In this document: positions 1 to 64,000 of the stretch, piece by piece
Layout of the letters: each line of letters opens with the position of its first letter
How positions within the stretch are numbered: the first letter of the stretch is position 1
Assembly (NCBI GenBank): GCA_945869695.1
Contig: CAMBPV010000002.1
Coordinates: 1 to 64,000, forward strand
DNA from: Prosthecobacter debontii
Lineage (GTDB): Bacteria > Verrucomicrobiota > Verrucomicrobiia > Verrucomicrobiales > Verrucomicrobiaceae
DNA: 64,000 nt
Direction: 5' to 3'
Made by a program: the position numbers and the translations under genes
The notes under the pieces: model-generated
Databases searched by the model: none
What the model was told of the DNA's origin: nothing
What the model saw: the letters and a program-made list of their open reading frames with translations, nothing else

Positions 1-1292
1 TTCATGGAGTTGGGAAACTCACGCGTCTCGGCAGTTTGGGTGAAGAGATTGCAGAACATCTCATAGCGGTCGCATTCACGATCACCGTTCGTATCGACGA
101 GCTTCCAGATGCCATTGCGGTCGAAGACCAAAAGCTCACCGTTCCGTGACACGATGCTCATCGGCTCATGCAGACCGGAGGCAAATCGCTTCCACGTGAT
201 TTTCTCCAAATCGCCCTTGAGGCCGGAGACGAGCCACACATCACCGTCGAAAGTAACAGCTGCGGCCTCGCCTTGGTCATTCAAGAAAGCGATGTCGGCC
301 AGGCGGACATTGCGCTTCCAAGGATTGTCGAGCGGGAGAGGAATGTCGTCGATGACGTAGGCGTCGTCGGAGGTGGAGAGGGTGGCGGTTGTGGTGATGG
401 TTTGGGGCCAGTTCTGGGTCCCCTCTCCGCGATGAGGAGGAGAAGCGCTTTCACCGTCGTCAATCTGCGCGCCGATGCTCATACCAAACTCGATCTCCGT
501 TTCAGAGGCTGGTAGTTCGACAAACTTGACGCCATTGATGCTCTGAACTTTGAGTGCCAAGGCGCTGGAACAGAGAACCTCCAGATTGTCGCCACTCATC
601 CCCGCCAGGACGAGAAGGTTGTTTCCATGTTTCGGAACATGAAGCCAACGCGTCACATGTCGGCCATCCGAACCACCGCGACTAATCCATTCGACAATCT
701 GCACTCCGTCCATAGCATACTCCAAACCCAATCCTTCGGGCCCCTTCCGTGTCACTGTGCGAAACTGCTCAATCGCTCCCCTACCCACTTCCTCTGAGCT
801 CGGTGCTTTTTCACGAGGATCCGTGAAACTCGGTTTATCCCCCACTTGCCAGCCCGGATAAATCCCATTCGCCAGCCACACCTTGCCAATCGGCTTCGGG
901 AGGTTCTCTTGGCCGTCTTTGGTTTTCTGTCCGGCGATGTGGTAGGAGCCGGGGGCGAGGGCTTCCGGGGTGAGAGGAGGCTTGCCGGGCTCGCCTTCCC
1001 AAATGCAGGCAATACGGAGGAGATCGGTATCAAAGCAGGCCCAGAGATTGTGCCCGAGATTCAAGACGATGCCACGCGGGGTTAGGTTGTCTTTGGGCAA
1101 GCCTTCACCCACGTCTCGCGCGTCCACCACGCTGCTGAAGAACGGGAAATCTTTTTCCACGAAGTCTCCCCAGGGTGATGGTTTCACCGGGAGCGGCTGC
1201 TTTCCTGAAGCAGCGGGTTTCTTTTTCTCCGCCACCAGAGCAGATGCCGAGACGGCGAGGAGGAGTAACAGGAAGAGGCGCAGCGATGACAT
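1..1292 (-). CDS. Secreted DUF6797-type protein, partial (C-terminus off the left edge)
   Basis: From an ATG at 1292 the frame stays open to the left edge, giving about 430 visible residues and no stop. It begins with a Sec signal peptide (MSSLRLFLLLLLAVSASA), followed by a Lys/Pro-rich linker and a block with PRGIVLNLGHNLWACFDTD that I recognise from DUF6797 proteins of Verrucomicrobia and Planctomycetes. The later part (around LLVFDRNGIWKLVDTNGD) looks like the blades of an NHL/sorbosone-dehydrogenase-type propeller. In this family a c-type heme domain often follows, but that part is outside the window. Role inferred: extracytoplasmic, heme-linked carbohydrate oxidation. It diverges from the PQQ-like gene at 1428 across 135 nt. 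Confidence 0.75.
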   Translation of the reverse strand, partial: MSSLRLFLLLLLAVSASALVAEKKKPAASGKQPLPVKPSPWGDFVEKDFPFFSSVVDARDVGEGLPKDNLTPRGIVLNLGHNLWACFDTDLLRIACIWEGEPGKPPLTPEALAPGSYHIAGQKTKDGQENLPKPIGKVWLANGIYPGWQVGDKPSFTDPREKAPSSEEVGRGAIEQFRTVTRKGPEGLGLEYAMDGVQIVEWISRGGSDGRHVTRWLHVPKHGNNLLVLAGMSGDNLEVLCSSALALKVQSINGVKFVELPASETEIEFGMSIGAQIDDGESASPPHRGEGTQNWPQTITTTATLSTSDDAYVIDDIPLPLDNPWKRNVRLADIAFLNDQGEAAAVTFDGDVWLVSGLKGDLEKITWKRFASGLHEPMSIVSRNGELLVFDRNGIWKLVDTNGDRECDRYEMFCNLFTQTAETREFPNSM

Positions 1293-1427
1293 GATGGGCG
1301 GAGGGTAACGCCTTCAAACGGGATTTCATTCCCAAGATCTCTCGCGAGAAGCGCGGTCGCGTCTGCGTTTAGCTGCTTGCATCCGAAGATGGCTCCAGCC
1401 ACCTTCCGCATTCATCTCCTCACCCTC

Positions 1428-2720
1428 ATGAAATCGTTCAGTCTCGCCATCTGCCTCCTCACTGCTCTGCCTGCTTTTGCCAAGACCGATTGGTCACGAT
1501 TCCGCGGCCCCAACGGAACGGGCGTGGCTGAGACGACGGGGCTGCCCTCGAAGATCGACGACTCAAACACGGTCTGGAAAGTGGAGTTGGGCAAGGGCTG
1601 GTCCTCACCTGTTCTCTGGAAAGACAGGGTGGTGGTCACAGCTGAGGCACCGGATCAAAAGCGCGCCGTGATCGCTCTCAGCGCTGCCGATGGTAAGGAA
1701 ATCTGGAGGCATGAAGAAGCCTACGCGGAACACAAGCTGCATAACTTCAACAGTTTCGCCAGCAGCTCCCCTTACATTGATGAAAAGGGCATCTATGTGA
1801 ATTGGAGCACGGGCACCACGATCCAAGCTCTGGCCTTGGATCACACCGGAAAGCTTCTTTGGAAGAATGAACACGTGGCAGACTACATCCATGAGCACGG
1901 CACCGGCATCTCGCCCATCGTGGTGGATGGCATCATGATCGTTCGCAGTGAGTTTGACTGGCAGCGGGATGGGAAGATCTACACGGAAGATCCCGAGCAG
2001 CAAAAGTGGAGGGCCTGCATCGTGGGCCTTGATGCGGCCACCGGAAAACAAAGCTGGAAACTGGAACTGCCCAACTGCCTGAACACCTTCTCCACGCCCG
2101 TGGTGCATGAGACCGCCGGCGGTAAGAAGGAGATCGTCTGCACCAACAATGCGAGCGGCGTGATGGGCATCGACTCTAAAACAGGGAAGATCAATTGGCA
2201 GCACAATCCTGGCTACTCTCAGCGCAGTTTGGGCTCTGGAGTGCTTCAGGGAGATCGTTATTTCTGCACCTTCGGCACGGGTGGCGGGGTGAAGGAATTT
2301 GCTGCGATTGATATCTCAGGCAGCAAGCCGAAGCCGGTGGAGTTCACCTTCAGCAAAGGTCTGCCCTACGTGCCATCGCCGCTGGTGCTGGATGGCTTGC
2401 TCTACCTGGTGGGAGACGGTGGCATCTTGAAGGTGGTTGATTTCAAATCAGGTGAGCTTCTCTACGAAGAGCGGCTAAATGGAAGCGCTGGCAGTAGCAA
2501 ATTCTTCAGCAGCCCGGTGGCAGCTGACGGAAAAGTTTTCTGCGGCAGTCAGCAGGGAGATGTGATCGTGATCAAGGCCGGCCGGAAGTTTGAGCAACTC
2601 TCCGCCACCAAAATGGACAGCCCCATCAATGCCTCGCCTGCGATCGGAGATGGCCGCCTCTATGTTCGGACGGAAAAGATGCTCTGGTGCGTCGGCAGCA
2701 AGTCCGCTCCGGTGCCCTAG
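1428..2720 (+). CDS. Secreted PQQ-binding-like beta-propeller protein
   Basis: A 430-residue exported protein made of PQQ-like (BamB/quinoprotein dehydrogenase-like) beta-propeller blades. I chose the ATG at 1428 because it begins a clean signal peptide (MKSFSLAICLLTALPAFA); the upstream ATG at 1377 would add 17 residues before it. The mature protein starts with the WSRFRGPNGTG motif typical of PVC-superphylum PQQ-like proteins, followed by repeated blade signatures such as IALSAADGKEIWRHE, VGLDAATGKQSWKLE and VVDFKSGELLYEE. Whether it binds PQQ or is a catalytically silent scaffold cannot be read from the sequence. A diverged paralogue with a broken frame lies at 11151-12575. Its stop lies 6 nt from the stop of the opposing TPR gene. 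Confidence 0.85.
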   Translation: MKSFSLAICLLTALPAFAKTDWSRFRGPNGTGVAETTGLPSKIDDSNTVWKVELGKGWSSPVLWKDRVVVTAEAPDQKRAVIALSAADGKEIWRHEEAYAEHKLHNFNSFASSSPYIDEKGIYVNWSTGTTIQALALDHTGKLLWKNEHVADYIHEHGTGISPIVVDGIMIVRSEFDWQRDGKIYTEDPEQQKWRACIVGLDAATGKQSWKLELPNCLNTFSTPVVHETAGGKKEIVCTNNASGVMGIDSKTGKINWQHNPGYSQRSLGSGVLQGDRYFCTFGTGGGVKEFAAIDISGSKPKPVEFTFSKGLPYVPSPLVLDGLLYLVGDGGILKVVDFKSGELLYEERLNGSAGSSKFFSSPVAADGKVFCGSQQGDVIVIKAGRKFEQLSATKMDSPINASPAIGDGRLYVRTEKMLWCVGSKSAPVP

Positions 2721-2726
2721 TTCGCT

Positions 2727-3893
2727 TTACTTCTTTTTAGCAGCCTCTGCTTTGCGGACATCCTCATAGAGTTCATTGAGGATCTTCTGCGTTTCCTTGG
2801 TATCCGGGCTGTCAGGACCGAGATTGCGCCTCCGAATGTCCAGCACGCGCTGGTAGCATTTTACACCTTCCTGATAGTTGCCTTTTTTGAGGTGCACCTT
2901 GGCAAGATCGAGGGCGATCGGCAGCATGTTGGTGTCGGTTTCGCCAAAGCCGATTTTGCAGTGTTCAAAGGCGGATTTGATGAGAGAGAAAGCGCGATCC
3001 TCATTGCCCGCCGCCGTCTCGAGGGCAAATAAACGGTAGAGCGTAACGGTCCACTGTTGCTGCACGAGTTTATCCTCCGAGCTCCCGCCCTTTTCCAAGT
3101 CGGACAAGATCGATGCATAGACCTCGCGAGCCCCTTTGGTATCCCCCGATCCCGAAAGCGTCGTAGCGACCACGATACGCGCTGCATACGTTTTCGAATT
3201 CTCCGCACCGAAGGACTCCTTGGCCGCAGTGGCTGCTTTTTGGCGGTAGAGAATCTCGTCTTTCGAGCGACCAAAAAAAGCCGCGATGACCGCCATCGAA
3301 CCATACGCACTCACGACGTATTCCGAGCCTTTTTGGGGCCGGTCGCCTGCTATTGAAATGATGGCCGTGAAGACCTCGTGTGCAGCTATCCTCTCCTTTT
3401 TCTCGAGAAGGATGGATCCGACATTGGTGAGTGACTGGAGATGCTCCTCAATGAAATTGGGACCAGCATGGCCAAAGAAAGTCGCCGCCTCCTGAGCCAA
3501 TAGCAAAGCCCGGTCAAGATCGCCTCCGGAGTTCGCGATCTGCACGAGCAGGAAGTTTTTGATCTTTTGCGTTTCCGGATTGTCCTTCCCGCTCAGCGCC
3601 CCCCGCAGAACGAGCAGCTTTTCATAAACATCGACTGCGAGCTTTGAACTGCCGGTGCGGCCGAGGAGATCCCCGAGGCGCGCGAGGAGTTGAGCGCAAG
3701 TTTCATCGTTGGCGGTTTTTGCGGTTTGGCGCTCATTGTAGGCGTTGATCCAAGTCGTCAGGGCGCTCTTGTAGTCCTTGTTGGCGTAGGCTTCATCACC
3801 GATCTTGAGCGCATCTTCCGAAGGGCCACCCCGAATGAGGCCGCAGCAACTGAAAACGAGGAGGAGACTCAGGGCTGTGGATTGCAGTTTCAT
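2727..3893 (-). CDS. Secreted tetratricopeptide-repeat protein
   Basis: A 388-residue protein with an N-terminal export signal (MKLQSTALSLLLVFSCCGLIRGG; the Cys pair may be a poor lipobox) followed by TPR-like helical repeats of the kinesin-light-chain kind, for example YKSALTTWINAYNERQ near the start and YQEGVKCYQRVLDIRRRNLGPDSP near the C-terminus. Such repeats are protein-interaction scaffolds; no catalytic motif is seen. It ends in a Lys-rich tail. Its start lies 15 nt downstream of the purD stop on the same strand, so it may be the last gene of a purF-purD transcript, though no functional link to purine synthesis is apparent. Confidence 0.7.
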   Translation of the reverse strand: MKLQSTALSLLLVFSCCGLIRGGPSEDALKIGDEAYANKDYKSALTTWINAYNERQTAKTANDETCAQLLARLGDLLGRTGSSKLAVDVYEKLLVLRGALSGKDNPETQKIKNFLLVQIANSGGDLDRALLLAQEAATFFGHAGPNFIEEHLQSLTNVGSILLEKKERIAAHEVFTAIISIAGDRPQKGSEYVVSAYGSMAVIAAFFGRSKDEILYRQKAATAAKESFGAENSKTYAARIVVATTLSGSGDTKGAREVYASILSDLEKGGSSEDKLVQQQWTVTLYRLFALETAAGNEDRAFSLIKSAFEHCKIGFGETDTNMLPIALDLAKVHLKKGNYQEGVKCYQRVLDIRRRNLGPDSPDTKETQKILNELYEDVRKAEAAKKK

Positions 3894-3908
3894 AAATCTC
3901 GGACCCGA

Positions 3909-5159
3909 CTACTCGAAATGCATCCGGGCGATGTCGGTGCGCCGTTGCAGACCGTCAAAACGAATTTTCTCCGCATTCAGGTAAGCCACATCACGGGCTT
4001 CCACACGGGTTTGCCCCTGAGCGACGACCGCCAAGACACGGCCTCCATGGGTCTCGAACTGTCCGGCTTCATTCTGCCGCGTGCCACAGTGAAAGACTCG
4101 TGCGTTTTCCACCTCGGCTAATCCGCTGATCACATCTCCACTCCGGGAGGAGGCAGGGTAACCTGCACTGGCGAGGATCACACACACGCTCCAGCCATCT
4201 GCAAAATGAATGAGGTCAGGCGTGAGATTTCCATTGGCGCCGGCGAGGCAATACTGGGCAAAATCACCTCTGACCATGGGCAGCACAGCTTCGGCTTCTG
4301 GATCACCGAAACGGCAGTTGTACTCGAGCATCTGCGGACCTTCAGGTGTGAGCATGATGCCAAAATAAAGGAACCCGCGGTAGCGGAGTTGATCCTTCGT
4401 CAGCCCCTCGACGCTGGGGCGGATGATCTCTGCCTCGATCTGTTTCATGAGCGCACTCTCAGCGAGATCGCGAGATGCCACCGCGCCCATGCCGCCCGTG
4501 TTGGGGCCCTGATCATTGTCACGAATGCGTTTGTAGTCACGCGCTGGCATCAGGATGTGATAGCTGCCTTCACAGACGCTGACAAAAATGGAAATCTCCG
4601 GGCCCGTCAGGCACTGCTCTACGATGAGTCGTCCATCCCCAAAAAGTCGGCGGGTGAAAACATCATCAAGAAAAGTGTGCGCTTCCGCAGCATCCGGGCA
4701 AACAGCGACGCCCTTCCCCGCAGCCAATCCATCGAATTTGAGCACGATGGGATAAGTGTCGATCGCAGCCAAAGCCGCCTCTTTCGTTTCGCAAACCACA
4801 AAGCCTGCCGTCGGGATTTGGTGTCGTTGGAAGAACTCTTTCGCGAAAACCTTGCTCGCCTCCAACTGAGCTGATTCTTTTCGCGGACCCCAGCACGGAA
4901 TGCCCGCTTCTTCGCACATGTTTGCCAGGCCACGGTCCTTGATCAGCCATGCCTCTTCACCTGCGACGCAGAGGTCAATGCCCTCTGCTTTCATGAAAGC
5001 GATCAACTCCGTGAGATCTGCTGCAGTCACACAAGTGGCGAGGGACGCGATGGCTGCACTGCCTGGTGAGGCAAAGAGTTGCGGTTTCGAGGGGGACTCA
5101 CTGAGAGCGGTCAGGATGGCGTGCTCACGGCCGCCTTTGCCGGTAACGAGGATTTTCAT
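3909..5159 (-). CDS. purD: Phosphoribosylamine-glycine ligase (GAR synthetase)
   Basis: Second step of de novo purine synthesis: ATP-dependent joining of 5-phosphoribosylamine and glycine, cytosolic. The 416-residue length is normal for the family. Visible hallmarks are the N-terminal GKGGREHAI motif (residues 7-15), the ATP-grasp segment VLKFDGLAAGKGVAVC, the GPNTGGMGAV signature in the middle and LEYNCRFGDPEAEAVLP towards the C-terminus. It lies 8 nt downstream of purF on the same strand, so the first two purine enzymes are co-transcribed and presumably made together, which makes sense because phosphoribosylamine is unstable. Confidence 0.96.
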   Translation of the reverse strand: MKILVTGKGGREHAILTALSESPSKPQLFASPGSAAIASLATCVTAADLTELIAFMKAEGIDLCVAGEEAWLIKDRGLANMCEEAGIPCWGPRKESAQLEASKVFAKEFFQRHQIPTAGFVVCETKEAALAAIDTYPIVLKFDGLAAGKGVAVCPDAAEAHTFLDDVFTRRLFGDGRLIVEQCLTGPEISIFVSVCEGSYHILMPARDYKRIRDNDQGPNTGGMGAVASRDLAESALMKQIEAEIIRPSVEGLTKDQLRYRGFLYFGIMLTPEGPQMLEYNCRFGDPEAEAVLPMVRGDFAQYCLAGANGNLTPDLIHFADGWSVCVILASAGYPASSRSGDVISGLAEVENARVFHCGTRQNEAGQFETHGGRVLAVVAQGQTRVEARDVAYLNAEKIRFDGLQRRTDIARMHFE

Positions 5160-5167
5160 TCGCGTTG

Positions 5168-7099
5168 TTAAAAAAGGGTTTCGCCATAAGCGCGCCCACC
5201 TTTGCCTTCATAGAAGTTCAGGAAGGCACGGTTCACGGTCTCGTAACCTCCAGGCGTCGGATAGTCACCGCTGAAATACCAGTCTCCGCATTCAGGGCCG
5301 ATGGCCTTGTGCAAGTCGCCAATGGTTTGGTAAATGATCTTGACCTCCCCCTTCCAGGATAAGGTCCTCGGGTTGACGATCTCGACGACTTTGGCCGAAA
5401 TCTCGCTGTCCGTGAAGGGTGCATAAATGTCCTTCACGACGTTGCGCATCTCGCAGGCTGGTTTTTTGAGTTCCGCCTTGGCCGCCCCGTAGGCGGCGTC
5501 CATGATGTGCCATTTTCCACGGTCTTTGAGAAGCTGGACTGCGGCCTCGAAGGCGATAAATTTACCCAACTCCGCCATGTCGATGCCATAGCAGTCCGGG
5601 TAGCGGATCTGAGGTGCGGTGGAAACAATGACGATGCGCTTCGGATTCGTGCGGGCCAGAATCCGCAACAGGGATGTGCGCAAAGTGGTGCCGCGGACGA
5701 TGGAGTCATCGATCACCACCAGATTATCCTCAGGCGTCACCACGCCGTAGGTGATGTCATAGACCATGGCGGCCATGCCATCACGACTCGTCTCCTGCGA
5801 GATGAAGGTGCGCATCTTGATGTCCTTATGGGCGATCTTTTCTGCGCGTGGCCAGTTCCGCATGATCAACTCATCGAGCTCGTTTTCATCGAGTGCTCCA
5901 GACTGCCACATTTTTTTCAGGGCTGAGCGCACTTCCGTTCTGCGGCGTTTCCGCAAGCCGTCCATGAATCCGTAATAGGCGATCTCGGCTGTGTTTGGAA
6001 TGAAGCTGACGACCGTGTGCTCAAGGTCATTTTCGATGGCATCAATGATGTGAGGAACGAGCACCTCACCGAGTTGCTTCCGCTGCTCGTAAATGGTGGC
6101 ATCATTGCTTCGAGAGAAATAGATGCGCTCGAATGAGCAGGGATGAAACTCACGCTTCTCGGTGAATGGCTTGACGATGAATCGTCCGTTGTCGGCCTTG
6201 ATGCTCGCGACGCTGGCTCGGGGCAGCTCTTTGACATCGTCCTCAGTGGCGTTGAAGACGGTGCGAATGGCCGGTTTTTCGGAAGCGAAAACGATCACTT
6301 CATCATCTGCATAGTAGAAGCAGGGGCGGATGCCATTGGGATCCCGCATGACGAAGAGGTCACCGTTTCCGATCACTCCGACGATGGCGTAACCTCCGTC
6401 CCAGATCTCAGCGGAGCGCTTGATGAGTTCGGTGACGTCGAGTCGCTTGCTGATGTGCACGGGGATATCGGGGCCCGGCACGTCTTCGTCACGCAGTTCA
6501 TGGAAGAGCTCATCATGCATTTCATCGAGGTGAAAGCCGACCTCCTCCAGCACGGTCTGAGTGTCCGTATCATAAACCGGATGCTGACCACGCTCGATCA
6601 TGTGGCGGTGCAACTCCGAGGAGTTGGTCATGTTGAAGTTTCCCATCACCATGAGGCTCTTCGTGGGCCAGTTGCTACGGCGCACGTAGGGGTGACAGGA
6701 GGCTTTTCCAAAGGAACCCGAGGTTCCGTATCTCAAGTGGCCCATGAGCACCTCACCGCCGAACTCGAAGTGCTGCTTGATGATCTCAGGATCTTCGGGA
6801 TCGAGGTCGTGCTTTTTGCAGAGGCGATCAAAGTCCCTTTTGGCATTCAGGAAGATTTCCTCCAGGGAGTCTTTTTTGACGGACCGCTCGCGAAATAAAT
6901 AAGGCGTGCCCAGCGGCATGTGCAGCTTGCAACAGCCGATCCCCTCGCCGTCCTGACCACGATTCCGCTCTTTCATCATCAGCATGTAAAGCTTTTGATA
7001 CCCCCAAAGCGCGGAGCCATATTTGTCTTTGTAGTAGGCCAGCGGTTTTCGCAGACGCACCACTGCGATGCCGCACTCGTGTTTGATTGGATCGCTCAT
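5168..7099 (-). CDS. purF: Amidophosphoribosyltransferase, long form
   Basis: Committed step of purine synthesis: glutamine plus PRPP give phosphoribosylamine. The ATG at 7099 gives MSDPIKHECGIAVV; Cys9 would be the N-terminal nucleophile of the class II glutamine amidotransferase domain after removal of a short propeptide. The type I phosphoribosyltransferase PRPP loop VVIDDSIVRGTT lies around residue 460. At 643 residues it is clearly longer than the roughly 500-residue enterobacterial enzyme, with extra material in both halves and a C-terminal extension (IIYQTIGDLHKAIGPECGDW); I recall long PurF-like proteins of this size from Bacteroidetes. The open frame continues upstream of 7099, but that part overlaps the divergent DUF1501 gene and carries no family similarity. 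Confidence 0.9.
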   Translation of the reverse strand: MSDPIKHECGIAVVRLRKPLAYYKDKYGSALWGYQKLYMLMMKERNRGQDGEGIGCCKLHMPLGTPYLFRERSVKKDSLEEIFLNAKRDFDRLCKKHDLDPEDPEIIKQHFEFGGEVLMGHLRYGTSGSFGKASCHPYVRRSNWPTKSLMVMGNFNMTNSSELHRHMIERGQHPVYDTDTQTVLEEVGFHLDEMHDELFHELRDEDVPGPDIPVHISKRLDVTELIKRSAEIWDGGYAIVGVIGNGDLFVMRDPNGIRPCFYYADDEVIVFASEKPAIRTVFNATEDDVKELPRASVASIKADNGRFIVKPFTEKREFHPCSFERIYFSRSNDATIYEQRKQLGEVLVPHIIDAIENDLEHTVVSFIPNTAEIAYYGFMDGLRKRRRTEVRSALKKMWQSGALDENELDELIMRNWPRAEKIAHKDIKMRTFISQETSRDGMAAMVYDITYGVVTPEDNLVVIDDSIVRGTTLRTSLLRILARTNPKRIVIVSTAPQIRYPDCYGIDMAELGKFIAFEAAVQLLKDRGKWHIMDAAYGAAKAELKKPACEMRNVVKDIYAPFTDSEISAKVVEIVNPRTLSWKGEVKIIYQTIGDLHKAIGPECGDWYFSGDYPTPGGYETVNRAFLNFYEGKGGRAYGETLF

Positions 7100-7313
7100 T
7101 CGTTGGGGAGCGATCATCTTTGGCATTAACTCCGCCAAGTGCAAGGGGCGACACCCATTGTGAACAAGTTCGGTTCTGTTTCGGCAGGCAAAGGTTTGAT
7201 TGTGAGCCGATCGGGAGGGTGCCCGGCATCGAGCTATCTGGCATCCGACATTCGCTGTGAGACTTATCCCTCCCACCGATAGTTCGCCATTCGTGCTCCG
7301 TATTGAAAAGACC

Positions 7314-8717
7314 ATGCTGGGCTTTGGATCACCCTTTTCGACGCCGTCGTCCTCGGGCCGACGCGAGTTCCTGCGTCTCGGGGGCCTTGGACTGGGCGGG
7401 CTCACGCTGAGTGATCTGTTGGGCCTTCAGGCCGCCGCCAAGAGCATCAATTCCGCTGTGAAAGACCGCTCGGTCATCTTTCTTTTCATGCATGGCGGGC
7501 CGTCACAGTTTGAGACTTTCGACCCCAAGATGGAGGCTCCCTCGGAGATCCGGAGCACGACTGGCGAGGTGAAGACCACGCTGCCCGGGGTTACGTTTGG
7601 CGGCACCTTTCAGAAGCTCGCTAAGGTGGCGGACAAATTCAGCATTGTTCGGTCTTTCGTCACCGGCGACAGCGTGCATGACATCAAGACCATCGTGAGT
7701 AAGGACACCCTGAAGGCAAATCTGGGCTCCCTCTACAGTCGGATCGCGGGGCCCCTCCGAGCGGACTCCGCGATGCCGAGCAATGTGGCGCTCTTTCCCA
7801 GAGCCGTTGCGCCGGAGACGATGCCTGCTTTTCTGAAATTCGGCGACTTCACCTCGGGTGGCGAGGTCGGCTCCGCCTATCGACCCTTCGTGCCGGGAGT
7901 CGGCACCGATGCGCAGGCTGACATGTCATTGAACATGCCTCTGAGCCGGTTCGATGATCGGCACCAATTGCTGACCTCTCTCGACTCGTGGAAGCGGGAA
8001 ATGGACTCGGTTCCTGCGCTCGAGGGCGTGGGTGGTTTTCAGCAGATGGCCTTTGATCTTCTCAGACGCGGAGTCTCGGATGCGTTTGACCTTTCCAAGG
8101 AAGACCCGCGCCTTTTGGCGCGCTACGACACAGCTCGGCTGCTCCCCAAAGAACGGATCAGCAGCCGCTGGAATAATCGCGAACACTACGCGGACAATGC
8201 TGCCTCTCTGGGTAAACTGCTGCTTCTCGCGCGTCGCCTCTGCGAGCGGGGCGCTGGCTTTGTCACGATCACGACCAGTTTTGTATGGGACATGCATGCG
8301 GATGTGAACAACGCCCCCATGACCACTGGCATGGACTATGTAGGACGACCCTTCGACCACGCGGTATCAGCTCTGATCGAAGACATCGAATCACGTGGCC
8401 TCCGGGATAAAATCATGCTCGTTTGCTGCGGTGAAATGGGTCGCTCGCCGAGGATCAATGCCAAAGGTGGTCGTGATCACTGGGGGAATCTAGCACCTTT
8501 GATGGTCTACGGCGGCGGCACGCAGGCGGGTCAAGTCATCGGGAAATCCAGCCGGGACGGCGGTGAACCCGCAGAAGATCCCGTCACCATCCCTGACCTG
8601 GTGTCCACGATTTTGCATAGCCTGATTGATGTCGGTCAGGCGCGACTCATTGATGGACTGCCGCCCAATCTGCTGAACCTCCTCGGTCGGGGCACACCGA
8701 TCCGCGGATTGGTCTAA
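7314..8717 (+). CDS. DUF1501 (sulfatase-like) protein with twin-arginine signal
   Basis: A 467-residue protein of the DUF1501 family, abundant in Planctomycetes and Verrucomicrobia and structurally related to alkaline phosphatase/sulfatase folds. The ATG at 7314 is preceded by GAAAAG and places a twin-arginine signal near the start (RREFLRLGGLGLGGLTLSDL). Family hallmarks include FLFMHGGPSQFETFDPK, the central EDPRLLARYD region and MLVCCGEMGRSPRINAKGGRDHWG near the C-terminus, which holds likely metal-binding residues. These genes usually pair with a DUF1553/DUF1549 cytochrome gene; none is adjacent here. Its TAA stop abuts the purM stop directly. Confidence 0.88.
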   Translation: MLGFGSPFSTPSSSGRREFLRLGGLGLGGLTLSDLLGLQAAAKSINSAVKDRSVIFLFMHGGPSQFETFDPKMEAPSEIRSTTGEVKTTLPGVTFGGTFQKLAKVADKFSIVRSFVTGDSVHDIKTIVSKDTLKANLGSLYSRIAGPLRADSAMPSNVALFPRAVAPETMPAFLKFGDFTSGGEVGSAYRPFVPGVGTDAQADMSLNMPLSRFDDRHQLLTSLDSWKREMDSVPALEGVGGFQQMAFDLLRRGVSDAFDLSKEDPRLLARYDTARLLPKERISSRWNNREHYADNAASLGKLLLLARRLCERGAGFVTITTSFVWDMHADVNNAPMTTGMDYVGRPFDHAVSALIEDIESRGLRDKIMLVCCGEMGRSPRINAKGGRDHWGNLAPLMVYGGGTQAGQVIGKSSRDGGEPAEDPVTIPDLVSTILHSLIDVGQARLIDGLPPNLLNLLGRGTPIRGLV

Positions 8718-9710
8718 TCAGGCCAGCTCGCAGGGCACTTTCCCGCTCTTGTCCATCTCGCCGAGCACGACGGCCCCCTCACCCACCTTGAGCGCTTTTT
8801 GGGCGTGCTTCGGATCAACGATGGCCACCCAGCCGATGCCCATGTTGAAGGTATCCCATGCATCGGACGGGTCAGCGTGACGGAGGATCTTCTGCACCAC
8901 GTCATTTTTCCAAAACGGCACTTTCAGGTGACAGCCGAAGCCGCGCTTCGTGAAAATACGCCCCAGATTCTCCACCAATCCGCCGCCAGTGATGTGTGCC
9001 ATCGCGGCTGGCTTGACCTTGGCTTTTTTCAGGCCCCAGCAGACGTTATGGTAAAGGAGCGTTGGCGTCAGCAACTGCGCGGCATCCTTTTTGCTGAGCT
9101 TGATATTCTCCCTTGCGATGATGCGCCGCACAAGGCTGAAGCCGTTGGCGTGGAATCCCGCACTGGGCCAACCGATGAGCACGTCTCCCTTTTTGATCTC
9201 GGCTGGATTGAGGACATCCGCTTTTTCGCAGGCTCCGATGGCAAATCCTGAGAGCTCCACCATTCCCTCCAAGACGGCACCGGGCATCTCGGCGGTCTCG
9301 CCGCCAGCCAGGATGCAATTGCAGGAGGTCAGGTATTCCGACATGCCAGCGATGATGCGCGTGAGCTGCTTCTTGATGATTTTATTGATGCCAACGTAAT
9401 CCAGAAACAGAATCGGGTCCGCGCCGCAGGTCAGGACGTCGTTCACATTCATGGCCACGAGATCTTTTCCTGCGTTCTCCAGGAGGTCATGCTTCAAGAG
9501 CAATTCCAGCTTGGTGCCCACACCGTCACAGCCGGTGAAGATCATGGGCTGCTTGTATTTGCTGAGGTCATAGCCAGCGGCGAAAAGGCCAAAGGCATTG
9601 GCCAGCTTTCGCTTCTGCTGGGTGCGTTTCACGAGTGCGCCGATGTCATCGACGAAAGATGCCGCCTCGTGAATATCAACGCCGGCCTGCTTGTAAGTGT
9701 GCTTGGACAT
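8718..9710 (-). CDS. purM: Phosphoribosylformylglycinamidine cyclo-ligase (AIR synthetase)
   Basis: Fifth step of purine synthesis: ATP-dependent closure of the imidazole ring of FGAM to AIR. The 330-residue length is near normal. Recognisable parts are the N-terminal YKQAGVDIHEA, the FTGCDGVGTKLELL segment, VAMNVNDVLTCGADPILFLDY (metal/ATP binding), LAGGETAEMPG and the C-terminal AHITGGGLVENLGRI. It faces the DUF1501 gene with no intervening nucleotide. It is the third purine gene within 6 kb on the minus strand but is separated from purF-purD by a plus-strand gene, so it must have its own promoter. Confidence 0.96.
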   Translation of the reverse strand: MSKHTYKQAGVDIHEAASFVDDIGALVKRTQQKRKLANAFGLFAAGYDLSKYKQPMIFTGCDGVGTKLELLLKHDLLENAGKDLVAMNVNDVLTCGADPILFLDYVGINKIIKKQLTRIIAGMSEYLTSCNCILAGGETAEMPGAVLEGMVELSGFAIGACEKADVLNPAEIKKGDVLIGWPSAGFHANGFSLVRRIIARENIKLSKKDAAQLLTPTLLYHNVCWGLKKAKVKPAAMAHITGGGLVENLGRIFTKRGFGCHLKVPFWKNDVVQKILRHADPSDAWDTFNMGIGWVAIVDPKHAQKALKVGEGAVVLGEMDKSGKVPCELA

Positions 9711-9848
9711 AAAAGGTAAAGGAGAGGTCTATCAAGAGCGCGGAGCCGGGAAAAAGAAAATGATTTATGCGGACGGCCCTTTTCGCCCTCAAATCCAACA
9801 TTGCGACCCAATTGAATGTTTGGATTTAAAGAATATCACGAATCCCCG

Positions 9849-9877
9849 TTGCCAAAATCATGATTATTGAGTATAAT
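9849..9877 (+). promoter_or_regulatory. Sigma70-type promoter almost at the start codon
   Basis: TTGCCA at 9849-9854 and TATAAT at 9872-9877 are separated by 17 nt, close to the bacterial consensus. Initiation would be expected near 9884, only a few nucleotides before the ATG at 9888, and no Shine-Dalgarno sequence precedes that ATG. If used, the transcript would be leaderless or nearly so. Confidence 0.5.
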
Positions 9878-9887
9878 TACCATAACC

Positions 9888-10484
9888 ATGAAAAAGACTG
9901 CTCTCATTATTGCCTGCGTGACCTCCCTGCTCGCCTTCAACGCTCAAGCGGGGGCCCTAGCTATCATCGGCGCCGGACCAGCTTCGAGTTCCGCTCTGGA
10001 CGGTGCCGTTGGTTATTCGGTGGACGGAGAACTCGCTTGGTCATGGACCGACGACATTGACCGCTCATCGATCGGACTGAGTTTCGGCTATGTTGGCGGA
10101 CTGGATGGTGCCGGGGCCATGTGGGGGGATGAAAATGCAACGGGTTCCATGAGTGCCTTCACGGTGGCTCCCAGGGTTGGCATGGTCTTTCCGGTTACAG
10201 AAAGAGTTGGATTCTATCTTCAGGGCCAGTTCGGTGTCAGCCGCATTGATGCCAAAGCTTCAGGTCTTTATGACGACGTCACCCGATGGGGCTCAGCCAG
10301 CGGTTCGGATTGGGGATTCAGCTGGGGTTTCGGCGCCGGGCTCGACTTTAACATTGCCAAACGCCAGACCCTGAGAGTCGGCTACTCCTTGTTGAGCTTG
10401 GGTAATTTCAATACCGGTTCCGGGCACGAGTTTGCGCCTGGATATCTGCATGGCCTCATCATTGCCTACTCGATTCAGTTCTAG
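9888..10484 (+). CDS. Small outer-membrane beta-barrel-like protein
   Basis: A 198-residue protein with a Sec signal (MKKTALIIACVTSLLAFNAQA) followed by alternating, glycine- and aromatic-rich strands (VGYSVDGELAWSW, SSIGLSFGYVGG, ERVGFYLQGQFGVS) that end in the aromatic residue Phe, as expected of an OmpA/OmpW-like barrel. The protein family cannot be named from sequence alone. I prefer the ATG at 9888 because it begins the signal peptide; an in-frame start at 9867 lies inside the promoter. Exported to the outer membrane by inference. Confidence 0.65.
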   Translation: MKKTALIIACVTSLLAFNAQAGALAIIGAGPASSSALDGAVGYSVDGELAWSWTDDIDRSSIGLSFGYVGGLDGAGAMWGDENATGSMSAFTVAPRVGMVFPVTERVGFYLQGQFGVSRIDAKASGLYDDVTRWGSASGSDWGFSWGFGAGLDFNIAKRQTLRVGYSLLSLGNFNTGSGHEFAPGYLHGLIIAYSIQF

Positions 10485-10538
10485 TCCAGTTCCTCATTCT
10501 AGAGATGACATGAACGGCAGAGTGGCTACCATCGGTCG

Positions 10539-11144
10539 ATGAGTTCCCCCGTTTTGCTTTGTGACATTGGTAATGTCTTGGTCAGCTTTGATTTCTCCCG
10601 TGCGGCCGCCCGATTCGCGGAGATCGGTCCCTTGGGGAAAGACGAAGTGCTTCGGGTGCTAGATCCACTGAAAGGTCCGCTGGAGTCAGGAGCCCTGATG
10701 GGAGACTCCTTCGTGGAGCAAGGGATGCAGATGATCCAGTTTCCCGGTACCAAAGACGAGTTTAGCGACATCTGGTGCGGCATTTTCTCCCGGAATGAAG
10801 CCATGGAAAAAACCCTGGCCGCCCTGGATCCCGAGTTACCGAAGCACCTGCTCTCCAACACCAGCGACCTGCATAAGGAATACCTGCTCCGCACCTTTCC
10901 GGTCTTCGGGCACTTCACGGATGGCGTGTATTCATACCTGGCCAAAAGCATGAAGCCCGAGCGGTCGATCTTCGAGACGGCCATCGCGCAGTTAAATCTC
11001 GATCCGGCCCAGACGTTCTACATCGACGACCTCGGTCCCAACATCGAGACGGCACTCGAACTCGGATTTCAGGCCTTCCATTACCGAATGGATGACCACG
11101 CCTCACTCGACTCCGCGCTTCAACAATGGATCTCGGGGCTGTGA
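10539..11144 (+). CDS. HAD-family hydrolase (subfamily IA, YihX-like)
   Basis: A 201-residue cytosolic phosphatase-like protein. Motif I is CDIGNVLVSFDF, a DxGN variant also seen in YihX-type HAD proteins; motif II is the Ser/Thr in HLLSNTSDLHKE; motif III is around Lys in YLAKSMKPERSIFE; motif IV is FYIDDLGPNIETALELGF. This order and spacing match HAD-IA phosphatases acting on small phosphorylated metabolites. The second acidic residue usual in motif I (DxD) is replaced by Gly, so the acid/base role may differ. Substrate unknown. Its stop lies 6 nt from that of the opposing PQQ-like gene. Confidence 0.85.
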   Translation: MSSPVLLCDIGNVLVSFDFSRAAARFAEIGPLGKDEVLRVLDPLKGPLESGALMGDSFVEQGMQMIQFPGTKDEFSDIWCGIFSRNEAMEKTLAALDPELPKHLLSNTSDLHKEYLLRTFPVFGHFTDGVYSYLAKSMKPERSIFETAIAQLNLDPAQTFYIDDLGPNIETALELGFQAFHYRMDDHASLDSALQQWISGL

Positions 11145-11150
11145 GCCCGT

Positions 11151-12575
11151 TCATTGCTTCGGTGCCTCGAACGCCATCAGTCGCTTATCCGTGCGCACGT
11201 AGATCACCCCGTCCACGATCGCCGGAGAGGCAAAAACGGGGGCCTTGAGATCATTCCGCGCGAGGACACTCAGCTTCTCACTCTTCGCATCGAGCACCGA
11301 AAAGACGCCGCGTTGAGACACCACGTAGACGCGCCCATCGGCAGTCACCGCTGAAGCATAATACTCGCCCGATGCTCCTTCCAGACGTTCAGCTTGGTAA
11401 ACCGGACTGCCACTTTTGACATCGTAAGCTGAGGCCAGTCCGCCGCCCTTCACGGTGAATACACGTCCGCTCGAAGTCACGGGCGTAAACACGTAGGGTA
11501 AATGTTTTGTTTGGCTCCAGACCACGTGGGTGTTGGTGATATCGCCACGACCGCCAGGCTTTATGGCACAGAGTTGATTCACCGCGTTTGCGAACATGCC
11601 TCGCATGACGTCATACTCAGACTTCGTCACCTTCCCATCCTTGTCTGCATCGACGATGGTAAAGCGGCTACGCACTGGCCCCTCGGGGAACTCCGACTCC
11701 GAGAGCAGGCCATCACGATCCTGATCTCGCGCAGCGAGAAATGCCTCATGTGGCTCCATCTCCACCCGATCATCCTCATCTCCGCCCACATTCCACCCAC
11801 ACACGAAGAGCAATCCGCCATCGGCCACGGCACTCGTATTTGAAACACGGGCCATCCCGCCAGCAGACCAGCGGAGATTCCCATCCTTCAGATCGTAGCT
11901 TCGCGTCATCAGTGACCCACAAACCACCAGTTCCTCAATGCCATCATGTCGCCAAACAAAGGGCGTCGAAAAACTGCGCCTGAAATCGCTCCGATCCACG
12001 CGCCACACTTCAGCACCCGTTTGAACATCAAGTGCGATCATGTAGCCACCGACATCCTGATCCGCCACAACAATCACCTTCCCATCCGCGATGATGGGGG
12101 AAGCGCTCGTGCCAAATTCGACAATGGGCGTCGGCAGGGGCTTTTTCCAGAGCTCCTTGCCATTCCAATCATAGGCCAGCACTCCGTAGCTTCCGAAGTA
12201 AGCGATCACGCGTTCACCATCCGTGCAACACGTCGGCGCAGCAGGACTCCCGATGCGATGCGACTCCTCGACCTTCGTCGCCGGTGCGGCCATTCTTCAG
12301 AGCTCGCGTCCATCATTTCGACTCACGCAAAACGTGACCAGCTTGCCCTCGGAAAGCCCCGTCAGTGCGATCTTATCTCCCCAAAGGCAAGGTGAAGAAT
12401 GCCCGAACGGAACTTCAACCTGCCACTTGAGATTCTTCTCAGCAGAAAACTCCGAGGGCGGCTTTCCCGTGCCGATACCAAGACCACCTTCTCCCCGAAA
12501 TTGCGGCCAATCCCCCGCGAAACAGGAAAAACCGACTGCCAATTGAGCCATGAAACAAACAAAGGGTGTATTCAT
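11151..12575 (-). pseudogene. PQQ-like propeller with EF-hand insert, interrupted by an in-frame TGA
   Basis: The frame starting at ATG 12575 (signal-like MNTPFVCFMAQLAVGFSCFAG, then DWPQFRGEGGLG) reads 92 codons to a TGA at 12297-12299 and continues in the same frame from 12296 to 11151. Across the stop it reads NDGREL-stop-RMAAPATKVEE; intact relatives have Trp at this position (GRELWRR...), so one base change, TGG to TGA, explains the break. The rest is an otherwise normal propeller (PAAPTCCTDGERVIAYFGS) with two EF-hand-like loops (DQDRDGLLSESE and DADKDGKVTKSE). An ATG at 12293 could restart translation but would give a product without signal peptide. Either a young nonsense mutation or a sequencing error. 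Confidence 0.75.
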
Positions 12576-12577
12576 TG

Positions 12578-12730
12578 TTACTGAAACTTCAGATCGACTT
12601 GGGGTAACAGCGCCTTGATTTTTGACTGTGTATCGGCGCCGGACTGAACATCCGGAGGCAGTGCATGGGCCTTCCCAACGGCGATGGAAAACAAGAAGCA
12701 GCCGATCCAGACGGCCAAACGACAAATCAT
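12578..12730 (-). CDS. Possible small secreted peptide
   Basis: A 50-codon frame from ATG 12730 beginning with a plausible signal peptide (MICRLAVWIGCFLFSIAVGKAHA) followed by only about 27 polar residues ending in LLPQVDLKFQ. Its TAA stop is 2 nt upstream of the start of the interrupted PQQ-like gene on the same strand, which would allow coupled translation. I recognise no family, no strong ribosome binding site is visible and it could be chance. Confidence 0.35.
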   Translation of the reverse strand: MICRLAVWIGCFLFSIAVGKAHALPPDVQSGADTQSKIKALLPQVDLKFQ

Positions 12731-12745
12731 GCTCAAAGAAAGCCG

Positions 12746-12778
12746 AGCGGCGACCCGATCTATCGAGCGGTCGCCGCT
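12746..12778 (+). terminator. Hairpin followed by T-rich tract
   Basis: A perfect 10-bp inverted repeat (AGCGGCGACC at 12746-12755 with GGTCGCCGCT at 12769-12778) is followed by TTGTTTTTG. It has the form of an intrinsic terminator reading rightwards, yet no rightward gene precedes it, so it may end an unannotated transcript, shield the M14 gene from upstream transcription, or act in the minus-strand leader. Confidence 0.4.
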
Positions 12779-12833
12779 TGTTTTTGAGAGGCCGTTGAGC
12801 AATCTCTGCATTCGGAAGCGTTTTCAGGGGGCG

Positions 12834-14045
12834 ATGAAATCTCTCATTCTAACCCTTTGCGCTCTGAGTTTGCCTCTTCACGGAGAAATGAGGGTTGTGT
12901 CTGACTTTGAAGGCGGCAATGCGGAGGCGGTCGAGATTGATCAAGTAAATCGAGTGATTCGCATTATGCCGGAGCTTCGCGAGGGTCGCGGGTGGCCCTG
13001 CTGGTGGTTTTTTAGACTCGAAGGCCTAGCGGTAGGTGAGACATTCAAATTGGAAGTGCAGGCCCAAGCCAAACCCTATCGCGAGTATACCGTACTTGCC
13101 GCATCCTGGTGTCAGCCCAAACATGCGTGGTTAAGCGCGGATGGCTCGACTTGGCATCCTTCCGCCAAAGGCGTACTGACACCCGAAAAGGTCATGGTCT
13201 ATGAGATCAAAGCCGAGGCTCCGGAGGTATCCATCGCTTGGGGGCCTCCCTTTGTCCCTCGTGATGGCGAGCGCCTGCTGAATGAGATATCAGCCTTGCT
13301 CCCGGACGCTGAGGTTTTTGAGTTGGCGAAGACAAAGGGCGGAAGGCCCGTATCGGGGATTCGGATCGGCGCAGAGGATGCACACCATCAGGTCTGGATC
13401 GGGTCTCGACAACATGCCTGGGAGGCTGGCGGCAGCCAAGTGGGCCGGGGATTCATCAGGTGGTATGCGAGCGATGAAGCGAAGGATTTGCGATCAAAGA
13501 CGTGTCTGCATTACATCCCGATCATGGATGTGGACAACGCAGCTCAGGGGGCGGGCGGCAAGGACTCGATTCCGCGAGATCACAATCGGGACTGGGCAGC
13601 GGAGCCGATTTATCCCGAGGTCGCGGCGGCGCAACGGATGATCCGAGCGATTCAGGCCAAGCAGGGTCTTGATGTTTACATTGACCTCCACAACCCCGGG
13701 CATAACGACCCGACTTTTTTCTTCGGGCCGTTTGCTTTTGAGCGCATGAGCGGCATTCAGCAGAGAAACTATCAGCGCTGGATCGACCTCGCTGCGATCA
13801 ACATCCGCGAGCCCTATCCCGTGCAGCCAAAGTATCGATTCGCAACTTATGTGAAAACGGATGAAGAGCGCGGGAGAATGAGCAGCGGATGGGTGCGCGC
13901 AAACACGAGCACTTCTACGATTTCGGTCACGCTCGAGACGACGTGGAACAGCCCTGAAATGTCTGTGGAAGGTTACGGCAAAGTCGGCGCAGGGCTAGGG
14001 CGAGCGCTGGCGGCTTACCTGGCTGAGGAACCGGGGCGCAACTGA
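12834..14045 (+). CDS. Secreted M14-family zinc carboxypeptidase
   Basis: A 403-residue exported metallopeptidase. The ATG at 12834 follows CAGGGGG and opens a signal peptide (MKSLILTLCALSLPLHG). Residues 20-160 resemble the beta-sandwich domain that precedes M14 cytosolic carboxypeptidases; the catalytic domain follows. Zinc ligands can be assigned as His194 and Glu197 (SRQHAWEAGG) and His286 (YIDLHNPGH), the substrate-binding Arg as Arg252 (HNRDW), and the catalytic Glu as Glu368 (SVTLETTW). The domain order suggests the M14D (cytosolic carboxypeptidase-like) branch, but here with a signal peptide, so it acts outside the cytoplasm. Substrate unknown. It ends 1 nt from the folC stop. Confidence 0.85.
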   Translation: MKSLILTLCALSLPLHGEMRVVSDFEGGNAEAVEIDQVNRVIRIMPELREGRGWPCWWFFRLEGLAVGETFKLEVQAQAKPYREYTVLAASWCQPKHAWLSADGSTWHPSAKGVLTPEKVMVYEIKAEAPEVSIAWGPPFVPRDGERLLNEISALLPDAEVFELAKTKGGRPVSGIRIGAEDAHHQVWIGSRQHAWEAGGSQVGRGFIRWYASDEAKDLRSKTCLHYIPIMDVDNAAQGAGGKDSIPRDHNRDWAAEPIYPEVAAAQRMIRAIQAKQGLDVYIDLHNPGHNDPTFFFGPFAFERMSGIQQRNYQRWIDLAAINIREPYPVQPKYRFATYVKTDEERGRMSSGWVRANTSTSTISVTLETTWNSPEMSVEGYGKVGAGLGRALAAYLAEEPGRN

Positions 14046-14046
14046 T

Positions 14047-15267
14047 CTATTGATCACTCGGCTCGAGGGCGACTGAACGGTGATGCGCGAGGACTTCACC
14101 AGCGAAGTAGAGGGACCCGGTGATGAGTCGTCTTTCCGGAAAGGCGGCAGCAATCTCAAGGGCTGCATCGATGTCGCAGGTGATTTTCTTCTCCGCGTCT
14201 TCCGGAACCAACGCGGCCACTTCCTCCGGTGAAAGGGAGCGCGGAGAACGGAAGCCCGTGAAGATCCAGCGCTGGGCGATGGGTGCGAGAATGCGCAAGA
14301 TAGCGGACGTGTCTTTCCCTGAGGACGCCCCAAAAATCAGGGTCGCTTTTTCCCTTCCAAACTCATGCCGCCACGCTTTAACCAGGACATCGGCAGCATG
14401 GGCATTGTGCGCACCGTCGAGAGTGGTGCGTGGGTCGAGCTGTTGAAAACGCGCCGGCCATTGGGTGAGACGTAAACCTTCGGCGATGCGATCATCTGAG
14501 ATTTGAATCCCGGTCACTTTTAACGCAGCGACCGCTAGAGCGGCATTCCAAGCCTGGTGTTCTCCGATCAAACCCAGCGGCAATTGGCAGGGCTCCTCCA
14601 CAACGGTGAGAGGCGCACCACGCTCTTCCGCAACTTTCGTTAACACGGCCATGGCCTCAGGATGCTGTGGAGCGGTGACGACGGGGATGCCCGGCTTGAT
14701 GATGCCCGCTTTCTCTGCGGCGATCAAAGCGAGTGTCTCCCCCAAAATTGCCATGTGATCGAGACCAATCGGGGTGATGACTGAAACGGCGGGAGTAACC
14801 ACGTTTGTCGCATCCAAGCGGCCGCCGAGTCCTGTCTCCAAGATGACCCACGGGAGGGACCGCTGGCGATACCAATCAAGAGCGAGCGCGAGTGTGATTT
14901 CGAAAAAAGTGGGATGAGGTGTCCAAGCTTCCGTCAAAGATCGGATGCGACCGATGCCCGCGCAAATCTCCTGCGGAGTGATGGTTCCGCGCGCGTCTTG
15001 GATCCGCTCACGAAACTGGATCAGATGAGGCGAGGTGAAAAGACCGGCCTCTATGCCGCCCTGACGCAGGATGGAGTGGATGAATGCGCAGACTGAGCCT
15101 TTTCCATTCGTGCCCGCGACATGGATGAATCGATGCTGGGGCGAGGGCAGATCGAGTGCATCGAGAAGTTTTCGAGTGTTCTCGAGCCCGAGTTTCATCC
15201 CGAAAAACTGGGTGCCATAGAGCCAGTCGAGGGCTGCTTTTTCAGATGCTGCGTTAGACGGATTCAC
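14047..15267 (-). CDS. folC: Bifunctional dihydrofolate / folylpolyglutamate synthase
   Basis: Adds glutamate to dihydropteroate and to reduced folates (ATP-dependent, cytosolic, folate pathway). The 406-residue protein shows the Mur-ligase-type P-loop HVAGTNGKGSVCAFIHSIL, the TSPHLIQFRERI motif, ILETGLGGRLDATNVV, ISVITPIGLDHMAILG-type sequence and LDGAHNAHAADVL, all diagnostic of FolC. The start is a GTG at 15267, which overlaps the end of rsmE by 14 nt; the next in-frame Met would remove conserved sequence. Third gene of an rfbA-rsmE-folC operon. Confidence 0.95.
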   Translation of the reverse strand: MNPSNAASEKAALDWLYGTQFFGMKLGLENTRKLLDALDLPSPQHRFIHVAGTNGKGSVCAFIHSILRQGGIEAGLFTSPHLIQFRERIQDARGTITPQEICAGIGRIRSLTEAWTPHPTFFEITLALALDWYRQRSLPWVILETGLGGRLDATNVVTPAVSVITPIGLDHMAILGETLALIAAEKAGIIKPGIPVVTAPQHPEAMAVLTKVAEERGAPLTVVEEPCQLPLGLIGEHQAWNAALAVAALKVTGIQISDDRIAEGLRLTQWPARFQQLDPRTTLDGAHNAHAADVLVKAWRHEFGREKATLIFGASSGKDTSAILRILAPIAQRWIFTGFRSPRSLSPEEVAALVPEDAEKKITCDIDAALEIAAAFPERRLITGSLYFAGEVLAHHRSVALEPSDQ

Positions 15268-16009
15268 AGGGGGCGGTGTGGAGAAGCTGGCCTAAAATCG
15301 AAAGGGCACTGAGTGCTGCGGTTTCAGCGCGCAAAACTTGGGACCCGAGCGTCACTGGCACAAGCCCCGAGCGGGCAGCCATTTCATATTCAGCGGGTGA
15401 AAAATCTCCTTCGGGACCGATGAGGATCAAAACGTGGGGGGCGGCAGACGTGCAGCCCGCAAGAACCTGCGGAATGGAACGTGCCGAGCCGGCAAGCGAG
15501 GCGATCAGGCATAAATCATGACGCTGAACTTCCGACAAGACGGAGTCGAGCTTACGAGGCAAATGAAGCTGAGGCGCCCAAGCGCGACCGCACTGCTTGC
15601 AGGTCTCGATCATCAGGCGATTCCATTTCTCCAGCTTTTTGGCGACCTCGTCTGCACCAAGTCGCACCACGCAACGCTCGGTGATGATGGGCTGAATTTC
15701 AGAGGCTCCCAGCTCTGTCGCCTTTTCGATGAGCCACTCCCAGCGCTCTGCTTTGATGAGGGCGGCGGCTAGGGTGATTCGACACAGTGCCTCGGGCTGA
15801 ATTTGCAGGTCCAAGCATTCAAGGCGCACCTCATTTTTACCTGCAGCGCTGATGCGAGCACGAGCGATTTCGCCTCTGCCATTAAAAACGATGATCTCAT
15901 CTCCCTCCCGGCGCCTCATGACCTGAGTGCAATGCCTGGCCTCATGCTCCGAGAGGACCAGGGCCGTCGCGTCCCATTGCGAAGGCGGAATGTAAAAGCG
16001 ATCTGCCAT
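15254..16009 (-). CDS. rsmE: 16S rRNA (uracil-1498-N3)-methyltransferase
   Basis: SAM-dependent methylation of U1498 of 16S rRNA. From ATG 16009 the protein has 251 residues: an N-terminal PUA-like domain (MADRFYIPPSQWD, HEARHCTQVMRRREGDEI) and a SPOUT-fold catalytic domain with the knotted SAM site (LILIGPEGDFSPAEYEMA, VTLGSQVLRAETAA). The upstream ATG at 16048 would add 13 residues absent from typical RsmE. The start lies 1 nt beyond the rfbA stop (16013-16011), so the two are translationally coupled. Confidence 0.94.
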   Translation of the reverse strand: MADRFYIPPSQWDATALVLSEHEARHCTQVMRRREGDEIIVFNGRGEIARARISAAGKNEVRLECLDLQIQPEALCRITLAAALIKAERWEWLIEKATELGASEIQPIITERCVVRLGADEVAKKLEKWNRLMIETCKQCGRAWAPQLHLPRKLDSVLSEVQRHDLCLIASLAGSARSIPQVLAGCTSAAPHVLILIGPEGDFSPAEYEMAARSGLVPVTLGSQVLRAETAALSALSILGQLLHTAPCESV

Positions 16010-16010
16010 C

Positions 16011-16919
16011 TCAGGATAGCGGTCCAGGTCTCGGACTGCCTTGCTCATGCTGAGCGAGTTTCTTGAGATAAACGGCATACTCCGTTTTGCCCAATTTTTC
16101 CGCCCATGCGAGGAGCTCCGCTTTGCTGATCCAGCGGTTGCTATAAGCGATTTCTTCGAGGCAGGCGATTTTCAACCCCTGGCGGTGTTGGATGACTTTG
16201 ACAAAGTCGGTGGCATCCGCAAGGGCATCTGGAGAACCGGTGTCAAGCCATGCCGTGCCACGGCCGAGCACCTCGACATTCAACTCGCCCTTGTCGAGAT
16301 AGACGCGATTGAGGTCGGTGATCTCGTATTCCCCGCGCTTGGAGGGCTTGAGTCGCTTGGCGATTTCACAGACGTCCTCGTCGTAAAAGTACACGCCGGG
16401 GACGGCGTAGTTGGACTTTGGACTCTCGGGTTTTTCTTCCAGAGAAATGGCGCGGCCTTCGTTGTCAAACTCGACGACTCCATAGATCTCGGGCGTGGCG
16501 GTGTAATAGCCAAAAATAGTGGCGCCTTTTTCCTGCTGGCTGGCTCTCTCAATGGAGCGCCGGAACTGGGAGCCGTAAAAAAGATTGTCTCCGAGAACGA
16601 GAGCGGCTTTTCCACCGTCGATGAATTTTTCTCCGATGACGAAGGCTTGCGCCAGTCCATTCGGGGTGGCCTGCTCGGCATATTCAAAGCGGACGCCGAA
16701 TTGGGAGCCGTCACCCAGGAGTTTGCGGAAATTTGGCAAATCGTGCGGCGTGGAGATGATCAGAATATCCTGAATGCCCGCCAGCATGAGCACGGAGAGT
16801 GGGTAGTAGATCATCGGCTTATCATAGACAGGCATGAGTTGCTTGCTCACAGCGATGGTGAGAGGATAGAGCCGGGTGCCAGAACCTCCGGCGAGGATGA
16901 TACCTTTGCGGTTGGACAT
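16011..16919 (-). CDS. rfbA: Glucose-1-phosphate thymidylyltransferase
   Basis: Makes dTDP-glucose from dTTP and glucose-1-phosphate, first step towards dTDP-rhamnose for surface polysaccharides. From ATG 16919 the protein has 302 residues and starts [21 protein letters not shown], the nucleotidyltransferase signature; further hallmarks are [47 protein letters not shown] and [15 protein letters not shown]. It is a short-type (RmlA) enzyme. No rmlBCD genes are nearby; here it leads an operon with rsmE and folC, an association without obvious metabolic logic. Confidence 0.95.
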
Positions 16920-17003
16920 GAGCGGGAAAGATGGCTGACTGAAGCAAGCAATGCAAGTGAGTGATGCGAGCTTCATCTCCTGTGCTAGGATCGCCCATCA
17001 TTG

Positions 17004-18593
17004 ATGATGCTGACCTTGAGACGACTGAACTTTTTTCTGCTAGCGAGTGCGCTCCTGCTCTCTGCCTGCGCACCCAATCGGGCGCGGCCAGACCTCGTTT
17101 TCATCAATGGGGCGGAGCCGGAGACGGTGGACCCTGCGCTGGTGACGGATCAGGTGAGCATGAGGGTCTCCACGGCACTTTTCGAGGGTTTGTGCCGGAA
17201 CACGGCGGCAGGAAAGCCGGAGCCGGGTGTGGCTGAGCGCTGGGAGGTCTCCGCTGACAAAAAGACCTACACTTTCCATCTGCGATCCAATGCAGTTTGG
17301 AGCAATGGGGAGCCTCTGACGGCATCTGATTTTATCTATTCCTGGCGCAGAGTGCTGGAGCCCTCGACAGCAGCGGACTATGCGAGCCAGCTCTTCATCA
17401 TCCGGGGCGCACGGGAGTTTAACGAAGGAAAGAACACCGACTTTGGAGCCGTGGGAGTGCGAGCCGTGGATCCGAGCACACTTGAGGTGGCGTTGGAGAA
17501 CCCGACTCCCTTTTTTATCGATCTGTGTGCCTTTGCCACGCTGGCACCTGTTCACGAGGCGACGCTGACTCGACATGGGACGGCTTGGGTTAAACCGGAG
17601 AATCTCGTCTGCAATGGGGCCTACCTCATCTCGGAGTGGCTGCTCGATGACCGGATCACGCTGAAGAAAAATCCGCGGTATTGGGACGCCAAGGCCGTAG
17701 CGATGGAGACCATTGATGTGATGCCGGTCAGTGACCCCAACACGGCGCTCAACTACTTCCTCACCGGGCAGGTGGATCTCATGATGGATAAAGGCACGGT
17801 GCCGGTCTCTCTCGTCTCTAAATTGAAGCAGCAACCCTGGTTTCACACCGGTCCGTTTTTGGGCACGTGGTTCATTCGTTTCAATGTCACGAAACCGCCC
17901 TTCAATGACTCGCGGGTCCGTCATGCGCTCAGTCTGGCGATTGATCGAAAGCGGATCACGGAAAAGATCACGCAGTTAGGTGAGATCTCGGCTTTCTCCC
18001 TGGTGCCGCCGGGTGCGGGCGCGAATTACCAGCCTCCACGCGGTGATGAGTTTGACCCCGTGAAGGCTCGTGAGCTTTTGGCCCTGGCGGGATACCCTGA
18101 GGGCAAGGGGTTTCCTTTGATCGAGTATCTCCACATTCCACCCTTGGTGGAGAGAAACATTGCCGTCGAGTTGCAGGCCATGTGGGAGAAGAATTTGGGA
18201 ATCAAGGTGGGCCTGGCCAAGCAAGAACAGAAAATCTGGCTCTCGTCCATGCGCGAGTTGTCCTACCAGTTTACCCGGTCGAGTTGGGTGGGAGATTACA
18301 ATGACCCCAATACGTTTTTGGAGATGTTCACCAGCACGAGCGGAAACAACCGGACCGGTTGGAAAAATGCAGCCTATGACCAGCTCATCGCCGAGGCCTC
18401 AAGCGAGGCCGACGTGGCTGAGCGAAACGAAATTTTCTACCGCGCTGAGAAACTGCTGGTGGCCGATGAGGCGGTGATCCTGCCCGTGTATTTTTATGTC
18501 GGCGTGCAGTTCTTCCACGCCGACAAACTCGGCGGCGTGGAGACCAACCTCATTGATGATCACCCCTTCCGGTGCATGCACTGGAAGAAGTAG
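17004..18593 (+). CDS. OppA-like peptide-binding lipoprotein (SBP family 5)
   Basis: A 529-residue periplasmic substrate-binding protein of an oligopeptide ABC importer. It starts MMLTLRRLNFFLLASALLLSAC, with the lipobox LLSAC, so it is anchored as a lipoprotein. Family 5 hallmarks are INGAEPETVDPALVTDQ near the N-terminus, WSNGEPLTASDFIYSWRRVL, and the C-terminal DYNDPNTFLEMFTS with NRTGWKNAAYDQLI, as in OppA/MppA. No permease or ATPase gene is next to it, so it must serve components encoded elsewhere. AGGA at 16987-16990 is the only ribosome-binding candidate, somewhat far from the start. Confidence 0.92.
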   Translation: MMLTLRRLNFFLLASALLLSACAPNRARPDLVFINGAEPETVDPALVTDQVSMRVSTALFEGLCRNTAAGKPEPGVAERWEVSADKKTYTFHLRSNAVWSNGEPLTASDFIYSWRRVLEPSTAADYASQLFIIRGAREFNEGKNTDFGAVGVRAVDPSTLEVALENPTPFFIDLCAFATLAPVHEATLTRHGTAWVKPENLVCNGAYLISEWLLDDRITLKKNPRYWDAKAVAMETIDVMPVSDPNTALNYFLTGQVDLMMDKGTVPVSLVSKLKQQPWFHTGPFLGTWFIRFNVTKPPFNDSRVRHALSLAIDRKRITEKITQLGEISAFSLVPPGAGANYQPPRGDEFDPVKARELLALAGYPEGKGFPLIEYLHIPPLVERNIAVELQAMWEKNLGIKVGLAKQEQKIWLSSMRELSYQFTRSSWVGDYNDPNTFLEMFTSTSGNNRTGWKNAAYDQLIAEASSEADVAERNEIFYRAEKLLVADEAVILPVYFYVGVQFFHADKLGGVETNLIDDHPFRCMHWKK

Positions 18594-18599
18594 ACCTGA

Positions 18600-18956
18600 C
18601 TAGGCAATGAATCGGATGTTACCCATCTGGGCACGCGCCATGGCGGCGTGTTGCTCGTCGGTGCAGGCGGAGTCGATCGGGGCGTCAGGTGCCTGTTCAT
18701 TGGCTCCAACAACTCCATTGGCCACCATCCAAGTTTCAACTTCTTCTCCGCTGATGTCAGGGAGCATCTGGCCGTTGATCTCGACACAAGGCGAGAGCGG
18801 CTGCCCGCTGCGCTGCTCCATTTCCCAGCGGAAAGCGGGATTCTTGATGATGTCCTTCTCCTCGTAGGAGAGGCCGTATTTGCGGAAAATCGAGCGGACG
18901 CCCTCGCTCCAGCCACAGTGGGTTTTAAGGTAGGCGGTGATTTTGGGTGCTTCCAT
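18600..18956 (-). CDS. Glutaredoxin-like protein
   Basis: A 118-residue cytosolic thioredoxin-fold protein. The active-site position reads KTHCGWSEGVR, i.e. a single Cys (CxxS, monothiol type) but with Gly-Trp in place of the usual Gly-Phe/Pro-Phe; SPCVEINGQMLPDISGEEVETWM has the cis-Pro and the C-terminal GG/DI glutathione-binding region. A roughly 30-residue tail follows the glutaredoxin domain. Role inferred: thiol redox or Fe-S handling. It is downstream of nuoA and the small barrel protein on the same strand. Confidence 0.75.
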   Translation of the reverse strand: MEAPKITAYLKTHCGWSEGVRSIFRKYGLSYEEKDIIKNPAFRWEMEQRSGQPLSPCVEINGQMLPDISGEEVETWMVANGVVGANEQAPDAPIDSACTDEQHAAMARAQMGNIRFIA

Positions 18957-19028
18957 ATTTTTAGGGTGTTCGGGTTGTCGTTACGTTTGCGCTCTCCGGT
19001 AGGGCGCAGGAAATGGGTGTGGGCGAGG

Positions 19029-19346
19029 TCAGGAATACTTCACGTCTTTGCGCGGCTCCATCTCAAAAGCGGTGGACTGCTGTTCGGAGATGTTGGGCTT
19101 CACCACGTCTTCTCTGAATTTGATGTAGTTTGGGTCGTCCTGGGCAATGACGAGCTTATCCATGCTCTCGACTTCGAGGTAAATGAACCACGGCCAGTCG
19201 TCATCCGGGTTTACCCGCTTGCCGGTCCTGACAGTGAGAATCTCGGTGACCTTGAGTAGCTGCATCCGCGCCTTCGACATCATGTCCTCAAACTCATCCG
19301 AGCTCACGTCCGGCTTTATTTTGTAGAGGCTCAGGTAGGCGATCAT
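19029..19346 (-). CDS. Conserved hypothetical protein, possible dimeric alpha-beta barrel
   Basis: A 105-residue soluble protein starting MIAYLSLYKIKPDVSSDEFEDMM and containing WPWFIYLEVESMDKL. The alternation of a beta-strand, an amphipathic helix and further strands resembles small Dabb/NIPSNAP-like ferredoxin-fold proteins, but I see no motif that fixes the family. It lies between nuoA and the glutaredoxin-like gene on the same strand. Function unknown. Confidence 0.65.
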   Translation of the reverse strand: MIAYLSLYKIKPDVSSDEFEDMMSKARMQLLKVTEILTVRTGKRVNPDDDWPWFIYLEVESMDKLVIAQDDPNYIKFREDVVKPNISEQQSTAFEMEPRKDVKYS

Positions 19347-19394
19347 GAAACGGCAAGGAGGCTGACCCCCGGGCAGGGAGTCAAGACGAGAACA

Positions 19395-19769
19395 TCAGTT
19401 CTTCCAATCAAGAGCGCCCTTCTTCCAAGCATAACCATAGGCGAGGAAAAGGATCATGACGAAGGAGAGGGCGGCCCAAAAGATGGACACGCCGTGGACA
19501 GCCACGTAATCCTTGAAAATAACAGCCCAGGGATACAAAAAGACCACCTCGATGTCGAAAAGAACAAAGAGCATGGCCACGATGTAAAATTTGACACTGA
19601 AACGGGGCTGCGCCTCCCCGATCGGGAGCATGCCGCACTCATAAGCAGAGTCCTTCATCTGGCTGCGGGCGGCGGCCTTGCCCAAAAGGACGGAAACGAG
19701 GAGCGTAGCGCCCGCAAAACCGCCTGCGATGAGGATCTGAAGCAGAACTGGAAGGTAGTTTTCTTGCAT
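19395..19769 (-). CDS. nuoA: NADH-quinone oxidoreductase subunit A
   Basis: Membrane subunit of respiratory complex I. From ATG 19769 the protein has 124 residues and three hydrophobic segments. The NuoA signature is clear: KDSAYECGMLPIGEAQPRFSVKFYIVAMLFVLFDIEVVFLYPWA. The conserved Cys of the loop is Cys-48 region (YECG). No other nuo gene is in the window, so this copy is either separated from the main operon or belongs to a second, dispersed complex I set. Confidence 0.95.
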   Translation of the reverse strand: MQENYLPVLLQILIAGGFAGATLLVSVLLGKAAARSQMKDSAYECGMLPIGEAQPRFSVKFYIVAMLFVLFDIEVVFLYPWAVIFKDYVAVHGVSIFWAALSFVMILFLAYGYAWKKGALDWKN

Positions 19770-19835
19770 CGGAGTAAGAGCCTTACAGTTACGCCGGAGG
19801 TGGCCCGGCGTCAAATCACGATCTGGCTGCCAGTC

Positions 19836-20414
19836 TTACATTCCGCCCTTCTTGGCCAGTTCCTGGCTTGCAGCGGAAAGGGAGGAAAGCGGAACGGCAT
19901 GAACGAGTCCCGTGGCAGTGACTTTGAGAAGAACGGTATCGGCACCCTGCATCCCTTCAAAGGTTGCGTCGATTTCCTTGCCAGCTGCATTGGTCCACTT
20001 CTGAGCCGCAGGGGCTCCGCCGGGGGTGGCGGGAGCACCGGTAGGCGCAGCCGGAGGAGGGGTGGCTTGGGCCGTGAAATTGGCACCCTCTTCGATCCAC
20101 TGCTTCAAAAGAGCCAGCTGGGCAGCGTTCATTTTGTTCTTTCCCTTGGGAGGCATGACGTCTTCATCGTCATCCGGGAGGCTGACCGTGATCAACAGAC
20201 TGCTTTTCTGCGGTTCTCCGGCCTTGACCTGCTTTTGCATGTCCTCAAGTCGGTCAATGGCAAAGTCACCCTTGGTTTTGTTCCTTTTGGCCGAATGACA
20301 CTCGGCGCATTTTTGATTGAGAAGGGGGGCAATCTGCTTGGCGTAATCCACAGCGAGAACCTGAGTGGAAACGAACAGGGAGAAAGCGAGGCCAAGTGAA
20401 GCGATGTATTTCAT
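19836..20414 (-). CDS. Secreted c-type cytochrome, planctomycete type
   Basis: A 192-residue exported protein from ATG 20414: signal peptide (MKYIASLGLAFSLFVSTQVLA), then a heme-binding CAECH at residues 36-40 within YAKQIAPLLNQKCAECHS and the distal VMPPKGKNKM segment that supplies the Met ligand, the layout of PSCyt1 domains. A Pro/Ala/Gly-rich linker leads to a C-terminal domain of about 60 residues (GKEIDATFEGMQGADTVLLKV) resembling the SH3-like SHD1/SLA1 homology segments often found in PVC secreted proteins. Role inferred: periplasmic electron transfer. Confidence 0.85.
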   Translation of the reverse strand: MKYIASLGLAFSLFVSTQVLAVDYAKQIAPLLNQKCAECHSAKRNKTKGDFAIDRLEDMQKQVKAGEPQKSSLLITVSLPDDDEDVMPPKGKNKMNAAQLALLKQWIEEGANFTAQATPPPAAPTGAPATPGGAPAAQKWTNAAGKEIDATFEGMQGADTVLLKVTATGLVHAVPLSSLSAASQELAKKGGM

Positions 20415-20476
20415 GAGGATTTGTGAACCGAGACTAGTCAAAAAACGGAAACGAAGCAATTCCGGATTTATTGGGC

Positions 20477-21415
20477 TCAATAAACGGGGGTGATGAGATT
20501 TTGTCCACTGAAGTGGGCGTCGAGGTTTCGGAGACACAGATCGGCCATCGCCTGACGAGTCTCGATCGTTGCGCTGCCGACATGGGGCAGAAGGATGGCG
20601 TTGGGGAGATCCCGGAGTTCCTGGGGCACATGCGGCTCGTTTTCGAAAACATCCAGCCCCGCGCCCTTGATCTGACCTTTTTTCAGCGCCCGAATGAGCG
20701 CAGCCTCATCCACGACGGAGCCTCGCGAAATGTTAATGAGCGTTCCCTCGGGTCCCAACTGGGTCAGAATTTCGGAATCGATGAGGTGATGAGTTTCAGG
20801 CCCACCGGGGCAGGCGATGATGAGGAAATCAGACGCGGCAGCCAGTGCTTCCAGCGTGGAATGGAAGCGGTAGGCCACCCCCTCCTGTTGTTTTCGACCG
20901 GTGTAGGCGATGCGCATCCCGCAGGCTTCGAGCCTTTGCGCGATGGCTTTCCCGATGCGGCCGAGGCCAACGATTCCGGCCGTTTTGTGATTCAAGGCTG
21001 AGGTCAGCGGCGAAGCGGCAGACTCCCATCCTCCGTCCAGTAAGAAACGCTGAGCAGCTGATAGGGCGCGACTGGTCATGAGAACGAGGGCTGTGGCGAT
21101 GTCCGCCACGTCATCGGTCAAAACATCGGGCGTATTGGTGATCCGAATACCGCGTCCTTTGCAGTATCCCACCGGCACCCCATCGTAGCCGACTCCATTC
21201 ACGGTGATGATTTCCAAACTCGGCAATTTCTCCAACAGACTCACAGGAGCCTGAGTTCCTCCGTTTTGGATGATGGCCTGGACGCGAGGACCCACCTCCT
21301 GAATGAGCCCTTCGGGGTCAGCAGATGACACGTAGTCATGGCAAATGAAGTTTTCCGACAAGGGGACCCTGAGAAATTCCGGAAGGGGCGCGAGGATGAG
21401 AAGCTGAGGGAGCAT
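20477..21415 (-). CDS. D-isomer-specific 2-hydroxyacid dehydrogenase
   Basis: A 312-residue NAD(P)-dependent oxidoreductase. Seen: the Rossmann nucleotide site TAGIVGLGRIGKAIAQRL, the substrate-binding NGVGYDGVP, the catalytic Arg in INISRGSVVDEAAL, the Glu in GLDVFENEPHVP and the catalytic His in ILLPHVGSATIETRQAM. The DxxAIRN-like residue after the Gly motif (YTGRK) suggests NADP preference, as in glyoxylate/hydroxypyruvate reductases. The exact substrate cannot be assigned. It sits between two cytochrome c genes on the same strand. Confidence 0.92.
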   Translation of the reverse strand: MLPQLLILAPLPEFLRVPLSENFICHDYVSSADPEGLIQEVGPRVQAIIQNGGTQAPVSLLEKLPSLEIITVNGVGYDGVPVGYCKGRGIRITNTPDVLTDDVADIATALVLMTSRALSAAQRFLLDGGWESAASPLTSALNHKTAGIVGLGRIGKAIAQRLEACGMRIAYTGRKQQEGVAYRFHSTLEALAAASDFLIIACPGGPETHHLIDSEILTQLGPEGTLINISRGSVVDEAALIRALKKGQIKGAGLDVFENEPHVPQELRDLPNAILLPHVGSATIETRQAMADLCLRNLDAHFSGQNLITPVY

Positions 21416-21432
21416 GGATCAGGGGATGACTG

Positions 21433-21870
21433 TTAGAGCGGGGTTTGCAGGTCGGTTGGGGGCATGAGTCGCCCCTCTTTCCCTTCCGGCCAAGGTGCAC
21501 CTTGGAAGATCCAGTCATGGATGAGTTGCTCCTGCTCGCGAGCGATCTTTTCCGGCTTGGGTGGCATGGCCACCGGGTTGTCATGCCCGAGGAGTAAGAC
21601 GCGGTAGAGCAAGCTCTGCTGGGGCGAGCCCGGTTTGATCACCGGTCCACTACGCCCACCCTTCATCGCCAGTGCCCGTGTTTCGAGATTTAGCTGAGCA
21701 AACTGGTAACGGCTATTGTGGCATTCCATGCACTGGCTCTGGAGGATGGGTTTCACCTGGGCAAAAGCGACGGGCTCTTCCGATAGCCGCGTGAGGTTCA
21801 CACAAGATGTCACAGTCACAATCGCCCCCATTGTGATGACAGCGAGGCAGAATCGAATCTTGTTTTTCAT
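21433..21870 (-). CDS. c-type cytochrome lipoprotein
   Basis: A 145-residue exported protein. The N-terminus (MKNKIRFCLAVITMGAIVTVTSC) ends in a lipobox-like VTSC, so Cys23 is probably lipidated. The heme site CMECH is at residues 47-51 in VKPILQSQCMECHNS, with AMPPKPEKIAREQ supplying the likely Met ligand; this is a planctomycete-type (PSCyt1-like) cytochrome. It lies 17 nt upstream of the hydroxyacid dehydrogenase on the same strand and may be co-transcribed with it. Confidence 0.85.
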   Translation of the reverse strand: MKNKIRFCLAVITMGAIVTVTSCVNLTRLSEEPVAFAQVKPILQSQCMECHNSRYQFAQLNLETRALAMKGGRSGPVIKPGSPQQSLLYRVLLLGHDNPVAMPPKPEKIAREQEQLIHDWIFQGAPWPEGKEGRLMPPTDLQTPL

Positions 21871-21997
21871 AGGGTTGGGTTCCAGACGCTCCAGTGTTCC
21901 ACAGAATCAGACATTCCGCTACCATGGTCCGCATGTGACAAAAAGAGGGGATAGATGCCGTCTGTTGCCTTTGGAATCGAACGTGCGATGATGGGCC

Positions 21998-22807
21998 GTG
22001 ATCGATGCTTTGAACGTATTCTTTGCCTGGCCTGGGCGGATATTCATGGGGTTCCTGAGTTACATGGGGCAGCTGGCCTTTTTGTTGAGGGACTTGATCA
22101 CGGCGTTTCAATCGGGCGTCTGGCGGCTGAAATTGGTCGCTCATGAAATTGTTGCGATCGGCTTTGGCTCGCAGGCGGTGGTCATTGTGACAGGAGCGTT
22201 CACAGGTGCGGTCTTCACCTTCCAAACGTATGCGAAATTCAAAGACTTCGGGGTTGAGTCCACCGTCGGTGCCATTGTTTCGGTGGCCCTGTGCCGTGAG
22301 CTGGGACCCGTGCTGGCGGGCTTGATGGTCTCGGGTCGTGTCGGCGCAGCGATGGCGGCTGACATCGGCACCATGAAAGTGACAGAGCAGGTGGATGCGC
22401 TGCGAGTCATGGGCGTTCATCCAGTGGATTACCTCGTGCTCCCTCGCTTCATCGCCATGATGGTCTCGATGCCGCTGCTGGTGGCGGAGTCGATCGCCTT
22501 TGGCTTGCTGGCCTCTTACGTCGTCGCAGTGCACGGATACGGAGTCCCCGAGGCATGGTTTTTAGCTCACATGCGGGAACACACGAACATGCTGGATGTT
22601 GGAATCGGCATGATTAAAGGCTTTGTCTTCGGAGTGATCATCACCATTGTCGCATGTCATCAAGGTTTAAGGGCAGAGAACGGTGCCGTCGGTGTTGGCG
22701 TGGGAACGACCCGCGCAGTCGTGATTTCATCCTTGGCCATGCTAATCTGTAATTTTTTCCTCTCGATTCTTTTGAACTACCTGTCGCCTCTCGGCACGGG
22801 CATGTAA
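21998..22807 (+). CDS. mlaE: MlaE-family lipid ABC transporter permease
   Basis: Membrane permease of a phospholipid (Mla/Mce-type) transport system. The 269-residue protein starts at GTG 21998; the first in-frame ATG would remove the conserved N-terminal helix. Hallmarks are SQAVVIVTGAFTGAVFTFQ, RELGPVLAGLMVSGRVGAAMAADIGTMKVTEQ and DALRVMGVHPVDYLVLPR, the coupling-helix region of the family. It leads a three-gene operon with the ATPase and the MCE-domain protein and presumably moves lipid between inner and outer membrane. Confidence 0.94.
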   Translation: MIDALNVFFAWPGRIFMGFLSYMGQLAFLLRDLITAFQSGVWRLKLVAHEIVAIGFGSQAVVIVTGAFTGAVFTFQTYAKFKDFGVESTVGAIVSVALCRELGPVLAGLMVSGRVGAAMAADIGTMKVTEQVDALRVMGVHPVDYLVLPRFIAMMVSMPLLVAESIAFGLLASYVVAVHGYGVPEAWFLAHMREHTNMLDVGIGMIKGFVFGVIITIVACHQGLRAENGAVGVGVGTTRAVVISSLAMLICNFFLSILLNYLSPLGTGM

Positions 22808-22831
22808 TCGCAGCCGCCTCCCGAAGATTCC

Positions 22832-23593
22832 ATGAGCGCTGACAAAACGGCCCCCTTTATCCAGATCCGGAATCTGAAAAAAAGATTCGGGAATCAGCAG
22901 GTGCTTAGCGGCATCAACCTGGACATCCGTAAAGGAGAAACACTCCTCATCATTGGTCCCAGCGGCGAGGGGAAAACGGTTCTCATCAAGCACGTGATCG
23001 GCCTCCTGCGACCGGATGAGGGCTCGGTCGTCGTCGATGGCGTCGAGGTGAACAAACTGAAGGAGCGCGACCTGGCACCCGTGCGTAAACGGGTGAGCAT
23101 GCTGTTTCAGGGCGGTGCGCTCTTTGATAGCCTGACGGTGGAGCAGAATACCGCTTTTCCTCTCATCGAAGCCGGCGTGCGAGATTCTGCCGAAATCACC
23201 CTTCGGGTCCGTGAAGCTCTGGAGGCCGTCGATCTCTACGAGCACAAACACAAGCTCCCGGTGAACCTATCGGGCGGGATGAGAAAGCGCGCCGGTATTG
23301 CCAGGGCCATCGTCGGCCGGACGCAGTGCATCCTTTACGATGAGCCGAACAGCGGACTCGACCCCATCGTGGCTGATGTCATCGACCGGATGATCCTCCG
23401 CATGCAAAAACGCTACGGAGTCACCTCTCTCGTTGTCACCCACGACATGGGGAGCGTGTTCAAGATTTCAGACCGCGTCGCCTTTCTCAAACGGGGCGTT
23501 ATTCACTTTTTGGGAACCCCGGCCGAGCTAAAGGCCTCGACAGACCCCGAGGTGCGAGATTTCATCGAAGGCCGCTCAGGCATTACCTCTTAG
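22832..23593 (+). CDS. mlaF: MlaF-family ABC transporter ATPase
   Basis: ATP-binding subunit of the Mla-type lipid transporter, 253 residues, cytosolic face. Walker A is GPSGEGKTVLIKH, with Glu in place of the more usual Ser/Cys; the Q-loop is MLFQGGALFDSL, the ABC signature LSGGMRKRAGIARAI, Walker B CILYDEPNSGLDP and the switch His VTHDM. LSGGM followed by RKR is typical of MlaF. It lies 24 nt after mlaE and 52 nt before the MlaD-like gene. Confidence 0.95.
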   Translation: MSADKTAPFIQIRNLKKRFGNQQVLSGINLDIRKGETLLIIGPSGEGKTVLIKHVIGLLRPDEGSVVVDGVEVNKLKERDLAPVRKRVSMLFQGGALFDSLTVEQNTAFPLIEAGVRDSAEITLRVREALEAVDLYEHKHKLPVNLSGGMRKRAGIARAIVGRTQCILYDEPNSGLDPIVADVIDRMILRMQKRYGVTSLVVTHDMGSVFKISDRVAFLKRGVIHFLGTPAELKASTDPEVRDFIEGRSGITS

Positions 23594-23645
23594 TGACCGT
23601 TGACCCACTGCCAAGCAGACACCACACTCACCCTACGCTCACACC

Positions 23646-24683
23646 ATGGAAGATCGCGATAAGAAAACCGAGCTGCTCGTCGGGCTGTTCCTCACCGTTG
23701 GCCTGCTCATGATGGGCATGCTCGTGCTCCAGTTTGGCTCCGTGAAGGACTATTTTAAACGGAGCTACAATCTGCGTGTGAGCTTCCCCGACGCCGCCGG
23801 GATCAAAGACGGCTCACCCATCGTTCTCGGAGGCGCTCGCGTGGGTAAGGTGCTGAATACCCCGAAGCTCAATAGCACCTTCACCGGCGTCATCATCGAT
23901 CTCGAAGTGTCGGAAGGCGTTCAGATCCCCAAAGATGCCGTTTTTCAGATCAAGACCGCGGGACTGATGGGGGACGCCCTGATCGACATCAAACCCACCG
24001 GAGACATCACGAATGACTTTCTAGTGCCCGATCCGAATGTTCTCATCGAGGGCAAAACTAGCGGAATGGGTGATTTGCAAAAGACCGCTGACGACATCGG
24101 GAAAAAGGCCGACGTCGTGCTCGATGACGCGCGAGGAGCCCTGAAGGAAATCAAAGAATCCATGGCTAAAATCAACACAGGCGCGCTCTCGGATGCCACC
24201 ATCAATGACTTCAAAAAGAGCATTGAGCACCTGAGCAGCACGATGAAGCGCGTGGATGAAAAAGTGCTCGGAGAAGAGAACACGGCCAATCTGACCGCTG
24301 CCCTGGCTGACATCAAAGTGGCCGCCGCCGGCTTCAAGACCAGCGCCACAAATCTGTCCGCCGCCTCAGCAAAACTCGGCCCCACGATCGACAAATTAGA
24401 TCCCGTCATCGCCAAGTTTGACAAAGTTTTAACCACCGCTGACGAGGCCCTCGTCGCCATCAAAAAAGGAGCAGAAAGCTTCGGCTTTGCAGGCAAAAAG
24501 CTGAATACCGGAGACGGTCTCCTTCAGGCCCTGATGAGTGACGCCCAGCTCAAGGATGACTTCAAAACTCTCATCGCCAACATGCGGAGAAATGGCGTTG
24601 TCTTTTACAAGGATAACGCGGAGAAAAAACAAGCCGAAGAGGACGCCAAGAAAAAGCCATCCGTCTCACCCTTCCGCCGTTAA
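23646..24683 (+). CDS. mlaD: MlaD-family MCE-domain protein
   Basis: A 345-residue single-pass protein with one N-terminal membrane helix (ELLVGLFLTVGLLMMGMLVLQFG), one MCE domain (residues 40-130, including FPDAAGIKDGSPIVLGGARVGKV and KTAGLMGDALIDIKP) and a long alpha-helical, coiled-coil-like region with repeated Asp/Lys/Ala heptads. The helical extension is longer than in E. coli MlaD and closer to PqiB/Mce-like tunnels, so the needle reaching across the periplasm may be built partly from helices. It ends in a basic tail and overlaps the opposing gene by 4 nt. Confidence 0.9.
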   Translation: MEDRDKKTELLVGLFLTVGLLMMGMLVLQFGSVKDYFKRSYNLRVSFPDAAGIKDGSPIVLGGARVGKVLNTPKLNSTFTGVIIDLEVSEGVQIPKDAVFQIKTAGLMGDALIDIKPTGDITNDFLVPDPNVLIEGKTSGMGDLQKTADDIGKKADVVLDDARGALKEIKESMAKINTGALSDATINDFKKSIEHLSSTMKRVDEKVLGEENTANLTAALADIKVAAAGFKTSATNLSAASAKLGPTIDKLDPVIAKFDKVLTTADEALVAIKKGAESFGFAGKKLNTGDGLLQALMSDAQLKDDFKTLIANMRRNGVVFYKDNAEKKQAEEDAKKKPSVSPFRR

Positions 24684-25510
24684 ACGCGGATCATGTCCTT
24701 TACCACTTGGACCCAGAGAAAAAGGCAGCCGCGCCAGGAGTAACGGAAGAGATCATTCCCCACCGGCTCGATGATGTGCAAGCTGATGTTGTGATTGATC
24801 TGTGAGATCATGTCACGCTCCAAGTAGGACTGCAATTTCTCGGTGTCCTGCTCAGCCAGATCAGAACCGGACAACTGGTTCCGCTCGAGGTAGGCCTCAT
24901 GGGAATCCAACAAGTCCTCCATCGACTCCGCACTCAGGCAGCGGTTCACCAATTGTTTGGGGGAAAACTTCATGGTGAATGAAAAAGGGTAATTTGAGGT
25001 GGTGATGCTCAGCCCGTCATCGGTCCGCGAGGTCAGACTCACGTAGGAGAAGGCAAAACCGTCCTGCTGCGCCAGACTGATCGCTGCCTGGGTCTTCTTT
25101 TCCTCATGATAGAAGAGGCGCATGAAATGGTCCGTCCCGTCCCACATCCAGCCAGTGTCCTCGACCTCCTTGAATCCCTCTTTTTCAGCCTCACTGCTCA
25201 GCGCATCCAAGTCCGGAAAAACGTCTCGGGACGGCGGAAACCGATTTTTGACCTCGCTCTTGATCGGGTAGCGCAGTTGCCTCACGCGTCCCACGATCTC
25301 TAACCACGGTAAAAGGAACCAAACCGCCACACAGGTCGCCCCCACCCAGTGGACACCCCCAGAAAGGGCAAATCCCCCCAGATAACTGGCCCCGAGCAGG
25401 CACAACCAACCCAGCTTCTGGACAAACCGATTCTCAAAGGATCGGCATCCAAAAGCAAAAGCGACCAACGCACCAATGAGCAAAGCGCTTTCTTGCCAGG
25501 ATTGAGACAT
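24680..25510 (-). CDS. Hypothetical membrane protein
   Basis: A 276-residue protein with two to three N-terminal hydrophobic segments (ESALLIGALVAFAFGC, LGWLCLLGASYLGGFALSG, ATCVAVWFLLPWLEIVG) followed by a roughly 190-residue soluble domain rich in acidic residues (FPDLDALSSEAEKEGFKEVEDTGW). A polypeptide tail LFRYSWRGCLFLWVQVVKDMIRV closes it. I do not recognise the family. Its stop overlaps the mlaD stop by 4 nt on the opposite strand, and it diverges from rseP. Confidence 0.6.
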   Translation of the reverse strand: MSQSWQESALLIGALVAFAFGCRSFENRFVQKLGWLCLLGASYLGGFALSGGVHWVGATCVAVWFLLPWLEIVGRVRQLRYPIKSEVKNRFPPSRDVFPDLDALSSEAEKEGFKEVEDTGWMWDGTDHFMRLFYHEEKKTQAAISLAQQDGFAFSYVSLTSRTDDGLSITTSNYPFSFTMKFSPKQLVNRCLSAESMEDLLDSHEAYLERNQLSGSDLAEQDTEKLQSYLERDMISQINHNISLHIIEPVGNDLFRYSWRGCLFLWVQVVKDMIRV

Positions 25511-25609
25511 ACTATTTACGCACCTCTAACGTCAGGATCTATAAAACGTCGATGATGGAACAAATTAAAAAAAACCGCAACCTTTCTGCAAAGAACTAGC
25601 GCGTGTGAT

Positions 25610-25638
25610 TTGCCAGCGCTTCCAGTTGATGGTAGAAT
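25610..25638 (+). promoter_or_regulatory. Sigma70-type promoter upstream of rseP
   Basis: TTGCCA at 25610-25615 and TAGAAT at 25633-25638 are spaced by 17 nt. Initiation near 25645 would give a leader of about 48 nt before the rseP ATG at 25693. It would drive the rseP-ispG-trmB-alkC-like run. Confidence 0.45.
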
Positions 25639-25692
25639 TTATAACTCGACGCTTGTGATCGTCTCAACGTTGATCTGACTCGCTTACATTTT

Positions 25693-27165
25693 ATGGACTG
25701 GTTTTCATCTCTCGGCACTTTCGGCAAAATCCTCAATTTCATCGTCATCCTGTTTGAGGTCATCGTTGTCTTCAATCTGATGATCCTCGTGCATGAATGG
25801 GGCCATTTCCTTGCGGCCCGCTGGAGGGGACTCAAGATCGAAAAGTTCTACATTTGGTTCGGGAAACCCATCTGGAAAAAGACCATCAACAATGTCGAGT
25901 ACGGCCTGGGCAGCATTCCCTTCGGCGGGTTCGTGGCATTGCCGCAAATGGCACCCATGGAGGCGATCGAAGGCGGACAGGAAGGCCTCCGTGAGACTCT
26001 GCCGCCCATCTCACCGATGGATAAAATCATCGTCGCTTTTGCCGGCCCCCTTTTCAGCTTTCTGCTTGCCGCTTTCTTTGCGGTCGTCGTGTGGCAGATC
26101 GGTTATCCCGACCGCCGCGTGCACACCACTCAGATCGGCTGGATCAAACCCGACTCCCCAGCGGAAAAAGCGGGACTCAAAGCAGGAGACACAATCAAGG
26201 CCATCGACGGCGTCGCAGTCACCTCCTGGGACGAGCCGATCAACAGCGTCATCGAGCGCATCGCCTTCGGAAACAATGAAAAACTGGCCTTCACAGTCGA
26301 GCGTCCCGGCGAAGCTAAACTGCTGACCATCCCCACGGGGTTCACCATTGAAAAAGGTGGATTCATCCAACGCACGGGCATGAGGAAAGTTGGCATTGCC
26401 AGCGCTCTGCCAGCCAAGGTTGAAATGGTCATTCCAGATAGCCCGGCTGACCGTGCAGGTCTGAAGGCCGGAGACATCATCGTGAAAGCTGATGGTCAGG
26501 ATGTCTTCAGCCCGTTCGCCATCGACATGATGTTTGATAAAAATGCGGGCCGGCAGGTGAACATCAACGTGAAGCGCAGCACTGAGACACCCAGCATGGT
26601 GTTGGCGGTCGAAAAGCCCAGTGCGCCAGATGGCTTGGAGCCCATGACTGGCATCATTTGGGACAATGCGAAAAATGCCGCCAGCGTGACCTTGGCTCAC
26701 CCGACCCCTGGTAAGCAGCTCGCCACTGCCACTACGATGATGGTGCGCACCATTGGCGGGCTCGTGACCCCCGGTTCGGACATCTCCTTCCAGCACCTCA
26801 GTGGCCCCGTGAAGATTTTCAATCTCTACTACCGCCTCTTCGAGCAACCCGATGGCTGGAGGCTCGTGCTTTGGTTCAGCGTCATCTTGAATGTGAACCT
26901 CGCTCTCTTAAACCTGCTGCCCTTCCCCGTTCTGGACGGCGGGCACATCACCATGGCGCTCATCGAGATCATCCGCCGCAGACCCGTATTGAATTTGAAG
27001 GCGCTGGAGATTTTCCAGACCGCTTGTGCCCTCACGCTCTTTGGTTTCATGATCTATGTCACCTGGTTCGATAGCTGGGATCTTGTGGGCGGTAAGAAAG
27101 ATGTCTCGGAGGAAGTGAAAATCGAAGACATCAAGTTTGCACCCAAGCCGGTTGTGACGCAGTAA
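25693..27165 (+). CDS. rseP: RseP-family site-2 metalloprotease
   Basis: Intramembrane zinc protease (peptidase M50) that cleaves membrane-bound anti-sigma factors or leftover signal peptides. The 490-residue protein has HEWGH at residues 34-38 inside the first membrane helix, two central PDZ domains (roughly 130-230 and 245-335, with PDSPAEKAGLKAGDTI and PDSPADRAGLKAGDII) and the third zinc ligand in LDGGH near residue 414, followed by the last membrane helix. It is about 40 residues longer than E. coli RseP. The start follows no clear ribosome-binding site. ispG begins 15 nt after its stop, a neighbourhood often seen in isoprenoid gene clusters. Confidence 0.95.
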   Translation: MDWFSSLGTFGKILNFIVILFEVIVVFNLMILVHEWGHFLAARWRGLKIEKFYIWFGKPIWKKTINNVEYGLGSIPFGGFVALPQMAPMEAIEGGQEGLRETLPPISPMDKIIVAFAGPLFSFLLAAFFAVVVWQIGYPDRRVHTTQIGWIKPDSPAEKAGLKAGDTIKAIDGVAVTSWDEPINSVIERIAFGNNEKLAFTVERPGEAKLLTIPTGFTIEKGGFIQRTGMRKVGIASALPAKVEMVIPDSPADRAGLKAGDIIVKADGQDVFSPFAIDMMFDKNAGRQVNINVKRSTETPSMVLAVEKPSAPDGLEPMTGIIWDNAKNAASVTLAHPTPGKQLATATTMMVRTIGGLVTPGSDISFQHLSGPVKIFNLYYRLFEQPDGWRLVLWFSVILNVNLALLNLLPFPVLDGGHITMALIEIIRRRPVLNLKALEIFQTACALTLFGFMIYVTWFDSWDLVGGKKDVSEEVKIEDIKFAPKPVVTQ

Positions 27166-27180
27166 TCGTCTCACAAGCCG

Positions 27181-28950
27181 ATGCTGAAATACTGTCCCGA
27201 TCTCTACCACTACCAGCGCCGTCAGACCCGCGTCTGCATGGTGGGAAACATCGGCATCGGAGGGGACAATCCCATCCGTGTGCAGTCGATGCTCACGAGC
27301 GATACGAGGGATGCCGCAGCCTGCGTCAAAGAGGCCCTTGAGCTCGCTTCCGTTGGTTGTGAGATCGTCCGCGTCACTGCTCAGACCCGCGTCATTGCCG
27401 AGAATCTTCAGCACATCCGCGATGGCATCCGCGCAGCGGGCTGTGATGTGCCGCTCGTGGCTGATATCCATTTCAAGCCCGATGCCGCCATGGAGGCCGT
27501 CAAGTGGGTGGAAAAAGTCCGCGTGAACCCGGGCAATTACGCGGACAAAAAGAAGTTCGCCGTCAAGGAATACACCGACGAGCAATACGCCGAGGAAGTA
27601 GCCTACATGGAAGCTCAGTTCGTGCCCCTCGTGCAGGAGTGTAAGCGCCTCGGCCGCGCCATGCGGATCGGCACCAATCATGGCAGCCTCAGTGACCGCA
27701 TCATGAACCGCCATGGCGACACGCCCCACGGCATGGTGGAAAGCGCTTTGGAGTTTGCCCGCATCGCACGCGCCCACGACTATCACAATTTCCTCTTCTC
27801 GATGAAGGCCAGCAATCCGAAGGTCATGATCGAGGCCTATCGGCTGCTCGTGGCGCATTTGAATGAATTGGGCAGCGACTGGAATTACCCCATCCACCTC
27901 GGGGTCACTGAAGCGGGTGATGGCGAGGATGGCCGCATCAAAAGCGCCATTGGCATCGGTTCCCTTTTGGCAGACGGTATTGGCGACACCATCCGCGTCT
28001 CGCTGACCGAAGACGCCGTTCATGAGATTCCGGTGGCAAAAGCGATCGTCACTTGCAACACCCGAATCGCCCAAAAGGGCAGCGCGAACGAGTGTCCAGT
28101 CAGAAAACACGATCCCTTCAGTTACGAAAGGCGGAAATCGGAGCACCTCACCGTCGGCACCATAGCCGTCGGCGGAGAGGAAACCGTACGGGTTTTCACC
28201 TCTCGCGCCAAGTGGGATGCCGTCGCGCACAAGCTCGATAAGCTCGGCGATTTCCAACCTGAAATCGTGATCGAAGACAGCGGCGTCCTTGCTTTGGACC
28301 CCCGAGACGCGAGTGCGATCGCGAGTCTCAATGCCGCATCTTCCGCGCAGCTCGTCACCGTCAGGGATGGACTCGACCTCGCGCCGATCCACGCCTTTCG
28401 ACTCCTCGCTGCAAAAGTGGACGCCCGTCACCCGATCCTTCTCAAGGACACCCTCACACCACCTGCAGAGTCCACCGATTTTCAAAACGCGCTGCTCACG
28501 GCAGCCACCAACATCGGTTCACTTTTGTGCGATGGCATCGGCGATGCCGTCATCGTCCAAGGCGAGACCTCGCCCGGGCAGTCGCTGCGCATCAGCTACA
28601 ATATCCTCCAAGCCGCCGGCGCGCGCATCTTCAAGACCGACTACGTGGCCTGTCCGAGCTGTGGGCGCACGCTGTTCAATCTGCAAAACACCACGCAGAA
28701 AATCCGCGCATCGACGGGTCATCTCAAAGGCGTGCGAATCGCCGTCATGGGCTGCATCGTCAATGGTCCGGGCGAAATGGCGGACGCCGATTTTGGGTAC
28801 GTCGGCGGCGCTCCCGGCAAGATCAATCTCTACGTGGGCAAGACTGCCGTGAAGTTTAATATCCCCGAGGAAGAGGCCGTCGAGCGCCTCGTGGACCTCA
28901 TCCGGGAACATGGCAAATGGGTGGATGCACCGCCTGTCGTCGCCGCCTGA
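27181..28950 (+). CDS. ispG: 4-hydroxy-3-methylbut-2-enyl diphosphate synthase, long form
   Basis: MEP-pathway enzyme converting MEcPP to HMBPP. At 589 residues it is the long, three-domain type known from plants, Chlamydiae and Bacteroidetes, in which a middle domain is inserted between the TIM barrel (residues 1-270; NPIRVQSMLTSDTRD, PLVADIHFKPDAAMEAV) and the Fe-S domain. The [4Fe-4S] ligands are the CPSC motif near residue 490 (ACPSCGRTLFNL) and the Cys in GCIVNGPGEM near 524. Lies 15 nt after rseP and 9 nt before trmB in one transcription unit. Confidence 0.96.
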   Translation: MLKYCPDLYHYQRRQTRVCMVGNIGIGGDNPIRVQSMLTSDTRDAAACVKEALELASVGCEIVRVTAQTRVIAENLQHIRDGIRAAGCDVPLVADIHFKPDAAMEAVKWVEKVRVNPGNYADKKKFAVKEYTDEQYAEEVAYMEAQFVPLVQECKRLGRAMRIGTNHGSLSDRIMNRHGDTPHGMVESALEFARIARAHDYHNFLFSMKASNPKVMIEAYRLLVAHLNELGSDWNYPIHLGVTEAGDGEDGRIKSAIGIGSLLADGIGDTIRVSLTEDAVHEIPVAKAIVTCNTRIAQKGSANECPVRKHDPFSYERRKSEHLTVGTIAVGGEETVRVFTSRAKWDAVAHKLDKLGDFQPEIVIEDSGVLALDPRDASAIASLNAASSAQLVTVRDGLDLAPIHAFRLLAAKVDARHPILLKDTLTPPAESTDFQNALLTAATNIGSLLCDGIGDAVIVQGETSPGQSLRISYNILQAAGARIFKTDYVACPSCGRTLFNLQNTTQKIRASTGHLKGVRIAVMGCIVNGPGEMADADFGYVGGAPGKINLYVGKTAVKFNIPEEEAVERLVDLIREHGKWVDAPPVVAA

Positions 28951-28959
28951 GCACGCCCG

Positions 28960-29553
28960 ATGTCCGTCTTTGTTCCCAGTGATTACTTCCGCGAACTCCG
29001 GCGGGATGAGATCTTCCCAGATCCCTCTCGTCCCATGGAGATCGACCTCGGTTGCGGTGAGGGCACCTTCACCGCTGCCATGGCTCCTCAGTTTCCTGAG
29101 CGCGATTTTCTCGCCGTCGAGCGCATCCTTTGCCGGGTAGAATCCACCTCCAAAAAAATCAATCGCACCGGAGTCGAGAACGCCAAAGTCATGCGGCTCG
29201 AGAGCGCCTATGTCGTGGGTTGGTTGCTCCCTCCGGCCTGCGTCTCCCGCCTGCATCTGCTCTGCCCCGATCCTTGGCCGAAAAAGCGCCATGAGCGCAA
29301 TCGATTGATCAACAATGTCGAGTTTCTCACCGGACTGGAGCGCATCTTGATTCCAGGTGGCGAGTTCCTCCTCAAGACCGATCATCCCGAGTATTTTGAG
29401 AATGCCATCGAGAGCCTCTCCCAGCGAAGCGGCTTTGAGCGCATCGACTGGCCAGAAGATGCCTTCTTCTATCCGCAGACTGACTTTGAAAAACACTGGC
29501 TGAGACGCGGGCTGTCCATCAACCGCGCTCGCTGGCGAAAACGCGAGGCCTGA
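28960..29553 (+). CDS. trmB: tRNA (guanine-46-N7)-methyltransferase
   Basis: SAM-dependent m7G46 modification of tRNA, cytosolic. The 197-residue protein has SAM motif I EIDLGCGEGTFTAAMA, and the diagnostic TrmB segment LLCPDPWPKKRHERNRLI; LLKTDHPEYFE matches motif with the conserved Thr-Asp. Slightly shorter than E. coli TrmB (239 residues) because the N-terminal extension is absent. It follows ispG by 9 nt and precedes the AlkC-like gene by 6 nt. Confidence 0.94.
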   Translation: MSVFVPSDYFRELRRDEIFPDPSRPMEIDLGCGEGTFTAAMAPQFPERDFLAVERILCRVESTSKKINRTGVENAKVMRLESAYVVGWLLPPACVSRLHLLCPDPWPKKRHERNRLINNVEFLTGLERILIPGGEFLLKTDHPEYFENAIESLSQRSGFERIDWPEDAFFYPQTDFEKHWLRRGLSINRARWRKREA

Positions 29554-29559
29554 TCCATC

Positions 29560-30654
29560 ATGGCTGAAGACACACCCGCTGCATTGAAGGATTGGTTTGA
29601 TGAAGCGCGCTACCGCAGCATCGCCGCGCAACTTTCAACCATTGAGCCCAAGTTCCGCACCGACGTCTTTCTGCCTCTGGTGCTCGATGGGCTTGAACCC
29701 CGCTCCCTCATGGAGCGCCTGCACCAGTGCTCCCTAGCCACCGGAGCAGCCCTGCCCGGCACTTATCGGGCAAAACTCAGCGTCCTGAAAAAACTCGCAC
29801 CGCTTCTCGACCATAACTTTGTCAGCATCTTTCTCTGCGATTTCGTGGCGACCTTCGGAGCTGATGACTTTGACCACTCGCTGGACGCCCTCGCCTACTT
29901 CACCTGTTTTGGCTCGGGTGAGTTCGCGGTTCGCCCCTTCATCATTGCCGATCAAGAGCGGACCTTCACCGCCCTGCACCGCTGGGCTAAACATGAGAAC
30001 GAGCACGTCCGACGACTGGCCAGTGAGGGCTCGCGTCCCCGTCTGCCGTGGGGCACCCGCTTGCCCTCGCTCGTTCGCGATCCCTCTCCCGTTTTGCCCT
30101 TGCTGGAGCAGCTGAAAAGCGATCCCGCCATCTACGTCCGCCGCTCGGTTGCGAATCACCTCAACGACATCACCAAAGATCACCCTGAGCGTGTTCTTGA
30201 TCTTCTCTCCGCTTGGGATCTCACCCAGCCCGATCACCGCTGGATCGCCAAACAAGCCTGCCGGACCCTGATCAAACGCGGCCATCCCCGAGCCCTCGCG
30301 CTCTTCGGTTTTGGGAAAAAGCCCGAAGTCACCGCCACGCTTCAAGCCACTCCCGCACAGCTCGAGCTTGGCGACCGACTCACGCTCACCGCCCGACTCA
30401 AGTCCACGTCAAAAAAGGCCCAGCGCCTCGCGATTGATTACGTCATCCATTACGTCAAAGCGCGCGGCGTCACTGCCGAGAAAGTCTTCAAGTGGACCGA
30501 GATCGATCTCCCACCTGGTGCCATCCTCGAACTCTCCCGCAGCCAGCAAATTCGCGATTTCACCACCCGCAAGCATCACCCCGGACACCACAAGCTCGAG
30601 CTCCAGATCAACGGTCACCGAGTTGCCTCTGCTGCCTTTGAGCTTCTGAGTTGA
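29560..30654 (+). CDS. AlkC-like DNA alkylation repair protein
   Basis: A 364-residue HEAT-like-repeat protein of the AlkC/AlkD superfamily, DNA glycosylases that remove N3- and N7-alkylated purines. The helical repeat part spans about residues 1-245 and includes WAKHENEHVRRLASEGSRPRLPWG and IYVRRSVANHLNDITKDHPE, the latter motif characteristic of AlkC. Residues 255-364 form an all-beta, Ig-like domain (ELGDRLTLTARLKST, HHPGHHKLELQINGHRVAS), which is the feature that separates AlkC from AlkD. Last gene of the rseP-ispG-trmB run; only 6 nt follow trmB. Confidence 0.85.
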   Translation: MAEDTPAALKDWFDEARYRSIAAQLSTIEPKFRTDVFLPLVLDGLEPRSLMERLHQCSLATGAALPGTYRAKLSVLKKLAPLLDHNFVSIFLCDFVATFGADDFDHSLDALAYFTCFGSGEFAVRPFIIADQERTFTALHRWAKHENEHVRRLASEGSRPRLPWGTRLPSLVRDPSPVLPLLEQLKSDPAIYVRRSVANHLNDITKDHPERVLDLLSAWDLTQPDHRWIAKQACRTLIKRGHPRALALFGFGKKPEVTATLQATPAQLELGDRLTLTARLKSTSKKAQRLAIDYVIHYVKARGVTAEKVFKWTEIDLPPGAILELSRSQQIRDFTTRKHHPGHHKLELQINGHRVASAAFELLS

Positions 30655-30683
30655 GAGGCAAAGTGCCTTGGCTAAAAATGAGA

Positions 30684-30716
30684 AAACTGCACGCCAGCGC
30701 TGCTGACATGCAGTTT
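30684..30716. terminator. Bidirectional hairpin terminator candidate
   Basis: AAACTGCA (30684-30691) and TGCAGTTT (30709-30716) form an 8-bp perfect stem with a 17-nt loop. On the minus strand the stem is followed by TTTTCTCATTTTT, a good intrinsic-terminator tail for the small lipoprotein gene; on the plus strand it would end the AlkC-like transcript. It is one of the few convergent junctions here with room for a terminator. Confidence 0.5.
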
Positions 30717-30736
30717 CCGTTCGGTTTCAAAAGAAA

Positions 30737-30976
30737 CTACTGAGCTTTCTTGGCTTCAGTTGCGGCCTTGTTGGCAGCATTCAAGGCCTGACCTTGCGGA
30801 GTGGCCGCAGCGCCTTTCTTGGCCAGGCTGGTAGCAGTGGCCATCTTCCCTTTTTCAGGGGTTTCACAGGCCTCTTTTTTGTCTCCGGCTTTGCAGCAGG
30901 AAGAGCAGGCTTCTTTCTTCGCCGTGGTGCATGAGGCGAGTCCGGTGATGGCTAGGGCAAGGATCAGTTTTTTCAT
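30737..30976 (-). CDS. Small lysine- and cysteine-rich lipoprotein
   Basis: A 79-residue protein from ATG 30976 with the lipoprotein signal MKKLILALAITGLASC (lipobox LASC). The mature part is short, with a cysteine cluster (ACSSCCKAGDKKEACE) that could bind metal or form disulfides, then an Ala/Lys-rich low-complexity tail. No family recognised. Its own stretch of plus-strand overlap is a shadow. Confidence 0.6.
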   Translation of the reverse strand: MKKLILALAITGLASCTTAKKEACSSCCKAGDKKEACETPEKGKMATATSLAKKGAAATPQGQALNAANKAATEAKKAQ

Positions 30977-31141
30977 GGTCTGGGTATCTGTGGGTATGGA
31001 TTTCACTTTTGCGGGACCTGTTCTGAATGGAGCTCAGGTGACCGCAATGGCGGCCATGCTGATCGTGAAAGCCGTGATAATCAAGCACCCGTTGCCTTGC
31101 TTGAGGTCTGATCGTGTGTCAAAAAGGAGCCTCATCCCTCT

Positions 31142-32815
31142 GTGACTGGCACCTCGATCCAAAATCTTCGTTTGTTCGGCCTGCGGCTGTTTCGCGTCTC
31201 GGTCCTCGTGGCGGCGATTCTATTGATTCGCAATGAGTCTCACTCAGATGCCGAGGAACGCCTGCTGACGGTGGAGCAGGTGAAGGATTTTTTTCCGAGT
31301 GCCGCCAGCCTGGACACCCGTCGGGATCCGGCCGTGGTGCAGGATGCGGATGGCGGTACCTTGGGTTTTGCCGCGACGACGGCACCCGGTTCAAACGATG
31401 TGATCGGTTATTCGGGGCCGACCCATTCCCTCCTTGCACTCGACTCGGGTGGTGCGATCACGGGCCTCCGAATCCTCAAGAGTGAGGATACACCCGATCA
31501 CCTCGCGGAAGTCATTCGCGACCGATCTTTTTTTGCGCAGTTTAGAGGCTTAAAAATGGGAGACCGGCTGGAAAAGGTGCACGCCGTATCAGGTGCGACG
31601 CTCACAAGTCTGGCCATCGCTGAAGGGGTCTTGAAACGATTGGGTCAGGAGTCTGAGTCCCTGCGTTTCCCGGAAGCCATCACGCTCGAGGAAGTGAAAA
31701 GGCTGGAACCCCAAGCGGTCTCGCTCCGGCCTGCGAAAGGTTTTCGCGGCGGATTCGAGGTGATCGATGCGAAAGGAGCCCGTTTAGCCATAGCCACGCG
31801 CACGTCTCCGGTGGCCGATGCCATTGTGGGATACAAAGGACCCACTGATGTGCTCATGCTCCTCAGCCCCGATGCGAAGACCCTGCGCAGCATCCGCGTG
31901 CGAAAGAGTTTCGAAACCAAACGCTACCTCGGTTACGTGACCGGGGATGATTACTTCATGCGCTTGTTTGATGGGAAAAGCATCGATCAATTGAGTCAGC
32001 TCGACTTTGAGAAAGAAAAAATCGAGGGTGTTTCAGGTGCGACTCAGACGAGTTGGGCACTCGCCGAGGGATTGAAACAAAGGGCCAACCGTCTGCTTTC
32101 GGATCTGCGAGAGCAGGTTCCTGCGTATGCAAAGATACGTTGGCGCTGGCAGGACACAGGACACTTGATGGTGATTTTATCCGCCCTTGTGATGGCGTTT
32201 ACTCGATTGCGAGGCCAGGCGATGGCTCGGAATCTTCATCACCTTTTCCTCGTGATTTACGGCGGCTTTTGGGTGGGTGAGTTGCTATCCCAGGGACTGT
32301 TTGTTGGTTGGGCTCGGCATGGTGTGCCTTGGAAGAATGCACCGGGACTCGTGCTCTTGGGAGTGGTGGCTCTGACGGCTCCGATCTTCACACGGCGACA
32401 GCTCTACTGTCACCAGATCTGTCCGCACGGGGCGCTCCAGCAACTGCTCATGAAAAGATTGAAGTGGCAATGGTCGCCACCGCCGCGCGTGGCAAAGGCA
32501 TTGGAAAAAGTGCCCTACGCGCTTTTGTGGGTTGTGCTTTTCGTCGCCATCACCCGGGTCTCGTTTGATCTCAATGGCATCGAGCCTTTTGATGCCTACC
32601 TCTTCACCATAGCTGGCGCCGCAGCGATCTTGATTGCTCTCATCGGATTGGTCTTCTCTCTTTTCACTCCGATGGCCTACTGCAAATACGGCTGCCCGAC
32701 AGGGGCGCTCTTTAAGCTTCTGCGCTCGAGCGGAGAAGCAGACCGCTTTGGTCTGCGCGATTGGGGTGCACTCGGTGCTCTCGCATTGGGAATCGTGCTG
32801 GCCATTGCCTATTAG
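31142..32815 (+). CDS. NosR-like membrane protein with two flavinylation sites
   Basis: A 557-residue membrane electron-transfer protein starting at GTG 31142. After a signal-anchor (residues 15-30) come two extracytoplasmic FMN-binding domains, each with an ApbE flavinylation motif: VSGATLTS (Thr153) and VSGATQTS (Thr301). The C-terminal half holds about five membrane helices and two CxxxCP motifs (CHQICPHG near 423 and CKYGCPTG near 515), as in NosR/NapH/PceC-type proteins. The acidic residue usually three before SGAT is His and Glu here. The next gene encodes ApbE, which attaches FMN to such Thr residues, so the pair is functionally linked. Role inferred: quinol-linked electron supply to periplasmic reductases. 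Confidence 0.88.
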   Translation: MTGTSIQNLRLFGLRLFRVSVLVAAILLIRNESHSDAEERLLTVEQVKDFFPSAASLDTRRDPAVVQDADGGTLGFAATTAPGSNDVIGYSGPTHSLLALDSGGAITGLRILKSEDTPDHLAEVIRDRSFFAQFRGLKMGDRLEKVHAVSGATLTSLAIAEGVLKRLGQESESLRFPEAITLEEVKRLEPQAVSLRPAKGFRGGFEVIDAKGARLAIATRTSPVADAIVGYKGPTDVLMLLSPDAKTLRSIRVRKSFETKRYLGYVTGDDYFMRLFDGKSIDQLSQLDFEKEKIEGVSGATQTSWALAEGLKQRANRLLSDLREQVPAYAKIRWRWQDTGHLMVILSALVMAFTRLRGQAMARNLHHLFLVIYGGFWVGELLSQGLFVGWARHGVPWKNAPGLVLLGVVALTAPIFTRRQLYCHQICPHGALQQLLMKRLKWQWSPPPRVAKALEKVPYALLWVVLFVAITRVSFDLNGIEPFDAYLFTIAGAAAILIALIGLVFSLFTPMAYCKYGCPTGALFKLLRSSGEADRFGLRDWGALGALALGIVLAIAY

Positions 32816-32820
32816 CCTCG

Positions 32821-33783
32821 ATGAGCGCTCCACGATTTTTCAGACTTGGCACCCTGCTCTGCTTTCTTCTCCCATCCTGCCAGCCGGAGGATCAAGCCGC
32901 ACTCGGCGGAAAAACCATGGGCACCACCTGGTCACTGCAAATCGCACGCCCCCTGACCACCGGAGAACGGGGGAAACTTCAGCAGCGACTGACAAGCGAG
33001 CTTGATTCGATCGAGCGTGTCTTTTCGACATGGAATCCTGATTCCGCGATCTCTCGTTTCAATGAATCGAAAAGCACGGAAACCATCCCAGTGACTTGGC
33101 CGCTGGCGCAGGTCCTCGCCTCTGCTCTTGATCTATCACGGCAGACCGAAGGCGCATTTGATCCCACGATGGGTCCCCTCATTGAACTCTGGGGGTTCGG
33201 CTCAGGAGGAAGAAGAACCGAACCTCCGACTCCCGATGAGATCAGCACCGCTCTCTCGAAGTGTGGGGCAGACAAACTCACCGTCACCCTGAATCCGCCC
33301 ACGTTGCGAAAGGCCATCCCGGATCTAGAGGTGAACCCCTCAGCGCTCGTCGAAGGCTATGCGGCGGATCAGCTCAGACATCTCCTCAAGTCCAGCGGGT
33401 ATGAGGGTTGGCTCCTGGAGATTGGCGGAGATATTCTCGCCGATGGCCTTTCTCCCGACGGCAGACCGTGGCGAGTGGGCATTCAGACTCCTGGCGCTGC
33501 CCTGAACGATTCCTTTTCTGATCTGCCTCTCTCCAATCAAGCGCTCGCCACCTCCGGCACTTACCGCCAGCGTTTCGAGCACGGCGGGCGCATCTACTCT
33601 CACCTGATCGACCCGAAGACTGGCTGGCCCATCGAGACCAAGCTGGTTTCCGTTTCCGTCGTCTCGCCCTCGTGCATGAAGGCCGATGCTTTCGCCACGG
33701 CCTTGATGATTTTGGGGCGTCAGAGAGGCGAGCCATTGGCCCAAAGGCAGGGTCTGCGCGTCTTTTGGATCGAGGAAAACTGA
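32821..33783 (+). CDS. apbE: FAD:protein FMN transferase
   Basis: Transfers FMN from FAD to Thr in the SGAT motif of target proteins, outside the cytoplasmic membrane. The 320-residue protein starts at ATG 32821, 5 nt after the NosR-like gene, and has a lipoprotein signal (FRLGTLLCFLLPSC). ApbE hallmarks: GKTMGTTWSLQI, STWNPDSAISRFNES, LVEGYAADQLRHLL, WLLEIGGDILADG and the metal-binding MKADAFATALMILG. Its acceptor is almost certainly the neighbouring NosR-like protein with two sites. Confidence 0.95.
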   Translation: MSAPRFFRLGTLLCFLLPSCQPEDQAALGGKTMGTTWSLQIARPLTTGERGKLQQRLTSELDSIERVFSTWNPDSAISRFNESKSTETIPVTWPLAQVLASALDLSRQTEGAFDPTMGPLIELWGFGSGGRRTEPPTPDEISTALSKCGADKLTVTLNPPTLRKAIPDLEVNPSALVEGYAADQLRHLLKSSGYEGWLLEIGGDILADGLSPDGRPWRVGIQTPGAALNDSFSDLPLSNQALATSGTYRQRFEHGGRIYSHLIDPKTGWPIETKLVSVSVVSPSCMKADAFATALMILGRQRGEPLAQRQGLRVFWIEEN

Positions 33784-33868
33784 GATTCACGGAGCGCCGG
33801 GAAAAAGAGCGCTCACGGCTTGTTTTCCGTAGCACGCAGGGGCAGCACAAGCTAGGATCGCCGCGCCC

Positions 33869-34843
33869 ATGGTGCGACTGATCACACAGCAAGGACAACT
33901 CATTGACTGGAACGAGGAGAAGACCCATCCGTTTCCAGACAACTTGGTGTTCCTGGATCTGCTCAACCCCTCCCGCACGGAGGAGTTGGACGCCGAAAAA
34001 TGGCTCGAGTATCAGCTTCCGACACGGGAAGAAATGCAGGAGATCGAGGAGTCCAGCCGGTTGTATTCCGAGAAGGGTGCTCTTTACATGACGGCATGGA
34101 TTCCCGTGGGTCTCGACACGCCAGATCCGGATACGACGCCCATTTCGTTCGTGCTTGCACCCGACTGTCTCACGACCGTTCGCTACGCAGATCCGCTAGC
34201 CTTCCGCGCCCTCGCAGATCAGGTGAAACGTCAGTGCAAAATGCCCATCTCCAGTGATGCCGTTTTCTTGCTGCTCTGTGAGTTGATCATTGGCCGCATC
34301 GCGGATGCCCTCCAGAATGTCGAAGGTGATCTGAAACGCATCAATCGAGAAATCTTTGTGGTGAACCCGAGCAAAGCCAGCACGACGGTGGAGCGCGATC
34401 TGGCAGAGGTCATCAAGCTCCTCGGCCGCCGCAGTGCACTGGTGGCAAATTTGCGCGAGAGCCTCGTCAGCATCAGCCGCATCCTTCAGTTCTTCCTGAA
34501 CAATGGCGCATCCTGGATGAGTGGCGCACTGGCCGCCCAGTTCAGAAGCGTCATGCGAGACGTTAAATCTCTCGATGACTACACCAATCAGCAGACTCAA
34601 GAAATGACGTTCCTGCTCGAGTCCACCCTGGGCCTCATCAACATCCAGCAGAATCAGATCATCAAGATCTTCACCATTGCCAGCGTGCTCTTCATGCCCC
34701 CGACACTCATCGCGTCCATTTACGGCATGAACCTTCACATCCCGGAGGCAAAATTCGAGTATGCCTACCCGATGGTGATCATCCTCCTCATCATTTCCGC
34801 GGTGATCCCCATCGTGTTCTTCAAGCGGAAGAAGCTTTTGTAA
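33869..34843 (+). CDS. corA: CorA-family divalent cation channel
   Basis: Magnesium/cobalt transport, inner membrane, pentameric. The 324-residue protein has a long soluble N-terminal part, a stalk helix rich in charged residues (DYTNQQTQEMTFLLESTLGLINIQQNQ) and two C-terminal membrane helices. The pore motif YGMN is present (SIYGMNLHIPEAKFEY), followed by the second helix and the basic C-terminus FFKRKKLL. The start ATG 33869 gives MVRLITQQGQL. GT39-like gene starts 15 nt after its stop. Confidence 0.94.
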   Translation: MVRLITQQGQLIDWNEEKTHPFPDNLVFLDLLNPSRTEELDAEKWLEYQLPTREEMQEIEESSRLYSEKGALYMTAWIPVGLDTPDPDTTPISFVLAPDCLTTVRYADPLAFRALADQVKRQCKMPISSDAVFLLLCELIIGRIADALQNVEGDLKRINREIFVVNPSKASTTVERDLAEVIKLLGRRSALVANLRESLVSISRILQFFLNNGASWMSGALAAQFRSVMRDVKSLDDYTNQQTQEMTFLLESTLGLINIQQNQIIKIFTIASVLFMPPTLIASIYGMNLHIPEAKFEYAYPMVIILLIISAVIPIVFFKRKKLL

Positions 34844-34858
34844 TTCTCATCCCGCTCA

Positions 34859-36745
34859 ATGCAGGCTGTCTTGACCTTTCTCTCTTCGATACGGAATCGC
34901 CCAGTCTGGATCGTCGCCGCTCTCGCCATCATTGAGGTGGGGATTCTCCTTTTAGGTCCGGACGTCAAAGAAGCGAGGGCGAAAATAGCCGCGAAGCCCG
35001 GAGACGTTCCTTGGGAAGCCGATGCCGATTTGGGCCTCCATTTAGCAGCCTTGCTGAACGTGGGAATACTTGTCGTCTTAGCCCTCACGACCCGATGGTG
35101 GGCACGCGGTTTTTCGGATCAATCACAGACATCGAAAGAGGTAAAATTAGTCACTAACCCCATGGCTGCGTGGTTCTGGCCACTGGTTCTGGTGGCCGTC
35201 GTTATGGGCACAGCCCTGCGACTGCCCCTCGCCAGTCGCAGCCTCTGGTGGGATGAATGCTGGGTCATCCGACAGTGCTCACACGGCAGTTGGAAGGCTG
35301 ACAAAAAGAACCCCGAAGAGCAAATCTTCTCACCCACTTCGTGGAAGCGCTGCGCCTTCTATTATCAGAAGCCCACCAATCATGTGCCGATGTCATTGGC
35401 GCAAAAAGCGAGCCTCGATACTTGGCGGAAGCTTACCGGTTCCGAGCCTCATGAGATGAGCGATCTCGCAGCCCGAGTTCCTGCTTTGTTGTTTTCTGCG
35501 GCAGCCGTTGCTTTGATGGCCGCCCTGCTCAGGCAATGGGGACGACCAGGCGTCGGGGTCGTGGCTGCGTGGATACTGGCCCTGCACCCTTGGCACATCC
35601 GATACGGAGTCGATGCAAGAGGCTATGCTCTGGTAGTCCCGCTTTGCCTGTCCGCTCTTCTGGCGAGCTCGTGCATCATCGAGACGCGGGGCCGGAAACT
35701 TCGCTACTGGGTGTGGTTGGGATTGAACCAGTTTTTATGGCTGTGGGCTTTTCCCCATGCGCTGCTCGACGTGGGCATCATGTTTGGGATGCTGGGATGG
35801 ATCCTTTTCCGCCAGCAAACCACCGCAGCAGACCGATGGGCTGTCATCGCGAGGCTGATGATCACTCACTTGTTCGCCGCCATGCTGCTGCTTCAGGCAT
35901 TCTTGCCCAACTTCATGCAAGCCAAACGCTGGGCAGGTCAAGAAGCGGACACGCACTACTTTGATCAGACTTTGCTTCTTGAGACCCTCAGCCAAGCGGT
36001 CACGGGATCACCTTGGGAGATCGCGGAGACTTCTTCAGCCTCGGAAACTGAGTCAACGCCCTCGGCTAAATCCCTGTCTGGCACAGCCTTCACTCGTCTG
36101 CTTCTCTTTCCTCTGTTAGCGGTCAGCTTTTTTGGACTTTGGGCCGTCAGCTTTGATCGTGGCAGTCATCATTGGCTCATCTATGGCATCGTCTTGAGCA
36201 CATCGGCCTTTATGCTTCTCACCCGAATAGCAGAGGCCTATTTTTATCCTCGTTTTGCCATGGTTTTGCTCGTGCCCGTCGTCATCGGAATGGCGATGTG
36301 CTGTCGGGATCTTTGGGGCCGCAGTTCCGCCCTCCAGCGCACGCTCGCTGCGGGTCCGGTGCTGGCGGCTTTCCTCCTGGCCAGTCAGCCCGCGCGCTCC
36401 GCCTTATTGAGCCTGCCCTACACCGGTTACCGCGACATCGCAGAATACTTGAGAGCACAGCCCGGCGATCCGCGCGTCGCTTGTTTCGGACTCGGGCGTG
36501 AGGCCCTTCCCGTTTATTACCCGAAGTTTACGGGTGTCGTGACGCCCGCTGAAATTCAGGCCGAGCTCGATCTAGCACGGGCGGAGAAACGAGACCTTTT
36601 TCTCGTTCAAGGCTACGACAGTTTTCACCGCTCTTTTGTTCCCGATGGCTTCAAACTCATCGATGACCCCAGCCTTTTCAAAAAGGTGCGCGACTTCCCC
36701 GGGATCGAGAATCAGTTTCTCTTCCACGTCTTCAAAGCTCAGTAA
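34859..36745 (+). CDS. GT39-like (ArnT/PMT family) membrane glycosyltransferase
   Basis: A 628-residue polytopic protein with about ten membrane helices. The first luminal loop reads LASRSLWWDECWVIRQC, the acidic DE catalytic motif of GT-C type dolichyl/undecaprenyl-phosphate-dependent transferases; HPWHIRYGVDARGYALVVPL matches the second conserved stretch of ArnT/PMT-like proteins. An insertion of low complexity (ETSSASETESTPSAKSLSG) lies mid-protein. Acceptor and sugar cannot be deduced. Its 3' end overlaps the opposing phosphatase gene by 14 nt. Confidence 0.8.
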   Translation: MQAVLTFLSSIRNRPVWIVAALAIIEVGILLLGPDVKEARAKIAAKPGDVPWEADADLGLHLAALLNVGILVVLALTTRWWARGFSDQSQTSKEVKLVTNPMAAWFWPLVLVAVVMGTALRLPLASRSLWWDECWVIRQCSHGSWKADKKNPEEQIFSPTSWKRCAFYYQKPTNHVPMSLAQKASLDTWRKLTGSEPHEMSDLAARVPALLFSAAAVALMAALLRQWGRPGVGVVAAWILALHPWHIRYGVDARGYALVVPLCLSALLASSCIIETRGRKLRYWVWLGLNQFLWLWAFPHALLDVGIMFGMLGWILFRQQTTAADRWAVIARLMITHLFAAMLLLQAFLPNFMQAKRWAGQEADTHYFDQTLLLETLSQAVTGSPWEIAETSSASETESTPSAKSLSGTAFTRLLLFPLLAVSFFGLWAVSFDRGSHHWLIYGIVLSTSAFMLLTRIAEAYFYPRFAMVLLVPVVIGMAMCCRDLWGRSSALQRTLAAGPVLAAFLLASQPARSALLSLPYTGYRDIAEYLRAQPGDPRVACFGLGREALPVYYPKFTGVVTPAEIQAELDLARAEKRDLFLVQGYDSFHRSFVPDGFKLIDDPSLFKKVRDFPGIENQFLFHVFKAQ

Positions 36746-37742
36746 AAGCGACCTGCATTTCCAGTGGGGTCTCTCCCTTTTCGCTGATGATTTTGACGGT
36801 CAGACTCCGGGAATCCCAGTCGATGCGCAGATGTCCGACGTTGGGCAAATGATAGGTTTTCAGCAGGACACGATTCTTGTTGGGGGTCGGCGTGCCTCGA
36901 GGATGTTTTTGCGTCATCGAGCTGGAAGTGAAATCGAACACTCCGAGCCTCGAAAACTCACACCAATGTCGGTCGCCACTCAAAACAAGCGCGGGCTGAC
37001 CTCGAAGCAGCGTGAGCAATCGGCGCTGCTCATGCGGAAAATTACCCCAACACTCTCCGCCATGCGCTTCGGGGGCCAATTGAATGCTGGAGACGATGAT
37101 GCGTAAATCCGCCGGCTCGCCAAGCACCTTGGCCAACCAGTTCCACTGGTCTTCACCCAAGATTGAAGTGGATTCATCGTCCGTGGGAACCGCTGTCCCT
37201 CCCAACATCGCTCGATCCTTCGCGACCTTTTTCAAAGGACTGCGAAAGTAGCGTGTATCGAGCATGATAACCTGCAAGCGCTTTCCGACGGGGCCAAAAG
37301 TCTGCGCATGGTAAACCCCCTCCTGCTTGCGTCGCGGTGAGTCAGCGGGTTCGTCGAGCCAGTTCCAGAACTCAGCTTGGGCCTCTTTTTTGTGAGCGTA
37401 TTCCACGCCGCCATCATTCTCGCCAAAATCGTGATCGTCCCAGGTTGCGAGGATAGGCTTGCTCTTCAGGCCCTGGAAAAAGCGGCTGCTTTTCAGCAAC
37501 GCATACTTTTCCTTCATCATCGGGATACCGCCTTTGTCAGCGTATACGTTGTCTCCCATGAAGATGAACAGATCACGCGGCAGACTGAGCGTTTGATCGA
37601 GCATGGGGTGCTCATGGGTATCGAGGCAGGAGCCGAAGAGGATGTCGCGGATCGGTTGTTCCTCGGCGGCGCTCGCAGCGATCAAACCTAGAGCAGGAAT
37701 GCCGGAGATGAAGTGGCGGCGAGTGCGGGTGAAAGGCTTCAT
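36732..37742 (-). CDS. PhoD-like alkaline phosphatase family protein
   Basis: A 336-residue secreted calcineurin-like metallophosphoesterase of the PhoD branch. From ATG 37742 it has a twin-arginine-like leader (TRRHFISGIPALGLIAASAA). Metal-binding motifs appear in order: LFGSCLDTHEHP, IFMGDNVYADKGG, LATWDDHDFGENDGG and LVLSGDRHWCEFSR. Length is shorter than Bacillus PhoD (no N-terminal domain), like many PVC relatives. Its ATG overlaps the yaeQ stop (ATGA), so translation is coupled. Confidence 0.9.
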   Translation of the reverse strand: MKPFTRTRRHFISGIPALGLIAASAAEEQPIRDILFGSCLDTHEHPMLDQTLSLPRDLFIFMGDNVYADKGGIPMMKEKYALLKSSRFFQGLKSKPILATWDDHDFGENDGGVEYAHKKEAQAEFWNWLDEPADSPRRKQEGVYHAQTFGPVGKRLQVIMLDTRYFRSPLKKVAKDRAMLGGTAVPTDDESTSILGEDQWNWLAKVLGEPADLRIIVSSIQLAPEAHGGECWGNFPHEQRRLLTLLRGQPALVLSGDRHWCEFSRLGVFDFTSSSMTQKHPRGTPTPNKNRVLLKTYHLPNVGHLRIDWDSRSLTVKIISEKGETPLEMQVAFTEL

Positions 37743-38299
37743 CGTGTGCCTCCAAAAAGTTGAACCAGCTTGATCTCGACAGACCGACCGTCTTGCTCCA
37801 CCCAGAGACTGCCTTCTTGGAGGGTGAACTGGAGGGTCATCGAGCGGTCGGCGAGGGCACCGAGAGCCTGACTTTGATCCGCCGGGATCTGCCAGACGGT
37901 GAGATTTTCCACACGAGCCAGTTTGGAGGCGATGCCACTCCACCACGTAGCCGCACCCGAACTAAAGGAATAAACCGTGACCTTTTTTGATCGTCCGCAG
38001 ACGCGCACCAGCCGTTTTTCATCGGGTTGCCCCAGCTCAATCCAGTGCTCAGTCAGTCCCGTGAGATCCGTCTGACAGAGCGCGGGCTCATCTGCCTCCC
38101 ACATGTCTTTTCCAAACTCGAGCGCCCCCTGATCATTCGTCGGCGGTGCATTCAGCACGAAGGCCAGCAGCCGCACCATCATCCGCTCCTCGGTCTCCGA
38201 GGGATGCCGCGCGATCGTGAGCGCGTGGTCCGCGTAGTGATTCTGATCCAGATCGGAGAACGAAATGCTCGCCCGGTAAATGATTGCCTTCAGTGCCAT
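37739..38299 (-). CDS. yaeQ: YaeQ family protein
   Basis: A 186-residue cytosolic protein of the YaeQ family, whose fold is related to PD-(D/E)XK nucleases. Recognised by MALKAIIYRASISFSDLDQNHY followed by the strongly conserved ALTIARHPSETEERMMVRLLAF, and later HWIELGQPDEKRLVRVCGRS. Precise role unknown; the E. coli protein has been linked to RfaH suppression. It overlaps the phosphatase gene by 4 nt. Confidence 0.93.
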   Translation of the reverse strand: MALKAIIYRASISFSDLDQNHYADHALTIARHPSETEERMMVRLLAFVLNAPPTNDQGALEFGKDMWEADEPALCQTDLTGLTEHWIELGQPDEKRLVRVCGRSKKVTVYSFSSGAATWWSGIASKLARVENLTVWQIPADQSQALGALADRSMTLQFTLQEGSLWVEQDGRSVEIKLVQLFGGTR

Positions 38300-38369
38300 T
38301 GGATGAGATAGGTGCGGGAAGGAGCAGGGTCAAGGCCACGCGCTCGCTGCTGATGAAGCAAAGAAGGAA

Positions 38370-39674
38370 ATGGCCTTGGCCTCCGTTGACACGGGAGTGC
38401 ATCATTCTTTCCCACTCCCACTTTTTCTCGCGCTCACCGGTGCTCAGCTCATCGCGGCGGACCTCTCCGTTTCGAGTTATCCCAGCCTTCAAGACGCGCT
38501 GACCGCCAATCCCGGAAAACAAATCTTTGTTCCAGCGGGAGATTATGTGATCAAAGAGAAGCTCAAAATTCGAGGGGATCGCGCAGGTTTGTTTGGGCCT
38601 GGCCGCATCATTCAGGAACGCAGCGATCAGCCGATCCTCGAAATCGAAAACGCCGAGGGCGTGGAGATCCGGGGCCTCACTCTCACTCGACCCGATGGAA
38701 ATCAGGACACTCGGAGCGAGGCGATCTTGGCCATCAAGTGCCGCGATCTCGTGATCGACAATGTGCGGGTCATCGATAATCGAACCGCGTCGGGCGCGAT
38801 CACGGTTCGGGAGTCAAAGGGCGCCCGAATCAGCCACTGCCTCGTGCGCAATTACATGCGACTGAGCGTCGATGATCGCACGGCAAGCGCGGACTGGGGC
38901 TACGCCTTTAACTGCACTGACGGCACAGGCATCTCCATCTCCTACAGCACGGGAACCTTGATCGAGGGGAACCGAGTGATCGAAGAAAACCTCGTTCCGA
39001 CGCCCGATATCAAAGAGAAGTTCAAACTCGGCACCTGGGTCAAGCGGGCCGCGAAGAAAGGAACCATCGTCAACCAGCAGACGTGGGACTCCGGCTACAC
39101 GGACGCCTGGCAGCAGGGCTCCGGCATCGTCGTGACCGCGCCGGAGACCAGCGATCAAACAAGGCTCATCGGCAATCATATCGAAAACGCCGCACAAGGG
39201 ATCGACCTGCACTGCGATCACGTCATCGTTTCGAACAACATCGTCACGAACGCCTTCATCGGCATGAAAGCGATGCATGGTTCTCGCAATGTGTTGATCA
39301 TCGGGAATCAGTTTTCAAAAAACAGCCTTTGGGCCATCGGACTGATGCCCGGAGCCGGGGCCAAAGCGACGAATGTTGATGGCGGGTCCATCATCTCGAA
39401 TAACATCATCTCAGACTTCGGTCGCGGAGATGCCCATTGGATCTGGGGAAATGAGCGGTCGCCCTTGAAGTTTGACACCGGCCAACAGCCGGATGATCCC
39501 CCGCTTACCGATGTGATCGTCCAGGGCAACGTGGTCGATTGCAGAGGTGAGCCGCTCTACAAATATGCCGTAATTATCCCCGGCGGCCCCAATGCACCAC
39601 GCGGGATGCATTTCTCAAACAACCTCTTTCATGCGGGAACCCAAGGCATCGCAAACATCGACCTGCCGCCTTAG
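38370..39674 (+). CDS. Right-handed parallel beta-helix protein
   Basis: A 434-residue probable exported protein. The ATG at 38370 follows AAGAAGGAA. An N-terminal hydrophobic stretch (FPLPLFLALTGAQLIAADLSVS) may be a signal. The body carries beta-helix coils of the pectate-lyase/NosD type (EIENAEGVEIRGLTL, DLVIDNVRVIDNRTA, TLIEGNRVIEENL, IVSNNIVTNAFIGMKA, VLIIGNQFSKNSLWAIGL). Such proteins bind or cleave polysaccharides; no catalytic residue can be assigned. Likely carbohydrate-active or surface-exposed. Confidence 0.75.
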   Translation: MALASVDTGVHHSFPLPLFLALTGAQLIAADLSVSSYPSLQDALTANPGKQIFVPAGDYVIKEKLKIRGDRAGLFGPGRIIQERSDQPILEIENAEGVEIRGLTLTRPDGNQDTRSEAILAIKCRDLVIDNVRVIDNRTASGAITVRESKGARISHCLVRNYMRLSVDDRTASADWGYAFNCTDGTGISISYSTGTLIEGNRVIEENLVPTPDIKEKFKLGTWVKRAAKKGTIVNQQTWDSGYTDAWQQGSGIVVTAPETSDQTRLIGNHIENAAQGIDLHCDHVIVSNNIVTNAFIGMKAMHGSRNVLIIGNQFSKNSLWAIGLMPGAGAKATNVDGGSIISNNIISDFGRGDAHWIWGNERSPLKFDTGQQPDDPPLTDVIVQGNVVDCRGEPLYKYAVIIPGGPNAPRGMHFSNNLFHAGTQGIANIDLPP

Positions 39675-39738
39675 ATGGTAAGGCACCCCAACCGGTTGAA
39701 AGGCCGGTGAAAGAGGGGAAAGACACGTGGACACGAAC

Positions 39739-40149
39739 TCACGCCCGGACGGCCAAAGGCGTTTCCTCCACCACGGCCGGTGCCCGCAGGTCCAGCCGCA
39801 CCGTGCCGTAGTCCAGCAGCCCCGGCTCCGGCTGGTTCACCGTTGGGATGGAAAAGAAAAGCAAACGCCGGTCATCACCCGGGTTCGCCCGCACCACGCC
39901 CGCCTTCCGCATCACCCTCAGATGCTTGCTCACTCCGTCGAAGTCGCGTTTCAGCATCGTCGCCATTTGAGACGCGCACAGCGGCCCGTGCTGCACCATC
40001 AGCTTCAGCATCTGCCACCTCAGCGGATTCCCCAGCGCGGCAAAAAAACTCGGTGCATTCGGCGGGGGCGAGACCACCCGCGCCGCTGGTGAGGCAGCCG
40101 GCGTCAATGTTCCCGCCGTAGACCCGGTCGAAGAAGTCGAAGTGCTCAT
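39739..40149 (-). CDS. ArsR-family winged-helix transcriptional regulator
   Basis: A 136-residue regulator. From ATG 40149 (preceded by GTCAGG) it has a low-complexity Ser/Thr/Ala-rich N-terminus, then a winged helix-turn-helix: FFAALGNPLRWQMLKLMVQHG, CASQMATMLKRDFDGVSKHLRVMRKAGVV and RRLLFFSIP. No metal-binding Cys motif (CxC) of metal-sensing ArsR members is present, so the signal is unknown. The next minus-strand gene upstream, at 40192, is a membrane protein. Confidence 0.85.
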   Translation of the reverse strand: MSTSTSSTGSTAGTLTPAASPAARVVSPPPNAPSFFAALGNPLRWQMLKLMVQHGPLCASQMATMLKRDFDGVSKHLRVMRKAGVVRANPGDDRRLLFFSIPTVNQPEPGLLDYGTVRLDLRAPAVVEETPLAVRA

Positions 40150-40191
40150 GCCTGACATTTCTCTAGGCATAGTTTTGCCCCAATCCTAACC

Positions 40192-40593
40192 TCAAGCATT
40201 TCCCGAAAGAACCCCTCTGGGGCGAAATGGCAACGTGGTGATCGAGACAAGAAAACCGCAGGCAATGCCGGTGGGGAAAACCACGGGGGCGTAATCCCGA
40301 ATCACAACGAATGGCATCCAGAGGTAAGGGATCACAAACAACACGGCTCCGATGATTGGGCTGAACACACCCATCACGGGAAGAACCAGCCAATGCAGCG
40401 TCCGGCACATGCGGTAGAGCCGAAGCCAGGTCACGGCTGACACAGTGGAGCTCCAAACCGTCCATCCGATGTCGTGAGGCTCGATAAAGTTCACTTGCCC
40501 GACATGATACTTTGCCATGAGCCAGTAGCCGACCAAAGCCATGACCACAGCGACCGCCACTACTATCAAATGTTCGGTGATCGCTTTCATCAT
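40192..40593 (-). CDS. Hypothetical membrane protein
   Basis: A 133-residue protein with three to four predicted membrane helices (LIVVAVAVVMALVGYWLMA, LHWLVLPVMGVFSPIIGAVLFVIPYLWMPFVVI, FPTGIACGFLVSI). No family recognised. It lies 42 nt upstream of the ArsR gene on the same strand, which may co-regulate them. Confidence 0.5.
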   Translation of the reverse strand: MMKAITEHLIVVAVAVVMALVGYWLMAKYHVGQVNFIEPHDIGWTVWSSTVSAVTWLRLYRMCRTLHWLVLPVMGVFSPIIGAVLFVIPYLWMPFVVIRDYAPVVFPTGIACGFLVSITTLPFRPRGVLSGNA

Positions 40594-40689
40594 TCGATCA
40601 TACGTGAGTTGTTAGAAGGGCGAAAGAGGTTAGCGGTTCTGTCCAATCGATACAGTTGCATCTGCGCGGCCACGATGGCATCCTACACT

Positions 40690-40959
40690 ATGACCGTGAC
40701 CATGACCATTCCAGATGATCTCTCTGACGAACTGAGATCATCGTTTCCAAATGTGGGCCGCGCGGCACTCGAAGCACTGGCGGCGACTGCGTATTCCCAA
40801 GATGTCCTCTCGCTCGCTCAGGTAGGTCGGCTCCTCGGGCTTTCCTCCCGATGGGAAGCGCAGACTCTTCTGTCCCGACATGGAGTATGGCCTGGCACCA
40901 CAGTGGAGGATCTGAGGTCCGATCTCGAAACACTCGAAAAACTCCGCGCTGCTGACTGA
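40690..40959 (+). CDS. UPF0175-family antitoxin
   Basis: An 89-residue small protein; the in-frame ATGs at 40675, 40690 and 40702 are all possible starts, and 40690 is the middle choice. MTIPDDLSDELRSSF followed by AALEALAATAYSQDVLSLAQVGRLLGLSSRWEAQTLL matches UPF0175 (antitoxin of DUF3368 toxins), a helix-turn-helix-like DNA-binding fold. Its TGA overlaps the ATG of the toxin gene by 1 nt, as usual for toxin-antitoxin operons. Confidence 0.82.
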   Translation: MTVTMTIPDDLSDELRSSFPNVGRAALEALAATAYSQDVLSLAQVGRLLGLSSRWEAQTLLSRHGVWPGTTVEDLRSDLETLEKLRAAD

Positions 40960-41438
40960 TGCTCATCGTGAGCGATACCTCGGCTCTTTCAGTGCTGGCG
41001 GAAACGGCTCTATTGCCCCTTTTGCCCGCTCTATTCCGCCAGATCGTCATCACCGAATCTGTGCACCGAGAATGCCGAGATGTCGGTGCACCTTCTGAAC
41101 TTCGGGCGTGGATAGAAAATCCACCCGATTGGCTGACCATCGTTCCAGACCCAGCCAATCTTTTACCCGAAGTGTCGAGTCTCGACGAGGGAGAGGCCGC
41201 CTCTGTCACCCTCGCATGGGAGCACCGGCCTGGTAGCCATCTGATTTTGGATGAAAAACGCGGGCGACGCATCGCCAAGGCTCTCGGATTGTCCCTAACC
41301 GGTGTCCTAGCCATTATCGCGGATGCCACCAATCTAGGTCTAGTGGATTTCGATACTGCCTTGAGGCGCTTGGTGGAGGCAGATTTCCATGTGTCGGACG
41401 ATGTGATCGCAGAAGTCCGGCGACGATTGGTCAATTAA
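40959..41438 (+). CDS. DUF3368 (PIN-domain) toxin
   Basis: A 159-residue putative ribonuclease toxin. The N-terminus MLIVSDTSALSVLAE carries the first PIN acidic residue (Asp6); HLILDEKRGRRIAKALGLSLTGVLAII has the other conserved acidic and basic residues of DUF3368. It is paired with the UPF0175 antitoxin directly upstream, overlapping by 1 nt, so the pair is a type II toxin-antitoxin module. A truncated toxin of another family follows. Confidence 0.85.
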   Translation: MLIVSDTSALSVLAETALLPLLPALFRQIVITESVHRECRDVGAPSELRAWIENPPDWLTIVPDPANLLPEVSSLDEGEAASVTLAWEHRPGSHLILDEKRGRRIAKALGLSLTGVLAIIADATNLGLVDFDTALRRLVEADFHVSDDVIAEVRRRLVN

Positions 41439-41488
41439 CTTCCGTTCTGCAATCGCTAGAACAGTTGGGTACATTCATTTTCCCAAAC

Positions 41489-41623
41489 GTGTGGCTCAAC
41501 GGTCCGGGGAACTACTGGTACGTCCGTTTTGGCGGAGGCTACCGGGCCGTCTGCCAGCGTGAGGACGACTCTGTTGTCTGGCTCTGGGTTGGATCGCGGC
41601 AGGACTTTGGAAAGGCCTTTTGA
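41489..41623 (+). pseudogene. ParE/RelE-like toxin remnant
   Basis: A 44-codon frame from GTG 41489 to TGA 41621-41623 reads VWLNGPGNYWYVRFGGGYRA followed by VCQREDDSVVWLWVGSRQDF, the C-terminal strand and signature of ParE/RelE-like 'translational repressor' toxins (usually YR..G....W.WIGSH.EY). The N-terminal half is missing and no start codon with a binding site is seen; the frame is open further upstream but unrelated to the family. Taken as a decayed toxin beside the intact UPF0175/DUF3368 pair. The rest of 41439-41714 holds no supported feature. Confidence 0.5.
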
Positions 41624-41714
41624 AAGAAGACGACAGAGGGACAGATACTTGCTGCTGCTTTGGCCGGGTAAAGCAATGAAAGGACGGACAAATTAAACCA
41701 CGACCATGGTTCGA

Positions 41715-42095
41715 TCACCATTCGAACCGGATGTGATTGGCCATCACACCGCACGCCACTACTGTGAGGGGCAGCAGCAGCCAACCTAACCCCAAGTCGA
41801 ACCTAATGAAAACGAAGGCGAGCACCATGCAGAATGAGTAGCTTGCGATTTCCCAAGTCCCTGGAAATCTGCCGCTCGTGGGGACGATAAGCATTACGTC
41901 GACAAGGCCGGAGATAAAGGCTCTGTCAAACTGAAGGACTCCTTGAGCATACATGATCAAGCGATTCCACGAATCTGTGATCACAAAACCTATTCCTCCA
42001 CCAAGGCTGCAAGCGAAAAGAAAGCGGATCACGCGGCCAAGGACGCTTTTTGCCGCCGAGCCGATGACTTCGAGAGGCGGCGCTAAAAGGTTCAT
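41715..42095 (-). CDS. Hypothetical membrane protein
   Basis: A 126-residue protein with an N-terminal hydrophobic segment (VIRFLFACSLGGGIGFVIT) and a pair of membrane spans near the C-terminus (SYSFCMVLAFVFIRFDLGLGWLLLPLTVVACGVMA). No family recognised. Its start is 19 nt after the end of lpdA on the same strand, so it may be a passenger of that transcript. Confidence 0.5.
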   Translation of the reverse strand: MNLLAPPLEVIGSAAKSVLGRVIRFLFACSLGGGIGFVITDSWNRLIMYAQGVLQFDRAFISGLVDVMLIVPTSGRFPGTWEIASYSFCMVLAFVFIRFDLGLGWLLLPLTVVACGVMANHIRFEW

Positions 42096-42114
42096 GGCCG
42101 CGTGAGGTTAAAAC

Positions 42115-43491
42115 TCACACATGAATCGGATGCCCCTTGGCGACTTCGGTGGCCTCTTTGACCATTTCGCTGAGCGTTGGATGGGCGTGGATGGTGGCTT
42201 CGATTTCGTCCCAGGTGGCTTCGAGATTCATGGCGAGGCCGATCTCGGCGATCATCTCGGTGCTCTCGCTTCCGATGATGTGGGCGCCGATGATCTCGCC
42301 GTGGGGATCGCCGTAGAGAATCTTCACGAAACCTTCCGACTCGCCCGCTGCCAGAGCCTTGCCGCTGGCCTGGTAGGGGAACTTGCCGATCTTGAACTTG
42401 AGGCCTTTTTCCTTCGCGGCGCGCTCGGTGAGACCGATGCTGGCGACTTGCGGATGGCAGTAGGTGCAGCCCGGGAAGACGGTGACTTTCTTCGGCTTGT
42501 GATTGGTGAACATGCCTTCGACGCACTGAACGGCTTCGTAGCTGGCGACGTGGGCGAGCCAAGGTGGCCCGATGATGTCGCCGGCTCCGTAGATGCCTTT
42601 GACGCTGGTTTGGTAACGGTCATCGGTTTGGAGCCAACCGCGATCGGAGAGCTTCAGCTCGATGCCGCCTGGCAGCACGGGCTTCACGCCGATGGCCACG
42701 AGGCAAACGTCGGCTTCCAGGGTTTCATTGGCTGCGCCTTCGACGGTGATCTTCACGCCCTTGCCGTCCTCGGAGGTGCCGGTGACTTTGGTGTTGGTGA
42801 GAATGCGGATGCCGGATTTGGTGAGGCTCTTCTCCAGCGTCTTGCTGACTTCGGTGTCCTCGACGGGCAGGATGTCGGGCAGCATTTCCACGACGGTCAC
42901 CTTGGTGCCGTAGGCGTTGAAAAAGTAAGCGAACTCGATGCCGATGGCACCTGCACCGACGACGATGATGCTCTTCGGCTGAGTTTCCATCGTCATGGCT
43001 TCCTTGCTGCCGATGACGGTCTTGCCATTGAAGGGAAAGCCGGGCATGTCGCGCGTCTTGGCTCCCGTGGCGATGAGGATGTTTGCAGCGTCGTGAGTGG
43101 CCTTGGTGCCATCCGCAGCGGTGACTTCCACCTTGCCCGCAGCAGGGATGCCGGCGGTGCCTTTGAGGTAGTCCACCTTGTTCTTTTTGAAGAGGAACTC
43201 GATGCCCTTGTTCAGCTTATCACTGACACCACGACTGCGGCCGATGACTTTGGACCAGTCATACTCGATGCTGCCGATCTTGAGGCCAAACTCCGCCGCA
43301 CGATGGGTCAGGGTGTGATAAAGCTCCGCATTTTTCAGCAGGGCTTTGGTTGGGATACAGCCCCAGTTCAGACAGGTTCCCCCGGCACGGTCATTTTCGA
43401 CACAGGCCACTTTTTTACCAAGTTGGGCTGCACGGATGGCTCCGACGTAGCCCGCAGGCCCGCCGCCGATAACAATAAGGTCGTAAGTCAT
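42115..43491 (-). CDS. lpdA: Dihydrolipoyl dehydrogenase (E3)
   Basis: Flavoprotein that reoxidises lipoamide in 2-oxo-acid dehydrogenase complexes. From ATG 43491 the protein has 458 residues: FAD site YDLIVIGGGPAGYVGAI, redox disulfide GGTCLNWGCIPTKALL, NAD site IIVVGAGAIGIEFAYFFNAYG, GIYGAGDIIGPPWLAH and the C-terminal interface with the active-site His-Glu pair (IHAHPTLSEMVKEA). The 13 codons upstream (from 43530) are not conserved. No E1/E2 genes are in the window. Confidence 0.96.
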   Translation of the reverse strand: MTYDLIVIGGGPAGYVGAIRAAQLGKKVACVENDRAGGTCLNWGCIPTKALLKNAELYHTLTHRAAEFGLKIGSIEYDWSKVIGRSRGVSDKLNKGIEFLFKKNKVDYLKGTAGIPAAGKVEVTAADGTKATHDAANILIATGAKTRDMPGFPFNGKTVIGSKEAMTMETQPKSIIVVGAGAIGIEFAYFFNAYGTKVTVVEMLPDILPVEDTEVSKTLEKSLTKSGIRILTNTKVTGTSEDGKGVKITVEGAANETLEADVCLVAIGVKPVLPGGIELKLSDRGWLQTDDRYQTSVKGIYGAGDIIGPPWLAHVASYEAVQCVEGMFTNHKPKKVTVFPGCTYCHPQVASIGLTERAAKEKGLKFKIGKFPYQASGKALAAGESEGFVKILYGDPHGEIIGAHIIGSESTEMIAEIGLAMNLEATWDEIEATIHAHPTLSEMVKEATEVAKGHPIHV

Positions 43492-43573
43492 GGACGGCGG
43501 CGAGTTAACGCAGAATGCGTGCCGGTTCAAGACGGGAGTTGCCAGCGGTGGCGGCCCTCTCGGGAAAAACGCT

Positions 43574-46500
43574 CTATTTCTTGCTCAGCGGGTGCTCTTT
43601 GAGGATTTCATCGACCATGTAGAAGATCGCGCGCTCCTGGGTGGCTTCCCGGACGCGTTTGACGTCTTCCACTTTGACCATGGGTAAATTATTCCCGAAG
43701 GACTGATGGACGTAGGAGATGACGGCGGCCACTTCCTCGTCTTTGAGAAGCGGGCCAAAGCCCATCATGGGCGGTGTTCCTTTTTCCGGACCGTATTTTT
43801 TCCCCTGAAATTCAAGCGGGCCATAGAGGCCTTTGAGCACGATCTTGATGACGCGGTCGCCATCGCCTTCGAGCCAATTGCTCCGGACCAGACCGGGGTA
43901 GATGTTGTCGACTCCTTTGCCATCGGCCTGGTGGCAGGTCACGCAGTGGGCCTCGCGGTTGAAGACTTCTTTTCCGAGGTCGTAGAGTTTTTTATCGGCT
44001 CCGGAGAGCTTCTTGTCGGTGGGGCCAAAACTAGCGTCGGGGGTGGCGCGCAGTCTGGCGGCCAGGAGGGGATCTTTTCCGATGATGTCTTTCCCCTCAG
44101 GCAGGGTGCCGAGCTGTTTCATGGTCTCACGGAAGCAGTAGTCGATGTAGTAATCCTTTTCGAGCGCCACGAGCTTGGTCAACTCGATGGCCTTGGGCAC
44201 GTCGGGACCCTTGATGAAACTGAGGGCGCGGACGGCCTCAAGGCGCACGCGTGGGGCGGGGTCCTTGATGGCGGCTTCGAGAATGGAGAGCACGCCCGGC
44301 ACGCGATCACTCCAGTAGTTCGCGACACGGACGCCTTGAGCGCGGGCACGTGGCTCAGGTGATTTCAGCACGGCCCGGAGCAGGTCCACATTCACGACAT
44401 TGTGCCACTGATGCACCCAGAGGGCCTCCAGGCGATGGTGCTCGTAGTTTTTGTCGCTCTTGTCGAGCGCGGCTTCCCATTTCTGAACAGCGGCGATGAC
44501 CTTTTTCGAGTCATGGGTATCGAGCTCGATTTTGGCCAACTGGCGGACGTTGTCTTCATGCTCCTTCAGCAGCTCGACGAGGTTCTCGACGGACTCGCCA
44601 TGAATTTTCTTGGGCTTGAGCAGCGGACGGCTCGGGTAGGTGAGTCGGTAGATGCGGCCATGCTGGTGATCGCGGTTGGGATCGCGCAAATGGTGCTGCA
44701 AATGGCCGATGAGCATCTGGGACCAGTCCATCACGTAAAGCGAGCCATCCGGGGCCACGGCAGCACCGCTGGGCCGGAAATTGGGATTGGCTGCCACGTC
44801 TGTCTTTAGGAGGGCGGGCTCGAGGGTCTCCCCTTTGATGCCGGAGCCCTCCTCGGTGACCTTGGCGCGGAAGATGCCTTGGAAACCGATGACGTTGGTG
44901 TTCAAAAAGGTGCCTTGCCAGTCGTCGGGGAAGTGACGGCTGCTCAGGATGGCCGTGCCGGGGCAGGGGCGTGAGGGACGATTCCAGAACTCCTTCATCT
45001 TCGGGTGCGCGCCACTATCGAGGTGACCACTGAAGGCTGGCCCGAAGTAGTTCGCATTGCCGGTGGCATCTGTGATGATGTCATTCCCCCAGTAGTCGAA
45101 GACGCGGCCATGCGGATTCGCAAAGCCATACGGCACATAGCGGTCGAAGCGGCTCGTGCGGGGTTCGAAACGATAGATCGCCCCGTTCACATTGCGCACC
45201 GGGCCTTTGAGCGTCTCGACATTGGTGCGGTGGAAGACACCGTCACTGAAGTAAACTGCACCGCCCGGCTCGTAGCAGATGGAATTGGTTTCATGGTGGG
45301 AGTCCGCCGCATCGAGGCCATGGACGATTCGCTCTTTCCAGTCGCCTTTGCCATCTCCATCGGTGTCACGAACGAACCACATGTCGGGCGACTGCATGAC
45401 CAGCACGCCGTCTTTGTAAAGCTGGAAGCCGGTCGGGCAGTTCAGACCATCCAGGAAGGTGGTGCACTTGGTGAACTTCCCCGTTTTGGGGTCGATATCA
45501 AAGACGAGCAACTTATCAAAGACCTTCGTCGTCGGTGTGGTCTCCGGGTAGGCAGGCCAGGCAGCGACCCACAGGCGGCCGCGGGTGTCGAAGTTCATCT
45601 GCACGGGATTCACCAGATCGGGAAACTCGATTTCAGAGGCGATGTATTCGACCTTCACGCCTTCGGGGGTGGAGAGGTATTTGAGCGTTTCCTCGCCGTT
45701 GAGATAGGGCACGGCCTCGGGTCGGTTGGGAGCCACTTCGGGCACGGGCGGGAGATTGTCATCCCGGATCTCGATCGTCTTTCCCTGCGCTGCCGCCCAG
45801 ACGGCCTTGTCGCGATTGGCCGTCTTCACATCACGCTGAGCCAGCTCGGCACCGAGCACGGCGGCGTTGTCGATGCCATTGGTCTTCGTGACGGCATCAG
45901 CATACTTGATGCGGGAGCGCTGACCGAAGATGTTGAACTGATCCACCGTGCGGTAGCGGTGATGCCACTGGACGTTTTTCTCCAGCACCGCTTCCCGGAT
46001 TTTGGCGATGTAGAGATCATCCGTGCTCGGCGCTTCTTTGCCAAACAAGGCTTTGAATTGAGCGGGTGCCAGAGTCTTGTCCCCTTCTTCCGTAAGGAGA
46101 ATGCCATTGAGCGTGAGCGGCTTTGATGCCGCTGCGTAGAGAGCCTTGGAGGCCGCAAAGAGATCGACAAACGGCACCCCATTGGCCTTTGCGATCTCCG
46201 CCATGGCAGCGGTGTAGGCCTGGAGATTTGCGTTGTTGGCAGAGCCATCGGGGAAGTTGGTTGGGTCCTTCAGATCCTCATGCGCGATGGGGGAGAGCAG
46301 GACAAGCTTTGGCTTTCCTCTGCCGTAGTCCGTTGCGAGCTGTTTTTTGAGATATTCATCCAGCGCTTTCTTGAAGTCCACTAGGCCAGCCTCGCCTCTG
46401 AAGGATTCATTGAAGCCCCAATACGCGAGGATCACGCTCGCATGGAAATCGGCGCCCGAGGTGTAGACGACATCGGTTTGTCCCACCTTGGTGGCCAGCG

Positions 46501-46783
46501 TGCCCGGCTTCATGTTCAGGAAGTATTCGGTCGTCGGCACCTCGTCACTCCGCGGATGCACATTCACTTCATCTGCTGCGAAACCGAGATTTCGCACCGT
46601 CAATTCGTGCTCAGGATAGGCCTTGTGAATCAGAGACTCCAGCCAGCCATGGTGCTGCTGACGATCCGCCAGGCCACTGCCAACGATGGCGATGTGATCA
46701 CCTTTTTGAAGTTCGAGCTGGGCTTGACCGGGGGATTCAAAGACGCCCAAAAGGGCGAGGAGACAGAGGGAACGGATTTTCAT
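43574..46783 (-). CDS. GDSL-lipase / propeller / HEAT / cytochrome c fusion protein
   Basis: A 1069-residue secreted multidomain protein typical of Verrucomicrobia and Planctomycetes. After a signal peptide (MKIRSLCLLALLGVFESPGQAQ) come an SGNH/GDSL hydrolase-like domain (residues 25-290; AIVGSGLADRQQHHGW, GFNESFRGEAGLVDF), a sorbosone-dehydrogenase-like propeller (about 370-720; NFDTRGRLWVAAWPAYPET, YVMDWSQMLIGHLQHH), HEAT repeats (about 730-900) and a cytochrome c domain with heme site CVTCH near residue 945 (EVFNREAHCVTCHQADGKG). PVC-type 'membrane-bound dehydrogenase' proteins of this layout are thought to oxidise sugars or alcohols. Substrate unknown. Confidence 0.9.
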   Translation of the reverse strand: MKIRSLCLLALLGVFESPGQAQLELQKGDHIAIVGSGLADRQQHHGWLESLIHKAYPEHELTVRNLGFAADEVNVHPRSDEVPTTEYFLNMKPGTLATKVGQTDVVYTSGADFHASVILAYWGFNESFRGEAGLVDFKKALDEYLKKQLATDYGRGKPKLVLLSPIAHEDLKDPTNFPDGSANNANLQAYTAAMAEIAKANGVPFVDLFAASKALYAAASKPLTLNGILLTEEGDKTLAPAQFKALFGKEAPSTDDLYIAKIREAVLEKNVQWHHRYRTVDQFNIFGQRSRIKYADAVTKTNGIDNAAVLGAELAQRDVKTANRDKAVWAAAQGKTIEIRDDNLPPVPEVAPNRPEAVPYLNGEETLKYLSTPEGVKVEYIASEIEFPDLVNPVQMNFDTRGRLWVAAWPAYPETTPTTKVFDKLLVFDIDPKTGKFTKCTTFLDGLNCPTGFQLYKDGVLVMQSPDMWFVRDTDGDGKGDWKERIVHGLDAADSHHETNSICYEPGGAVYFSDGVFHRTNVETLKGPVRNVNGAIYRFEPRTSRFDRYVPYGFANPHGRVFDYWGNDIITDATGNANYFGPAFSGHLDSGAHPKMKEFWNRPSRPCPGTAILSSRHFPDDWQGTFLNTNVIGFQGIFRAKVTEEGSGIKGETLEPALLKTDVAANPNFRPSGAAVAPDGSLYVMDWSQMLIGHLQHHLRDPNRDHQHGRIYRLTYPSRPLLKPKKIHGESVENLVELLKEHEDNVRQLAKIELDTHDSKKVIAAVQKWEAALDKSDKNYEHHRLEALWVHQWHNVVNVDLLRAVLKSPEPRARAQGVRVANYWSDRVPGVLSILEAAIKDPAPRVRLEAVRALSFIKGPDVPKAIELTKLVALEKDYYIDYCFRETMKQLGTLPEGKDIIGKDPLLAARLRATPDASFGPTDKKLSGADKKLYDLGKEVFNREAHCVTCHQADGKGVDNIYPGLVRSNWLEGDGDRVIKIVLKGLYGPLEFQGKKYGPEKGTPPMMGFGPLLKDEEVAAVISYVHQSFGNNLPMVKVEDVKRVREATQERAIFYMVDEILKEHPLSKK

Positions 46784-46903
46784 GGGGGATAAAACGGGAG
46801 GGAGACCAACGGGAGCAATCGTGGTTTTTTACCGTGAATTGCCAGCGCTGCGGTGAAAGCCCTCGATCCCGTCAATTAACCAGCCCAGGAAAGGGAAGCG
46901 CGC

Positions 46904-47383
46904 TCAAAGAGCCGGTTGGAGCTTTGCCCAGCGTCGGGTGCGGTAGTGGCGGTAGGCAAAAAGAACGGTCAGGTAGGCCCGAACACCCGTCTCTGAAATC
47001 AACCGCCCCCACCAGCCCGACCCGAACTGGTAGGTCACGCGGTCGTGCATTCGGGTAGCTCCGTCACCCGCCGGCTCGAACCGATGCTCGTGAACGAAAA
47101 GCCGGAAGGGACCCTGAACGATCTCATCCACCAGCAAGCCGGGCGGTGAGACGACCTTCCAGCGGCAAACCCAGTGCATGGGGATCACCCACCAGTCCCG
47201 GCAGTGCAGTTCGATCAGCCGCCCCTCCTCTGCCAGACCATCAGTCGAGATGCTCACGAGCTTCATCGTCGGAGGCATCACCACCGACAGATTCTGGGGA
47301 TCGGCGTGAAAAGAGAAAAGAACCTTAGGAGGCACAGACACCTGAGTCTGAGCTTCGAAAATGCTGAAATCGGAGGCGGGCAT
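46904..47383 (-). CDS. SRPBCC-family (START-like) protein
   Basis: A 159-residue cytosolic protein with the helix-grip fold of the SRPBCC superfamily: F-x-A-Q-x-x-V-S-V-P-P-type strand at residues 9-20, then VDEIVQGPFRLFVHEHRFEPAGDG and TRMHDRVTYQFGSGWWGRLI, the pattern of CoxG/SRPBCC ligand-binding proteins often annotated as cell-division-inhibitor-like. It probably binds a hydrophobic ligand. Its C-terminus is basic. Function unknown. Confidence 0.75.
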   Translation of the reverse strand: MPASDFSIFEAQTQVSVPPKVLFSFHADPQNLSVVMPPTMKLVSISTDGLAEEGRLIELHCRDWWVIPMHWVCRWKVVSPPGLLVDEIVQGPFRLFVHEHRFEPAGDGATRMHDRVTYQFGSGWWGRLISETGVRAYLTVLFAYRHYRTRRWAKLQPAL

Positions 47384-47529
47384 GAAGGAAGGGGCAGTTC
47401 GGGTGCGGATAGTTTGGTGCTCCTGAGAACGATTTGAAGGGAGAGAAAGACTAGCCCCAAAACAGAAATATCAGAACTTAAGAATTTCGTATTGCCTCAT
47501 GAATAAATCACACCGGGGAATGGCGTTAG

Positions 47530-47724
47530 GGTAGGGAGAACACATTCAACGCGGGGGGAGGTGTCGGAAACATTGACTTACCAAACCTGACGGGCGTGCA
47601 ACTCTGGGACACCTCCGCTTTTGCATCTCATGGAATCGTCGTGGTGGTGCCCGAGCCAAGTCGCCTGATGCTCTTGATGGTTGGCCTGCTCGTTCTCTTC
47701 TTCCGTCGGCGGCGAATCAATTGA
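47530..47724 (+). pseudogene. Fragment of a PEP-CTERM-anchored surface protein
   Basis: The frame from 47530 to the TGA at 47722-47724 has no start codon but reads NTFNAGGGVGNIDLPNLTGV then QLWDTSAFASHGIVVVVPEP followed by a hydrophobic helix (SRLMLLMVGLLVLFF) and RRRRIN. VPEPS plus membrane span plus basic tail is the PEP-CTERM sorting signal, and the LxWDTSxFxxxG run before it is common in such proteins. A stop codon at 47527-47529 precedes it. It is the 3' end of a lost gene, and shows that the genome has, or had, an exosortase system. Confidence 0.65.
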
Positions 47725-47760
47725 TTGGCTCTGGGGTTTTACTTCCTCGATCGGCGGCAG

Positions 47761-48237
47761 CTACTTTTTCGAAGCTGCCAAGCTCTTGAGGTTGGCAAAG
47801 TCGCCCTCCTCGCAGCACCGAACGAAACCTTCGGTGAAGCGCTTCAATTCGTCCCAGGCATGGCGAATTTTGGCGGCTTCAGGATCGGTGATGGCATTGT
47901 CGGAGGCGGCTTGGCTGATGGAGCCGAGGAGATCAGCAAACTGCTGCACAATCTCCTGAGTGGCGGGCATGACCTCAAATCCTTGTTTGCAGGTGCTGGG
48001 CGGATTCCGCACAAAGTAACCGCCCGCGCGCTGACTCAGCCACTGGATGAGGTGCTCATCCCGGGTGATTTCAAAGAGCTGGGCGATCCGGTCGAGTGGA
48101 TTCGGGACGCCGCTGCCGTCTTTGTCATCGGGCTGCGCCCACTTGTAAACGAGAGAGAGCGAGACACCCATCGCTGAGGCGACTTCTTTGGCGTGACTCT
48201 TTTCCAATGCAAGGCGGAGAACGTCGTGAGATTCCAT
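47761..48237 (-). CDS. Helix-turn-helix DNA-binding protein
   Basis: A 158-residue protein from ATG 48237. Residues 1-70 form a Cro/C1-like or CII-like helix-turn-helix (VLRLALEKSHAKEVASAMGVSLSLVYKWAQPD), followed by NPLDRIAQLFEITRDEHLIQWLSQRAGGYFVRNP and a C-terminal helical part with IVQQFADLLGSISQAASDN, which resembles phage CII/regulatory protein families. The role is unknown; no other phage gene lies nearby. It diverges from the M32 peptidase gene. Confidence 0.7.
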   Translation of the reverse strand: MESHDVLRLALEKSHAKEVASAMGVSLSLVYKWAQPDDKDGSGVPNPLDRIAQLFEITRDEHLIQWLSQRAGGYFVRNPPSTCKQGFEVMPATQEIVQQFADLLGSISQAASDNAITDPEAAKIRHAWDELKRFTEGFVRCCEEGDFANLKSLAASKK

Positions 48238-48339
48238 GGGAGTAGATCGAAGCATCTCGGAGAACGGGGCGGCTCGCAAGTGTGGACTTTTGAGGGTTTC
48301 AATAGCGGATCTGAGTTGCGCGAGGGTGCGTCCTCGTGA

Positions 48340-49830
48340 ATGCGTGGCTCCATGACGAAGTCGTATGATCAGGTCTGTGCGCTCGCACGCGAAGTCTCAA
48401 TCATCAACAGCAGTGCCTCGGTTTTAAGCTGGGACCAGGAGACCTACATGCCGGACCGGGGCCTGGGCCATCGCGCGCATCAGCTCGCTTATCTGACAGG
48501 GAAGGCGCATGAACTGGCCACAGGAAAAAAGTTTCGCACGAGGCTGGAGAAGGCTGAAAAGGAGAAGCGCGCTTTTGACTCCAAAGAAGCGGCGAACTTG
48601 CGGGAGTGGCGCAAAGAACTCGAGCGCGCTGTGCGCATCCCGAAGAACCTGGTGGAGGAAGAAAGTGAAGCGACGTCTCACGGCAAAGCTGCATGGGTCG
48701 AGGCGAGAAAAAAATCAGATTACGCGCTCTTTGCCCCCCACTTGGAAAAGCTGCTGGGCATCGCCCGAAAAAAAGCGGAGCTCTGGGGATATGAAGGTGA
48801 GCCCTACGACGCCCTTCTGGCGGGGTATGAAAAAGGGGCCAGCACCCGGGAGATTGATAAATTGTTCTCAGCCCTGAAGCCGGAGTTGACTCAGATCGCC
48901 CGAGGCGCGGTCGAGGCGAGTAAGGGCGTCTCTCCGACAGCATTGCGGGGGAAGTATCCGATCGAGAAACAACAGCTCTTGAATCGTGAGATTGCTGAGA
49001 GTTTGGGTTTTGATTTTGAAGCAGGCCGGATCGACACCACGGCGCATCCGTTTTGCACGACGCTGGGTGCGGGTGACGTGAGACTGACGACTCGATACGA
49101 CGAGCGTGATTTCACCTCCTCACTTTTCGGGGTGCTGCATGAGGCGGGTCACGGCATGTATGAGCAGGGGCTTTTGCAGGAGGACTTTGGTTTGCCTTCG
49201 GGGACAGCTGTTTCCCTCGGCATCCATGAGTCCCAGTCGAGGCTGTGGGAGAATCACGTGGGCCGCTCGCGTCCATTTTGGGAGAAGTGGTTACCGCGGG
49301 CTGCGGAGATTTTCCCTCACTTGAAGAAAGTGACCCTGGACGAGTTTCTGCGCTCGATCTGGAAGGCCGAGTTTTCGTTCATCCGAGTGGAGGCGGATGA
49401 GGCCACCTATGATTTGCACATTCTGCTGCGCTTTGGACTGGAGCGTCGGTTGGTGGATGGCTCACTCAAAGTCAAAGACGTGCCTCAGGCGTGGAATGAC
49501 GGATTCGAGGAGCTCTTCGGCATGAGGCCGCCAGATGATGCGCGGGGATGCCTTCAGGATATCCACTGGAGCATGGGCGGGCTCGGTTATTTCGCGACTT
49601 ACACGCTCGGGAATCTGAATGCAGCACAGCTTTTTGCAGCGGCGAAGAAGCAGCGGAAGATCGGTGATTCACTGGCTCGTGCGGACTATGCGCCTCTCTT
49701 GAAATGGTTGCGCGAGATGGTGCATGCAAAGGGCAGCCTCATCATGCCCCGAGAGCTGATCCGCAGTGCTACGGGTCGGGAGATCCAGCCCAAATGGCAT
49801 CTCACGCACCTCCGAGAGCGGTTTCTTTGA
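48340..49830 (+). CDS. M32-family carboxypeptidase (Taq type)
   Basis: A 496-residue cytosolic zinc carboxypeptidase. The zinc-binding HExxH is HEAGH (GVLHEAGHGMYEQG) near residue 267, with the third ligand in GIHESQSRLWENHVG; the N-terminus has SWDQETYMP and the C-terminus DIHWSMGGLGYFATYTLGN, all diagnostic of family M32. The ATG at 48340 is used; an in-frame ATG at 48352 is equally possible. It ends 1 nt from the opposing FHA-cyclase gene. Confidence 0.94.
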   Translation: MRGSMTKSYDQVCALAREVSIINSSASVLSWDQETYMPDRGLGHRAHQLAYLTGKAHELATGKKFRTRLEKAEKEKRAFDSKEAANLREWRKELERAVRIPKNLVEEESEATSHGKAAWVEARKKSDYALFAPHLEKLLGIARKKAELWGYEGEPYDALLAGYEKGASTREIDKLFSALKPELTQIARGAVEASKGVSPTALRGKYPIEKQQLLNREIAESLGFDFEAGRIDTTAHPFCTTLGAGDVRLTTRYDERDFTSSLFGVLHEAGHGMYEQGLLQEDFGLPSGTAVSLGIHESQSRLWENHVGRSRPFWEKWLPRAAEIFPHLKKVTLDEFLRSIWKAEFSFIRVEADEATYDLHILLRFGLERRLVDGSLKVKDVPQAWNDGFEELFGMRPPDDARGCLQDIHWSMGGLGYFATYTLGNLNAAQLFAAAKKQRKIGDSLARADYAPLLKWLREMVHAKGSLIMPRELIRSATGREIQPKWHLTHLRERFL

Positions 49831-49831
49831 G

Positions 49832-50743
49832 TTACAATTCCCTGAGCCCGTAAACGTCAATAGGATCGGGCTGCCCCTTCACGAGATGGGGTCCCTTCGC
49901 ATCAAAAACGCCCGATGCATCGGGCATTTGATGCACAAAACCGGAGCCCACCAGCACAGGCACCCCCAACTGTCGGGTCAGGCCCTCGATGCGGAAGGTC
50001 AGATTCACAGCTTCACCCACCGCGGTGTTCAAGCCTCGGCCCATGGCTCCCAGCGCCACGGGGCCGACATTGAGACCCACATTGCATTGGACGATGATTC
50101 CTTTGGTCTCGCGGAGCACTTTGCGCGTCGGCGAGTGAGCGGCCTCAGGTCGGCTGAGCATGCGCGCGGCCTCGAGAGCACGGAGTCGGGTGTCAACGTC
50201 ACTGGCGGGCCAGTAGGCGAAGACACCATCGCCGATGAATTTATCGATCACGGCTCCGAGTGGCTTGAGGATCGCTTCACAGTCGGCATACCACTCACGC
50301 AGCATCATCGCCACCTCCTCAGCGGTGAGTTGAGAGGAGATACGCGTAAAGTCTTTCAAGTCTCCGACGAGGAGCGTGGCCTCCACGGTCTTCACGGGCA
50401 GATTCACCGCCGTGCGCAGCATTTGCGTCTTGCCGCCCACTAATTCTTGAGTGCTGCCACTTTCGTCCTGATCAAAAATCAAAAGGAGCGTTCCGAGCTG
50501 AATTTGATCACCATGGCGGAGCACACGTGCGGCGCTCAGCGCCACGTCGTTCACGTAAGATCCGTTGGCACTGCCGAGATCGGTGATCCAAAAGAGACGG
50601 CCCTCTTTCCGGATGGTGGCGTGTTGGCGGGAGATTCCCGTGTCATTGAGTCGGATCGTCGCGTCATGGCTACGCCCGAGCAGGTTAAAGTCCTCCAAAA
50701 GGTGCGTTTCACCGCTGTCTGCTACTCGTAATAATGCTGCCAT
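49832..50743 (-). CDS. FHA domain fused to a class III nucleotide cyclase
   Basis: A 303-residue soluble signalling protein. The N-terminal FHA domain (about 1-95) shows LLGRSHDATIRLNDTGISRQHATI and DLGSANGSYVNDVAL, the phosphothreonine-binding loops. A cyclase homology domain follows (about 120-300): metal site VGDLKDFTRISSQ, KFIGDGVFAYWPA and GEAVNLTFRIEGLTRQLG. The two metal-binding Asp residues are present, so it may be active. Base specificity (ATP or GTP) cannot be decided. The combination couples Ser/Thr kinase signalling to cyclic nucleotide output. No kinase gene is in the window. Confidence 0.88.
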   Translation of the reverse strand: MAALLRVADSGETHLLEDFNLLGRSHDATIRLNDTGISRQHATIRKEGRLFWITDLGSANGSYVNDVALSAARVLRHGDQIQLGTLLLIFDQDESGSTQELVGGKTQMLRTAVNLPVKTVEATLLVGDLKDFTRISSQLTAEEVAMMLREWYADCEAILKPLGAVIDKFIGDGVFAYWPASDVDTRLRALEAARMLSRPEAAHSPTRKVLRETKGIIVQCNVGLNVGPVALGAMGRGLNTAVGEAVNLTFRIEGLTRQLGVPVLVGSGFVHQMPDASGVFDAKGPHLVKGQPDPIDVYGLREL

Positions 50744-50760
50744 TTAATGTGTCAGCGTCC

Positions 50761-50789
50761 TTTGAAGCGAGTCTGAGCGCAAATGTCAA
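50761..50789 (-). promoter_or_regulatory. Possible promoter of the FHA-cyclase gene
   Basis: On the minus strand a perfect TTGACA lies at 50789-50784, with TTCAAA 17 nt further (50766-50761). The -10 hexamer matches the consensus only partly. Initiation would be about 10 nt before the cyclase ATG at 50743. Confidence 0.3.
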
Positions 50790-50874
50790 GCCAAGGTCTT
50801 TGACGATTTGAGAAATGTATTTCCGCCTTGCTCGGAATCGGAGTGCATACGATGGGTCCTCTTTCAGTGCCACC

Positions 50875-51597
50875 ATGTTTCATAGGTTATCTTTTCAGTT
50901 TTTGTGCGGTGCCGGGTGTTTGCTGGTTTTGGCGGTATTGGGACTTCCCTTGGAGGCACATCAGATTCCGAGCTTGTCCGTGGAGGCGTTGTTTTCCAAA
51001 GACCGCACTTACTTGGTCCGCATCAATGTAGATCCCCGGCTATTTCTCTCGGCGCAGCCCTCCTCCTTGCCGCCTGTGCCCGTCCAGTGGTTCCAGGATC
51101 AGTCCGATGCCGAAAAGAAGAAAACCTTCGAGACGGCTGCAGCCTATTTGAAAAAAGCGCTGCAACTGAAATTCAGCACTGGGCTTGTGCCCTTACCTCC
51201 CTCCGTGTTTCAGCCGATGGACGGCGCTACCAATCAGCCCATGGCGGAGTCCACCCAGGAGGTGCATTTACTCGCTGAAGCGAGAGGCAAAGCGCCAGAA
51301 GGGGCGACCACTTTTGAGGCCTTGTTGTCCCAGGATGCAGGCGTGAGCATGATCTTGCTCAGCAGTTTTGAAGGTGAGATGGAAAAGCGGCCGAATGTGG
51401 TCTTCCCCGGTGAAAACAGTCGTCCTTTTCCGCTGCGTTTCGTCGCAGAGACACCCTCAGCTCCCGTGATTTCTCCGGTCGAGCCGGAACCGCGTGGCTC
51501 GGGGTTCTCCTTGCTCGCATTGGGGCTAGGCGCTCTCCTGCTCGTCCTTCTCTTCGTTGGGTTCCTCACTCGCCGTAGCCGTCGCGGGAGCCTCTGA
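50875..51597 (+). CDS. Exported hypothetical protein with C-terminal membrane anchor
   Basis: A 240-residue protein. From ATG 50875 it has a signal peptide (LSFQFLCGAGCLLVLAVLGLPLEAHQ), an extracytoplasmic part of about 170 residues and a C-terminal membrane helix (FSLLALGLGALLLVLLFVGFL) ending in basic TRRSRRGSL, so it is anchored with a short cytosolic tail. The signature ends in a Pro/Glu-rich linker before the helix (VISPVEPEPRGSG). No family recognised. Its last 72 nt overlap the opposing gene. Confidence 0.6.
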   Translation: MFHRLSFQFLCGAGCLLVLAVLGLPLEAHQIPSLSVEALFSKDRTYLVRINVDPRLFLSAQPSSLPPVPVQWFQDQSDAEKKKTFETAAAYLKKALQLKFSTGLVPLPPSVFQPMDGATNQPMAESTQEVHLLAEARGKAPEGATTFEALLSQDAGVSMILLSSFEGEMEKRPNVVFPGENSRPFPLRFVAETPSAPVISPVEPEPRGSGFSLLALGLGALLLVLLFVGFLTRRSRRGSL

Positions 51598-52185
51598 GGG
51601 AACCTCGGGAGGGGCACCAGGGTTAAGCTTGCCACTGGCATCAAAAGACATTCCCAAGGCCTTGGCAGCCTCCGCAGCAGGTCCGCCAAATCCGAGCAGC
51701 ATGGCCACCTCGTCTTGAACTTGGACAAGCTCATCCAGCCTGAGCTCGGGATCTCGCACGATGAAGACTTCCCCCGTCTTCTTGTTTTCGTAGAACAGCA
51801 TTTTACCGGTCTCGGTCTCCTTGGTGGCGGTGGGACTGAGGATGCGCTTCCTCTCCAGCATCAGAGCTAAAATGTAGCGGGCGTTCTCGGTGTTGGGCTC
51901 ATCCTCTTCGATGAATCGCTGCAGCAATGTCATAGCGCTCTCTTTCGAGGTGACCTCGGGCCGTTCCTCCGCCACATGAGGCGTGTATGCCGTCTTCCAG
52001 TAGGCGATGGGTTTCCGCTCGGAGAGCTCCTGTTCCCATGCGTCCAGAGAGACATCGCGCCGAAGGTAGCCGCTGGTTTCAGGGTCAAAATAAATCGCAG
52101 TGTAGAACGGCTCACCTTCTGAAAAAGCGCGCCCTGAAAGCGAGCACAGATGCGCACGGCTACGAATGTTCCAGGCTTGTATCAT
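51526..52185 (-). CDS. Conserved hypothetical protein with acidic tail
   Basis: A 219-residue soluble protein starting MIQAWNIRSRAHLCSLSGRAF, with LCSLSGRAFSEGEPFYTAIYFDPE near the start, KKTGEVFIVRDPELRLDELVQVQDEVAMLLGFG in the middle, and a low-complexity acidic C-terminus (EEPNEEKDEQESA). I recall similar uncharacterised proteins in Verrucomicrobia. The C-terminal 24 codons overlap the 3' end of the opposing gene. It lies 30 nt before the LptF/G-type gene on the same strand. Confidence 0.6.
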   Translation of the reverse strand: MIQAWNIRSRAHLCSLSGRAFSEGEPFYTAIYFDPETSGYLRRDVSLDAWEQELSERKPIAYWKTAYTPHVAEERPEVTSKESAMTLLQRFIEEDEPNTENARYILALMLERKRILSPTATKETETGKMLFYENKKTGEVFIVRDPELRLDELVQVQDEVAMLLGFGGPAAEAAKALGMSFDASGKLNPGAPPEVPSEAPATATASEEPNEEKDEQESA

Positions 52186-52215
52186 GGTATCAGGTCGGAT
52201 TAAAAGGCTGATGTC

Positions 52216-53922
52216 CTAGATGGACACCCGGCGGCGGGGAGCGACTGGTTTCTTTTTGCGTCTAAACATCTGAAAAAGCCAAGAGAAGGAGGGAAGATCT
52301 CGATTCCGAGAGCGATAAGCAAACAGAATCACACCCACACAACCCACGATAAGGTGGGGAATCCAAACAGCGATCTCGGGTTTCAATTTCATGCCTTTTC
52401 CCATACTCACAAAGAGCTGGTTGAGGAACACAAGACCGATCAGCGTCAGGATGGCTCCAGCCACTCCACCCAGAGCACCTCTTCTCGAATAGGAGACTCC
52501 TAGCGGAGCGGCGATGATGACCGCAATGAGGCACTGCATCGGAAAGGCAAAACGGTGGAATAACTGAGTGCGGAAAGCAGCCAGCTTCCCTTTGATATCC
52601 TCACTGTGAGCCTTCAGGTACGAGACCAACTCCTGAACGCTCATGAAGTCAGGCTGGAGAGAGGAGCTGATGATACTCCACGGCGTCTCCGGCCAGTTCT
52701 CCACGTCGAGCCGATTCGGAGTATCGTTAAATCCGTGGCGAATCTGGGTCTCAGGATTCCCATCCACGTAAGTGCGCTCAATGCAGTGGTAGAAAGACCA
52801 CATTCCTCCCGGCCACCAGTAGGCAGCACCTGCACGGATCGAGTGGATGAGCTGGCCCTTTTCATTTTCCGTGAAGACCTCGACCCCACGTAACTTTCCC
52901 TCGCGAAGATTGAAGGGGAAACTTCCAATGAACCAGGTGCGTCGAGTCGGGGCATCATGATACATGAGTGACTGCGCCAGGGAGGCACCGCTTCCATCTG
53001 ACTCGCTCAGGGCTAGCATGATCGCCTGCCGGTTACCCTCCGCCCGCGGAGCCCAGTAATAATTTGCTGCGAGGCTGAGGAAGGAGACCATCAGTCCCAC
53101 GGTGAACACGGGCTTCATCACCTGCCAAAGGCTCTTGCCTGAACCGAGCATGGAGATCAACTCATTACTCCTCGACATCCGGGTGAAGGTAAAAAGAGTC
53201 GAGAGCAGGAGCACGGCCCAGATCGTCTCCACAAAAATGTAGGGAACCAAGCTGAGGTAGAAGGTCGCGATCTGACTGATGGGCGTCTTTGCCTCCTGGA
53301 AATCACGCAGGCTGTCCAGCATGTCCCACATCATCCAAAGCAGGCAAATCGCCACAAAACAAAAAACCAGCGGTTGAACAAAAGAGCGCAGAACGAAACG
53401 GTCCAAAAGCTTGCAACTCGCGTAGTAGGAAAGCGCCACCGCCGGCATCAGGCAGGCGATGGCGATCATCACCAACTTCAAAATGTAACCCTCCACCCAG
53501 GGCGGCTCCCCCATCACCGTCAGCCGTGAGTATTCAAGCTGATCGTGCAGATCATTGCACACGGCCCAAGTGGCCAGGAATCCACAGGCAATCCAAGTGG
53601 GCCATTTTAACTGATCAATGTCGGGCAAAGCACGAAGGAGCCCGAGGTGATAAACAATCCCACCCAAGAGCGCCCACAGTTTCAGGTAGGGCATCAGGTA
53701 GTAGAAGGCCAGAAGTGCAGGTGACGGCGATAACCAGCCTTTCACCATTTCGGGGCCGTGATCGGGCATCCAAGGCAACCTCGATTCGTGGTAGCCCGCC
53801 TGCTTGGCAAACAGCATGACTCCCACTGCAATTACCAAGGATGCAGCTCCCAAGTGCGGGGTCCTGCGCATCCAGAGCCAAAGGCCTTGGAGCAATTTGA
53901 AAAATGGATCAAGCAAACGCAT
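52216..53922 (-). CDS. LptF/LptG-family (YjgP/YjgQ) permease
   Basis: A 568-residue membrane protein of the lipopolysaccharide-export permease family, with three N-terminal and three C-terminal membrane helices around a large periplasmic domain. The family core is seen in YVETIWAVLLLSTLFTFTRMSRSNELISMLGSGKSLWQVMKPV-like sequence (53210-53090) and LFHRFAFPMQCLIAVIIAAPLGVSYSRRGALGGVAG. It is about 200 residues longer than E. coli LptF/G, mainly by extra N-terminal helices (ASLVIAVGVMLFAKQAG, LLAFYYLMPYLKLWALLGGIVYHLGLLR) and a loop. Unpaired here. Confidence 0.85.
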   Translation of the reverse strand: MRLLDPFFKLLQGLWLWMRRTPHLGAASLVIAVGVMLFAKQAGYHESRLPWMPDHGPEMVKGWLSPSPALLAFYYLMPYLKLWALLGGIVYHLGLLRALPDIDQLKWPTWIACGFLATWAVCNDLHDQLEYSRLTVMGEPPWVEGYILKLVMIAIACLMPAVALSYYASCKLLDRFVLRSFVQPLVFCFVAICLLWMMWDMLDSLRDFQEAKTPISQIATFYLSLVPYIFVETIWAVLLLSTLFTFTRMSRSNELISMLGSGKSLWQVMKPVFTVGLMVSFLSLAANYYWAPRAEGNRQAIMLALSESDGSGASLAQSLMYHDAPTRRTWFIGSFPFNLREGKLRGVEVFTENEKGQLIHSIRAGAAYWWPGGMWSFYHCIERTYVDGNPETQIRHGFNDTPNRLDVENWPETPWSIISSSLQPDFMSVQELVSYLKAHSEDIKGKLAAFRTQLFHRFAFPMQCLIAVIIAAPLGVSYSRRGALGGVAGAILTLIGLVFLNQLFVSMGKGMKLKPEIAVWIPHLIVGCVGVILFAYRSRNRDLPSFSWLFQMFRRKKKPVAPRRRVSI

Positions 53923-53946
53923 GGGAGATAACGCCCTAGGCGGGCC

Positions 53947-53971
53947 CGGACGGCGAGACTCGGGCCGTCCG
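53947..53971. other. GC-rich hairpin between NusG-like and LptF/G-type genes
   Basis: CGGACGGC (53947-53954) and GCCGTCCG (53964-53971) form an 8-bp stem with a 9-nt loop. It lies between the NusG-like gene and the permease gene on the minus strand and has no T-tract on either side, so it could be a pausing or attenuation element rather than a terminator. Confidence 0.3.
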
Positions 53972-53980
53972 CCGTTCCCG

Positions 53981-54562
53981 TCAACCTCGTCTAGCGTCAG
54001 AAGGCATACTCTGCATGCCTAAAGACGTCGCCACCAACGCCCGTCCCGCCGTCTCGGAAATCACCTTGCTCGCGTTCACATCCAGAGCGCTTTGATGCCC
54101 GAGAAAATCCAGCAGGATACGCACCCTCTCCTCGCCCGAGTGCACCCGCTCGACGATACCCACCAGCCCCCGCATCGGTCCTTCCGTTACCTCGACCGTA
54201 TCACCCACTTTGATTCCGATCTTCACCTCACGCACCTCCGCCTCACTCATTTCGCTTTTCAGGCGGCGGATGGTCTCATCAGAGATGGAAATCGGGATAC
54301 CGCCAAATTCCACCACCCGGATCACATTTTGGGAGTGCTTCACCGCGCGCAACCAAGTGCTCGCATCGAAGCGGGCAAAAAAGTAACTTGGAAACAAAGC
54401 CTCCACAAACCACACCTTGCCTCTCGTCGTGCTCCTTTGAAACCGGATGCGCGGACAGTAGGTCTCGATCTCAGGTCCCAGATCCCGCAACATTGATGAA
54501 GCGGTGTGTTCACACTTCGGCTTTGTGTGCACGCAGTACCAAGCGAGTTCAGGGGCGATCAT
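53981..54562 (-). CDS. NusG/RfaH-like specialised transcription factor
   Basis: A 193-residue two-domain protein. From ATG 54562 the N-terminal NGN domain is WYCVHTKPKCEHTASSMLRDLGPEIETYCPRI (RNA polymerase-binding) and the C-terminal KOW domain is KVGDTVEVTEGPMRGLVGIVERV. The diverged spacing, and the lack of ribosomal-protein/secE neighbours, point to a specialised NusG paralogue (RfaH/LoaP-like) that acts on particular long operons, rather than the housekeeping NusG. The upstream extension to 54682 has no similarity. Confidence 0.85.
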   Translation of the reverse strand: MIAPELAWYCVHTKPKCEHTASSMLRDLGPEIETYCPRIRFQRSTTRGKVWFVEALFPSYFFARFDASTWLRAVKHSQNVIRVVEFGGIPISISDETIRRLKSEMSEAEVREVKIGIKVGDTVEVTEGPMRGLVGIVERVHSGEERVRILLDFLGHQSALDVNASKVISETAGRALVATSLGMQSMPSDARRG

Positions 54563-54707
54563 GAGGAGGGTGGGAGAAAGGGACGCTGCCACCTTCGTGC
54601 CAGCCCGTAAAACCGAAAGGCACAAGTTGCCCCCGACTCGAAAAATCTCGACACAGCCGCCGACGTGCAGTGAAGTGAGCACGCATCGTCAGCCCTCAAG
54701 AAACCCC

Positions 54708-56045
54708 ATGTTCCGCACCTCCCCCATCGCCACGGAGAAAATGCCGCCTGGCATTCCCTACATCATCGGAAACGAGTTCGCGGAGCGCTTCAGTTTCTAC
54801 GGCATGAAGGCCATCCTCATGGTGTTCATGACCACGGCCATGGTGACGCACGGAGGAGCCAAGGACCTCATGACCGAGGCAGAGGCCTCCAAGTGGACTC
54901 ATGCTTTCATTTCGGCCGTCTATTTCACGCCTCTTCTCGGTGCTCTTTTAGCCGACCTTTGGCTGGGAAAATACAAGACCATCATTGGCCTCTCCTTGAT
55001 TTACTGCTTGGGCCACCTGGCCCTGGCGATAGACAACACCCGCTCGGGGCTATTTTTCGGTCTCACACTGATTGCCATTGGGTCGGGTGGAATCAAACCC
55101 TGCGTCTCGGCGCATGTCGGAGACCAGTTTGGTCAGCGGAATGCCCACCTCCTGCCTCGCATCTATAACTGGTTTTACTTCGCCATCAATTCGGGGTCGC
55201 TGCTCTCCATGATCATCACCCCCTGGTTGCTGAAGGTTTACGGCCCGCACATCGCCTTCGCGCTACCCGGCGTGCTCATGTTCATCGCCACGATTTTGTT
55301 TTGGATGGGCCGTCAAGACTTTGCGCACATCGTCCCGGAGCGCAAAAAATTCCTCCATGAGCTCCGGCAGCCCGCATTCCTCCGCACTCTCGGTGCGCTG
55401 GCGGTCCTCTACGTATTTGTGGCCATGTTCTGGTCTCTCTTTGATCAGACCGCATCTCGCTGGGTCACACAGGCCGAAAAAATGGACCGTCATCTCTTCG
55501 GCATCGAGCTCTTGCCCTCTCAGCTCCAGAGTGTCAATCCGGTCCTCGTCGTGCTGCTGATTCCTCTTTTCTCCCTCTGGATTTATCCCGCTGTGGGGAG
55601 ACTTGTCGAGCTCACGCCCCTGCGGAAAATTGCCTTTGGATTCTTCGTCGCCATTCCCTCCTTCATCATTCCGGCTTGGATCGAGTCGCAGATCACCGCC
55701 GGCTTATTGCCCAGCGTGTGGTGGCAGATTTTGGCCTACCTGTTCATCACCACAGCCGAGATCCTCATCTCCATCACCTGCCTTGAGTTTTCCTACACGC
55801 AGGCCCCGCCGAGACTGAAGTCTTTCGTCATGGCCCTTTACTTGTGCAGCGTTTCTTTGGGGAATCTCTTCACCTCACTCGTCAATGCGTGGATTGAGCA
55901 AAACAAAGGCAGCTCCACCCTCGACGGTGCCGCCTACTATTGGTTCTTCGTGAAATGCATGGCCATCACCGCCGTGCTCTTTGTTTTTGTCGCCCGCTTC
56001 TACCGTGGCCAGACTCACATGCAATCGGAGCAGCCAGAGAAATGA
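54708..56045 (+). CDS. POT-family proton-coupled peptide transporter
   Basis: A 445-residue inner-membrane transporter importing di- and tripeptides with protons. From ATG 54708: [28 protein letters not shown] contains the ExxERFxxYG-type proton-coupling motif, and the PTR2 motif [22 protein letters not shown] is present as [34 protein letters not shown] is the FYxxINxG motif. At least 12 hydrophobic spans are visible. It may work with the M14 and M32 peptidases in peptide use, but is not adjacent to them. Confidence 0.95.
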   Translation: [445 protein letters not shown]

Positions 56046-56265
56046 ACCCGCGGCCAAACAACGCCCCCTTCTCCAGTCTAAATCCGCCCGATTCAGCCTA
56101 GCCATGTGTTGAGCAAAAGTTTCCAGCCCAGGCTTCCGAACTTCTGCTCCTACAGCCGACGCGAACGACTCACCAGATGGAGGACACTGCATTCGCGACT
56201 TGGATTCATTAGTCGCATCCGTCGCGCAGTCACGCTCCGAGCCCGTCGCTCGATAGGGCGCAGCG
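56046..56265. other. Gene-poor stretch with no supported feature
   Basis: About 220 nt between the POT gene and the sulfatase remnant contain short frames only, on both strands, none with an identifiable start or motif. With the remnant it forms nearly 590 nt without an intact gene, the longest such interval of the window. Confidence 0.6.
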
Positions 56266-56597
56266 CTGCATGGAGTGAGACTTCCAGTTGCCAATGCGGA
56301 TCGCCGTTAGTTCGGTTTCGTTGTTGTCATATACGATGTTTCTTTTCGAGGGTGCCTCACCCGTCCAGTGGGCCAGGTTATCTTCGCCATCAATGCAAAC
56401 TTTGTTCGACGCCTTGAGCTGACCCCATACATCCTCAATCCCTGCCGCCACCGCAAGCGTCGCAAACAGATCTTCATTCGTCTGGATACCGTTCGACACC
56501 CTCCACGCGTTGATGCGCGCAGGCCAGCGGATCAGCATCGGTACCCGCAACCCGCCTTCCTCTCGGGAGTTGCCAATCGCCCACAGATTCGATACTC
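56266..56597 (-). pseudogene. Sulfatase C-terminal fragment
   Basis: Within a longer minus-strand frame, about 110 codons read like the C-terminal part of an arylsulfatase: EEGGLRVPMLIRWPARI (relatives have WEGGVRVPMLVRWPG), TNEDLFATLAVAAGIED, CIDGEDNLAHWTGEAPSKRN, and ETELTAIRIGNWKSHSMQ (relatives have GDWKVHF). The catalytic N-terminal domain with CxPSR is absent and the flanking codons are unrelated, so it is a truncated remnant. PVC bacteria carry large numbers of sulfatases, which explains its origin. Confidence 0.65.
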
Positions 56598-56632
56598 TTC
56601 GCGGCAACCTCGCTTCACCCCTCTCACACCCC

Positions 56633-57061
56633 ATGAAATCACACACCCTCCACCTCTCCACGCTCGCCGCGGCTCTGCTGTCCTCCTGCGCCAGCACTGA
56701 AACCGACCGCGACTTGTTCCTGCAAGCCGATGCCAACAAAGACGGCAAACTGTCCCTGACCGAAGTCAACAAGGTCGGCCTCCCTCGACTCTTCAATCGC
56801 TTCGACCTCAATGGCGATGGCCACGTCACGCTCGAAGAAGCCCGCGAGGTCGAACCCGGATTCGACGCCAAAGTCTTCGCCGAGCGGGATCTCAACGGCG
56901 ACGGAAAAGTCACCTATGCCGAGTCTGAAAAGGTTGCGCTCTCCAAAGGCGGCCTGAAGAAGCAGTTCGCTGGGGTGGACACCAACGGTGACGGCTCCAT
57001 CGACCAGGCCGAAGCCGAAGCTCACACCGCCAAACTCGAAAAACAAACCGCCGCCCAATGA
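56633..57061 (+). CDS. EF-hand calcium-binding lipoprotein-like protein
   Basis: A 142-residue exported protein from ATG 56633: signal MKSHTLHLSTLAAALLSSC (lipobox-like LLSSC), then four EF-hand loops in order: DANKDGKLSLTE, DLNGDGHVTLEE, DLNGDGKVTYAE and DTNGDGSIDQAE. All four loops have Asp/Asn at positions 1, 3, 5 and Glu at 12, so all may bind calcium. Ends with a Lys/Glu/Thr tail (KLEKQTAAQ). Role inferred: extracytoplasmic calcium sensor or buffer. Its stop overlaps the ATG at 57058 that could be an alternative start for the next gene. Confidence 0.8.
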   Translation: MKSHTLHLSTLAAALLSSCASTETDRDLFLQADANKDGKLSLTEVNKVGLPRLFNRFDLNGDGHVTLEEAREVEPGFDAKVFAERDLNGDGKVTYAESEKVALSKGGLKKQFAGVDTNGDGSIDQAEAEAHTAKLEKQTAAQ

Positions 57062-57087
57062 ACCTTCACCCCCACCGCTCACCCGCC

Positions 57088-57366
57088 ATGAAGACTCTCA
57101 TCCGCATCCTCCTTGTCACCCTGACTGCACTCGAATTGGTCAGTTGCGTCGCCCCTCATCCCAGCCCCGTCGTCCGGGGTCGCCGCCGAGGCGGCGTCGC
57201 TGGCGCCGCCATCGGTGGAGCCGTTGGTGGCTGGGAAGGAGCCGCCGCCGGAGCCCTGATCGGAGGCACCGCCGGTGGCATGGCCGGTCGCGCTCGTCGC
57301 AGCTACTACACCGGCACCCCCTACTACGCTCCCGCCCGCAGCTACCGAGGTAGGGGCTACTATTGA
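57088..57366 (+). CDS. Glycine-zipper lipoprotein
   Basis: A 92-residue protein with the lipoprotein signal MKTLIRILLVTLTALELVSC. The mature part has an arginine-rich stretch (RGRRRGG) and a glycine-zipper pair (AIGGAVGGWEGAAAGALIGGTAGGMAGRA), as in OmpA-like/Gly-zipper 2TM proteins that embed in membranes, then a Tyr/Arg tail (RGRGYY). An ATG at 57058, overlapping the previous stop (ATGA), would give a 102-residue form with a longer signal N-region, so translation may be coupled to the EF-hand gene. Function unknown. Confidence 0.65.
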   Translation: MKTLIRILLVTLTALELVSCVAPHPSPVVRGRRRGGVAGAAIGGAVGGWEGAAAGALIGGTAGGMAGRARRSYYTGTPYYAPARSYRGRGYY

Positions 57367-57386
57367 GCACAGCAGCTCCCTTCCCA

Positions 57387-57421
57387 CAGGCAGCCCAACC
57401 CTACAAAGGTCGGGCTACCTG
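57387..57421. repeat. Imperfect palindrome, REP-like
   Basis: CAGGCAGCCCAACC (57387-57400), loop CTACAAA and GGTCGGGCTACCTG (57408-57421) form a 14-bp stem with two mismatches. It sits in the intergenic gap after the glycine-zipper gene. The form, a high-GC palindrome around AGCCCGACC, resembles a dispersed extragenic palindrome; I saw no second copy in this window. Confidence 0.4.
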
Positions 57422-57467
57422 CAAATAAACCACCTTTTCCCTCATACCAAGAGCCTCCTCCTCACCC

Positions 57468-57746
57468 ATGAAAACCACGCTCCTCATCAAAGCGCTCGGC
57501 GCTTTCAGCTTGGTCTCAGGGCCGGTCTTCTCTCAAACCGCCGACACCCTTTATCACGGAGGTTCCATCCTCACCATGGCTGGCAAGGAGGCGGCGTATG
57601 TCGAGGCTCTGGCCGTGAAGGACGGCAAACTCGCCGACCTCGTCATCCTCGACAAAAACCCGCTCAAGATCGAGCCGATGGCCATCAAAGACATCAAGGT
57701 GCTTGAAACAATCAAAGAAGGGAAGCCCGTCTATTCCGCGAGGTGA
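57468..57746 (+). pseudogene. Amidohydrolase remnant with large in-frame internal deletion
   Basis: A 92-codon frame with a signal peptide (TLLIKALGAFSLVSGPVFSQ) followed by the N-terminal strand of YtcJ-type amidohydrolases (ADTLYHGGSILTMAGKEA, YVEALAVKDGKL) joined directly to the extreme C-terminus of the same family (DLVILDKNPLKIEPMAIKDIKVLETIKEGKPVYSAR in short pieces). Relatives are usually 550-600 residues, so about 450 codons, the whole catalytic TIM barrel and its metal ligands, are gone, while the frame is kept. It cannot be a hydrolase; it may be a remnant or a secreted mini-protein. Confidence 0.7.
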
Positions 57747-57857
57747 GTCTCACTCCACTACCAGGTCTTCTGCAACGTCGCCGTCACCCCTGGATTCGCA
57801 TCGGCGGCGATCTCCAAATCACATCAACCCCGCTTTCGGTACAAACCCAATAAGCCC

Positions 57858-58706
57858 ATGAAAATGCTTCTACCCGCCGCTGTCTTCATGCTGATGGTCT
57901 CCGTCGGCATGAGTCTAAGTCCCCGACAATTGTTGGACAACTGGCGACGATTGACGCCGGCCATTTGGATGAAACTGGTGGCGGCGACTTTTCTCCTGCC
58001 GCCGCTCCTCGCTCTTTTGCTTGGGCATTTTTTGCCACTGGATGGCCCGACCACGGCGGGACTCTTTCTCGTCTCCGTGGTGCCGGGTGCGCCATTGATG
58101 ACGCGCGGAGCGGCGAAGAAGGGTTTCGATAGGCAGATCGCGGGGAGCTATCAGGTGTGGGGCGCGCTTCTGACGCCTTGGATCATTCCTCTTCTCATTT
58201 GGGGTGGTGGCTGGTTGTATGGACGGGATATTTGGGTGTCACCGATGAAGCTGGTGGGTGTGGTCGTACAGCAGCAGTTCGCTCCCCTGCTTTTAGGGAT
58301 GGCGCTGATGTGGCTGGCTCCTTCCTTTTCCATCAAGGCTCAGCGCATTCTGAATCAAGTCGGCAATGCGCTGCTCATTTTCATGCTCATCCTGGTGCTT
58401 TACAAAATGGGTCCGACCTTGGCTCAGGCGAGCCCTTGGGTGGCTTTAGCCGCGCCGATCCTCGCCATCGGCTGCATACTCGCCGTTCGTCTGCTGCTCG
58501 GTCGGGCAACACCCGTGGTTCAGACCTTGTCCATCTGTAATGCGAATCGTCACGTCGGTCTGGCTTTGCTGCTATCGGGTCAGCACATCCAGGATCAGCG
58601 GCTCATACCCGCGATCGCCGCCTATGCTCTTGCGGCCATGGCGGTCATGGGTCTCTATGCGAAGCTGGCTTCACGTGATGGGATCGAGTCAAGCCAATCA
58701 ACCTGA
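57858..58706 (+). CDS. BASS-family (bile acid:sodium symporter-like) membrane protein
   Basis: A 282-residue polytopic protein with about eight to nine spans. The N-terminus MLLPAAVFMLMVSVGMSLSPRQLLDNWRRL and the later FLVSVVPGAPLMTRGAAKKGFDRQIAGSYQ resemble the BASS/SBF family of sodium-coupled symporters; LSICNANRHVGLALLLSG matches the second half. The substrate is unknown. The ATG at 57858 is used. The DUF4239 gene follows 8 nt after its stop. Confidence 0.75.
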   Translation: MKMLLPAAVFMLMVSVGMSLSPRQLLDNWRRLTPAIWMKLVAATFLLPPLLALLLGHFLPLDGPTTAGLFLVSVVPGAPLMTRGAAKKGFDRQIAGSYQVWGALLTPWIIPLLIWGGGWLYGRDIWVSPMKLVGVVVQQQFAPLLLGMALMWLAPSFSIKAQRILNQVGNALLIFMLILVLYKMGPTLAQASPWVALAAPILAIGCILAVRLLLGRATPVVQTLSICNANRHVGLALLLSGQHIQDQRLIPAIAAYALAAMAVMGLYAKLASRDGIESSQST

Positions 58707-58714
58707 AACTTTCT

Positions 58715-59512
58715 ATGGACAAGATTCTCTCCTCAATCTTCCACAATCAATGGATGGTGATCGGTGTGGTTGGGCTGTTAATGCTCGTGCTCACTGAAAT
58801 CGGATTCCGGGCTGGATTGAAACTCTGGATCGCAAAAGACGAGGCCCGCAGAGGCCAGATCGGTGGCATCCAAGGAGCAGTTCTGGGAATGCTTGCCTTG
58901 TTACTGGGCTTTACGTTCTCCATGGCGGTGGCCCGCTACGAAAATCGACGCGACCTCGTGTTGCAGGAGGCGAACTCCATCGGCACCACTTTTCTCCGCG
59001 CATCGCTTTTGCCAGACACCCACAAGATTGCCGTCGAAGAAATGCTTCGCCGCTACGTCGATGTCCGGCTGGACTTCTACAATGCTGGAACTGAGGTCAA
59101 GAAGATTATTGAAGCCGAGAACGAGACCGCTGCCCTTCAGCGGGAGATGTGGGCACATGCCACCGCCTCCGCCAAAGAAGCGCCGACGCCGATCACGGCC
59201 ACTTTCATTGACACGCTGAATGAAACCATCGACCTCGATGCCTCCAGCCTCGCCGCGCTTCGTGCCAAAGTTCCGAGCGCCGTTTGGCTGCTCGTTCTCG
59301 TCGTTGCAGGGATCGGCTGTTGTTCCTGCGGCTATGGCGCCGGTGCCAGTGGATCACGCAGCATTTTCTCAAACGCGATGCTTCCTTTGCTCGTCGCCGT
59401 CGTGATCACTCTCATCGCCGATCTCGACCGTCCGCGACAGGGATTGGTCGGCATCAGCCAGCAACCGCTCCTCGATTTAAAGGCAAGCCTTTCGAATACC
59501 CAATCCAAATAG
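58715..59512 (+). CDS. DUF4239 (bestrophin-like) membrane protein
   Basis: A 265-residue protein with two N-terminal and two C-terminal membrane helices around a soluble domain: WMVIGVVGLLMLVLTEIGF, GMLALLLGFTFSMAVARYENRRDLVLQEANSIGTTFLRASLL (the DUF4239 signature) and DLDRPRQGLVGISQQPL near the C-terminus. The family is annotated 'bestrophin-like' by fold only; function unknown. It lies 8 nt after the BASS gene, suggesting a two-gene operon. Confidence 0.85.
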   Translation: MDKILSSIFHNQWMVIGVVGLLMLVLTEIGFRAGLKLWIAKDEARRGQIGGIQGAVLGMLALLLGFTFSMAVARYENRRDLVLQEANSIGTTFLRASLLPDTHKIAVEEMLRRYVDVRLDFYNAGTEVKKIIEAENETAALQREMWAHATASAKEAPTPITATFIDTLNETIDLDASSLAALRAKVPSAVWLLVLVVAGIGCCSCGYGAGASGSRSIFSNAMLPLLVAVVITLIADLDRPRQGLVGISQQPLLDLKASLSNTQSK

Positions 59513-59774
59513 ACACCCCTTGATGCAAGGCCCTCCGATCTCATCCGATGCAGCGCCACCGGCTCATTCGAACGCCCAAAAAGGCCAGCCGAGGCAGCGG
59601 AGACCGACCAAGTGAGCGACCAAGTCAAAGCAGCGTTCAGGTAAGGTCGAGCCCCATTTCTGATCACGGGAATTCATTGCACCATGAACCCACTTGAGGC
59701 CGGGCTGCTTCCGTGGCACTGCTCATCGATCGGAGGGCCAGCCCTTCACACACCCACCTGAATTCGAATCCATC

Positions 59775-60836
59775 GTGAAAGAAGATCTTTCCAACCCCAC
59801 TCCTCCACCGCCATCTCTCACCGGAGGGCGGGCTCGTTTTCTGGATTCGGTTTGGCTCAAGATGGCAGCCGGCATCGCGGCTTTGCTTTTTTTACTCTGG
59901 GCCTTCGGCGCGCTGTACTTTGATTTCCCTTTGGCGAAGAGTTTCGCTCCTTGGGTCTTTTTGATCGGTGTGGCGGCGATGCTATTTGTGATCCGGGGTG
60001 CCTGGAAAAAAATCGCGAGCGTCTTCGTGGCTTGTGGGATCGTGCTGGCGTGGTGGCTGACGCTGGAGCCGCGCAAAGATCGCCCTTGGCAGCCCGATGT
60101 GGCGGAGCTCGCGTGGGCGGAAGTGAAGGGCGACGAGATCACGCTGCACAACATCCGCAACTGCGACTACCGCACAGCGACGGATCTCACGCCCCGGTGG
60201 GAGAACCGGACGGTGCGGCTCTCGCAGATCACGGGCGTGGATTTGTTTGTCAACTACTGGGGCTCACCCTTGATGGCGCATCCGATTGCGAGCTTCCAGT
60301 TCGCCGATGCACTGCCCATTTGTTTCTCCATCGAGACCCGAAAGGAGGTGGGCGAAAAGTACTCAGCCATCGGAGGCATCTATCGGCAATTCGAACTGAC
60401 GTACATCGCCGCCGATGAGCGCGATGTGATCCGCCTGCGGACGAACTACCGAAAGGGCGAAGAATCCTACCTCTACCGCACGAAAGTCACACCCGAACGC
60501 GCTCGAGAGAGGTTCATGGAATACGTGAACACGCTCAATGATCTGCGCGGGCAGCCCCGCTGGTACAATGCGGTGACGACCAACTGCACCACCGCCATCC
60601 GCAGTCAGCACCCGCAGCACCAGCGCCTGCCGTGGGACTGGAGGATGCTCGTGAATGGCAAGGGAGATGAGATGCTCTTCGAGAGAAATGCTTTTTTCAC
60701 CGACGGATTGTCCTTTGCGGAACTGCGACCCAAAGCCCTGATCAACTCGGCCGCACTCGCTGCCGATGCCTCACCTGATTTCTCCAGGCTGATTCGCGTG
60801 AATCGTCCCGGTTTCTCCAGTCCTCCCGCACCTTGA
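59775..60836 (+). CDS. DUF4105 membrane protein
   Basis: A 353-residue protein from GTG 59775; TTG 59694 would add 27 residues and no Met start is well placed. Three N-terminal hydrophobic segments (AAGIAALLFLLWAFGALYF, FAPWVFLIGVAAMLFVI, VFVACGIVLAWWLTL) precede an extracytoplasmic DUF4105/Lnb-N-like domain: ELAWAEVKGDEITLHNIRN, PICFSIETRKEVGEKYSAIGG, and the TTNCTTAIR motif, whose Cys is the candidate nucleophile of this papain-like group. In other bacteria such domains accompany lipid or peptidoglycan-modifying enzymes. No other family member is near. Confidence 0.8.
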   Translation: MKEDLSNPTPPPPSLTGGRARFLDSVWLKMAAGIAALLFLLWAFGALYFDFPLAKSFAPWVFLIGVAAMLFVIRGAWKKIASVFVACGIVLAWWLTLEPRKDRPWQPDVAELAWAEVKGDEITLHNIRNCDYRTATDLTPRWENRTVRLSQITGVDLFVNYWGSPLMAHPIASFQFADALPICFSIETRKEVGEKYSAIGGIYRQFELTYIAADERDVIRLRTNYRKGEESYLYRTKVTPERARERFMEYVNTLNDLRGQPRWYNAVTTNCTTAIRSQHPQHQRLPWDWRMLVNGKGDEMLFERNAFFTDGLSFAELRPKALINSAALAADASPDFSRLIRVNRPGFSSPPAP

Positions 60837-60935
60837 TCGAACCCGGGCGCAAAAATGAATTCAGAGCAAAAGCGCCTAACAAACTTGGAAGCTCGATCTA
60901 ACGAGGAGAGCGCATGAAACCCACTTTAAATTAGG

Positions 60936-60964
60936 ATGACAAATTCAACGGGACCCATTATAAA
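60936..60964 (+). promoter_or_regulatory. Sigma70-type promoter of the RiPP-like cluster
   Basis: ATGACA at 60936-60941 and TATAAA at 60959-60964, each one base from consensus, are separated by 17 nt. Initiation near 60971 gives a leader of about 65 nt before the first gene at 61036. It is the only good promoter match between 60837 and 61859. Confidence 0.5.
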
Positions 60965-61035
60965 AACAGCGTGAAGAGGATGGGTGCACAACACCGTTCC
61001 TCATTATCTCAGCCAAACTCACCTCCCCCCATACC

Positions 61036-61524
61036 ATGAACCGTCGAAATTCAATCATCACCGGGCTCACAGCGGTCACTGCCATTGCCGGCCTCACTTC
61101 CACGGCCAAGGCCGAGGATGCAGAATCCAAAAATCCTGAACTGGAGAAAATCCGGGCTTTGCTCAAGGCGCACGACGATGCCATGACCAGCCACAATATG
61201 GAGGGCGTTCTCGCCACGCTGGCTCCCAAGGCCGTCATTATCGGGTCGGGTCCAGGAGAAGTCTGGTCTGGGACGGAGGAGATTAAAGATGCTTATGAGC
61301 ATTTTTTCCAAGGTTTCGACAAGGGTCAACAAGACTTCACGTATCAATTTAAATTCGGGGAGCTCGCCACTGGGATGGGCTGGCTGATGGCGTCGGGCGA
61401 GGTCAAAGGTAAAAAAGACAACAAGGACTTCGCGTTCCCGATGAACATTTCCCTCACAGCCTCGAAGGCCAGCGGTGATTGGAAGATCGCGGCGATGCAT
61501 TTCTCGACCCTGACAGGAAAGTAA
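61036..61524 (+). CDS. Exported NTF2-like (SnoaL/DUF4440) protein
   Basis: A 162-residue protein. MNRRNSIITGLTAVTAIAGLTS carries an Arg pair ahead of the hydrophobic region and ends with a TAKA cleavage site, so export by Sec or Tat is expected. The mature part is an NTF2-like cone: LEKIRALLKAHDDAMTSHNMEGVLATLAPKAVIIGSG, VWSGTEEIKDAYEHFF and the C-terminal strand WKIAAMHFSTLTGK. Such folds bind small molecules or catalyse simple reactions. It lies 41 nt upstream of the RiPP-like precursor under the same promoter; a role in binding or processing the product is inferred from position only. Confidence 0.8.
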   Translation: MNRRNSIITGLTAVTAIAGLTSTAKAEDAESKNPELEKIRALLKAHDDAMTSHNMEGVLATLAPKAVIIGSGPGEVWSGTEEIKDAYEHFFQGFDKGQQDFTYQFKFGELATGMGWLMASGEVKGKKDNKDFAFPMNISLTASKASGDWKIAAMHFSTLTGK

Positions 61525-61565
61525 GATCGCAATTTTTCGGACCAATCTCAAACCTCTTCGATGCT

Positions 61566-61835
61566 ATGAGCGATACACCATCCAACGAAAACGTGGTTCC
61601 CCATGAGGAAGCAGAACTTCAAAACCGGAGACTCTTCCTCCAAGGCATGGGGAAGTGGTCCGGGGCGGCGATTGCCGCCGTGGTCGGAACCGTGATCGGC
61701 ACTGGGACGGAGGCGCAAGCCGGATCTTGGATCAATCGGCGAGGTGGCGGTGGTGGCTGGATCAATAGGCGGGGTGGTGGAGGTAGCTGGATCAATGGCC
61801 GGGGAATTGGCGGTTGGATCAATGGTCGTTATTAG
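61566..61835 (+). CDS. RiPP precursor with four Trp-Ile-Asn repeats and a Tat-like leader
   Basis: An 89-residue peptide from ATG 61566. Residues 1-20 are an acidic leader; residues 21-26 (RRLFLQ) match the twin-arginine motif, followed by a hydrophobic helix (AAIAAVVGTVIGTG) and an AQA cleavage site at 50-52. The rest is a Gly/Arg array with WIN at 55-57, 65-67, 75-77 and 84-86. Trp-x-Asn in tandem Gly-rich repeats is the substrate form of radical SAM cyclophane synthases (GrrA/GrrM type 'triceptides'), and such an enzyme follows at 62656. I expect cyclophane links between Trp and Asn, but this is inference. No database match was possible. Confidence 0.8.
   Translation: MSDTPSNENVVPHEEAELQNRRLFLQGMGKWSGAAIAAVVGTVIGTGTEAQAGSWINRRGGGGGWINRRGGGGSWINGRGIGGWINGRY
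61722..61835 (+). repeat. Tandem ~30-nt repeats encoding the WIN core
   Basis: Four diverged copies of a roughly 30-nt unit (three of 30 nt spacing, the last 27 nt) encode G-S/G-W-I-N-R/G-R. The codons for the three core residues keep the same order TGG-ATC-AAT in every copy, whereas the linker varies, as expected of selection on the WIN residues. Confidence 0.75.
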
Positions 61836-61858
61836 GAGCAGTATCCTGATTTCATCTC

Positions 61859-62659
61859 GTGCCTGAAAATCCTGCCGCGCCCATGGTGTTCCTTCCGGCG
61901 ACACTCGCGGAGGACTCCAGCGGTGGCCCATTTACCGTCGTCGTGCAGACGCGTGAGGAGTTCACGCATTGGCTGCGCGCTCCGAACCCAAACGCTGAAA
62001 GCATTCAAGTCGAGGGGCTGATCGGTGACCCAGAAGTCTGGGCACTTGCGGCCCAAGGGGGGATGCAAATCCCGCTGGATGTCATCCTGAGCGATCCTGC
62101 GCTGGAGTTCTCTTCTCTCTACCGGCTTGTCGATGTCCGCTTGGTGCGTGAGGTCAGGGTCAGCATTCCGACCCGGCCAGGCTTCCTGAAAGCCCTGCGG
62201 CTCGCGGCGTCTCTGCAACTGCCTGTGCGGCTTCTCCCCGGTCAGCCGAGCCCTCAGTCTTTGGTTGAGTTGAACGAGGCGGCCCATTTTTATCTTCGGG
62301 ATCCCATGGTTGAAGTTCCTGTCGAGTTTTTCCATTCGGTGTTCTCAGCCTTCCGCGGTATGGAAGAAGGCACACTTTGGACTTTTCTTGAACAGGACCC
62401 TGCCTTTTTCTGCCACGTCGACCCTGCGGGCCAAGCGCTCCACGAACCCGATTTCGTTGAGGCCCATCTTTCGGACCTTCTCAAGACGGGTGCCGAGTGT
62501 GCCACATGCCGATGGCAGCCAATCTGCGCTGGCTATTTCAAATGGCCCGATCCCGCTTATGATTGCGCGGGAGTAAAGGAACTCTTTGCCACGCTCGAAT
62601 CTGCGGCCGTTGAAATCACTCGTGATCTGGCCACCCAAGAAATTGAATCCTCCTCATGA
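61859..62659 (+). CDS. SPASM-like cluster protein lacking a radical SAM core
   Basis: A 266-residue protein placed between precursor and radical SAM enzyme. It lacks CxxxCxxC and any TIM-barrel motif. Its C-terminal third carries Cys185, Cys214, Cys217, Cys223 and Cys236 in the order C...CxxCx5C...C (AECATCRWQPICAGYFKWP), resembling the SPASM auxiliary Fe-S domain but without the usual Cys three residues after the CxxCx5C set. The N-terminal 180 residues (TREEFTHWLRAPNPNAESIQVEG, VEVPVEFFHSVFSAFRG) are unknown to me. GTG 61859 is used; ATG 61883 is possible. Its stop overlaps the next start (ATGA). Proposed partner of the maturase. Confidence 0.8.
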   Translation: MPENPAAPMVFLPATLAEDSSGGPFTVVVQTREEFTHWLRAPNPNAESIQVEGLIGDPEVWALAAQGGMQIPLDVILSDPALEFSSLYRLVDVRLVREVRVSIPTRPGFLKALRLAASLQLPVRLLPGQPSPQSLVELNEAAHFYLRDPMVEVPVEFFHSVFSAFRGMEEGTLWTFLEQDPAFFCHVDPAGQALHEPDFVEAHLSDLLKTGAECATCRWQPICAGYFKWPDPAYDCAGVKELFATLESAAVEITRDLATQEIESSS

Positions 62660-63858
62660 GCAACCGTGTTTTTAGCGTCATCCTCCTTCCCACTGCGGAG
62701 TGCAATGTGGCATGCACCTACTGCTTCGAGCACAAGGAGCCCCATCGTCTTTCGATGCTGCTAGTGCCGCTGCTCACTAAGCAACTCCTCGATCACATCG
62801 AGCACGAAGGCATCGAGGAATGCGAGATCTATTGGCAGGGTGGCGAGGCAATGATCATGGGTCCTGCGTGGTTTGTGGAAGCCGGGAAGATCATGGACGA
62901 TGCGGCCGCGGTGCGAGGTCGCCGCTTCACCCACTACCTCCAGACAAATCTCATCAGTTACTCGCCCGCCTGGAATGAAGTGCTAAAGGATATGTTTGGC
63001 GGATCGCTCGGCACCTCGATGGACTTTCCGAATCTCCACCGCAAGCTCTTCAGCGGAAGCGCGGAGGGTTACACTGCAATCTGGACGCAGCGACTCCGCG
63101 AGGCGCAGGCCGCCGGCATCGACATCGGCGTCATCGCGGTGCTTCACCAAGGCAGTATCGACGCAGGTGCCGATGCCTTTTACCGCTACTACACCGAAGA
63201 ACTTGGGCTCAAAAGTTTCCAAGTGAACACTCCGTTTCCTGGAGGACCGGCAAAAGCGGTGGAAGCGGAGTTTGACCTCGACAAAACCGCGCTGGCGAGA
63301 TTCCTCTCTGAACTTTTTGATATCTGGATGGAGCGCGGACACGCCGCAGGCATCTCGCTTGGTCCATTCGACTCACTCATCCATCACTTCACGGGTGCGC
63401 CCGCGCGACTGCCTTGCATTTGGAAAGAGAACTGCTCGAATCAATTCATCAGCGTGGATTCCAAGGGCTCTGTGGCGCAGTGTGACTGTTGGGTGACAAG
63501 CTACCCCGAGACGTTTTTTGGCAATGTCTTCCGCGATGCCGATCTCACGCAGATGCTGCGCACCAGCCCCGCAAGACGGGAGTTTATTGAGCGCCCGAAA
63601 CATCTCGTCGAGCATGAGGACTGCCTCGAGTGCCGCTTCCTTTCCATCTGCCACGGCGGATGTCCTGTGCGCACCTACAGTGCGCTGGGCACCATGCTGG
63701 CAAAGGATCCTTACTGCGAAGTTTACAAAGCCGTGTTCAGCCGCGCAGAAACCCACAGTCGTGCGCTGCTCCGCCGCCAGCCTCGGTTTACCGGTGCCAC
63801 AAAGCCGACGATTCAAACCGGTCCGGCGAGCATGACAACGGTGGCGATCCCTCGATGA
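62656..63858 (+). CDS. Radical SAM/SPASM peptide maturase (GrrM-like)
   Basis: A 400-residue radical SAM enzyme. The [4Fe-4S] site is CNVACTYC (Cys16, Cys20, Cys23), the GGE-like motif is WQGGEAM (residues 60-66), and the C-terminal SPASM domain has Cys254, Cys260, Cys276, Cys278 and the complete CxxCx5CxxxC (Cys323, 326, 332, 336) plus Cys354. This architecture is that of peptide-modifying enzymes such as GrrM/OscB, which link Trp/Phe to Asn-type residues. Its ATG overlaps the partner gene's stop by 4 nt, so the two are co-translated. Substrate is presumed to be the WIN peptide. A Thr/Ala-rich tail follows the SPASM domain. Confidence 0.92.
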   Translation: MSNRVFSVILLPTAECNVACTYCFEHKEPHRLSMLLVPLLTKQLLDHIEHEGIEECEIYWQGGEAMIMGPAWFVEAGKIMDDAAAVRGRRFTHYLQTNLISYSPAWNEVLKDMFGGSLGTSMDFPNLHRKLFSGSAEGYTAIWTQRLREAQAAGIDIGVIAVLHQGSIDAGADAFYRYYTEELGLKSFQVNTPFPGGPAKAVEAEFDLDKTALARFLSELFDIWMERGHAAGISLGPFDSLIHHFTGAPARLPCIWKENCSNQFISVDSKGSVAQCDCWVTSYPETFFGNVFRDADLTQMLRTSPARREFIERPKHLVEHEDCLECRFLSICHGGCPVRTYSALGTMLAKDPYCEVYKAVFSRAETHSRALLRRQPRFTGATKPTIQTGPASMTTVAIPR

Positions 63859-63891
63859 AGGCGAGTCATCTTCTGAAAGAGCATCCTGAAC

Positions 63892-64000
63892 ATGATGATG
63901 AGCCAAATTCAACGACGGAGTGCAATGGCAATCGCGCCGCTTCTCGTGATTCTTTGCGGCAACCTGATCAGTTGCGCCTCCAAACCAAAGCCAGCGGTCA
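63892..64000 (+). CDS. Lipoprotein, partial (continues beyond the right edge)
   Basis: From ATG 63892 (further in-frame ATGs at 63895 and 63898) the frame reads MMMSQIQRRSAMAIAPLLVI then LCGNLISCASKPKPAV and is open to the end. The LISC lipobox and hydrophobic region mark a lipoprotein signal. It follows the maturase by 33 nt and probably belongs to the cluster; in GrrA-type loci a transporter-like substrate-binding protein is sometimes found at this position, but too little is visible to say. Confidence 0.6.
   Translation, partial: MMMSQIQRRSAMAIAPLLVILCGNLISCASKPKPAV

Follow-up and report, generated by a model that had tools for sequence, protein, structure and literature searches.

Four co-directional genes in the window (the whole 64,000-nucleotide stretch of DNA analysed here) almost certainly form a RiPP cassette. 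They encode an NTF2-like protein, an 89-residue precursor with four WIN units, a partner protein and a radical SAM/SPASM enzyme, and all four ORFs described in the preliminary description are present (Table 1). The 3' end of the partner gene and the start of the maturase gene overlap by 4 bases. The set has the marks of a RiPP system: a short precursor, a conserved leader, a variable repeat core and a maturase co-inherited with the precursor. We consider it fairly probable that the W-x-N units are cross-linked by the maturase, likely with the help of a pseudo-radical-SAM partner, and that the peptide is then exported by the Tat pathway.

Table 1. Features of the cassette and its upstream region (window coordinates)
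Feature	Position	Strand	Basis or remark
Promoter-like ATGACA-17-TATAAA	60936..60964	+	weak; 71 bases 5' of the NTF2-like gene
Four-gene co-directional run	61036-63858	+	NTF2-like, precursor, partner, radical SAM/SPASM enzyme
NTF2/SnoaL-like protein, 162 aa	61036..61524	+	PF13474, E 1.6e-12
Precursor peptide, 89 aa	61566..61835	+	725 homologues; conserved leader and W-x-N array
Precursor leader, Tat-like signal NRRLFLQGMGKWSGAAIAA...AQA	61566..61721	+	cleavage after residue 52 assumed
Precursor core, Gly-rich, four WIN units	61722..61832	+	sequence, shuffles, 57-row alignment
WIN units	61728-61736, 61758-61766, 61788-61796, 61815-61823	+	read in sequence
Partner, predicted pseudo-radical-SAM/SPASM protein, 266 aa	61859..62659	+	GTG start
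Partner Cys motif CxxCx5Cx12C (C214, C217, C223, C236)	62498..62566	+	70/70 rows; Aux II equivalent
Radical SAM/SPASM maturase, 400 aa	62656..63858	+	TIGR04085, 35-row alignment, anSME alignment
Maturase CxxxCxxC of SAM-binding cluster (C16, C20, C23)	62701..62724	+	35/35 rows
Maturase SPASM region	63415..63717	+	Aux I C254/C260/C276/C336; Aux II C323/C326/C332/C354; D277

Conservation of the four-gene set

The preliminary description had proposed a RiPP cluster with a W-x-N precursor and a radical SAM/SPASM maturase, and this proposal was borne out by conservation of the genes as a unit. By tblastn, the four genes were found in the same order and on the same strand in all 17 loci of the genome collection with upstream sequence (L004-L016, L018, L019, L021 and L022), and again in two further genomes (L030 and L031). 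The contig start cuts the NTF2-like gene in L012 and L013, and L021 and L022 end inside the maturase. For L017, L020 and L023 the sequence covered opens within the maturase, and these loci are outside the 17-locus count; L025, L026 and L029, identical copies of L005, L014 and L021, were not counted. One of 21 loci (L024) has a maturase fragment only (residues 295-375) and, in its 8 kb of upstream sequence, no cassette. The carriers are some Verrucomicrobiota bacteria, including Chthoniobacter flavus Ellin428 (L009) and Verrucomicrobium sp. BvORR034 (L005).

Of 57 genomes, 6 (own genome included) carry the precursor, and the same 6 also carry partner and maturase close by; in G003, partner and maturase are about 0.9 kb apart. 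A precursor homologue without an adjoining radical SAM gene had been named beforehand as evidence against the proposal, and none was seen in the 57 genomes searched. Maturase and partner were also found in the same 2 of 387 genomes of the phylum (own genome included), which adds little. Within the examined flanks (8 kb at most, and less in many loci), the other ORF families present in at least 4 loci were antisense frames of cassette genes only. No transporter or peptidase gene was recurrent there, as would be expected if export and cleavage fell to the general Tat and signal peptidase machinery.

The lipoprotein start at 63892, which the preliminary description had included in the cluster, begins a 516-aa protein of the PLD family. 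This phospholipase-D-like gene is not a recurrent neighbour of the cassette among the loci and was rejected as a part of it. The proposed promoter is a weak match. The element at 60936 matches at 10 of 12 positions, a score equalled in 13 of 500 shuffles, and a stricter scan found no promoter on the cassette strand. A 10/12 match 5' of the first gene was also seen in 3 of 16 other loci (L014, L019 and L021, with 0, 4 and 11 as-good shuffles of 200, respectively). We do not claim a conserved promoter because the other 13 loci show nothing beyond 9/12.

The first gene product, described beforehand as an exported NTF2-like protein, has an export-type start. Its class is clear from the Pfam match and from a predicted NTF2 fold, and it begins with a twin-arginine-type N-terminus (MNRRNSII...AKA); 15 of the 16 aligned rows, the one from the window among them, have the M.RR start. 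Its gene is present in all 17 loci with room for it. Its nearest structural matches are diverse NTF2-like proteins, some with no known function and others with differing ones, and any role given to it is a guess.

All alignments included the window and drew on part of the sequences found, hand-picked for spread (70 rows for the partner, 35 for the maturase, 57 for the precursor and 16 for the NTF2-like protein). L016 was omitted from the maturase alignment because its matched stretch reads a stop.

The precursor and its leader

A database search returned 725 precursor homologues at E <= 0.001, and the best 120 of them were analysed. One of the 120 is without the GKW box; it was left out of the leader and copy-number counts (n = 119) and kept in the Trp count. 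Among these 120 relatives, 605 of 637 array Trp residues belong to W-x-N. Arrays were counted from the first W-x-N, which contributes 120 units by construction; without those the count is 485 of 517. The 32 exceptions are 27 Trp at the last residue and 5 internal ones. W-x-N copies number 3 to 8 in the 119 relatives and 10 in L016 and L018, the units are spaced by 6 to 21 residues, and the arrays of the 120 contain 40.7 percent Gly and 14.9 percent Arg. In the window precursor, WIN stands at residues 55, 65, 75 and 84. Only 2 of 300,000 shuffles of the 37-residue core placed Asn at +2 of all four Trp, and the array is therefore not due to chance. In the 57-row alignment W55/N57 and W65/N67 are invariant and W84/N86 nearly so.

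Before the array, the pattern RRxFL...GKWS is conserved. RRxFL was found in 118 of 119 relatives and in 55 of 57 aligned rows, and R22, F24, L25, W31, S32, A34 and A37 are invariant in these rows. The window signal reads NRRLFLQG...AQA, with the A-x-A site placed by eye. Since the leader combines a Tat-type RR-x-F-L, an h-region and A-x-A, we predict that the precursor carries a Tat-like signal with cleavage, in agreement with the Tat-type leader of the preliminary description. The HMM support is weak: at E <= 0.1 the Tat-signal model TIGR01409 (cut-off 16.7) was matched by 7 of 57 rows, the best of them with E 0.0059, and the window precursor gave no match. The genome encodes TatC (192.4 bits). 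A Sec route may be an alternative to Tat.

We also considered the precursor as a GrrA/OscA1 peptide (TIGR04260). Weak contact with this model was seen for 16 of 57 precursor rows, and 5 of 10 relatives scanned singly matched at 17 to 23.5 bits against a cut-off of 31. The window precursor had no match at E 0.1, and the assignment was rejected.

The maturase and its partner

The complete cluster motifs previously noted in the radical SAM/SPASM enzyme were confirmed. CxxxCxxC and CxxCx5CxxxC are present in 35 of 35 aligned rows, and the SPASM domain model TIGR04085 (NCBIfam) scores 52.1 bits (cut-off 27). The RS, Aux I and Aux II cysteines and D277 all align with anSMEcpe, D277 falling at anSME D277, by the ligand assignment of PMC5715301. 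The maturase matches DynA from its residue 8, which places the radical SAM domain almost at the N-terminus. Database matches numbered 1027 at E <= 1e-20, a figure that may include other SPASM enzymes; the 120 maturases listed share 73 to 97 percent identity with that of the window.

The suggestion that the enzyme be compared with GrrM/OscB led to a negative answer, as its score against TIGR04261 is 68.4 bits (cut-off 310), and this identity was rejected. Each NCBIfam cyclophane family that it matches likewise gives a score short of the family's own cut-off: DynA 132.2 (450), DarE 104 (650), DarW 118.6 (650), XyeB 53.5 (450), FxsB 53.4 (370), YhhB 62.3 (445) and AmcB 57.5 (425) bits. The best NCBIfam match is the anaerobic sulfatase maturase model TIGR03942, at 141.7 bits versus a cut-off of 349.45. 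The true sulfatase maturase of the genome, on another contig and adjoining a sulfatase-like ORF, scores 495.5 bits with this model. It also outscores our maturase against DynA (213.5 vs. 132.2), GrrM (126.3 vs. 68.4), DarE, DarW, YhhB, AmcB, XyeB and FxsB. Placing the maturase next to DynA was initially attractive; the higher scores of the genome's anSME with DynA and with the other cyclophane families that both match led us to drop it. For the same reason the maturase is, judged by these family scores, an unnamed branch.

The partner had been described as a SPASM-only protein, which the structure prediction contradicts. The model (pLDDT 93.7) has a whole radical SAM/SPASM fold, and its structural match to this fold stands above unrelated barrels. 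CxxxCxxC is absent in all 70 aligned rows, and four cysteines (CxxCx5Cx12C) are invariant in all 70. In a profile alignment these four align with maturase C323, C326, C332 and C354 of Aux II, and the Aux I ligands are absent. The profile match between the two proteins is restricted to the SPASM part (E 1.4e-4 in a single comparison, probability 52.6). At E 0.01, 0 of 70 rows matched any NCBIfam model, including pseudo-SAM/SPASM TIGR04347, and a sequence search of solved structures gave nothing convincing (best E 0.97). The partner has 958 homologues in the database. It is thus predicted to be a whole degenerate radical SAM/SPASM fold in which, of the cluster ligands, only those of Aux II remain. 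The ChlB radical SAM domain (PDB 9gm3, 9gmc) differs from it in keeping the SAM-cluster cysteines.

Possible chemistry and roles of the proteins

An aromatic residue at i and an acceptor at i+2, in a core adjoining a SPASM enzyme, is the triceptide pattern, and triceptide-like Trp-Asn cyclophane chemistry on the W-x-N units is likely from the sequences. The adjacent maturase would likely join each Trp to the Asn two residues on through a C-C bond, which would remove 2 Da from each unit. A maturase-partner complex may bind the RRxFL...GKWS leader, so that the signal would serve both recognition and export, and the cluster of the partner may be an electron outlet or a structural anchor. The modified peptide would exit the cytoplasm via the Tat pathway, and the exported NTF2-like protein might bind or protect it outside.

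Known systems share parts of this layout. XncB and OscB join Trp to the Asn C-beta at i,i+2, and in the triceptides (XncB, OscB, MscB) the precursor likewise lies beside a SPASM enzyme, and its aromatic residue at i is followed by Asn at i+2 (PMC11002830). The cassette differs from them in its pseudo-radical-SAM partner, its NTF2-like gene, its Tat-like leader and its sub-cut-off family scores, and its bond is an inferred one. Thuricin CD enzymes TrnC and TrnD are two radical SAM enzymes acting in one complex, only one of which needs its SAM chemistry (PMC12093266); the cassette also has two proteins of radical SAM/SPASM fold, predicted in the case of the partner. TrnD has retained radical SAM activity, unlike the partner, which is without CxxxCxxC and Aux I ligands. 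In bufferins and oxazolins an export signal replaces the classical leader, and for bufferins, which also have an enzyme partner protein, the recognition sequence is believed to include the signal peptide (PMC12452194). Those systems use Sec signals, MNIO enzymes and Cys chemistry, whereas the cassette has a Tat-like signal and a radical SAM enzyme. GrrM/OscB systems with GrrA/OscA1 share a Gly-rich repeat precursor with the cassette and are set apart by the scores given above. DynA/DynE and DarE are SPASM enzymes which join Trp to Asn or other residues, and they are the second and fourth best named matches of the maturase; they too are set apart by the DynA and own-genome anSME scores. Dynobactin and darobactin precursors are not known to carry a repeat array. 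The cassette was not named in the titles and abstract openings of the literature matches listed, and it may be listed in the triceptide landscape or the first cyclophane paper; excerpts of PMC8692599 and PMC4289311 hold nothing on it.

The maturase could act on W-x-N and give something other than a three-residue cyclophane, through a different change centred on Trp or Asn; hydroxylation, epimerisation, ether formation and a link from one unit to the next are examples. Its position outside all named cyclophane families leaves room for this, as do the ether and C-C bonds made by DarE and the joining of Trp to Asn at i+3 by DynE (PMC9055067, PMC11002830). We regard it as unlikely, for the fixed residues are Trp (i) and Asn (i+2) while the distance between units varies, which favours a bond within the unit, and W-x-N fits the published XncB/OscB substrate pattern (PMC11002830). 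In another reading the peptide would be a Gly-rich protein of structural or surface type that is exported without modification, with the radical SAM genes acting elsewhere; the Gly and Arg content of the arrays agrees with this. Many unmodified structural repeats are similarly rich in Gly and Arg. The near-strict W-x-N, with so few internal exceptions, and the strict co-occurrence with the maturase in the 57 genomes make this improbable. Hardly any weight can be given to the maturase being an anaerobic sulfatase maturase with an unrelated Gly-rich neighbour. TIGR03942 as best match and the aligned D277 speak for it, but the score is far under the cut-off, the true member of the genome lies elsewhere beside its sulfatase-like ORF, and precursor, partner and maturase share the same genomes; this identity was rejected.

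The partner might be a leader-binding chaperone that proofreads the Tat signal, its cluster being structural only, with no part in electron flow. Chaperones of Tat-exported redox enzymes proofread Tat signals. The maturase, which starts with its radical SAM domain, has no room for an N-terminal recognition domain, and the leader invariants W31 and S32 lie beyond the Tat motif and are absent from the NTF2-like signal. A proposed bufferin complex also masks the signal until modification is complete (PMC12452194). On the other hand, every partner row keeps the four Aux II cysteines and none has the SAM-cluster motif, and in PapB and anSME electrons are proposed to leave through Aux II (PMC10470005, PMC5715301). 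We give the chaperone a real, if lesser, chance. Somewhat more speculative, and to us rather doubtful, is a version of the cross-linking model in which the Aux II-only pseudoenzyme is a dedicated subunit. It would hold the Tat signal as a leader, feed or drain electrons for a one-chain maturase closing every W-x-N, and release the polycyclic peptide to Tat only when rigid, which would put the export of a folded RiPP under quality control, with neither a transporter nor a protease of its own.

If cross-linking of W-x-N followed by Tat export is correct, the short list of enzyme families that make, or are presumed to make, cyclophane peptides would gain an unnamed branch, large in view of its 958 partner and 725 precursor homologues. 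One radical SAM fold would be naturally divided between an active chain and an Aux II-only chain, and the unsettled role of auxiliary clusters would become directly testable by mixing subunits. Named carriers such as Chthoniobacter flavus Ellin428 and Verrucomicrobium sp. BvORR034 permit native tests. A peptide that is modified in the cytoplasm and then leaves through Tat, with no transporter or protease dedicated to it, would represent a new route to stiff multi-ring peptides and to their export.

Gene content and recurrence of the cassette

The window ends with about 3 kb that hold four co-directional genes. The maturase start overlaps the stop codon of the partner gene. The partner, a predicted pseudo-radical-SAM/SPASM protein that lacks CxxxCxxC and contains four Aux II-type cysteines, matched nothing in Pfam or NCBIfam at E <= 1. 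The preliminary description had also included a lipoprotein start at the window edge; this is the start of a 516-aa phospholipase-D-like protein, which is not recurrent beside the other four genes. Upstream and outside the cassette lie an SBF-like transporter gene followed by a bestrophin-like gene (57858-59512), then a gene for a periplasmic Lnb_N domain protein (59694-60836; PF13387, E 2.9e-36).

Genes of the cassette (all on the forward strand)
Product	Position	Length	Features
NTF2/SnoaL-like protein	61036-61524	162 aa	Twin-arginine-type start; PF13474, E 1.6e-12
Precursor peptide	61566-61835	89 aa	Tat-like leader; four WIN triplets in a Gly/Arg-rich core
Partner	61859-62659	266 aa	GTG start
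Radical SAM/SPASM maturase	62656-63858	400 aa	

With the maturase as query, 21 loci were obtained from the genome collection. Their titles name Verrucomicrobiota groups (17 loci), Candidatus Eremiobacterota (two), Pyrinomonadaceae (one, with maturase identity of 54 percent) and simply "bacterium" (one). Sequence upstream of the maturase start was available for 17 loci, a different seventeen from those with Verrucomicrobiota titles, and in all 17 the NTF2-like gene, the precursor and the partner have the same order and strand. Three other loci start within the maturase, and one (L024) contains only a maturase remnant. The set was also found in two further genomes (L030 and L031). The maturase, partner and precursor profiles each match the same six of 57 genomes, including the window's own, at neighbouring places. 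Thus, the cassette is accessory and patchy, and in this sample its parts were not seen apart. Within flanks of up to 8 kb, shorter in many loci, we found no other true neighbour family common to at least four loci and saw no dedicated transporter or peptidase.

In L030 (5464-6350, genome G003), the partner ends about 0.9 kb before the maturase; in the other loci, the two genes overlap or have at most tens of bases between them. The intervening stretch is within a long ORF of doubtful coding value with repeated His/Gln/Ser/Pro. The remnant in L024 (8001-8241) covers maturase residues 295-375 at 69 percent identity and lies downstream of two ORFs which by eye resemble a dihydropyrimidine-dehydrogenase pair. 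Another contig of the same MAG (L017) carries most of a maturase, and the remnant would be either an assembly joint or what is left of a second copy. The cassette is also present in L007 and L008, from two MAGs with the label Candidatus Eremiobacterota, with a maturase about 80 percent identical to that of the window, reflecting either recent transfer or wrong labels.

The precursor array and leader

Precursor statistics were taken from the best 120 of 725 relatives. When the count begins at the first W-x-N of an array, Asn follows at +2 for 605 of 637 Trp residues; when the first unit of each array is left out, the count is 485 of 517. The 32 exceptions are 27 Trp at the last residue and five that read WGGG or WSGG. 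An alternative count of all Trp past the GKW box in 119 rows gave 600 W-x-N among 690, the remainder being mostly in the signal hydrophobic stretch or at the last residue. The middle residue of these 600 units is Ile in 334, Val in 236, Leu in 17, Ala in 11 and Tyr in 2. Units are 6 to 21 residues apart. With a median net charge of +6.5, the arrays are cationic, and 5 of 120 contain acidic residues. When the core of the window's precursor was shuffled, Asn stood at +2 of every Trp in only 2 of 300,000 shuffles.

In the leader, RRxFL precedes the GKW[S/C] box in 118 of the 119 relatives having that box among the best 120 of 725. R22, F24, L25, W31, S32, A34 and A37 are invariant in a 57-row alignment. 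The RRxFL motif and the genome's TatC lead us to predict Tat export of the precursor, which a Tat HMM supports weakly. The signal of the cassette's NTF2-like protein also starts with M-x-R-R in 15 of 16 rows but is otherwise less fixed, which suggests that the GKWS box is an extra element for recognition. In the Pyrinomonadaceae MAG locus L018, the NTF2-like protein (6182-6649) has a plain, non-twin-arginine signal, and the precursor retains its twin arginines and carries ten W-x-N units.

Cluster ligands and family placement of the maturase

The maturase was aligned with the anaerobic sulfatase maturase (anSME) anSMEcpe, whose Aux I and Aux II ligands are assigned in PMC5715301. C16, C20 and C23 match the SAM-cluster cysteines. 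C254, C260, C276 and C336 align with the Aux I ligands C255, C261, C276 and C330, and C323, C326, C332 and C354 with the Aux II ligands C317, C320, C326 and C348, respectively. D277 aligns with anSME D277, the catalytic base of that enzyme. All these residues are invariant in 35 rows.

The maturase is below the cut-off of every specific NCBIfam family. It scored 141.7 bits with the anSME model (cut-off 349.45), 132.2 with DynA (450), 118.6 with DarW (650), 104 with DarE (650), 62.3 with YhhB (445), 57.5 with AmcB (425), 53.5 with XyeB (450) and 53.4 with FxsB (370). The GrrM/OscB family, to which the preliminary description had pointed, did not accommodate it either (68.4 bits, cut-off 310). 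As a control, the genome's own true sulfatase maturase (G000:C160:9462-10550; L002 and L032), which adjoins a sulfatase-like ORF, scored 495.5 bits with TIGR03942. Because this enzyme also reaches 213.5 bits with DynA and 126.3 with GrrM, we read such scores as general SPASM kinship, not as position among cyclophane enzymes. By its NCBIfam scores, the maturase is assigned to an unnamed branch.

Proposed working of the cassette

According to PMC11002830, XncB joins Trp C6 to the C-beta of Asn or Arg, and OscB joins Trp C7 to the C-beta of Asn or Asp, both between positions i and i+2. The substrate pattern published for such enzymes, which form three-residue cyclophanes, thus includes W-x-N. By analogy, we infer that the maturase would close one Trp-Asn bond at i/i+2 per W-x-N, with a loss of 2 Da (2.016 Da) each; the window's peptide has four such units. 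If cleavage follows AQA, the calculated mass of its mature 37-mer would drop from 3912.976 to 3904.913 Da.

The radical SAM domain starts almost at the beginning of the maturase, which lacks a separate domain for recognition; the partner, found in every complete locus seen, would be the natural holder of the leader. Electrons are proposed to leave anSME and PapB through Aux II, and they were shown to move between two radical SAM proteins unrelated to each other (PMC5715301 and PMC10470005), so the Aux II retained in the partner could act as an electron relay. It is about equally likely that the partner's cluster is purely structural and that the partner is a leader chaperone. Bufferin precursors have Sec signals, and it has been proposed that a partner masks the signal until modification is complete (PMC12452194). 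Here, a Tat signal would suit an already rigid peptide. Our guess is that the NTF2-like protein, if exported, binds the product outside.

The cassette was named in no title or abstract from our literature searches, a coverage outside which the triceptide landscape survey lies. We found no description of this variant layout, which combines a Tat-like leader, a pseudo-radical-SAM partner with Aux II only and an NTF2-like companion; its chemistry would be of a known type.
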